In this document: piece after piece, positions 1 to 28,459 of the stretch
How positions within the stretch are numbered: position 1 is the stretch's first letter
How the letters are laid out: each line of letters begins with the position of its first letter
IMG/VR virus record: IMGVR_UViG_3300042375_000736
Span: 1-28,459 of that record
Length of the DNA stretch: 28,459 nt
From: a virus
Direction: 5' to 3' (one strand)
Made by a program: the position numbers and the translations under genes
Notes under the pieces: generated by a model
The model's input: only the letters and a program-made list of their open reading frames with translations
Database searches by the model: none
What the model was told of the DNA's origin: nothing

Positions 1-292
1 TGTTGATGCGGTAGAAATGCGCAATGTTGTCATCCACGACCCAGTGGCGTTTATGACCTTCATTGATTGAGTGCTCCCACACAAAGTTACGGACGGGAAT
101 ACTTCCCTGACCCAGATTCTTGAATGGCGTCACGATTAACTTTTTCGGGTCGATGACGGCAGCATACTTATCATACTCCTGTGGTTCAATGACCACTCGG
201 TATGGAACATTAATTACATCCAAAGAACGAACAGTGAGCCGAGACTCCCAACGACCTTTAGAAATGATGTATATTGGATATTTTGGATTCAT
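1..292 (-). CDS. TET-associated glycosyltransferase (TAGT family), N-terminal part, cut by window edge
   Basis: The ATG at 292 opens a frame that runs off the left edge after 97 codons. The product begins MNPKYPIYIISKGRWESRL and contains VIEPQEYDKYAAVIDP, LGQGSIPVRNFVWEHS and RHWVVDDNI. This series (SKGRW start, EPQEYD, G-x-x-x-RNF-x-W-EH, then a DDN acidic motif as the likely nucleotide-sugar/metal site) is what I know from the TET-associated glycosyltransferases of phages, which add sugar to 5-hydroxymethylated pyrimidines in DNA. The partner TET/JBP dioxygenase is not in the window. It starts 7 nt after the stop of the preceding gene and has no clear Shine-Dalgarno. The family call rests on remembered motifs; another GT-A-like glycosyltransferase is the alternative. 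Confidence 0.72.
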   Translation of the reverse strand, partial: MNPKYPIYIISKGRWESRLTVRSLDVINVPYRVVIEPQEYDKYAAVIDPKKLIVTPFKNLGQGSIPVRNFVWEHSINEGHKRHWVVDDNIAHFYRIN

Positions 293-299
293 GTCTTAT

Positions 300-890
300 T
301 TAGAGAGGATAAATTATTTTTTCTGCACTTGAGTTTTTTCTCATTAATTCACAACGACTGGGCCAATAAATTCTATATAAAAGTTCTGTTTCGAATAGGA
401 GATAGCCTTTATTTGTTTTTTCGGTACGACCCCTAATGATATTGCTTCTATCGGTATCGGCTTTAAAAATCTGAAGATAATCCCAATTTTTCTTCGCATA
501 ATTATTGGGGCCATAAGTCTGATATTGGATAAAATATAAATCAATATCACCCGTTGATTTTTCAGGAACATCATGTTCTTCATTCCACAATGTAGAATGT
601 CTGTTACGATTTCGCAGTTCCGAATAATGTGGAGGTTGTGTTTTAATTGAATAAAGTCTTCCATTAATTGAACCATCGGTGTCATCATACTGTTTCTTGG
701 AATCATAACAGTTTGGTTCAACATTAATACCATAATGGTTAAAAATCTGAACAAAGGCATCTTCTCCATAAAAGCCAAGAATACCACGGTTATTCTTTTG
801 CCAATAAGGCGTAGGAGGTGTGATAAAAATATCATCCCCATCCAATTCAGTTTTTACTTCATCATCAAAACCTAACAGCATATTACTCAT
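300..890 (-). CDS. unknown protein, possible PD-(D/E)XK-like nuclease
   Basis: 196 aa, starting MSNMLLGFDDE and ending IIYPL. I do not recognise a family with certainty. A helix-like segment GFYGEDAFVQIF (about 39-50) is followed by DDTDGSING and a strand LYSIKTQ (about 78-84). The spacing glutamate-helix, Asp-Gly, strand with x-x-K resembles a PD-(D/E)XK nuclease core, but the acidic residue before the lysine is replaced (SIK). The rest is rich in Tyr, Asn, Asp and Lys with no membrane segment. Its DNA is visibly richer in A+T than flanking replication genes, which suggests a later acquisition. It lies just downstream of gp43, has its own promoter-like motif and no Shine-Dalgarno, and is followed 7 nt later by the glycosyltransferase gene, so a role in DNA modification or host DNA attack is possible but unproven. 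Confidence 0.6.
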   Translation of the reverse strand: MSNMLLGFDDEVKTELDGDDIFITPPTPYWQKNNRGILGFYGEDAFVQIFNHYGINVEPNCYDSKKQYDDTDGSINGRLYSIKTQPPHYSELRNRNRHSTLWNEEHDVPEKSTGDIDLYFIQYQTYGPNNYAKKNWDYLQIFKADTDRSNIIRGRTEKTNKGYLLFETELLYRIYWPSRCELMRKNSSAEKIIYPL

Positions 891-900
891 ATTTAGAACT

Positions 901-929
901 ATTAAATCATTAAAAACAATAAATGTAAA
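901..929 (-). promoter_or_regulatory. early-type promoter for the 196-aa gene
   Basis: On the minus strand TTTACA (929-924) is followed after 17 bp by TTTAAT (906-901). The -35 motif overlaps the last bases of gp43 (stop at 930-932), giving the string TTTTGATTTACA shared with the promoter of gp43 itself. The -10 box ends 10 nt before the ATG at 890, leaving room for only a few untranslated bases. The -10 is weak (5 of 6). Confidence 0.4.
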
Positions 930-3536
930 TCAAAAAAAGAAGTTTTCAAGTGATGATGTCTCCTCACACTTCCAGCCGATTGCTTCAAAAATGATTTTGA
1001 TCGGGTCGAGGTAGGTCTTTTCAAATTGTTTGTCAAAGTCAATATGATTGTGGAGGTTGAATTCCTTGGGAATCACGTCGATGAATGAAATGACATTCTC
1101 ATTGATTGCATTGGGTGTACGAAGATAGATGAATTTGATTTTCTCGCCATTCTTGATTGTTTCGTACTTATTTAGAAGGTTCTTCATCTTGAGATGATGA
1201 TTGAACAGAAGACAACCGCGGACGTGAATAGGCGTAGTGCCGCCAGTACCTTTCTTGTAGATGGTATTTGAACTACGATAGCTGGAGATGTCCTTGGTAC
1301 CACGGGGAAACGCAATGTTTACGGGGTCGAGTGTCTTGAATTTATCGCGGAAGGCTTTAATTTCGGCTTGCGCTTCGGCTTCCGTTTTGGTTAGGATGAT
1401 TTTGAACATCCGTTTCATTTCGTCGCGGCAGATTTCCGGAGTCGATGACTTCACGGCTTCAATACCCATCACCTTGATTTTGGGTTCGGCATACTGAACG
1501 CCCTCATTGTTGTGGACGTTTAGGATGTAACGCTTCTTGGCGGTCCAGATACCACGGTCGGCAATTGCCTCACGTTTCATGATCATGCGGTTATCAGGGC
1601 AACCTACATTCTTGGCAAGTTTTTCATACGCATCCTTGAACACAGGCTCAATGGCTTTCGAGCAGAATTCATCCAAGAATTTCACGGGGTTGTTGGGCTT
1701 GAACATGTCGACAATGGGTTTCATTGTGACATACACCGAGTCGGTGTCAATGGCAATTACATAATCAACATCCTTAGTTTTGAGGACGCCGTTAAGGTAC
1801 TTGTTCACATTCATTTCTGCCCAACGGATTGCCGTCTGACCCGACAGAGTGGTACCCTCGGCAACACGGACATCAAAGTAATGAAAGTGTTTGTTACCAA
1901 GAGCACCGTAAAGTGAGTTCAGAAGAATTTTAAGGGCTACCTGATGATTCTCAAGACGACTGATTTCACGTTCAACCTTGAACCTAGCAACCTTGTCGGA
2001 CTTGTCGGTTTTCTCAAGTTTCTTCTTTTCTGCGATCATGTCCTTCTTCAGGACAACACGTTTGTCGTAAATGCCCTTGATGATTTCTGGAATGATGCCC
2101 TTGCGGTTGGGGTCGAACAGCACACCATTCGACGCAACAATGGCATTTTCATTTCCAAGTTGCGGGATGTTTCCGGCAAGAAGTTTGTCGGGATGGACTC
2201 CTTGCATCTGAACCGGAAGAATGGTCTCCGGCGACATATTGTATTGAATAATAAGATTGGGATACAGAGAGTTCAAGTCGAATGAACATACCCAATCATG
2301 AAAGCCAACCTTGGGGTCCTTCACATATCCACCGGCAAAAGAACCAGGTTCATCGCCTTCCTCGGCAAGGGCTTTCTCCTCGTCGGTCTTGGAACCGATG
2401 ATGGTATATTCGTAGCTTGGACGAATCGGCGCAACGGTGGGGATGATCTTGCGCGACATTAGATCACGGTAGATAATGGATTCCCAAATGGCAGTGGTAC
2501 CAAGAGTGTCGGTATAGTTTACGCCGCCGATGTAGGAGAGTGTAAGAACCAAGGTGATGAGACCAAGTTTATCCTCGAGGCGTTCCAGAAGTTCAACGTC
2601 CTTGATATTGTAATCGACATACTTTTGAAAGTTGTTTTTGTAGAGACCACCGAGGCTTCCGTATTCGGCATAGGACAGTTTTGTCTCATTCAGCACGATA
2701 TGGGCAATGTGTCCGAGTTTATAGGACTCCTGATTGCCGTAGGTGTTCAAGGTGAATTTACGGAAGAGGTCGAGATAGTCGAGCTGAGAGATGCCAACGA
2801 TTTCATAGGACAGTTTCGTCTGACCCATAATCGTTACATTTTTCTGACGAATGCAACCCTTGATTGTTGGCCATGGAGATAGCTTCGTGCAGGTCTTTTC
2901 ACCAAGTAGTTTTACAATACGGTTGATGATGTAGGGAACGTCGAAGAACCTAGAGTTCCAGCCCGTGAGAATGTCGGGCATGTTTTGGGTGTTTGACCAC
3001 CAGTCAAGGAAGCCCTGAAGCATTTCTTCCTCGCTACGATACTGCGTGTAGGCAACCTTGCCGGCAAAAATAGATTGGTCGGGGTCGAATGCTTTCACAC
3101 CCCACACGTTGAACATGTCGGAGTGATTGTTTTTGACCGTAATGACGGTAATAGGATATTCGGCGCGGTCGGGGTCGGGAAAGCCTTCATCCGAATGCAC
3201 TTCAATGTCTAATGACGACACATTCACCATGTCGCGGTTGAATTGGATTTCATCGGGAAATTGATTCTGAATGAAGTTGGTGACCCAACGGGTATTACCA
3301 TACACCTTGCCGGTGTGAGAATACATTTCCACAAACTCCTTGGCATCATTTAGAGAACCAAAAACATTTGGCTTCACCGGAACATCGGTAATCGACATGT
3401 AAGGCGACTGTGTCTCATCGACACCGAGAAACAATGTGGGCTTAAAATTGACCCTGTCCTTTACCCGGAGCCCATCACGATAGCCGCGATAGAGAATATG
3501 GTCACCGTAGGTTTGGACGTTTGTGTAAAATTCCAT
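930..3536 (-). CDS. 43: family B DNA polymerase, T4 gp43
   Basis: 868 aa (T4: 898), the replicative DNA polymerase with 3'-5' proofreading exonuclease. Exonuclease motifs: SSLDIEV (D110, E112), GWNSRFFDVPY (around 192-202) and YNIKD (Y309, D313). Polymerase motifs: A at SFDLNSLYP (D420), B at KILLNSLYG (536-544), C at IDTDSVY (D597, D599), and a later KKRY. All catalytic residues are present, so the enzyme looks active. The N-terminal part (1-100) matches the gp43 N-terminal domain, whose T4 counterpart binds its own mRNA; the C-terminus ends LENFFF, compatible with a clamp-binding hydrophobic tail. The ATG at 3536 has no Shine-Dalgarno and lies 8 nt after a -10 box, so the mRNA may be leaderless. 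It forms the replisome with gp45, gp44 and gp62 encoded just upstream. Confidence 0.98.
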   Translation of the reverse strand: MEFYTNVQTYGDHILYRGYRDGLRVKDRVNFKPTLFLGVDETQSPYMSITDVPVKPNVFGSLNDAKEFVEMYSHTGKVYGNTRWVTNFIQNQFPDEIQFNRDMVNVSSLDIEVHSDEGFPDPDRAEYPITVITVKNNHSDMFNVWGVKAFDPDQSIFAGKVAYTQYRSEEEMLQGFLDWWSNTQNMPDILTGWNSRFFDVPYIINRIVKLLGEKTCTKLSPWPTIKGCIRQKNVTIMGQTKLSYEIVGISQLDYLDLFRKFTLNTYGNQESYKLGHIAHIVLNETKLSYAEYGSLGGLYKNNFQKYVDYNIKDVELLERLEDKLGLITLVLTLSYIGGVNYTDTLGTTAIWESIIYRDLMSRKIIPTVAPIRPSYEYTIIGSKTDEEKALAEEGDEPGSFAGGYVKDPKVGFHDWVCSFDLNSLYPNLIIQYNMSPETILPVQMQGVHPDKLLAGNIPQLGNENAIVASNGVLFDPNRKGIIPEIIKGIYDKRVVLKKDMIAEKKKLEKTDKSDKVARFKVEREISRLENHQVALKILLNSLYGALGNKHFHYFDVRVAEGTTLSGQTAIRWAEMNVNKYLNGVLKTKDVDYVIAIDTDSVYVTMKPIVDMFKPNNPVKFLDEFCSKAIEPVFKDAYEKLAKNVGCPDNRMIMKREAIADRGIWTAKKRYILNVHNNEGVQYAEPKIKVMGIEAVKSSTPEICRDEMKRMFKIILTKTEAEAQAEIKAFRDKFKTLDPVNIAFPRGTKDISSYRSSNTIYKKGTGGTTPIHVRGCLLFNHHLKMKNLLNKYETIKNGEKIKFIYLRTPNAINENVISFIDVIPKEFNLHNHIDFDKQFEKTYLDPIKIIFEAIGWKCEETSSLENFFF

Positions 3537-3544
3537 TCAATAAC

Positions 3545-3571
3545 ACTATACCAACCGACGATGGTTGTAAA
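3545..3571 (-). promoter_or_regulatory. early-type promoter of gp43
   Basis: Minus strand TTTACA (3571-3566), 15 bp, TATAGT (3550-3545). The -35 begins one base past the TGA of the preceding gene (3574-3572). Only 8 nt (GTTATTGA) separate the -10 from the gp43 ATG at 3536, so transcription is predicted to start within about 0-3 nt of the start codon. The TTTAC core matches the -35 of T4 early promoters (GTTTAC). Confidence 0.6.
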
Positions 3572-4522
3572 TCAAAAAGTGACGGATTTGTAGGCAAACT
3601 CAATCGCTCTATCTGCTTCCGTGTGTAGAGGGCGTTTCTGGTAGATTCTTGCTGTATCCCTATCCAAATCCCTTACCATCTCTGCAATCTGCATACCCGT
3701 GATGGGATAGCGTTTCTTTACCGCATTACACGCAATGCTGGACATAATCTTATAGATCATTCGGTATCTTCCTGAACCATCTATAGATGAAATTGATTTG
3801 TATTCCTTAATGAGTGCTTTGTTTACAAACGGGCAGTCGAGATAGGAGTTCCAAGTAATTGTATTGTTGTTGGCTTGTTCCTTACGATGCTTTAGAATCT
3901 CCACTTGGATTGCCGCAGGAAACTTGTCCATAAGAGTTATGGATGGCTTCTCGGAATATGGATGCTGCGCCATGATTGCATCGGGGTCCATAATCTCTCC
4001 CGAATGCACGAGGATAAAATTATCGGCATCCGGATACTGAGCCGGAACATAGTACATTCGGCTTAGGTCCTTGGTCTGTTCATCTCCGATGGAACCAAAG
4101 TGCTTGTTCAAGGCGTACCAGAAATGCCGAATCTTATCGGCGGGAACAATCTTGTTCAATTGGAACACCACTCGGAACTTCTTTTTCTCCGGACGTGATG
4201 ACGCAGTTGAATAACAGATATGACGGTACTTCACATAGCGCCCGGCTGCTTCCTCAAACGAACAATCATATTCATCAACATCAAGTGCAGCCCAACCACC
4301 CCAACCAGTTACATTTGCATTTGCACGTGTGGCGCCTTCGGTATAAATTGCGGGAGAAATCAATGACGATGATTTCTTTTTCTCTCCCTTCTTGGCTTTG
4401 TAACCAGGAAGTTTGGAGAGTTGGAACATAAGTTTTTCAAAGTCCTCCCATGAAGCCACGGTGACTTTCTTGTCCGTCTTATTATCAAAGATGGAGTCGA
4501 ATACTGTAAGGGAATAATTCAC
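3572..4522 (-). CDS. putative archaeo-eukaryotic primase (AEP)-like protein with PriCT-like C-terminus
   Basis: 316 aa from a GTG start. Residues 74-86 (GWGGWAALDVDEY) carry an hhhDhD motif (D81, D83) as in motif I of AEP primases. YSTASSRP...KKFRVVFQL (104-122) resembles the second motif region with a basic residue before a hydrophobic strand, and KDLSRMYYVP (151-160) fits the downstream segment seen in AEPs of phages and plasmids. The C-terminal third (SGRYRMIYK... to the end) is helical and ends HTEADRAIEFAYKS, like the PriCT domain that often follows AEP domains. T4 itself uses the unrelated gp61 primase, so this may be an accessory primase-polymerase or an inactive relative. It sits between hsp20 and gp43 with its own promoter; the GTG has no Shine-Dalgarno and is 8 nt after the -10 box. 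Confidence 0.6.
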   Translation of the reverse strand: MNYSLTVFDSIFDNKTDKKVTVASWEDFEKLMFQLSKLPGYKAKKGEKKKSSSLISPAIYTEGATRANANVTGWGGWAALDVDEYDCSFEEAAGRYVKYRHICYSTASSRPEKKKFRVVFQLNKIVPADKIRHFWYALNKHFGSIGDEQTKDLSRMYYVPAQYPDADNFILVHSGEIMDPDAIMAQHPYSEKPSITLMDKFPAAIQVEILKHRKEQANNNTITWNSYLDCPFVNKALIKEYKSISSIDGSGRYRMIYKIMSSIACNAVKKRYPITGMQIAEMVRDLDRDTARIYQKRPLHTEADRAIEFAYKSVTF

Positions 4523-4530
4523 TGTACAAT

Positions 4531-4557
4531 CCTATACAAAGGTTGTCGGTATGTAAA
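4531..4557 (-). promoter_or_regulatory. early-type promoter of the primase-like gene
   Basis: Minus strand TTTACA (4557-4552), 15 bp, TATAGG (4536-4531), with 8 nt to the GTG at 4522. The -35 abuts the U-tract of the hsp20 terminator (TTTTGTTATTTACA), so terminator and promoter are packed in about 60 bp. Confidence 0.55.
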
Positions 4558-4561
4558 TAAC

Positions 4562-4592
4562 AAAAGAGTGGTGACCGTAAAAGTCACCACTC
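4562..4592 (-). terminator. intrinsic terminator after hsp20
   Basis: Perfect 10-bp stem GAGTGGTGAC / GTCACCACTC (4592-4583 and 4575-4566 read on the minus strand) with a 7-nt loop, followed by TTTTGTTATTT. It lies 20 bp after the hsp20 stop and would isolate late hsp20 transcription from the gene below. Confidence 0.85.
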
Positions 4593-4612
4593 GCACAAGA
4601 ACTAAAAGTTAA

Positions 4613-5032
4613 TTAGTCTTGAATGAAGGTTGAGCCAATCTCAATCTTCTTTGGGCGTTCCGATTCTGGAACAACCTTGGTGAGCGGAATCGAAAGGATT
4701 CCATTCTTAAGGTCGGCACCTTTTACCTGAACATGTTCCGACAGCGTAAAAGTTCTGGTGAACTTACGGGTCGAAATGCCCTTATGGTTGTAGATGCGTT
4801 CATCTTCCATTTCGCCGCTAACAGTAAGGATAGAATCCTTTAGCTGAATGTCGAGGTTCTCCTTAGAGAATCCTGCAACGGCGATTTCCACCAAGAAATT
4901 GTCGTCATCAATGAAAACGACATTATGCGGTGGGTATGTATCCTCTCTTAAGGAGACTCTGTTGAGCTCGTTGAAGAGATGGTCGAAGCCTACAAAGGCC
5001 GACCGTGGGAACGTGTATGTATTTCCTGACAT
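4613..5032 (-). CDS. hsp20: small heat shock protein, Hsp20/alpha-crystallin family
   Basis: 139 aa. The alpha-crystallin domain spans about 38-130: VAVAGFSKENLDIQLKD, ILTVSGE, RKFTRTFTLSEHV and LKNGILSIPLTK, the usual order of strands including the A-x-x-x-n-G-I/V-L signature (GADLKNGILSIPL). ATP-independent holdase chaperones of this type occur in T4-like cyanophages and some alphaproteobacterial phages and are thought to protect virion assembly or phage proteins. The ATG at 5032 has a strong Shine-Dalgarno (GGAGGT, 8 nt upstream). A perfect late-type promoter lies at 5121-5128 and a strong terminator follows, so this looks like a single-gene late transcription unit inside the replication cluster. 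Confidence 0.95.
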   Translation of the reverse strand: MSGNTYTFPRSAFVGFDHLFNELNRVSLREDTYPPHNVVFIDDDNFLVEIAVAGFSKENLDIQLKDSILTVSGEMEDERIYNHKGISTRKFTRTFTLSEHVQVKGADLKNGILSIPLTKVVPESERPKKIEIGSTFIQD

Positions 5033-5040
5033 GTTATTTT

Positions 5041-5046
5041 ACCTCC
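5041..5046 (-). promoter_or_regulatory. strong ribosome binding site of hsp20
   Basis: GGAGGT on the minus strand, 8 nt before the ATG at 5032. It is one of the few full Shine-Dalgarno sequences in the window and contrasts with the many starts that have none. Confidence 0.85.
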
Positions 5047-5120
5047 AGTTATGCAAGGTTATGTAATCTCCGACAACCCCAGTTGGGCATCATCGGTTGC
5101 TGACGTTGTGCCAGCAAACT

Positions 5121-5128
5121 TATTTATA
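5121..5128 (-). promoter_or_regulatory. T4 late-type promoter of hsp20
   Basis: TATAAATA on the minus strand, exact match to the T4 late consensus read by gp55. It begins at the base next to the regA stop codon. By the T4 rule (octamer at -13 to -6) transcription would start at 5115, giving an 83-nt leader. Confidence 0.75.
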
Positions 5129-5509
5129 TCACTTCGTATTGCCGATATTGTACTTTGGGAGCAATTCCCAATTACCTTTATCGCGGTACGGAATGATCTT
5201 AATCTGTCTCAATGGAGCCTTATCCTTGGACTGTTCTGCATTTACAATGGTAACCAGACCCCAATCGGAAAGAAGGGTGGCAATGGTATTCCGTCTTTGT
5301 AAATCATTTACATTTAGATTGGAAGGCTTGCCATCAAGGAGAAACAGCTCTTTGAAATGTACGATGAAATAGCGACCCTGCTTGTGTAGGATATGGCAGG
5401 ATTGGTATAGCTTGTTGGAAGACTTCCGAGAAGCTACACCGATGCGAGTAAGTGTCTCACGAACCTTAAGGAAATCATCCGGTTCATTCAAGGTAATCTC
5501 AAGCATCAT
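5129..5509 (-). CDS. regA: RegA translational repressor
   Basis: From the ATG pair at 5509/5506 the product is 126 aa starting MMLEITLNEPDDFLKVRETL, close to the start of T4 RegA (122 aa, MIEITLKKPEDFLK). LYQSCHILHKQGRYFIVHFKE and LLPKYNIGN at the C-terminus also match. RegA binds the initiation region of early mRNAs and blocks their translation; in T4 targets include genes 44, 45, 62 and regA itself. The frame is open upstream to a GTG at 5593 inside gene 62, adding up to 28 residues (DAQQTNQ...WIPA); the family alignment favours the internal ATG, yet no good Shine-Dalgarno precedes it. It follows gene 62 as in T4. Confidence 0.93.
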   Translation of the reverse strand: MMLEITLNEPDDFLKVRETLTRIGVASRKSSNKLYQSCHILHKQGRYFIVHFKELFLLDGKPSNLNVNDLQRRNTIATLLSDWGLVTIVNAEQSKDKAPLRQIKIIPYRDKGNWELLPKYNIGNTK

Positions 5510-5561
5510 AGCAGGAATCCATGCCACGGGAGTTTCGTCTACGACGATACCCGGGATAGGT

Positions 5562-5957
5562 TCAAGGCTTTGATTTGTTTGTTGAGCGTCCACCTTTAAA
5601 ATGTTTTTGTTTAAGTTCGTTTAGTTGGTCTGAACTCAAAATCGTCAAAGCGGATCTAGCCTTTTCATTACTATATCCATAATGTTCTTTAACAATCAAG
5701 AGGTCTTCCGACTCAGTTGGTTTTAGCCATTTGCTGAATCGTTTATTCCTACTAACTATATTTATAAGATACTCGTATTGGAGCCTCTTGTCCAGATGGT
5801 GGTTTTGGTTCATCTCATTCGCAAAACCAACCGTGTCTGGAAAGTATGAAAGACCTCTGTTAACCATGAACGGAACATATTGCTTTTCGGCAATGTCGTC
5901 GACCATGATATTAGTCTTGGTCATGTTGATGGAATTGAGGTATTCAAATGGGTTCAT
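5562..5957 (-). CDS. 62: clamp loader small subunit, T4 gp62
   Basis: 131 aa from the ATG at 5957, MNPFEYLNSINMTK. It is shorter than T4 gp62 (187 aa) but placed between genes 44 and regA and shares the pattern YVPFMVNRGLSYFPDTV and RNKRFSKWLKPTESEDLLIVKEHYGYS, matching T4 segments (SKFMVENALSQFPE; GKRYGKWAK). With gp44 it forms the 4:1 clamp loader that opens gp45. The frame also has an upstream GTG at 5978 within gp44; the ATG is preferred because GGAAG lies 7 nt before it and only 4 nt separate it from the gp44 stop. The C-terminus is basic (KGGRSTNKSKP). Confidence 0.9.
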   Translation of the reverse strand: MNPFEYLNSINMTKTNIMVDDIAEKQYVPFMVNRGLSYFPDTVGFANEMNQNHHLDKRLQYEYLINIVSRNKRFSKWLKPTESEDLLIVKEHYGYSNEKARSALTILSSDQLNELKQKHFKGGRSTNKSKP

Positions 5958-5961
5958 CGTA

Positions 5962-6909
5962 TTACTTCCATTCGGCACACGCCATAAGTTCGGTAATGCA
6001 CGCCACGAGGTTTAGCTCATGGTCGGCAACAAAGGCATCTTTGTATTGGTAATTGGCAAGAATGACCACGATGTTGGGTATGCTGTCGGGATTTGCATGC
6101 TCGGTCATATTGTCGTAAATCTTGCGGAAGATTGCCGCAGGTTCACAATCAATGTTGTTGACAACCCATGCACGACCAGCCTTGAAGTCCTTGTCCTTGA
6201 GAGCCTTGATCAACAGAGTGATGTTGGCGTCCGAAAGGTTTGCAAGGATGCCCTTGTCAATTTTACCAGAAACCGAATAGCGTTGGCACTCATTCAGCAC
6301 TCTGCGCCAGTCGGGAGCAAAGCGGAGGATGAGTTCGGCAACAACGGACTGCTCATATTGAATACCTTCTTCCTTGAGGATGAATTCAAGACGTTTTAGG
6401 AAAGCATTGGCAAGTGATGCCATTTGTTTCTTGGAAGTATTGAATTCAATTACGGCACAACGGGAATGCAATGGCTCGATGACGCGATTCTTAAAGTTAC
6501 ACGTGAGAATGAACCGGCAGTTGTTACTGAATTCCTCAATGAAGCCACGGAGCGCGGGCTGCGTGGAAGATGGATTCAGGTAGTCTGCTTCATCCAGGAT
6601 AATGACCTTGGGACCTCTTGACTGTAAGGACACCGATGACGCAAACTGGCGAATCTTGGTACGGAGAACATCAATGCCGGATTCTTCCGAGCCGTTAATG
6701 ATCATGTAGTCGAGGTCAAGCATGTTACACATTGCGCGTGCAACAGTTGTCTTACCAAGACCTGCGGTACCAGTGAGCAGCATGTTCTGCATCTCACCAG
6801 ACTCAACGATGCTCTTGAAGGTCTTTAGAAGACCCTCTGGAAGGATACAGTCGTCCAGTTTTTGTGGGCGGTATTTTTCAACCCACAGGAATTCATTAGA
6901 GTTTGACAT
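5962..6909 (-). CDS. 44: clamp loader ATPase large subunit, T4 gp44
   Basis: 315 aa (T4: 319), an AAA+ ATPase of the RFC/DnaX type. It starts SNEFLWVEKYRPQKLDDC as in RFC proteins. Walker A is GTAGLGKTT (about 47-55), Walker B is VIILDEADYL (about 103-112), and the SRC motif (HSRCAVIEF, about 149-157) supplies the trans-acting arginine. With gp62 it loads the gp45 ring on primer-template junctions. The ATG at 6909 has no Shine-Dalgarno; a -10 box TATAAT ends 8 nt upstream, so it can be transcribed separately from dsbA. Confidence 0.97.
   Translation of the reverse strand: MSNSNEFLWVEKYRPQKLDDCILPEGLLKTFKSIVESGEMQNMLLTGTAGLGKTTVARAMCNMLDLDYMIINGSEESGIDVLRTKIRQFASSVSLQSRGPKVIILDEADYLNPSSTQPALRGFIEEFSNNCRFILTCNFKNRVIEPLHSRCAVIEFNTSKKQMASLANAFLKRLEFILKEEGIQYEQSVVAELILRFAPDWRRVLNECQRYSVSGKIDKGILANLSDANITLLIKALKDKDFKAGRAWVVNNIDCEPAAIFRKIYDNMTEHANPDSIPNIVVILANYQYKDAFVADHELNLVACITELMACAEWK
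5965..5969 (-). promoter_or_regulatory. ribosome binding site deciding the gp62 start
   Basis: GGAAG on the minus strand, 7 nt before the ATG at 5957. It lies in the last codons of gp44 and supports the ATG over the in-frame GTG at 5978. Confidence 0.6.
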
Positions 6910-6917
6910 AGGGGTCT

Positions 6918-6947
6918 ATTATACACCAGTGACAATGGTCTTGTAAA
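6918..6947 (-). promoter_or_regulatory. early-type promoter of gp44
   Basis: Minus strand GTTTACA (core 6947-6942), 18 bp, TATAAT (6923-6918), a perfect -10. The promoter lies in the last codons of dsbA. The -10 is 8 nt from the gp44 ATG at 6909, predicting a leader of about 0-3 nt. Confidence 0.6.
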
Positions 6948-7179
6948 CCTCTTTAATCTCAGATGTTTCATTTTCAAACTCAACCACATTCTGTTTATGG
7001 TACATCATTGCGACCTTACGGAACGTCTTGGTTGGAAGTTTGTATTTGTCTTCCAGTGCTTTTAGAATCTCACGAATCTGCTCCTTTTGTGTTTGCATCT
7101 CCGACATAGCTTCGGAGATTTGATCGAGGGCGGTGAGGATGGCTTTGCGGTCTTCAGCCGAGGTAGGAATGTTGCTCAT
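6919..7179 (-). CDS. dsbA: DsbA-like double-stranded DNA-binding / late transcription protein
   Basis: 86 aa from the ATG at 7179 (MSNIPTSAEDRK). The C-terminal half LPTKTFRKVAMMYHKQNVVEFENETSEIKEVYKT aligns without gaps to T4 DsbA (VDGKMFNRLLALYHKDNRDVFEAETEEVVELYDT in my memory). T4 DsbA is a small dsDNA-binding protein that binds late promoter regions and enhances late transcription. The N-terminal half is a helix with regular charged and hydrophobic positions. In T4 dsbA is beside gene 33; here it lies between gp44 and an 81-aa unknown next to gp45. A TTG 39 bp upstream would add 13 residues encoded by the terminator stem and is less likely. Confidence 0.8.
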   Translation of the reverse strand: MSNIPTSAEDRKAILTALDQISEAMSEMQTQKEQIREILKALEDKYKLPTKTFRKVAMMYHKQNVVEFENETSEIKEVYKTIVTGV

Positions 7180-7181
7180 AA

Positions 7182-7217
7182 TAAAAAGTGGTGGGTTCTT
7201 TAATGACTGCCCCACCA
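7182..7217 (-). terminator. intrinsic terminator or hairpin upstream of dsbA
   Basis: Minus strand stem TGGTGGG / CCCACCA (7217-7211 and 7195-7189) with a 15-nt loop, then ACTTTTTATT. It follows the 81-aa gene and ends directly before the dsbA ATG, so it may be leaky and tune dsbA/gp44 expression. Confidence 0.6.
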
Positions 7218-7241
7218 AAAGTCCGTACGGAGTTAGAACAA

Positions 7242-7487
7242 TTAGGCTTTAGCTGGAGCCGGGGCTTCTTGCTTTGGCTCTTCGGTCGGCTTCGGGGTGC
7301 TTGCCTTCACGAAGGCTTCAAAGCGACCACGGAGGGCACCAATTGCGGTGAGTTCTGGACCTTCAAAGGCTCCACGACGGGAGACGATGTCGATCATTTG
7401 AACCACTGCGGCAAGGTCATTGAGACCGAGTTGCGGAGCGGCTGCTGGTTGCTGTTCTTGTTCTTGTATTACTTTGCTGTTGTCCAT
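7242..7487 (-). CDS. small conserved protein of unknown function between gp45 and dsbA
   Basis: 81 aa, MDNSKVIQEQEQQ at the start. The centre LGLNDLAAVVQMIDIVSRRGAFEGPELTAIGALRGRFEAFV (about 20-60) is a compact two-helix-like segment, with a Gln-rich N-terminal and a Pro/Ala/Glu/Lys tail (KPTEEPKQEAPAPAKA). I recall similar short proteins near gp45 in T4-like cyanophages but know no function. The ATG has AGGAA 7 nt upstream. Its place between the sliding clamp and DsbA, both late-transcription factors in T4, makes a role in clamp-coupled transcription or replication thinkable; sequence does not resemble T4 gp33. Confidence 0.8.
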   Translation of the reverse strand: MDNSKVIQEQEQQPAAAPQLGLNDLAAVVQMIDIVSRRGAFEGPELTAIGALRGRFEAFVKASTPKPTEEPKQEAPAPAKA

Positions 7488-7512
7488 ATATGTTTCCTAG
7501 GTTATCAACTTC

Positions 7513-8181
7513 TTAAGCGAACGTTGAAGTTTTTTCCAAAGCAATCCAATACTCCACCGGGAGCGTGGTATGCTTTAGATGAGAGATCAATTTAGAACTA
7601 ATCTCTACCGTGTAGTCACCGGAGACCATTTTAAGGTTTCCAATAACCAAAATGAATGAGAAAACCTCTTTGCAAGCATTGTTCTCATCAACCACGATGG
7701 AGTATTTATTCGCGGAGGCGTTCTTCGCGTCGGTAAGATTCACAACAATCTTACCATTTTCACCCTTGATTTCAATGTTGGCATGACCAAGAACCGACGA
7801 GGCTCTCTTGACTTTGTTCAACACATCTTCCGAAAGGATGAAGCTGACTTCTGGATTCGGCATTGTGACTTGCTTGGATGGAGCCGTGAGAAGGTCCATG
7901 GAAGCATAGAAATAACGAATGGAGGTCTTGCCGTCCTTAATGGTAATGGAATCATCACTGAAGGACAGTTCTGGATTCTCTACGAGAGCAAGAGTCGAAA
8001 GGAATTCATTGAGGTCATAGATACCAAATTCCTGTGGGAAGCTCTCGGTGATTGTGGCAGATGCCATGATATTCTTGGCTTCCGCAATTGTGGCAATAGA
8101 ACTACCGGGCTTGAACACCATGTTCGGATTGATTCCGGCAAAGTTCTTGAGGAGGTTAATTGTATTTTCTGATAGTTTCAT
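7513..8181 (-). CDS. 45: sliding clamp, T4 gp45
   Basis: 222 aa (T4: 228), beginning MKLSENTINLLKNFAGINPNMVF, as in T4 gp45. The trimeric ring tethers gp43 to DNA and, in T4, activates gp55-dependent late transcription. Two clamp-like halves are visible: residues 1-105 with FGIYDLNEFLSTLAL and SIRYFYAS, and 106-222 ending YWIALEKTSTFA, the usual PVEYWI/ALE-type final strand. It starts 2 nt after the stop of the DUF5664 gene; no Shine-Dalgarno is seen, so translational coupling is likely. Confidence 0.97.
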   Translation of the reverse strand: MKLSENTINLLKNFAGINPNMVFKPGSSIATIAEAKNIMASATITESFPQEFGIYDLNEFLSTLALVENPELSFSDDSITIKDGKTSIRYFYASMDLLTAPSKQVTMPNPEVSFILSEDVLNKVKRASSVLGHANIEIKGENGKIVVNLTDAKNASANKYSIVVDENNACKEVFSFILVIGNLKMVSGDYTVEISSKLISHLKHTTLPVEYWIALEKTSTFA

Positions 8182-8183
8182 AA

Positions 8184-8510
8184 TTAAAAAGATGTGTCTG
8201 CGTGTCCCTGATCATGTTCGTAGAGGAAAAAGAGACACGCAGCCGCGTGTCCTAGGTGATGTCGGCCCGTTTCAGGATCAAAACGCTCACCACGTTTCCA
8301 TGCCCAGAGATGGCGTTGGAGTGCATCATAATACCGACGTTCGGCTTCTGGTACATATCTCCAGTTTTCTCGGGCATATTTCTTGGCTCCGATGGTAAGA
8401 ACATGAGCAAGCTCCTCAAGTGCAAACGGAGGAATCAAACCGTATTCCGGCTTGTCCGTATCATATTTGCGACCTTCGGTCGGAGATTGCTGTTGGGGTT
8501 GTTCTTCCAT
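8184..8510 (-). CDS. DUF5664 dATP/dGTP diphosphohydrolase-like protein
   Basis: 108 aa. GRKYDTDKPEYGLIPPFALEELAHVLTIGAKKYARENWRYV, RRYYDALQRHLWAWKRGE and DPETGRHHLGHAAACLFFLYEHD form the full signature of the family Pfam calls dATP/dGTP diphosphohydrolase N-terminal (DUF5664), an all-alpha fold related to MazG-type NTP pyrophosphohydrolases. Acidic and His residues of the helices (EE in the first, DALQRH, DPETG..H) are the likely metal site. It may adjust the dNTP pool for the adjacent replisome genes. The start at 8510 has a pyrimidine-rich upstream tract and no Shine-Dalgarno, and follows a strong hairpin by 14 nt, which makes its expression unusual. Confidence 0.85.
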   Translation of the reverse strand: MEEQPQQQSPTEGRKYDTDKPEYGLIPPFALEELAHVLTIGAKKYARENWRYVPEAERRYYDALQRHLWAWKRGERFDPETGRHHLGHAAACLFFLYEHDQGHADTSF

Positions 8511-8511
8511 G

Positions 8512-8549
8512 GAAAAGGAAAAGGGCTGCAGGATATGAGTCCTGCAGCC
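8512..8549 (-). terminator. strong hairpin between the winged-helix gene and DUF5664 gene
   Basis: Minus strand GGCTGCAGGA / TCCTGCAGCC (8549-8540 and 8533-8524), perfect 10-bp GC-rich stem, 6-nt loop, followed by CTTTTCCTTTTCC rather than a pure T run. It starts 11 bp after the winged-helix stop. It may be an intrinsic terminator or an RNA processing/stability element; the imperfect T tract leaves this open. Confidence 0.65.
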
Positions 8550-8560
8550 GTTGTAATATA

Positions 8561-8833
8561 TTAGCGGCAGCCGGCGCGGGTCAATGAGCGACCTTTATGA
8601 GCACCTTCAGCAAAGGGAGTAGCGGTATCAAGACGGTATTTGAAAACCGTTTGACCTTTACTGTTTGTGCGCTTGTTCGTGTAGATGCGAGCACCTTCAT
8701 CACGAAGTTGAGCTACAACCGCTGATGGGTTGGCGATTTTGAGACGCTTTGAAAGCTCTGCGGTAGTAACTTCTGTTCCTTTGGAGAGGAAGTTAAATAC
8801 GCGGTCTTTCTGATTAGTTTTGTTGCTATTCAT
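8561..8833 (-). CDS. winged helix-turn-helix protein (HTH_39-like)
   Basis: 90 aa, basic. NQKDRVFNFLSKGTEVTTAELSKRLKIANPSAVVAQLRDEGARIYTNKRTNSKGQTVFKYRLD (7-69) is the shape of a single winged helix: helix 1, TTAELSKRL helix 2, NPSAVVAQLRDEG recognition helix, then a beta wing (IYTNKR...GQTVFKYRL). This is close to the HTH_39 type found in phages. Probably a DNA-binding regulator of phage or host promoters; the operator is unknown. The leader upstream holds an early promoter, an 11-codon reading frame and an inverted repeat, suggesting controlled expression. The Shine-Dalgarno is weak (GAAAG). Confidence 0.8.
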   Translation of the reverse strand: MNSNKTNQKDRVFNFLSKGTEVTTAELSKRLKIANPSAVVAQLRDEGARIYTNKRTNSKGQTVFKYRLDTATPFAEGAHKGRSLTRAGCR

Positions 8834-8851
8834 ATTATCTATCTTTCAGTT

Positions 8852-8891
8852 TTGGTCCTATTGTTTAGTTGCTTATGATTGAAGGGACCAA
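8852..8891 (-). repeat. inverted repeat in the leader of the winged-helix gene
   Basis: TTGGTCC (8891-8885 on the minus strand) and GGACCAA (8858-8852) pair perfectly over 7 bp with 26 nt between. The 5' arm is inside the 11-codon frame 8900-8865. It could be an RNA hairpin in the leader or an operator half-site pair for a dimeric repressor such as the winged-helix protein itself. Confidence 0.4.
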
Positions 8892-8900
8892 TTCAACCAT
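8865..8900 (-). CDS. possible 11-codon leader peptide
   Basis: ATG at 8900 encodes MVELVPSIISN and stops at 8865. The ATG comes 6 nt after the TATGAT of a promoter, so the transcript would start on or next to this ATG. It ends 31 nt before the winged-helix start. No homology can be judged at this length; it may be a chance frame. Confidence 0.3.
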   Translation of the reverse strand: MVELVPSIISN

Positions 8901-8906
8901 AAGGGA

Positions 8907-8934
8907 ATCATATACTGTTGTTGGTGTTTGTAAA
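8907..8934 (-). promoter_or_regulatory. early-type promoter of the winged-helix gene
   Basis: Minus strand GTTTACA (core 8934-8929), 16 bp, TATGAT (8912-8907). It lies in the intergenic space after the MoxR gene. Confidence 0.6.
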
Positions 8935-8953
8935 CAACAAAGTGAATTTATTT

Positions 8954-10126
8954 TCAGAACGCGGGTTGAGCGGCTTCTGGAGCAGGGGTGGGAACAGCTG
9001 CTGGAGCTGGAGCAACCGAAGCATCAATCTTGGAGTAAAGGTCGGCGAAGGCGAGTTTGGTGTCGTCGTCGAACCGAGAGATACACATATTGATGGACTT
9101 GAGCCGGTCGCGGAAGATGGAGAATGTGTGTGCAATATGGCACAGGCGACGAGTGGAAATGATTTCATCAACGCCACCATCGGCAAACGTCTTGCGAATG
9201 ACTTCCGACCAGGTCACGAGTTTATCGGCAAACTCCTCGTCGACCGCATTAAATTTTTCCATGTGCTTCACAACGATTTTGCGTTCGGTAGCCAATGGTG
9301 GATACGTTTGCTCGATGGTGCATACAAAGCGTTCAAGGAAGGCTTCGTCAATAACCGTAGCAGCCACAAACCGACCATCCTCGGAACCTTTGCCCTTGGT
9401 ATTGGCAGTGGCAATCACATTGAAGCCGGCAGCCGGACGAATGACCTCGCCAGTCTTTTTGATCATGATGGGCTTACCTTCCAGCACGCCTTGGAGACAC
9501 ATGATTTTGTTGGTGGAACGGTCGATTTCATCCACGAGGAGAATGGCGCCACGTTCCATGGCTTTGACCACGGGACCTTTGGCAAACACGGTCTCGCCGT
9601 TGAGGAGACGGAAGCCACCGATCAAATCGTCTTCGTCGGTTTCTGGTGAAATCTGAACACGAATGTATTCACGTTCGGCTACGGCACAGGCTTGTTCAAC
9701 CATCATGGTCTTACCATTGCCCGACAGACCGGCAATAAAGATGGGATAGAACGACCGCGATTTGATCACGGTCATGATGTCGGAGAATTCACCCCAGCGA
9801 ATGTAGGTAGGATCACTTTGCGGAATGTAGGCATCGGTATTGACGATGGAATTCACGGAGGTAGCCAATTTCATTGTGGCAGGAGCCGGAGTCATAGGAA
9901 CAACTGGGGCAGCAACGGTGGTTGCCGCCGTAGCGGTACGAAGGAGACTGGTATAGTCGTAGGTACCCTTGTGGACGCGGTAGGCATCTGCAAAGAGATC
10001 GTTGTATTCCTTTTCCACGAAGCCATGGGTTGCAGCCACGGTATCAATGACTTTACGGCGGAAAACCGTAACGTCGGGGTGGGTCTCCTTAAGAGAGGCG
10101 AGGATGGTGAGGGATGCTGATTTCAT
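8954..10126 (-). CDS. MoxR-type AAA+ ATPase (CobS-like)
   Basis: 390 aa from the ATG at 10126 (MKSASLTILASLKE); a TTG 15 bp upstream is less likely. Residues 1-60 are a small N-terminal domain; 63-100 are an Ala/Thr/Pro linker. The AAA+ core has Walker A GLSGNGKT (133-140), Walker B ILLVDEID (195-202), sensor 1 IATANT (238-243) and the DEAFLERF segment (260-267) with the arginine finger. The C-terminus is a Pro/Ala tail. MoxR ATPases work with VWA proteins to remodel target complexes or insert metal cofactors; the gene upstream encodes such a VWA protein, so the two probably act together. Phage members are often labelled CobS, but nothing here supports cobalamin synthesis. It has its own early-type promoter and no Shine-Dalgarno. 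Confidence 0.9.
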   Translation of the reverse strand: MKSASLTILASLKETHPDVTVFRRKVIDTVAATHGFVEKEYNDLFADAYRVHKGTYDYTSLLRTATAATTVAAPVVPMTPAPATMKLATSVNSIVNTDAYIPQSDPTYIRWGEFSDIMTVIKSRSFYPIFIAGLSGNGKTMMVEQACAVAEREYIRVQISPETDEDDLIGGFRLLNGETVFAKGPVVKAMERGAILLVDEIDRSTNKIMCLQGVLEGKPIMIKKTGEVIRPAAGFNVIATANTKGKGSEDGRFVAATVIDEAFLERFVCTIEQTYPPLATERKIVVKHMEKFNAVDEEFADKLVTWSEVIRKTFADGGVDEIISTRRLCHIAHTFSIFRDRLKSINMCISRFDDDTKLAFADLYSKIDASVAPAPAAVPTPAPEAAQPAF

Positions 10127-10158
10127 AATATAGAAGGTCAATTAATTGTTATAGTACT

Positions 10159-10186
10159 ATCATACATTAAACCGCATGAAAGTAAA
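10159..10186 (-). promoter_or_regulatory. early-type promoter of the MoxR gene
   Basis: Minus strand GATTTACT (core TTTACT 10186-10181), 16 bp, TATGAT (10164-10159). The ATG is 32 nt further on, making this one of the few early promoters here with room for a short leader. Confidence 0.55.
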
Positions 10187-10226
10187 TCACAAAGATATGG
10201 TATAAGTTGTTGATAGTCAATAACCG

Positions 10227-12461
10227 TTAGGAAATTGTTTCGGCAAACTTAGAAACAAACACACGGTTTACTTGTTTTGACTTGGAGAATTCGGAAAAAG
10301 CCTTGGCCATCTTGGCGCGGGTCATTCCCGTGGTGATGGTGAGGTCATCTTCCTCGGTATCAAGGTCGGAACCAGAAGCAACCACAAAGTACTGATCATA
10401 GCCAAAACCGTCCTCAACGGCAACCGATTTGTTTTTCTTATAGTCCTTGGACAGTTTGGTTTGCCAGAGGGTATAAGCCGCATGATAGTCGGTCTTTTTT
10501 GGACGGCTTTGAAGCGCATTAACCACGTCGCGTTGAGCATTCGGAGTGCTGGAAGGGATGAAGAAACCAATAGCTTTGGTACCAGTGGTAATGCGCAGAT
10601 TTTTGATGAGTTCGTCGGTAAGGCTGCCTTGAGGAGATTTCACACGGCGACCATTGACGGTGAGATCAACATTGGTCTCATATACAGGAGACATACGATT
10701 TTCATTGTATGCGGCGGCTGAAAACGTACGGAGGTGTTGTCCTTCGCCGTCGGTCAGAAATACCGTGGTCATTTTTTGAACTTTGTGTTTGGCTTTGAAT
10801 TTATTGACGAGGTCGTGAGCCAAGATGATGGTCTCGTTTAAAGGGGTGTTGCCAAGGCGTTCATATTTAGATTGAATGAAGGAATTTTGGGTCTGATCAA
10901 AGAGGGCTTTGAGCGCGGCTTGATATTGACTCTTGGACATTGAAGAGTTAATGAGGTCCAGAATGACAACATTATCAATAAGAAGCTGACCGTCCTTGCG
11001 ACCCAGTGTTTGATCGCCAGGAGACACATAAGGACGTGAATCATTGTCACCAGTAAAACCATAGACTTGAAAAGGGATACCGGTGGCTTTGCAGAACATG
11101 CTGAGATTGATCACGTGCTTGAGAACGTACTTGATCGTCGTGTTCATTGAATAAGAATAGTCAATGAACATCATCATACCATGACTTTTTGCATTGGCCA
11201 ATTGGGTTACACTCAGGAAAATGTCGTCGGTAATTTTGTAACTGTGTAATTTGTTGACATTTAGGATACCAGTCTGAGAGACGGTAGCACGGTTATATTG
11301 ATAGGCGGCTTTGCGCATCTCAAATTCCTTACTGAGCACACCCACAAACTTCTTGGTGCTGGCAATGAATTCGGCGTATTCCTTGGAGTAGGTCGGCCGG
11401 GTACCGCCGTAATTCTCAATGTGTTTTTGCCAAGCAGCGTCACGGTCCTTGGTGATGGTCTCATTCGAGACAATCATACCAGCTAAATCTTGTTTAGAAG
11501 GAAGGGTAATGTAAGTCGTCGCCCGAACCTTGTTGCTGTTGTCGACAAGCGTCTTGGCTTGTTTTTCAAAGTGAGAGTTGGTGGTGATTTCCGGCACCGT
11601 GCCGTGGTGGTTTGGGTCAAATTCCGACTTGGGAGCAGCATCGGCTTTTTGTTCGTCGCCGTTGGCGTCCTGAGTAGGAGCAGATTGGTCTTTTGAGGGC
11701 TTGCTAGGATTGCCCATAAGGTCGTCAAGGGCTTTTTCAATAGCTTCCTTGAGGTCGGCATCAGCGTCCTTGGCATCATCACCGCCGTCGGCTTGGTTTT
11801 CGCCAGGCTCACCTTCCATAGGCTCGCCTTGAGCCGTGGGGTCGGCTTGTTGATCGCCCGCCGCCGTCGTTTTCTTAGTAGGGGCTTCGCCATCGGCGTT
11901 AGGATTTTGCTCGGCTTGTTCCTGAGCCAATTTCTGAAGCGCAATCGCAGCAGCCACAACATCATCCCAGGTCTGAACAGCCATTACCTGATCGACCACG
12001 GATTGCTCGGCGGAAGAAAAGGAGACATTGATGGCAGAAGCCAATTTAGCTTTGAGGTTAACACGGTCGCCGATGGTAAGAGCCTGAACGTCTTTGCCTT
12101 TGATGCCAAAGAAATCCTCGGCGTTCAGCACGTCATAACCACGACGGAAAGAGCCAACGAGACCGGGGTAGGTCGCACGAATCATTTTCTCAATGCGAAC
12201 GTCCTCAACGATATTGAGGTAGTCCTTGCGGCAGGGGAGTTTGCCGTCCAAAGCATCACGGGGCGTGTAGAGGGCGTGACCGACCTCGTGACCGACCAAG
12301 AGGTCGTACACGTCCTTGCCTTTGTCTTTCCAGACTGGCAGACCAAGCACGCGGTTTTTCACGTCAAAGAAGGCGGTCTGGAACTTGCCGTGTTGAACAG
12401 AAATGTTCTCCTTCGACAGCAGGCGAGCCAGCATTGATTGTTGTTGTGATCCGTTATTCAT
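10227..12461 (-). CDS. metallopeptidase-like plus VWA domain protein, MoxR partner (CobT-like)
   Basis: 744 aa from the ATG at 12461 (MNNGSQQQSMLARLL). Residues 30-120 hold HEVGHALYTP (H58, E59, H62) followed by NIVEDVRIEKM (83-93), where E86 or E91 could be the third zinc ligand; this is a gluzincin-like HExxH arrangement. Residues 180-290 are an acidic, Ala/Pro/Gln-rich disordered linker. The C-terminal part is a VWA domain with a complete MIDAS: DYSYS (D434, S436, S438), a GNTPLNET threonine, and FLTDGEG. CobT and the DUF2201 metallopeptidase-VWA proteins show related layouts and pair with MoxR ATPases, as here. Possible roles are assembly or disassembly of a complex, or proteolysis of a host target; none is shown. 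It carries its own promoter 9 nt from the ATG and no Shine-Dalgarno. Confidence 0.88.
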   Translation of the reverse strand: MNNGSQQQSMLARLLSKENISVQHGKFQTAFFDVKNRVLGLPVWKDKGKDVYDLLVGHEVGHALYTPRDALDGKLPCRKDYLNIVEDVRIEKMIRATYPGLVGSFRRGYDVLNAEDFFGIKGKDVQALTIGDRVNLKAKLASAINVSFSSAEQSVVDQVMAVQTWDDVVAAAIALQKLAQEQAEQNPNADGEAPTKKTTAAGDQQADPTAQGEPMEGEPGENQADGGDDAKDADADLKEAIEKALDDLMGNPSKPSKDQSAPTQDANGDEQKADAAPKSEFDPNHHGTVPEITTNSHFEKQAKTLVDNSNKVRATTYITLPSKQDLAGMIVSNETITKDRDAAWQKHIENYGGTRPTYSKEYAEFIASTKKFVGVLSKEFEMRKAAYQYNRATVSQTGILNVNKLHSYKITDDIFLSVTQLANAKSHGMMMFIDYSYSMNTTIKYVLKHVINLSMFCKATGIPFQVYGFTGDNDSRPYVSPGDQTLGRKDGQLLIDNVVILDLINSSMSKSQYQAALKALFDQTQNSFIQSKYERLGNTPLNETIILAHDLVNKFKAKHKVQKMTTVFLTDGEGQHLRTFSAAAYNENRMSPVYETNVDLTVNGRRVKSPQGSLTDELIKNLRITTGTKAIGFFIPSSTPNAQRDVVNALQSRPKKTDYHAAYTLWQTKLSKDYKKNKSVAVEDGFGYDQYFVVASGSDLDTEEDDLTITTGMTRAKMAKAFSEFSKSKQVNRVFVSKFAETIS

Positions 12462-12470
12462 TATGGTACT

Positions 12471-12499
12471 ACTATATGTTGAAAACACATAGAAGTAAA
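12471..12499 (-). promoter_or_regulatory. early-type promoter of the VWA gene
   Basis: Minus strand TTTACT (12499-12494), 17 bp, TATAGT (12476-12471). The -10 box is 9 nt before the ATG at 12461, predicting a leader of about 3 nt or less. Confidence 0.6.
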
Positions 12500-12526
12500 A
12501 CAAATAATGACCCCATGGCGTACACT

Positions 12527-12557
12527 AAAAATAAGTGTAATACCATCAATAACTTAT
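12527..12557 (-). terminator. weak A/T-rich terminator candidate after gp46
   Basis: Minus strand ATAAGT / ACTTAT (12557-12552 and 12536-12531) with a 15-nt loop, then TTTTTAG. The stem is only 6 bp and lacks GC strength, so it may be leaky. Confidence 0.35.
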
Positions 12558-12564
12558 GCTTATC

Positions 12565-14274
12565 TTATTTGCAGTAACTAAAGTTCTTTTCCTTATAGAA
12601 CTCGATTTTTGCGCTGAATTTACCGTCCAAAGCGTCGGTTTTATGGCTGATAATGAAGACATTTGTATTGTCCTCAAGGGTCTTTAGAATCTTGATCAGA
12701 TTCTCCACACCATCGGCGTCCATACTGGAATCGAAGGTCTCATCCAGAATCAATAGATTTGTGGAAATAGAGTTCTTCATACGGGCAATCTGGCGCCATG
12801 TAAAGAGAAGTGCAAGGTCGATGCGTTGTTTCTCACCTTCTGAAAAGGAAGCATAGGAGAATTCATCACGGTGACGTGAACGAATGGTCTCGTCGAAGGC
12901 TTCATCCAGGTTGAAGGAAACAAAGAAGTCCAGCACCTGAAGGTACCCATTAATTAGTTTGTTCATTACCGGAAGGTACTGACGAATGACTTTTGTCTTG
13001 ATGCCAGTATCCTTGAGCATTTCGGAGATGGCTTGATTGTAGGTACCTTCCTCATAATAACCGGCGCGGCGGTCATTGAGTTCCGATGAGCTAGAATTTA
13101 AAGCGTCAAGTGCTGTTTCGGCAGAAGCAATGTCGGTATTCTTACTCTTGGCAGATTCTGCTTCCAGTGATTTGATTTGCTTCTGAATCGAAGACACCGT
13201 CATATTGTTTGAAAGGATTATGTTATTCAGCTTTGAATAACCATTCAGCTTTTCGGTAGCAGCATGAATCTCATCACTAACGGTGTTCAGCTCATCGATA
13301 AGATCGTTTCTTGCCTGAGATAGTTCATCATTCTTTAGCTTTACCTTGCCCAGCTTTTCTTCTTTGAATGCCGCATCAAGTACCTGTGCGCACGTTGGGC
13401 AATTATTGTTTTCTTCGTAGAACTTGGCGTCACGGACCAATGCTTTAATTTTAGCTTCAATCTGAGTCTGGTACGTTGCCAACTTACTCTTCGTGTTTGT
13501 GAGTTTAACCGATTCTTTCTTGACCGTCTCAAGCTCGGTACCTATGGTCTTATTGATGCCATCGTTTTCCGATATGAGCTCATCAATCTCCTTCTGAAGC
13601 TCTTGAATCTGTATTACGTTCTTTGCGACATTTTCGGCATCGAGGTTCTTAAGGTCACCAATGTACTTCTCCTGCATCTTAATCTTCTCGCGAATAAGAT
13701 CAATCTCATAGTTGGTGTTATTAAGTAACTCTCTTAGCTTTGCCGTGCGTTCCTTGAGCACGATGTTCATCTTGGTGAAGATGTTAATGTCCAATAGATC
13801 CTCAATAACCTCTCTGCGAGCATTATTGGGTAGCTGCATGAAGGGAATGAAGGAAGATGAACCCAATACCACAATCTGATGGAACGACTTATGGTTCAGC
13901 TTGAGAATGTTTTGCTCAAGGATTTTCTGGTAGTCCCGACTATGCGACTCCTGGTTAATGAGGACGCCATTCTGGTAAATTTCAAAGATACCAGGCTTCA
14001 AGCCACGGACAATACGGAAGGCTGTCGGACCCACACTGAATTCAACTTCCACAATACAATCTCTATTGTTAATGGAATTGACCAACTGTGGCTTATTAAT
14101 GTCGCGGTGAGGCTTACCAAAGAGACCAAATGAAATTGCATCAAGAATGGTGGATTTACCCGAACCATTATGACCCACAATCAGCGTTGTGGGGCTTTTC
14201 AATAGGTCGATGCTGGTAAAGTAATCGCCTGTTGAAAGGAAGTTTTTGTATTTAAGAGACTTGAAAACAATCAT
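12565..14274 (-). CDS. 46: recombination endonuclease subunit, T4 gp46 (Rad50/SbcC-like)
   Basis: 569 aa (T4: 560), an SMC-type ATPase. Walker A GHNGSGKST lies at 34-42; coiled coils run from about 170 to 285 and 300 to 405, separated by the zinc hook CPTC (C292, C295); the signature FSEGEKQR is at 477-484 and Walker B LLILDETFD at 507-515. With gp47 it forms the Mre11-Rad50-like nuclease that resects DNA ends for recombination-dependent replication and host DNA breakdown. It overlaps gp47 by 4 nt (ATGA), so translation is coupled. Confidence 0.97.
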   Translation of the reverse strand: MIVFKSLKYKNFLSTGDYFTSIDLLKSPTTLIVGHNGSGKSTILDAISFGLFGKPHRDINKPQLVNSINNRDCIVEVEFSVGPTAFRIVRGLKPGIFEIYQNGVLINQESHSRDYQKILEQNILKLNHKSFHQIVVLGSSSFIPFMQLPNNARREVIEDLLDINIFTKMNIVLKERTAKLRELLNNTNYEIDLIREKIKMQEKYIGDLKNLDAENVAKNVIQIQELQKEIDELISENDGINKTIGTELETVKKESVKLTNTKSKLATYQTQIEAKIKALVRDAKFYEENNNCPTCAQVLDAAFKEEKLGKVKLKNDELSQARNDLIDELNTVSDEIHAATEKLNGYSKLNNIILSNNMTVSSIQKQIKSLEAESAKSKNTDIASAETALDALNSSSSELNDRRAGYYEEGTYNQAISEMLKDTGIKTKVIRQYLPVMNKLINGYLQVLDFFVSFNLDEAFDETIRSRHRDEFSYASFSEGEKQRIDLALLFTWRQIARMKNSISTNLLILDETFDSSMDADGVENLIKILKTLEDNTNVFIISHKTDALDGKFSAKIEFYKEKNFSYCK

Positions 14275-15332
14275 ACTATTTCTAAATTTTGAGCTTCGGC
14301 GTAGAGTTCTCTTAGCTTGGACTTTAGCGCATCCTTATCAAGGGACGTTTCTGCTGCATCCACATAACTATTTAACAACTCTCCGGTATCCGATATAGAT
14401 TCTAACGCATCCTGCTCAACATTGGAAGCCAAAAATTCATCAAAGTTCTCTGCAATTTTAATTTCATGAATCGGACGTTTCTGAAGCCTATCAAGGAATC
14501 GGTCAAACTTGAAGAGGTCCTTCTTTGACTTCACCACGACCTTCACAAAGTGATGATCAAAGGTACTTACATCAATACCGTCGGAATCATGTTGTTCGTC
14601 GTAAATGAACTTGGAGAAAATGGTGAGTGGATTTCTCACGGGAGTAATCTCTCGGGTCTCCGTATCAAACACATGGAAATACTTTGGGTCATCAACGTCT
14701 GCCCACGTCATTTCAAACTGGGTGCCGAGATAGTGGATGTTACCCTTGGTGGATTTTGTATGGTAATGCCCAGAGAGTACCGCTTCAAAGCGTTTAAACA
14801 CTTCCGGCGATTCACCGTGAGTTGCCGCAACTCCTGGCTGCATATCAAAGCCAGCAAGCTCAAGGTGTGCTCCAAGAATGGAAGCATCACAGGTCTGAAT
14901 AAATTTCATTGACTCTGCATGGTTCTCTTGGTTAATCCATGGAAGCATTGCAATCTTGCAGGAGCCATACTCCATCACCCGTGGAGTCATAATGATATTG
15001 ATGTTATTCACAAAGTAACCAAGGAGCTCTTTCAGCGAGCAAAGGTCGTTTGTATTCTTGTACACGACATCATGGTTGCCTGGAATAATGTCCATCATCA
15101 TACCACGTTCGACCATGGGTTCCAGAAAGGTCTTACGGTTATGATTCAGCGCCGTAAAGTTAATGTACTTTCGGTGATCATAGAAATCTCCTAGATGGAG
15201 AATCTGTTTGATACCATTCTGGTCGCAATAAGGAAAGAAAACCTCATTGTAGAACTTGGCAAAGTAGTCAAGGAAGATGCCAGAGGCATTTCTGGCTCCC
15301 GTGTGACTATCGTTTAGGATGGCAATTTTCAT
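14271..15332 (-). CDS. 47: recombination endonuclease subunit, T4 gp47 (Mre11/SbcD-like)
   Basis: 353 aa (T4: 339), a calcineurin-type metallophosphoesterase. The metal-binding motifs are NDSHTG (D8, H10), HLGDFYDHR (D49), PGNHD (N86, H87), GAHLE (H156) and SGHYH (H189, H191), a full set for a two-metal nuclease. It pairs with gp46, encoded immediately downstream with ATGA overlap, and itself overlaps the gp55 stop by 4 nt, so 55-47-46 is one coupled operon under the promoter before gp55. Confidence 0.97.
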   Translation of the reverse strand: MKIAILNDSHTGARNASGIFLDYFAKFYNEVFFPYCDQNGIKQILHLGDFYDHRKYINFTALNHNRKTFLEPMVERGMMMDIIPGNHDVVYKNTNDLCSLKELLGYFVNNINIIMTPRVMEYGSCKIAMLPWINQENHAESMKFIQTCDASILGAHLELAGFDMQPGVAATHGESPEVFKRFEAVLSGHYHTKSTKGNIHYLGTQFEMTWADVDDPKYFHVFDTETREITPVRNPLTIFSKFIYDEQHDSDGIDVSTFDHHFVKVVVKSKKDLFKFDRFLDRLQKRPIHEIKIAENFDEFLASNVEQDALESISDTGELLNSYVDAAETSLDKDALKSKLRELYAEAQNLEIV

Positions 15333-15922
15333 ACTTCACACATAAAGAATTCAAGTTCCGTCTTTATCTTCTTCTTGAATTCCTTCACTGCTTTATCTGT
15401 CGTTTTCACCTTATCAATTCTATTCTTGAGAACATCAATGAAGCCCGTCTCCACACCATAGGTGAATTCGGAACCGTCCAAGCTCTCCGACATGAAATCG
15501 GTAATGCCTGCATGCTCGATGTAACGGAACTTAATGTCTTGCTGTTTCTTTTCCTTCATGATACGGCGAATGAAGGCATAGTAATTAATCTGGGTGAAAT
15601 AGGCAAATGCATTTGGAGAACCCGTACGAGTGGCAGCCTCCACGTTGTAGTTCATGATGGCCTTAATGCAGTTCTCCACTCCGTCCATCACCATCTCCTC
15701 GCGGTAGGTGTAATGAATAAAATTAGGTTTATGGGAGAGACCTTCGGCAATGCGTAGAAAGCACCGACCTATGTATTCCGTGATGCGTGGTACCTCCGTG
15801 CCAGCCTCTTTGGCTTTTTTAACCGAGTTGACATAATCAACTACGTTCTGCGAGAACTCACGGTTGTTAACGTAATGTACTCCTTCTCTTTTGGAAGGTT
15901 TTAAAGGTTTTTCAATTTCCAT
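15329..15922 (-). CDS. 55: late-gene sigma factor, T4 gp55
   Basis: 197 aa (T4: 185). YVNNREFSQNVVDYV, GRCFLRIAEGLSHKPNFIHYTYREEMVMDGVENCIKAIMNYN and NAFAYFTQINYYAFIRRIMKEKKQQ match gp55, including the region resembling sigma region 2 that melts the promoter. gp55 directs host RNA polymerase to TATAAATA late promoters together with the gp45 clamp and the gp33 coactivator. Octamers of that type occur before several structural genes here, in line with an active gp55. No gp33 was recognised in the window. The ATG at 15922 has no Shine-Dalgarno. Confidence 0.93.
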   Translation of the reverse strand: MEIEKPLKPSKREGVHYVNNREFSQNVVDYVNSVKKAKEAGTEVPRITEYIGRCFLRIAEGLSHKPNFIHYTYREEMVMDGVENCIKAIMNYNVEAATRTGSPNAFAYFTQINYYAFIRRIMKEKKQQDIKFRYIEHAGITDFMSESLDGSEFTYGVETGFIDVLKNRIDKVKTTDKAVKEFKKKIKTELEFFMCEV

Positions 15923-15941
15923 AATTCAATTTAATAATACC

Positions 15942-15969
15942 ATTCTATACACTTATCACACATTGTAAA
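15942..15969 (-). promoter_or_regulatory. early-type promoter of the gp55-gp47-gp46 operon
   Basis: Minus strand TTTACA (15969-15964) followed by TATAGA after 14 bp (15949-15944) or, in register with usual spacing, TAGAAT after 16 bp (15947-15942). The preceding TTTTGTTATTTACA is identical to that before the primase-like gene at 4552. Confidence 0.5.
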
Positions 15970-15989
15970 TAACAAAAGATTAAACACTT

Positions 15990-16010
15990 ATGTAAATTTA
16001 CTGTTTACAT
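15990..16010. repeat. inverted repeat joining two divergent -35 motifs
   Basis: ATGTAAA (15990-15996), 7-nt spacer, TTTACAT (16004-16010), perfect. Each arm reads as a TTTACA -35 element on opposite strands. The rightward one has a good -10; the leftward one has none at the expected distance. Confidence 0.6.
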
Positions 16011-16031
16011 CTCCGAATCCACTGTTATAAT
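16004..16031 (+). promoter_or_regulatory. strong early-type promoter facing against all genes
   Basis: Plus strand GTTTACA (TTTACA 16004-16009), 16 bp, TATAAT (16026-16031). It is the best match to the T4 early/sigma70 consensus in the window, but points rightwards, antisense to the Sm-like gene, uvsW and uvsY. Confidence 0.55.
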
Positions 16032-16056
16032 GAATCTCTATTCAACTTAAGGAATA

Positions 16057-16452
16057 CTAGTTCTTATGGCGGTCTTCCTCGGAACCAAACTTGAAATTCA
16101 ATTGGTCGAGCCAGGAGTCCTCTTTCTTATTGCTTGTGGGTTTCTTTACTTCCGGCTCCTGATCGAATCTTTCTGAAACTATTCTTGCGTATTCTACCTT
16201 GGTAGCTTCATCCGGAATGGCAGCACTTAGAATGTGCATCTTCCGAATCATATGAATTCTTGAATCGGTGCCTTGAAACCAAGGAGCATAATAGGTGGAA
16301 GCTCTGATGCCATCTGGTGTAGAATTGCTGATCACATTAATCTGTAAAGGGTCACGGATCAAAATGTTCTCATCAGTGTCCGACAGAACCTGACATAGAA
16401 TGGAATCACCAGAGGTCAGCTTCACAATCATACAGAGGTCATACATGCTCAT
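16057..16452 (-). CDS. Sm-like fold protein between uvsW and gp55
   Basis: 131 aa. The N-terminal 80 residues read as an Sm-like beta barrel: CMIVKLTSGDSILCQVLSDTDENILIRDPLQINVI, then STYYAPWFQG and MHILSAAIPDEATKVEYARIV. The tail (about 90-131) is charged and likely flexible. Similar Sm-like proteins are encoded at this position in T4-like cyanophages; an RNA-binding, Hfq-like role is an inference only. It overlaps the uvsW stop by 4 nt (ATGA) with GAGG upstream. A second ATG two codons on (16446) is possible. Confidence 0.75.
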   Translation of the reverse strand: MSMYDLCMIVKLTSGDSILCQVLSDTDENILIRDPLQINVISNSTPDGIRASTYYAPWFQGTDSRIHMIRKMHILSAAIPDEATKVEYARIVSERFDQEPEVKKPTSNKKEDSWLDQLNFKFGSEEDRHKN

Positions 16453-17972
16453 AGGGAGACCTCATAGATTTTAAAGTTGAACTTTTCTTTGGAATACAGT
16501 TTGATTCTTTCGGCAGCATGATCTAGTGTGTAATTGCGTGATTTCTTCCAGTGAAGATCATCGGCAATATCAAATACCTTTGTGGCGACTCCATTATCCG
16601 ACTTACGCAAGCCACGCCCGATGGACTGAAGGATACGAATTTGAGATTTTGAAGGAGAAGCAAACACGATGTTGTGTAGGTTTCTTATATTTATACCCGT
16701 GGAAAATGTACCCATGGAAGCCACGATGATTGCGTCTTTCTCACCCTCGGTAATCTCACGAATACGTTCACGCTCATCGGTATCCACTCCACCTGAAACA
16801 AAGAATAGCTTACGAGTGCGGCGTGGCAGTTCATTCAGCTTGTCATTAATGCTGGCATAGAGTGGCTTTCCATGTTTCTCTACATAGTTGTAAAGAATGA
16901 GTGTATTACCTTCCTGCGCAAGGGCAAGGTTGCGGATAAACTTATTCCGAGCTTCGTGAGCCACGATGAAATCAATCTCTGCTTGATAGTCAAAGTGCTT
17001 TGCGGCTTGGCATAGCTCATCACTGTATTTCATTAAAAGGACGGAAATGTCGAGATCCGAAAGAGCGTTCTGCTCGATGAGAGTCTTTGTTGTAGTAACC
17101 TGATAGACGGGACCAAAGAGACCTTCAAGCACGAGTTTATGTGTCTGAGTTCCGTCCAGTGTACCAGTAGTACCAATACGAAATTTAGCATCTCTTAGTT
17201 TCTCCATGATCGCAGCCAGTGATTTGGCTTTGAAATTGTGAGCCTCATCTCCGATGACCATACCATACGGTTCAAACCACGTGGCTTGCATCTTGTAGAT
17301 GGACTGCCATGTAGTAATCACCACACGTTGCTGAATGTTAATTTTCTCCTTGCCCGAATAGATTCTATGGCAGGTGGCTTCAACGTTCCATGATTCTTCT
17401 AGTGTGGCATAATCGCCAAAGTCTTTGTACATCTGTTCCACCAGAGAAGTTGTGGGTACGATCAGCAGTACTTTCTTATTGTATCGAGCAAGGTACCAAC
17501 GGATCAAAATGTAAATGATGAGGGACTTACCCGAAGCCGTAGGGCTCAGCAGAAGACTCTTCCAGTGGCAAAGTGCGTGCATCACTGCTTCTACTTGGTA
17601 CTCACGAGGATCAATAGACTTGCCGTGAGCATAGAGATTCAGGCTCGCAATGAATTCGGCAAGCTCATTCGGATCAATCAGTTCCTGTGTATGCGGTAGT
17701 CCGTAGTAAGGATCATCGACATATTCAATCTCGCATTTACGAGTCTCCGCAAACTCTTTGATGTATGGCAGAAGCCCGCCATAGATGGTCTTTAGCCGAG
17801 AATCAAAGAGCCGAATCTTTCCGTCCCAGAACTTATTCTTGTAGGCTGGCATGAACTTGTAGCCAGGGACAAAGAATGTAAAGAAGTCTGACAGCTCATT
17901 TGCAATGGATGGTTCACACTCAATGTGAATGAACACCTCATTCTTCTTACGGATTTTAAGAATGTCGGGCAT
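16449..17972 (-). CDS. uvsW: DNA helicase UvsW
   Basis: 507 aa from the ATG at 17972 (T4: 503). A superfamily 2 helicase: Q-region YQVEAVMHALCHW, Walker A SPTASGKS (143-150), DEAH box GDEAHNFKAKS (241-251), motif III GTTGTLDG, and motif VI QSIGRGLRKSD. The N-terminal domain (1-100) with FFVPGYKFMPAYKNKFWDGKIRLF matches the UvsW N-terminal domain. UvsW unwinds R-loops and branched DNA, switching T4 from origin- to recombination-dependent replication. An ATG at 18005 in the same frame lies inside uvsY; the start at 17972 is chosen for the GGGAGG 5 nt upstream and 1-nt gap to the uvsY stop. Confidence 0.96.
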   Translation of the reverse strand: MPDILKIRKKNEVFIHIECEPSIANELSDFFTFFVPGYKFMPAYKNKFWDGKIRLFDSRLKTIYGGLLPYIKEFAETRKCEIEYVDDPYYGLPHTQELIDPNELAEFIASLNLYAHGKSIDPREYQVEAVMHALCHWKSLLLSPTASGKSLIIYILIRWYLARYNKKVLLIVPTTSLVEQMYKDFGDYATLEESWNVEATCHRIYSGKEKINIQQRVVITTWQSIYKMQATWFEPYGMVIGDEAHNFKAKSLAAIMEKLRDAKFRIGTTGTLDGTQTHKLVLEGLFGPVYQVTTTKTLIEQNALSDLDISVLLMKYSDELCQAAKHFDYQAEIDFIVAHEARNKFIRNLALAQEGNTLILYNYVEKHGKPLYASINDKLNELPRRTRKLFFVSGGVDTDERERIREITEGEKDAIIVASMGTFSTGINIRNLHNIVFASPSKSQIRILQSIGRGLRKSDNGVATKVFDIADDLHWKKSRNYTLDHAAERIKLYSKEKFNFKIYEVSL

Positions 17973-17973
17973 A

Positions 17974-18420
17974 TTAACCTCCCGAGGTGAAGCGGCGCCA
18001 ATCAATCATATTCTTGATATGTGTATGGCGCCAGCGGAGTGTACCCATGATTTCTTCAAGGGTTTCCACCAGAGTCTTGAGGTAAATGATTTTTTCTTCC
18101 GACTTCTGAAGCTCGGTGTCGGAGTTAAAGTAATACTCGAGGTCCGACTTCATGATTTTGAGCCCATTGAATGGGTCGAATGGCCATCCGCGCGCAGTCA
18201 TTTCTTCCTGCGTCATCTTACCATTGAAGTAGAGCCATTTGTCCTTCAATAGGATTTTCTGGTCAAGCTCTTTTTTCTTGAGTTGGAGCTTTGTGATGGA
18301 TATAAGTTCAAGGTACTTTGCGTGGACCTTGGCGGTCTTCTGCGAAGCCTCATCCAAATTCATCTCATCAATTTCAGCATCCTTCTTCCACATTACCAAT
18401 AAGTCATCAAGTGTAATCAT
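17974..18420 (-). CDS. uvsY: recombination mediator UvsY
   Basis: 148 aa (T4: 137). The start MITLDDLLVMWKKDAEID, the YLELISITKLQLKKKE helix, and the C-terminal ETLEEIMGTLRWRHTHIKNMIDWRRFTSG match UvsY, which loads UvsX recombinase onto gp32-coated ssDNA as a hexamer. The protein is nearly all helical and charged. uvsW follows directly as in many T4 relatives; uvsX is not in the window. A GATAAATA octamer just upstream may give late expression. Confidence 0.95.
   Translation of the reverse strand: MITLDDLLVMWKKDAEIDEMNLDEASQKTAKVHAKYLELISITKLQLKKKELDQKILLKDKWLYFNGKMTQEEMTARGWPFDPFNGLKIMKSDLEYYFNSDTELQKSEEKIIYLKTLVETLEEIMGTLRWRHTHIKNMIDWRRFTSGG
17978..17983 (-). promoter_or_regulatory. ribosome binding site deciding the uvsW start
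   Basis: GGGAGG on the minus strand, 5 nt before the ATG at 17972, within the last codons of uvsY. It rules in favour of this start over the upstream ATG at 18005. Confidence 0.8.
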
Positions 18421-18430
18421 AATATAGTAT

Positions 18431-18438
18431 TATTTATC
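18431..18438 (-). promoter_or_regulatory. late-type promoter candidate of uvsY
   Basis: GATAAATA on the minus strand, 7 of 8 to TATAAATA. Applying T4 geometry places +1 at 18425, 5 nt before the uvsY ATG at 18420. Confidence 0.45.
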
Positions 18439-18448
18439 CTATCCTAGA

Positions 18449-18913
18449 TCAGATAAATTCAAAGTAACTGTATCTGAAGGAAGCATCAACACTCACATAT
18501 TCCACATCGGTGGTCTGAGTGTGAAATTCAATGGCGCCAATGTTTGTGGGAAATGCATCAACGTAACGGATACGCTTGTTTGGGTTATTGCTCGATGTGA
18601 GAATATGGAGAATCATATCCGAGCACTTCCACTTGTCCTCTTGGGCATTGTTACGGATCCAGTTATAGAGTTCCGAATAGTTTTCCATGTTCTCCGAAAC
18701 AATGAAACGCATATCAAATGATGCGTAGTCCACGCGGTCGCCCGGAGTATATATTTGCTGGTTGCGGAAGGGGGTCGACACTTCTCCAAGGCTGAGTGCC
18801 GGAATGGATGTTACCGTACAGAAATACTCGAGGTTTGCAAATTCTTGTGAATTGATGCTAACCTTAAAACCTGTTGGCGAAAGGTAGTTCTTGTTCTGAG
18901 TAAGGTTATTCAT
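18449..18913 (-). CDS. gp19-family tail tube-like protein, second copy
   Basis: 154 aa. NYLSPTGFKVSI, FANLEYFCTVTSIPALSLGEVSTP, PGDRVDYASFDMRFIVSENMENYSELYNWIR and YVSVDASFRYSYFEF follow the strand order of the T4 gp19-like family (tail tube, and the related baseplate tube proteins gp48/gp54). The sequence differs strongly from the main gp19 at 24959-25489 and is 22 residues shorter, so it probably has a special position such as the tube end or neck. It stands alone between the gp23 terminators and uvsY, with a perfect late promoter 5 nt from its ATG. There is no Shine-Dalgarno. Confidence 0.82.
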   Translation of the reverse strand: MNNLTQNKNYLSPTGFKVSINSQEFANLEYFCTVTSIPALSLGEVSTPFRNQQIYTPGDRVDYASFDMRFIVSENMENYSELYNWIRNNAQEDKWKCSDMILHILTSSNNPNKRIRYVDAFPTNIGAIEFHTQTTDVEYVSVDASFRYSYFEFI

Positions 18914-18918
18914 ACAAG

Positions 18919-18926
18919 TATTTATA
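18919..18926 (-). promoter_or_regulatory. T4 late-type promoter directly at the start codon
   Basis: TATAAATA on the minus strand with 5 nt (CTTGT) to the ATG at 18913. In T4 the octamer covers -13 to -6, which would put +1 exactly on the A of the start codon. It follows immediately on the T tract of the gp23 terminator. Confidence 0.75.
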
Positions 18927-18930
18927 AACT

Positions 18931-18958
18931 AAAAAGGGGAGCCCTTTCGGACCCCCCT
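18931..18958 (-). terminator. second gp23 terminator, GNRA-loop hairpin
   Basis: Minus strand AGGGGGGTCC / GGGCTCCCCT with a GAAA tetraloop (10 pairs, two of them G-U), followed by TTTTTAG. Strong intrinsic terminator just before the next late promoter. Confidence 0.85.
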
Positions 18959-18962
18959 CTTT

Positions 18963-18988
18963 AAAAACCGGTATCAATCAAGATACCG
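18963..18988 (-). terminator. first gp23 terminator
   Basis: Minus strand CGGTATC / GATACCG (18988-18982 and 18975-18969), 6-nt loop, then GTTTTTA. It begins 8 bp after the gp23 stop. Together with the next hairpin it forms a tandem double terminator. Confidence 0.8.
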
Positions 18989-18995
18989 AGACTGA

Positions 18996-20345
18996 TTAGC
19001 CATTGTCAAGGAGACCAGAGACACCGAAGATACGGAAGTATCTGTTGGCGCGATTGGTTCCGGTGCCGTTGCTGATGTCGGAGACATTAGCTTCAGCGAA
19101 TGGATTTGCGACCATGCCGTAACGGGTTTTGAAGCCGATACGTGGTTGGAAGTCAGATTGACCGACTGCACGTACCATGGTGAGTGGAACGTATGGAGCG
19201 TAGAACATACCTGCGTCATACGGATTGGTACCACGGTAACCAGCGGTGACGTAGTCAACAGTGGCGTATGGATCAATGTAGACCTTGGTACGACCGTTGA
19301 GGACGCCAGCAAAGGTATTGCCGGTATCGTCAACTTCGAGTTGGGTGCTGAGGGCTGGAGCGTAGTCGAGTACGCCGGCAGCTGCAAGAGCGGTAGCAAC
19401 ATCCGAAGAGCAGAGGATGAAGTTACCTTTGCCACGACGGGTGTCCTTGGCGATTTGATTTGCTTCGCGTTCGATTTGAACAAGAAGACCCTTGAAGCGT
19501 TCAACGTTCCAACGACCATCGGCGTCGGTGAGGAGGTTGAAGTTACCCTTTACGGCAACATTTGCAGTTTGTGCACCGAGCTTGGCTTTAACATTGATCG
19601 TGCGGATAACTTCGCGATTGATTTCGGCGAGGATTTCAGCAGAGAGGATGTTAGCGAGCTCAGATTCTGCATCAAGACCGTGAACAGCCTTGAGGTCTTG
19701 AGCAAGTTCCATGGTGTATTCAGCCTTCAGAGCGCGGGTCTTAGCGGTAACGGTTTGTTTCTCGATTGAGAAAGCCATTTCGCCGAAAGCACCTGCACCG
19801 GAAGAACCTGAACCGAGACCTTCAGCGTAGCTGGTGGCCATACCGGTACCAACAGCAAAGCTGTCGGAAACAGTGTCGGAGTTGCTATCGGTACCCGAAC
19901 CACCTTTAGCAGATGGAAGGGATGAAGAATCGCCACCTTGTGAACCGGTACCAGCGAATGCTGAATCGGCTTCATTGAAGAGAGCTTCAGTTCCACCTTG
20001 TGAGGTGTATTTGCTCTTCATAGCGAAGATCAGACCGGTTGGTCCGCTCATTGGTTGAACGCCAGCGATGTCGTAGGCGATCAGGTTTGGCATGCTACGA
20101 CGAACAAGGCTAATGAGGATTGGGTCCCAGTTAGCGATGTTGCCTGTGCCACCGGTGGTAGCATTAGCAGCGGTCTCATTGAGACCTTGGAAAGATGACT
20201 GAGCGCGTTCTTCACGGAGAGCTTTTTCTTGATTTTCAAGAATGACTGCTGTGACTGCACGGCGGTAGTTATCTTTGATGTTTGGGAGATCCTTATGGTT
20301 GATGATAGGATTCCACTTTTCTTGGAGTTTTTCTGAGTTGAACAT
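18996..20345 (-). CDS. 23: major capsid protein, T4 gp23
   Basis: 449 aa (T4: 521). The N-terminal region MFNSEKLQEKWNPII is helical and likely removed by gp21: the motif QGLNE/TAANA at residues 53-62 fits the (L/I)-x-E cleavage rule and the place of the T4 cut (after residue 65). The HK97-fold part includes IANWDPILISLVRRSMPNLIAYDIAGVQPMSGPTG, MELAQDLKAVHGLDAESELANILSAEI and GKGNFILCSSDVATALAAAG, all standard gp23 signatures. The ATG has AAGGA 9-10 nt upstream. Two terminators follow. Codon use is regular, as expected for the most abundant protein. Confidence 0.98.
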   Translation of the reverse strand: MFNSEKLQEKWNPIINHKDLPNIKDNYRRAVTAVILENQEKALREERAQSSFQGLNETAANATTGGTGNIANWDPILISLVRRSMPNLIAYDIAGVQPMSGPTGLIFAMKSKYTSQGGTEALFNEADSAFAGTGSQGGDSSSLPSAKGGSGTDSNSDTVSDSFAVGTGMATSYAEGLGSGSSGAGAFGEMAFSIEKQTVTAKTRALKAEYTMELAQDLKAVHGLDAESELANILSAEILAEINREVIRTINVKAKLGAQTANVAVKGNFNLLTDADGRWNVERFKGLLVQIEREANQIAKDTRRGKGNFILCSSDVATALAAAGVLDYAPALSTQLEVDDTGNTFAGVLNGRTKVYIDPYATVDYVTAGYRGTNPYDAGMFYAPYVPLTMVRAVGQSDFQPRIGFKTRYGMVANPFAEANVSDISNGTGTNRANRYFRIFGVSGLLDNG

Positions 20346-20379
20346 GTGAGTTAATTCCTTATTTTAGGAGTTAAATTGT

Positions 20380-21723
20380 TTATGACTTGAGTGTGCGGGT
20401 AATTGCTGAAGAGTAAGCTGCCATCACTGGTGTCAGTTCAATTTCTTGACCCGATTCATTGAGGACGGTTTCTACTTCATTTTCTTTGGACTTCTTAACA
20501 ATCTTACGGAAGTATGATTCTTTGACGGACTGAACCTTCTTTGAGAAAGATTCGGCGTCTTCAAAATCAATGCCTTCTGCGAGAGTGGTGAGCTTGACTG
20601 CTTCTGTTGAAGCAAGACCGACTGAAGCCTCAGCGAGAATCTGATTGCGCTTGAGAGCGTTTACAGACTCATTGAGTTTCATGTTCGATTCGGTTGCCTT
20701 CATCAGCTGTTCTTCAAGGGAAGCAACATTCTTATTGAGTGTATCAACAAGATTTTCCTTGCCCTGTGGAACTTCGATGTAGCTTTCAGTGAACACATTC
20801 TTCAATGCGTTAATGAAATTTTCGGCGATTTCGGTGCGAAGACCAGATTCGATTGCAACTTTGTTTTCTTCCATCCAGGTACCTACGACATAGCTAAGAT
20901 AGCTGTCGACCTTTTCTGAAAGGGAAGAAGCAATTTTAGTTGTTTCTTCATCCAGTTGGGTGCGGTAGTTTTCCTCGATACGAGAAACTTCTTCTGCAAG
21001 TTTGGCCTTAACGGTTGATTCGAACAGTTCGGATGCTTTAGAACGGAAGGCTTCTGAAAGAGAGGTTTCAGCCTGTAAGAGAACATCAAGGTTTTCCTTA
21101 ACGTCATCTTCTTTCTTATCTTCCTTTTCCTTGTCATCTTCACCTTCGGCAGATTTCTCTGCTTCTGGTTGCTGTTCGTCTTCACCTTTTTCGTCGGCTT
21201 TTTCAGCTTCAGAATCATCTTCGGAGCCTGCCTTTGGTTCTTCAGCTTTTGGCATCTCTTGTGGAGTTGTCAGAGTGCTGTAAACATTAGCAAGATCCTC
21301 AGTCTTCATTGTCGACAGATGTTGGTACATCGCATTGATGAGCCCAGCTTTAGTTTGTGGAGCCTGTGCGACCGGCGCAGCTGCAATAGCTGAATCGGTA
21401 GCCGCAACGGCTTTTTGAACTTCTGGTGCAAGTGCTGGAGACTCTGGTTGTCCCAGAGAATGTGGCGCAACTGCCACCGGCGCAGCACTTACTGCGGACG
21501 CAACTGCATCGGCGGCTGGTTGTACAGCATCCGCGGCAGGCGCATCGGTCGGTACTGCATTTGCTACTGGAGCATCCGCGGTACCTTCTTTTTCGTCATC
21601 AAGCTTCTTCTTGCCTTGTTCCTCGCCAGAAACTTCAACGTCTTCAACGAGTCCATCAGCAAGTAGTTCCTCAACAGTGATGTCTTCAATGAGATCAACT
21701 TGATCTTTTGATGTGTGTGACAT
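20380..21723 (-). CDS. 22: prohead scaffold (core) protein, T4 gp22, with long N-terminal extension
   Basis: 447 aa (T4: 269). The C-terminal 230 residues are coiled-coil rich (LLQAETSLSEAFRSKASELFES, EENYRTQLDEETTKIASSL, VDTLNKNVASLEEQLMKATES) and end PVMAAYSSAITRTLKS, as gp22 does. The first 210 residues are an acidic Ala/Pro/Val-rich region, with a short helical motif LINAMYQHLSTMKTEDLANVY (125-145) and a run of Glu/Asp/Lys (160-210). The scaffold fills the prohead, guides gp23 assembly and is then cut to peptides by gp21. Several (L/I/V)-x-E tripeptides occur. The extension suggests a core different from that of T4. Confidence 0.93.
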   Translation of the reverse strand: MSHTSKDQVDLIEDITVEELLADGLVEDVEVSGEEQGKKKLDDEKEGTADAPVANAVPTDAPAADAVQPAADAVASAVSAAPVAVAPHSLGQPESPALAPEVQKAVAATDSAIAAAPVAQAPQTKAGLINAMYQHLSTMKTEDLANVYSTLTTPQEMPKAEEPKAGSEDDSEAEKADEKGEDEQQPEAEKSAEGEDDKEKEDKKEDDVKENLDVLLQAETSLSEAFRSKASELFESTVKAKLAEEVSRIEENYRTQLDEETTKIASSLSEKVDSYLSYVVGTWMEENKVAIESGLRTEIAENFINALKNVFTESYIEVPQGKENLVDTLNKNVASLEEQLMKATESNMKLNESVNALKRNQILAEASVGLASTEAVKLTTLAEGIDFEDAESFSKKVQSVKESYFRKIVKKSKENEVETVLNESGQEIELTPVMAAYSSAITRTLKS

Positions 21724-21761
21724 ATTTGTTTTAGATTTAGCCTACTATAATAGTATAGTGG

Positions 21762-21875
21762 TTAAAGTTTAGAGAGGATACCAAGCGAGAATTGCTTGTG
21801 ATCAGTCTCTGTTAATTCACGAATCACCTTAGATGTATTCACATTACCATAATTAGCATCTTCAGTTTTACCCAT
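21762..21875 (-). CDS. possible 37-aa protein between gp21 and gp22
   Basis: ATG at 21875, product MGKTEDANYGNVNTSKVIRELTETDHKQFSLGILSKL. The second half (KVIRELTETDHKQFSLGILSKL) has an amphipathic pattern like the start of gp67-type core proteins and contains an L-T-E tripeptide. It fills an otherwise empty 171-bp gap in a tightly packed cluster. No Shine-Dalgarno is visible. Confidence 0.4.
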   Translation of the reverse strand: MGKTEDANYGNVNTSKVIRELTETDHKQFSLGILSKL

Positions 21876-21894
21876 AATAGAAAGTCTTGAGCAA

Positions 21895-22539
21895 TTATTT
21901 GAGAACAATTGCATCGAGAAAGTTTTTGAATACACGAACCTGAGCTTCAATAAGCTGTTTGGATGGTGTACGGTGGATTTCTTTTTGAATCTTCTCGGCA
22001 ATGATTTCATTACCGCGAACGAAGTATTCCACGCCTTCCATGATACCATTCACGAAGGCTTCTGGAGCAGAAGGATCCTGAACAATATCAATAGTAGAAA
22101 GAACAAAGTCTGGCTTAACCGCCATTACATTGCCGCTGCGTTCCAGTGAACCCATACCGCGGCTTGAAACGCCAAGACGAACTCCGCCTTCAACAAGACC
22201 CTTTACGATGTTGCCCATCGGAGTATTGAGGATGAGAGCCTTACCCATTACATTGTGTCCGTCCCATTTGAGAGAGGTAATGCGATGTGAGACCTTATCA
22301 AGGTTCACGGTAGGACCGTCTGGATGATTCAGTTCACCAACTGCACGACCCGTTGCAACTTGCTCGGTAACGTATTTGGCAACTGCGGGAGAAAGAACAT
22401 TGTAGCGATAGATGCGACCGTTACGGTTTGCCTTTTCGGCTTGCATAAAGACGCCTTCGACGTAGGTTTTCTTTTCTGCGCCGATGCCTTCGGTAATATA
22501 ACCGATGTCACTATCGAGATGTTCTGTGATGAGTTTCAT
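21895..22539 (-). CDS. 21: prohead core protease, T4 gp21
   Basis: 214 aa (T4: 212). GIGAEKKTYVEGVFMQAEKANRNGRIY opens the herpesvirus-assemblin-like protease fold; GELNHPDGPTVNLDKVSHRI supplies H72 and H85, and RLGVSSRGMGS supplies the nucleophile candidates S125/S126. It cleaves core proteins, gp23 and internal proteins after (L/I)-x-E. Its own N-terminus (MKLITE/H and GYITE/G) has two such sites, compatible with self-processing. The start at 22539 follows the previous stop by 6 nt with no Shine-Dalgarno. Confidence 0.96.
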   Translation of the reverse strand: MKLITEHLDSDIGYITEGIGAEKKTYVEGVFMQAEKANRNGRIYRYNVLSPAVAKYVTEQVATGRAVGELNHPDGPTVNLDKVSHRITSLKWDGHNVMGKALILNTPMGNIVKGLVEGGVRLGVSSRGMGSLERSGNVMAVKPDFVLSTIDIVQDPSAPEAFVNGIMEGVEYFVRGNEIIAEKIQKEIHRTPSKQLIEAQVRVFKNFLDAIVLK

Positions 22540-22545
22540 TTGAAA

Positions 22546-22806
22546 TTATTGTGCTTCGGCATCATGATACGCCATCATATTCTTATGATGCTGCATCAGT
22601 AAAGTGTGATATTTGCCACCTACAACAGACCGGCGTTCGTTGTGACGGTCATAAGCAAACTGATGCATTTTACTTGCTTGCTTATGATATTCTGGTCTGG
22701 TCGCGTGCTGAGAATGAGAGTTTGCAATGTTGGTTGCATCATGCGCATAATCATCGCCAGATGCTTCTGTGATCACCGAACGAACAGAATTGATGAAATC
22801 TTGCAT
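22546..22806 (-). CDS. histidine-rich putative internal head protein, copy B
   Basis: 86 aa with 10 His. The N-terminal peptide MQDFINSVRSVITE is followed by ASGDD; I-T-E at 12-14 fits the gp21 cleavage rule and the layout of T4 internal-protein targeting peptides (MKTYQEFIAE/A). The rest is probably helical: YHKQASKMHQFAYDRH and KYHTLLMQHHKNMMAYHD place His at 3-7 residue intervals. It aligns with the neighbouring copy A in both the leader and the His helices. It lies between copy A and gp21, at the place where T4 has gene 68. Function unknown; metal binding or DNA condensation in the head are inferences. Confidence 0.75.
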   Translation of the reverse strand: MQDFINSVRSVITEASGDDYAHDATNIANSHSQHATRPEYHKQASKMHQFAYDRHNERRSVVGGKYHTLLMQHHKNMMAYHDAEAQ

Positions 22807-22812
22807 TTAAAA

Positions 22813-23136
22813 TTATTGTTGATAATGATAGCTGTCCAGTGCGCGCCCGCGCATATACTTATGATGATCCGACATCTTATCGTGATGCTTCGATAGTTCT
22901 AAATGATGGGCTTTAACCTTTGGATCCGAACTATGTTGTCCTGTAGTAGAATGAAGTAAAGAAGCCGCTTTATGTACATCTGAAGCCGTCTGATGATGTT
23001 GTCCACTACTATTGCGTTCGCTTTTTTCAGCGGATTTTAACGTCCATGCTTCTGCTTCCTTACTGGCTTCCGCAGCAGCATCTGAAAAAACACCTTCGGT
23101 GAGCTGAACACGAGCAGTATTAATTAGTTCTCTCAT
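22813..23136 (-). CDS. histidine-rich putative internal head protein, copy A
   Basis: 107 aa with 12 His. Leader MRELINTARVQLTE then GVFSD, with L-T-E at 12-14, the same position as in copy B. The core HHQTASDVHKAASLLH and AHHLELSKHHDKMSDHHKYM matches copy B in the pattern H-x3-AS-x-x-H and HH-x2-M-x2-H. No membrane segment and no cysteine. ATG overlaps the stop of the gp67-like gene (ATGA) with GGAAG upstream. No known family recognised. It is expressed with core and protease genes, which fits a protein packaged in the prohead. Confidence 0.78.
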   Translation of the reverse strand: MRELINTARVQLTEGVFSDAAAEASKEAEAWTLKSAEKSERNSSGQHHQTASDVHKAASLLHSTTGQHSSDPKVKAHHLELSKHHDKMSDHHKYMRGRALDSYHYQQ

Positions 23137-23306
23137 TTAGCTTCCGGAGTTGGTTTCTTATTGTAGAGTTCCGAAGCCAAAGATACCTTGCGTTCATCAA
23201 GAACGGCATTAATCTTGGATGTCATCACGCGAGTAAAGTTCTCATTTGCTTCCGAGGCTTTCCCGGACGCCAATGCTTTAATCATTGTGGTAATGTCATT
23301 ATTCAT
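23133..23306 (-). CDS. 67: prohead core protein, T4 gp67-like
   Basis: 57 aa, beginning MNNDITTMIKALASGK and ending KPTPEAK. The pattern IKALASGKASEANENFTRVMTSKINAVL-DERKVSLASEL parallels the T4 gp67 start (LIEAIKSNDLVAARKLFAEAMAARTIDLIKEEKIAIA in my memory): I-K, F-x3-M-x2-(R/K), then an acidic-basic helix. T4 gp67 has a long acidic tail that is missing here. Position between gp20 and the protease group is that of gene 67 in T4. A perfect late promoter lies 8 nt upstream; no Shine-Dalgarno. Confidence 0.75.
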   Translation of the reverse strand: MNNDITTMIKALASGKASEANENFTRVMTSKINAVLDERKVSLASELYNKKPTPEAK

Positions 23307-23314
23307 TATGAAGC

Positions 23315-23322
23315 TATTTATA
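23315..23322 (-). promoter_or_regulatory. T4 late-type promoter of the core/protease operon
   Basis: TATAAATA on the minus strand, between the gp20 stop and the gp67 ATG. By T4 geometry +1 would be the A at 23309, giving a 3-nt leader before the ATG at 23306. Confidence 0.7.
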
Positions 23323-23340
23323 TGTTTTTGTAACTAAACA

Positions 23341-24888
23341 TTACTTACTCGGAGGCATTTCGGGTGCCGGATTTGCCATACCCTCAATTTCTGCCATTCG
23401 TTGTTCTTCAGCCGCCAGAGCAGAACCGTCCTCATTCATTTCTGCATCCATCATCTCAATATCCTCGTCGGTCTGGCGTAGGATATTACGGCGGACCCAT
23501 GTATCGGAGAAGTATTTGCCAATAAATGGCTGAGCTGCATTCAGGAGTTCAATACGACTTGTAAGGACTTCTGCTTCTTTTAGCTCGGTAAAGTAATTGT
23601 CCTGACGGAAGTCAACCGTCATATCCTCACGAATCTGTGGCCAATCCTCTTCGGTAATGATACCCTTGAGCATCAATTGAGTATGAAGTAGATCAAAGAA
23701 CATGATCGAGAACTTCTTGCGGAGACGGTCGACAAACTTCTGGAACTTAACCTCGTCACGTGAAATCTCTGTGGTTCTACCAAGGCTGAATGGAGTTTCT
23801 GGCTCCATACGACCGATTGGTACATTCAGGCAACGATAGAGTTTCTTTTGGAAGAACAGAATGTCCTCAATCTGACTTAGGTTCTCGCCGCCCGGAAGCG
23901 TAGAGATTTCGGTACCACGACCACCCTCGCGGCGCGGAAGCCAGAAGTCTTCAAGCATTGACATATGCTTACGGTCGTCACGGATTTCACCCGTCTGAGC
24001 ATCATATACCAACTTATTGCGGTACTGATTCATGATGGTACGCATATATTCTTCCGCCTTACCCTTTGGAAGATTGCCAACATCAATGTAGAAAATACGG
24101 CGTTCCGGAGCACGTGCAAGACGATAGATGACTAATGAGTCTTCCATCATGCGCAGTTGATTTACCGGTTTGATTGCCTTATGGAGAGGAGATAGGACGC
24201 GCTTACGGGTCGCATCAAGAATACCGGATGGCACATAACAGATTGCATCCTTATTAATCTTGAGACCAATGTCCGACTTCTGAAGACCGCCATCTTGATA
24301 GAGGTAATACTCATCAAGATTCTTAATGATTTTAGCACCCGTCTTAATGTCGATTTCTTCTTTAATCTCACGGACCTTACGGATACGGAGCGCATCAACG
24401 GCACGGAGTTCTTGGATACCTGCATCCGGTTGAGTTTCATCAATGATCATATGATAGAACAAACGTCCATCAACATACCATCTACGGAAAATATCCTGAC
24501 CGTTATTGCTGAAATTGAGTAATTTGCACAGGTGATCGAACTCTGCGCGAATCAGTTTCTTAATTGAAGCCGGCTGTTCCAGACGGTCCAAGTTAAGGTG
24601 TGCTGGAGCATCATCATGGTCTCCAACGATTGCTTCATTTACAATATCGTCGATTGCCTGGTCGCACTCGGGCTGTTCAGCTGCAATACGATACTTGCGG
24701 ATAAGATCAACATCCGTCTTTGCTGCATCTCCATCCAGGTCGAGATACTGACCGTAATAACCTCCGGCGGCAATCGCAGTGGAACCGTCCTCCGCGCTTG
24801 CGGGCACGAAAGAAACTGGTTGTTCTGCAATCTTCTTGCGTTTCTCAGCATCGCTGAGTTTTTCAAATTTCCATCCGAAGAATTCCAT
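23341..24888 (-). CDS. 20: portal vertex protein, T4 gp20
   Basis: 515 aa (T4: 524). DLIRKYRIAAEQPECDQAIDDIVNEAIV, RRWYVDGRLFYHMIIDE, AIKPVNQLRMMEDSLVIYRLARAPERRIFYIDVGNLPKGKAEEYM and LNVPIGRMEPETPFSLGRTTEISRDEVKFQKFV are gp20 hallmarks. The dodecameric portal starts head assembly and is the channel for DNA packaging with gp17. The C-terminal region is acidic with Met/Pro (EMNEDGS...NPAPEMPPSK). The ATG at 24888 has no Shine-Dalgarno and follows a hairpin and a GATAAATA motif. Confidence 0.98.
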   Translation of the reverse strand: MEFFGWKFEKLSDAEKRKKIAEQPVSFVPASAEDGSTAIAAGGYYGQYLDLDGDAAKTDVDLIRKYRIAAEQPECDQAIDDIVNEAIVGDHDDAPAHLNLDRLEQPASIKKLIRAEFDHLCKLLNFSNNGQDIFRRWYVDGRLFYHMIIDETQPDAGIQELRAVDALRIRKVREIKEEIDIKTGAKIIKNLDEYYLYQDGGLQKSDIGLKINKDAICYVPSGILDATRKRVLSPLHKAIKPVNQLRMMEDSLVIYRLARAPERRIFYIDVGNLPKGKAEEYMRTIMNQYRNKLVYDAQTGEIRDDRKHMSMLEDFWLPRREGGRGTEISTLPGGENLSQIEDILFFQKKLYRCLNVPIGRMEPETPFSLGRTTEISRDEVKFQKFVDRLRKKFSIMFFDLLHTQLMLKGIITEEDWPQIREDMTVDFRQDNYFTELKEAEVLTSRIELLNAAQPFIGKYFSDTWVRRNILRQTDEDIEMMDAEMNEDGSALAAEEQRMAEIEGMANPAPEMPPSK

Positions 24889-24904
24889 GTTATATGTGGG
24901 GTTG

Positions 24905-24940
24905 AATAAAAACAGGGGAGGGAATAACTCCTCCCCTGTT
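24905..24940 (-). terminator. intrinsic terminator after gp19 or 5' hairpin of gp20 mRNA
   Basis: Minus strand AACAGGGGAG / CTCCCCTGTT (24940-24931 and 24920-24911), 10-nt loop that can add a pair, then TTTTATTC. It begins 18 bp after the gp19 stop. The stem is strong and the T run is good, so termination of gp19 mRNA is the simplest reading. Confidence 0.75.
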
Positions 24941-24943
24941 GTT

Positions 24944-24951
24944 TATTTATC
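24944..24951 (-). promoter_or_regulatory. late-type promoter candidate before gp20
   Basis: GATAAATA on the minus strand (7 of 8). With T4 geometry +1 is 24938, three bases into the hairpin, so a transcript from it would begin with a stem-loop before gp20. Confidence 0.4.
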
Positions 24952-24958
24952 CAAATAA

Positions 24959-25489
24959 TTAGACTCTAGATTGAGCTGATTCCCAATAGAGCATTTGAAG
25001 CTCTACGCCGAATTCTTCAATTGTATTTTCCGAGTCATAGCTCAGATCAATTGCGGATACGGTTGTTGGGAAAACGCCACGAATATCGTAACGCTTTGAA
25101 ACAGCTCCACCCTTATTCAGTTGCTCAACAACCATATCGGTTGTGTAGGAAGCTGGATTGGTGAGACCAGTATTGGTTGTGTTGTTATTGATACCATTGA
25201 CCCAACGCTCGAAAGCATTGCGGATATCCATGTTAACATCGTTGATAACAGTAATACCCCAGGCTTCAAATACACGGTCTCCTGCGACCTGCATCTGACG
25301 ACCACGGAATGGGATTGTGATAGGGCTAATGATCGATGATGGAAGCTGAGCTGCCTTGATCATGAATGATGCAAGTTCAGTATTTCCGCGAGCATAAGCT
25401 GGGAAATTGCAGGTAACCTTGAAAAGGTTATTGCGAGCGCCACCACCGACGAGTTTTGACTTAAAGTCTGTAATTCCTAGAACGGCCAT
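24959..25489 (-). CDS. 19: tail tube protein, T4 gp19
   Basis: 176 aa (T4: 163). MAVLGITDFKSKLVGGGARNNLFKVTCNFPAYA, IPFRGRQMQVAGDRVFEAWGITVINDVNMDIRNAFERWVNGIN and IDLSYDSENTIEEFGVELQMLYWE match gp19, which stacks as hexamer rings to form the inner tube. The ATG has AAGGAGA 9 nt upstream. It follows gp18 by 30 nt in the same late unit. Confidence 0.97.
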   Translation of the reverse strand: MAVLGITDFKSKLVGGGARNNLFKVTCNFPAYARGNTELASFMIKAAQLPSSIISPITIPFRGRQMQVAGDRVFEAWGITVINDVNMDIRNAFERWVNGINNNTTNTGLTNPASYTTDMVVEQLNKGGAVSKRYDIRGVFPTTVSAIDLSYDSENTIEEFGVELQMLYWESAQSRV

Positions 25490-25519
25490 GTGAATTTTCT
25501 CCTTATTTAATTGTTAAGA

Positions 25520-27226
25520 TTATCTACCAACCAGCTCAGTGAATTCAACGCCGGTACGTGTGGCAATGAAGTTCAGAGTGATATAGTTGATTGAACGTGC
25601 TGGTTTAATGTAGATTTCAGCACGGAATTCATTGCGGTCGATGATTTCACCAGTATTATTGGTCTCATCGCATACAACCTTGAAATCGGTGATACCACGA
25701 CGACCTTGAACATCACGGAGGAATGGTTCGGTCATATTGCGGAACATCGCGCGGGTGAATTCATCATTGAATTCAAACAGTTGATATTTAGCAGCGGTAG
25801 AAATAGATTTCTCAAGGACAATGAACAAACGGCGTACGTTAATACGATCGAATGCAGAAGGTTTAGCAAGAGCTGTTTTATCGCCGAAGAGAAGCGTACC
25901 TTGACCTGGGAAGGAAACGATAGGATTTACACGAGCTTTATAGAGCGTGTCGCGATCGGCTTGCTTTGGATTGAAAGCAATCTTGGTGACTCCGAGGAGT
26001 TGACCACGATTGAATCCTGCTGGTGAGAACCAAGCATCTGCAACTTCATCGGTACCTGCGCAGAGACCTGCAACATGTCCGCAAGCTGGAATCCAACGAT
26101 AAACATCATTGTATTTGTCGTATACCTTAAGAGCAGTAGAATCAATTACGGCATATGAGGTAGATGTAAGATCATCTGCCCAAGCCTTAACATCGGCTGC
26201 TGGAGTTGAGGTACCAACGCTTGCTTCGATTGGAGGAGATACAAATGCGACAGCATCTTTACGAGCTTCACAGATTGAAATAAGAGCTCCAGCGACATCA
26301 CCGTCATCGGCAGCATCGCCAGCGGTGAAAAGAAGATTTACATCTACTGTTTCAGCATCGGCAAAGAGTTCAAGAGCGGTTAGAACTTCGGCTTTTACTA
26401 CAACTTCATTTACGCCGCCAGCCAGAGAGTATTCAAGAGCAGCTGAACCGGTGGTGAAAGCCGCACCGTATTCAAGAGTCTGACCTGCATCTGAGAGAGC
26501 TACATCGTGGTTGAGCCAGTAAACGTATTCTGAATTGTTATTCAGAACAGTCTTGTAGTAGTTTGAAGTACCGTCAGCCTTGAGGGCGTCGGATGCTTGA
26601 GAAACAAACTCAAACTTTTCGAGGATTGTACCTGGAGTTCCAGACCATTTACCATTGGTATCAACGATAACGATATGGAGTTCATCCTTAGTGGTATTAG
26701 TACCAGCATTAGCAGAAGTACCTGGTTCAGCAGAGAATTCGCCTTTATAGTCCCAACCGGTGAATGCTGTTGAGCTTGCTGGACATACTGAAACGGCAAG
26801 TGAATTACCGAGTTCGCCAGGGAATTTAGCACACCATTCGCCAACAACTGGGTCGCCGGATCCGGTAGCAGCGCCACCTTCGAAGTTGTCTTCGTAGTGT
26901 GAGCGATTCTTAACCAGCAAACCGACATCTCCTGCAGTTGCATTAAGGGAAGTGTCAACGCCGTCTTTACCGAGAGCGCGAACAACTTTAAGTGAATTAC
27001 CATACTTCAAGAAAGAAGCTGCGGTAAGGAATGAGCGTGCGGTAGCGTCAGTTGGTGATCCGAACACGGTAGCAAGTTCTTTTTCAGAACTTACCATGCG
27101 GATTTCTTCAACTGGTCCCCACGCGAAAGAACCTGCAAAACCACCGATAGAGGTAGATGTTGCTGGTACGACGTTTGTTAGGTCAATTTCTTTGACCTGA
27201 ACTCCTGGTGATACTTGGAATGCCAT
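25520..27226 (-). CDS. 18: contractile tail sheath protein, T4 gp18
   Basis: 568 aa (T4: 659). The N-terminal SPGVQVKEIDLTNVVPATSTSIGGFAGSFAWGPVEEI and the C-terminal INVRRLFIVLEKSISTAAKYQLFEFNDEFTRAMFRNMTEPFLRDVQGRRGI and INYITLNFIATRTGVEF are the conserved sheath core; the middle (about 100-330) is the variable outward-facing part, Ala/Gly/Thr-rich. ATG with GAGG 8 nt upstream and a late promoter about 60 bp upstream. Expression is likely high, shared with gp19. Confidence 0.98.
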   Translation of the reverse strand: MAFQVSPGVQVKEIDLTNVVPATSTSIGGFAGSFAWGPVEEIRMVSSEKELATVFGSPTDATARSFLTAASFLKYGNSLKVVRALGKDGVDTSLNATAGDVGLLVKNRSHYEDNFEGGAATGSGDPVVGEWCAKFPGELGNSLAVSVCPASSTAFTGWDYKGEFSAEPGTSANAGTNTTKDELHIVIVDTNGKWSGTPGTILEKFEFVSQASDALKADGTSNYYKTVLNNNSEYVYWLNHDVALSDAGQTLEYGAAFTTGSAALEYSLAGGVNEVVVKAEVLTALELFADAETVDVNLLFTAGDAADDGDVAGALISICEARKDAVAFVSPPIEASVGTSTPAADVKAWADDLTSTSYAVIDSTALKVYDKYNDVYRWIPACGHVAGLCAGTDEVADAWFSPAGFNRGQLLGVTKIAFNPKQADRDTLYKARVNPIVSFPGQGTLLFGDKTALAKPSAFDRINVRRLFIVLEKSISTAAKYQLFEFNDEFTRAMFRNMTEPFLRDVQGRRGITDFKVVCDETNNTGEIIDRNEFRAEIYIKPARSINYITLNFIATRTGVEFTELVGR

Positions 27227-27286
27227 TGGTTTTTCCTCGTCAAATTTTGAGTTATAAGGTTGTAATAATACGGATGTTCAATGGTC

Positions 27287-27294
27287 TATTTATA
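27287..27294 (-). promoter_or_regulatory. T4 late-type promoter of gp18-gp19
   Basis: TATAAATA on the minus strand, inside the 14-bp palindrome CTATTTATAAATAG (27286-27299). Expected +1 is 27281, giving a 54-nt leader with a proper Shine-Dalgarno. The same palindrome holds TATAAATA on the plus strand, but no gene lies in that direction. Confidence 0.75.
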
Positions 27295-27305
27295 AATAGA
27301 AGGAT

Positions 27306-28459
27306 TTAGAACAATCCTGTGTTGTACGACTGGGTCCAGACCTCTCCACCCTCAACGGTGTATTTTGGTTTTGTATCTTCAACAGCGGAAAAGTAACCCA
27401 CCGGAACAATTTCGTCCTCAATATTTTTGAGTCTATCTGAATAGAGCATATGCTTTAGATTGATGTCCGACATATTGATGAACAGATCCGTAGCGACGAA
27501 CCACGCAAACAGTACTAAAGTCATTACGGTATCATCATGATTGCCGTCGGATGCTTCATAGGAACTACCATCTTCAACAAAGGTACTTAACTCCGAGATG
27601 GTGTCTGGATCCACAACCTTTAGCTTCTTTTGTTCAATAAGATCCTTGAGGTTACTGCAACCAATACGTTTTGTTTTCTTCGTGGTGGTAATACCAATGG
27701 CTCCATGCTTCACAATGGACTCCACAAACATATTCTCGTACTCTAGGTCATAATAGAGACCGTTACACACTACGGATCCCTGGTCATTCGATTCAACCAC
27801 GACATACGCATTGTTATAGTACTTTGCGTACTTATAGATTACATTCGGAAACAGTAGCGGCGACATTAGATTGTCTCTGAATGTGCATACGGTATAAAAC
27901 GGCTGTACCGAAACATCAAAGATTGTGAACGTAGAAAAGTCCTGCCCTCTTCCCTTTGCCACGTCGACCGTCATAATGTAGCGATGGTCGCTAATGGGTT
28001 TCTCATAGACCTTTACATTGTTCTGAGTATAGATTGCTGGCTCAGATTTTAATGTAAGAAGATTCTCGGCATTAATCAATGTGGAACCTGTACCATGGAA
28101 TGAGTTACCGTACTCTTGTTCAAACTGTAATGGAGATGTATTGGCAATGGTCTGATTCTTCCATTTCTCATCGCGACCAGGAACGTCGAACCAGTCCACA
28201 CGGAACGCTTTGTACTCACTGACTCCTTGAACCGCGCTTTCCCAGAGACGGTGGAACGTATTACCGACACCGTTTGCGGTAGAGGTAATAATGACCTTTG
28301 AGGTAGTGCCAGAGGTAATTACTGGATATGTCGAGGTGTAAAAGGTTGCTGCATTTTCAACGAAGGCAAACTCATCCAGAAAGAGAAGATTAATGGAGAG
28401 ACCACGGATTGAAGAACCGGAGGTCGCTGCTGCAATAATGCGCGAGTTATTACTGAATT
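27306..28459 (-). CDS. 17: terminase large subunit, T4 gp17, C-terminal part cut by window edge
   Basis: The frame is open from the right edge (first whole codon at 28457) for 383 residues; the start is outside. INLLFLDEFAFVEN is Walker B with the catalytic glutamate, and ITSTANGVGNTFHRLWE is the coupling motif of the packaging ATPase. The nuclease (RNase H fold) domain has TVDVAKGRGQDFSTFTIFD, VVVESNDQG and HDDTVMTLVLFAW with its acidic residues. It cuts concatemeric DNA and pumps it through gp20. It sits upstream of gp18 as in T4. Confidence 0.97.
   Translation of the reverse strand, partial: FSNNSRIIAAATSGSSIRGLSINLLFLDEFAFVENAATFYTSTYPVITSGTTSKVIITSTANGVGNTFHRLWESAVQGVSEYKAFRVDWFDVPGRDEKWKNQTIANTSPLQFEQEYGNSFHGTGSTLINAENLLTLKSEPAIYTQNNVKVYEKPISDHRYIMTVDVAKGRGQDFSTFTIFDVSVQPFYTVCTFRDNLMSPLLFPNVIYKYAKYYNNAYVVVESNDQGSVVCNGLYYDLEYENMFVESIVKHGAIGITTTKKTKRIGCSNLKDLIEQKKLKVVDPDTISELSTFVEDGSSYEASDGNHDDTVMTLVLFAWFVATDLFINMSDINLKHMLYSDRLKNIEDEIVPVGYFSAVEDTKPKYTVEGGEVWTQSYNTGLF

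Follow-up and report, generated by a model that had tools for sequence, protein, structure and literature searches.

A gene cut off by the left edge of the window (the whole analysed DNA stretch, 28,459 bp, which is the entire IMG/VR record IMGVR_UViG_3300042375_000736) almost certainly encodes a glycosyltransferase of the TET-associated (TAGT) family. We consider it fairly probable, and the most likely explanation, that this gene belongs to a two-gene DNA-glycosylating cassette lying between gene 43 and uvsX, in which TAGT is paired with a previously undescribed domain of about 70 aa, named MPEF because of its motif. On its gene content, the source is an uncultured T4-like phage: gp43, gp62/44/45, regA, gp46/47, gp55, uvsW/uvsY, gp23, gp20, gp18 and gp17 were recognisable in the window, and the core replication and head genes (gp43, gp44/62/45, regA, gp23, gp17) place it among T4-like phages. 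Among phage records and isolates, its gp43 was best matched by the polymerase of Phage C48C1 (47% identity). Two separate tail-tube-like genes (phrog_45) flank the head genes at window positions 18449-18913 and 24959-25489. Near-identical contigs were found by a scan with the window gp43, and the overlapping ones reach 9-10 kb left of the window; scans with ThyX and terminase found no longer contig of this group. The features used below are as follows.

292..2, minus strand: first 97 codons, from the ATG, of a TAGT (PF20691) glycosyltransferase of predicted GT-A type, open at the left edge
300..890, minus strand: ORF of 196 aa of no known family, between gp43 and TAGT, an optional insertion
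930..3536, minus strand: T4-type family B DNA polymerase gp43, one boundary of the gp43-uvsX modification slot
3572..4522, minus strand: primase-like protein (phrog_9765)
L002:7592-8188 (overlapping contig): remaining 198 TAGT codons, off the left edge of the window
L002:8181-8498: 105-aa MPEF ORF, downstream of TAGT and overlapping its end by 8 bases
108048..100530 of the sister phage G115 (L330): gp43-uvsX slot with gp42, dCMP deaminase, a PLP-dependent enzyme (phrog_7093) and proteins of 387 aa and 332 aa

The window spans the entire record, which is why the TAGT ORF is cut short; contig L002, which is 99.95% identical to window positions 1-7592 and continues leftward, holds the complete gene of 295 aa at its positions 7301-8188. 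In hmmscan the window part matched a single Pfam family, PF20691 (E=1.4e-18; 68 bits, with a curated cut-off of 27.5 bits; profile positions 1-95 of 205), and its PHROG match was phrog_842, "beta-glucosyl-HMC-alpha-glucosyltransferase" (E=4.4e-16), so the match is far beyond chance. This confirmed the original prediction that a TAGT-family enzyme begins here. The full-length protein fits the TAGT profile too: the homologue on L006 covered the whole PF20691 domain (1-205 of 205, 139.9 bits, E=1.4e-40). The DDN motif occupies residues 87-89 (window 34..26), and D87, D88 and N89 together with N168, E169 and D170 are invariant across phages, forming the DxD-like and ED motifs typical of GT-A enzymes. 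For an AlphaFold2 model of the fused TAGT homologue at L308:6708-7823 (pLDDT 87.9, pTM 0.86), the PDB matches from Foldseek were GT-A enzymes that use UDP-sugars (best E 5e-6, at a low TM of about 0.35); in a viral structure library the model matched TAGT proteins and, with E 1.2e-9, a T-even-type beta-glucosyl-HMC-alpha-glucosyltransferase. The motifs and the homologue's model together predict a GT-A nucleotide-sugar fold. TAGT is under strong purifying selection, with dN/dS values of 0.02-0.08 among window-group members; this, and the intact gene in other contigs, ruled out a chance ORF or a decaying gene.

The gene order in the window group is gp43, the optional 196-aa ORF, TAGT, the 105-aa ORF, uvsX, a protein of about 121 aa, gp41 and, further on, ThyX, while in T6 the same interval reads gp43, further genes, gp42, TAGT, uvsX, 40 and 41 (identities assigned from position and sequence). 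Since the gp43-uvsX interval is a recognised site of DNA-modification genes in T4-like phages (survey, PMC8056088), a DNA-modification role of TAGT is a reasonable inference from position. A modification segment had been expected to run past the left edge, and TAGT, the 105-aa MPEF protein and uvsX were indeed found there in overlapping contigs. The gene had also been placed just after gp43 and a "nuclease-like" gene; the order was right (gp43 3536..930, ORF 890..300, then TAGT, all on the minus strand), but the "nuclease-like" label was not upheld, as the 196-aa ORF had no Pfam, NCBIfam, PDB or structure match. This ORF occurs in L002 and L003, and the contig of L240 has a copy with 87% identity; L004-L009 lack it, and it has no relatives elsewhere in IMG/VR. 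The primase-like phrog_9765 gene also differs in position: it lies upstream of gp43 in the window, whereas the sister phage and other T4-like phages with TAGT have it inside the slot.

That sister, G115 (IMGVR_UViG_3300042898_004347, 140 kb), is collinear with the window in the genes that they share, which are 52-95% identical, mostly above 75%; gp43 reaches 59%. Its gp43-uvsX interval contains neither TAGT nor MPEF, and holds instead the gp42-containing set listed above, whose gp42 shows the gp42-type motif and 60% identity to that of T6. The slot seems, from these gene contents, to exchange modification cassettes, TAGT and MPEF in the window group versus gp42 in the sister. The 332-aa protein of G115 had only a marginal resemblance to beta-GT (E=0.07). 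As a separate observation, the G115 slot could be an amino-acid-based cytosine hypermodification cassette.

The 105-aa ORF belongs to no Pfam, PHROG or NCBIfam family, and is homologous to approximately 100 residues at the N-terminus of TAGT proteins from Aeh1, POP12, 65, PTm1, 1.076 and 1.124 (hhalign 97%, E=1.6e-11); an MPEF homologue is fused to TAGT in Kuja also. Its motif is W..MPEF ... Q.iT.KTkSIWyP, and its dN/dS in the window group is 0.02-0.13. The model of MPEF alone (P0004) was poor (pLDDT 71.5, pTM 0.39) with no Foldseek match, and a sequence search of the PDB gave no convincing match. A TAGT-alignment scan of IMG/VR returned at least 595 related stretches, from which 80 loci were kept, 79 of them new. 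MPEF was fused or adjacent to TAGT in 72 of the 79; among the seven exceptions, TAGT was at the contig edge in three, L303 was broken up near an edge, L241 ended after a second TAGT, and L289 and L307 had MPEF about 0.9 kb upstream. No MPEF was found in 218 control loci without TAGT (2.36 Mb), a convenience sample fetched by other queries. The window group, with MPEF at L002:8181-8498, belongs to this MPEF-associated clade. On the TAGT tree, in which bootstrap support had not fully converged, the window protein fell in a supported clade (99/97) that comprises 24 rows, most of them from T4-like phages; MPEF is directly downstream in 23 of them, the remaining row (L241) is cut off, and a single change on the tree suffices to explain the "downstream" state. 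Some T4-like members have a second, divergent TAGT paralogue that forms its own clade (L284:13470-14309, L257:11236-12093, L259:9638-10501 and L241:4366-5253) and may add a second sugar.

Other architectures were also found. A protein of approximately 215 aa that ends in MPEF lies directly upstream of TAGT in about 20 loci, and the one such protein tested has a ParB N-terminal domain (PF02195, 1e-12) resembling phage ParB-DNA-methyltransferase fusions (phrog_498, 1e-31). The parts are joined in one 528-aa ORF in L282, whose N-terminal portion was unrecognised by Pfam. An MT-A70 methylase precedes the module in six loci. In several T4-like loci the gp43-uvsX interval also holds genes for phosphomannomutase, nucleotidyltransferase, epimerase and UDP-glucose dehydrogenase; comparable sugar genes occur in C48C1, which lacks TAGT, so they are not specific to TAGT, and no sugar-nucleotide genes were found in the available sequence of the window's own group.

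Putting these results together, we regard DNA as the best reading of the acceptor, with somewhat better than even confidence, on family precedent, position, cassette exchange and the methylase and ParB links. TAGT would move a sugar from a nucleotide-sugar donor onto phage DNA bases at or after replication, and the donor could be made by the host, or by the phage in relatives with the phosphomannomutase, nucleotidyltransferase, epimerase and dehydrogenase genes. MPEF may act as a substrate-binding or positioning partner of TAGT, and the sugar on phage DNA would protect it from nucleases.

How the base would obtain a hydroxyl for the sugar is where the narrower readings part. No enzyme creating an acceptor hydroxyl was found in the records searched, and PF13640 was absent from the 18 records searched for it. 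A tentative possibility, which we hold at well below even confidence, is that MPEF (with or without ParB) and TAGT form a self-contained DNA glycosylation system with neither TET nor a nucleotide-level hydroxymethylase, an undescribed route in which MPEF would recruit or present the DNA. The original prediction had proposed a route different from that of T4, and this may hold, given that the slot lacks gp42 as well.

Also doubtful is the T4/T6-type route, in which the window phage would encode, at another place in its genome, a dCMP (or dUMP) hydroxymethylase that supplies hm-dCTP, and TAGT would glycosylate hmC after replication. The T6 TAGT operates in this way, the gp42 in the sister's same slot fits it, gp42 occurs in other T4-like relatives too, and PF00303 (gp42/thymidylate synthase) proteins, which may be plain thymidylate synthases, occur in most of the isolates searched whose TAGTs are nearest (Aeh1, PTm1, Kuja, POP12, henriette and 65). 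However, gp42 is absent exactly where the sister has one, and PF00303 was found neither in the window-group contigs nor in any of 50 TAGT contigs, including T4-like ones of 177 kb (L284, probably close to a full T4-like genome) and 121 kb, while T6 gp42 was detected as positive control. T4-like members of the TAGT clade carry ThyX instead. The gp42 of the T4/T6 hmC system was therefore missing from the searched sequence, in which the window phage is represented by an incomplete genome. In addition, the phages reported to carry gene 42 do not include Aeh1 or 65 (PMC2993671). T4 relatives without gene 42 "probably lack major modifications" of dCMP, as judged from the restriction sensitivity of some of them (PMC2993671), which cautions against bulk cytosine modification.

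A comparably doubtful reading is that the acceptor is not DNA, and that TAGT and MPEF glycosylate a protein, for example of replication or packaging, or a glycan of the host envelope; among non-DNA readings, glycosylation of LPS or protein is the chief rival. Proteins or polysaccharides are the substrates of the PDB fold neighbours of the L308 model. A large terminase gene follows the module at about 1.7 kb in 26 loci, and Vibrio phage 1.076 has the module between its portal and head genes. A role in LPS is often assigned to phage sugar genes, and LPS modification is how the sugar-gene clusters and glycosyltransferases of marine T4-like phages have been interpreted (PMC7029224, PMC7824862). 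Against this, the T2/T6 enzyme of the family acts on DNA, TAGT sits in the replication cluster at a DNA-modification slot, a gp42 cassette stands in place of TAGT and MPEF in the sister, and the module has ties to ParB-like and MT-A70 methylase genes.

TET/JBP is an unlikely source of the TAGT acceptor, and we give very little weight to the idea that 5mC or T in the phage DNA is oxidised to 5hmC or 5hmU by a TET dioxygenase encoded elsewhere in the genome, and then glycosylated by TAGT. TET linkage gave the TAGT family its name, and hydroxymethylation by TET/JBP had been predicted from the TAGT motifs; the T2/T6 enzyme that adds a second glucose to hmC is, however, a PF20691 protein that acts downstream of gp42, not TET (PMC13216743, PMC13390438), and as gp42 supplies the hmC that it uses, a TAGT need not mean a TET partner. 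The TET gene anticipated to the left of the window was not found over about 9-10 kb of overlapping contigs. The TET/JBP model PF12851 had no match in the window-group contigs searched, in 50 of the longest contigs of the 79-locus survey (up to 334 kb, 2.1 Mb in all), or in the genomes of the seven isolates whose TAGTs are nearest (Aeh1, PTm1, Kuja, POP12, 1.076, henriette and 65). C48C1 and P12024L were matched as positive controls in the isolate and window-group search, so the search works; that of the 50 contigs gave no control match. The TET/JBP dioxygenase of a coupled system was thus absent from the records of this clade that were searched, although the larger part of the window phage genome is unseen. 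Nonlabens phage P12024L does carry TET, TAGT and a methyltransferase in a row, and a scan based on this phage gave three loci, all from one phage group. TET also occurs in some T4-like phages (Cr30, S-CBWM1 and C48C1, whose polymerase is nearest to the window's among isolates), but C48C1 has TET without TAGT. In C48C1 itself (OQ984149.1, L323:5584-9028), the TET/JBP gene is followed by a 344-aa ORF and a UDP-galactopyranose mutase gene (PF03275, E 5.6e-52), a possible galactofuranosyl DNA modification locus.

These results bear on how such genes are named and studied. The names "TET-associated" (PF20691) and "beta-glucosyl-HMC-alpha-glucosyltransferase" (phrog_842) have been carried over to proteins without TET, gp42 or alpha-GT partners, and neither public name suits what accompanies the TAGTs of the window clade, with its at least 595 matching IMG/VR stretches. 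A 2026 study flagged 288 phage genomes with TAGT but without alpha- or beta-GT as possible sources of novel transferases (PMC13216743). With MPEF as a nearly constant partner, with links to ParB and methylases and with the gp42-cassette swap, that question gains a concrete two-protein module, for which Aeh1, PTm1 and henriette are isolates whose DNA can be measured.

Compared with known systems, the T6/T2 beta-glucosyl-HMC-alpha-glucosyltransferase shares the family (PF20691/phrog_842), the predicted GT-A fold and the slot between gene 43 and uvsX/40/41, but has no significant BLAST match to the window TAGT; T6 combines gp42 with alpha-GT and no MPEF was seen there, whereas the window clade has MPEF and no gp42 was found. 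The TET-linked TAGT of P12024L belongs to the same Pfam family at about 22% identity, but it lies between a TET/JBP gene and a methyltransferase, has no MPEF and is separated by a very long branch. Closer are the solitary TAGTs of Aeh1, phiAS5, Ah1, 65, PTm1, Kuja, henriette 12B8 and POP12, whose catalytic domains are 41-46% identical to that of the window and which share an MPEF homologue where examined, fused in most and a separate upstream ORF in henriette. They differ in that MPEF is N-terminal or upstream, not a separate downstream gene, and in lying outside the gp43-uvsX slot in the regions examined. The arabinosylation cluster of RB69/Mosigvirus is also T4-like and has sugar-nucleotide and transferase genes near the polymerase and uvsX, as in the marine relatives of the window clade, but it uses a hodCMP synthase of the TS superfamily (PMC13390438), whereas the searches of window-clade contigs turned up no PF00303 protein.
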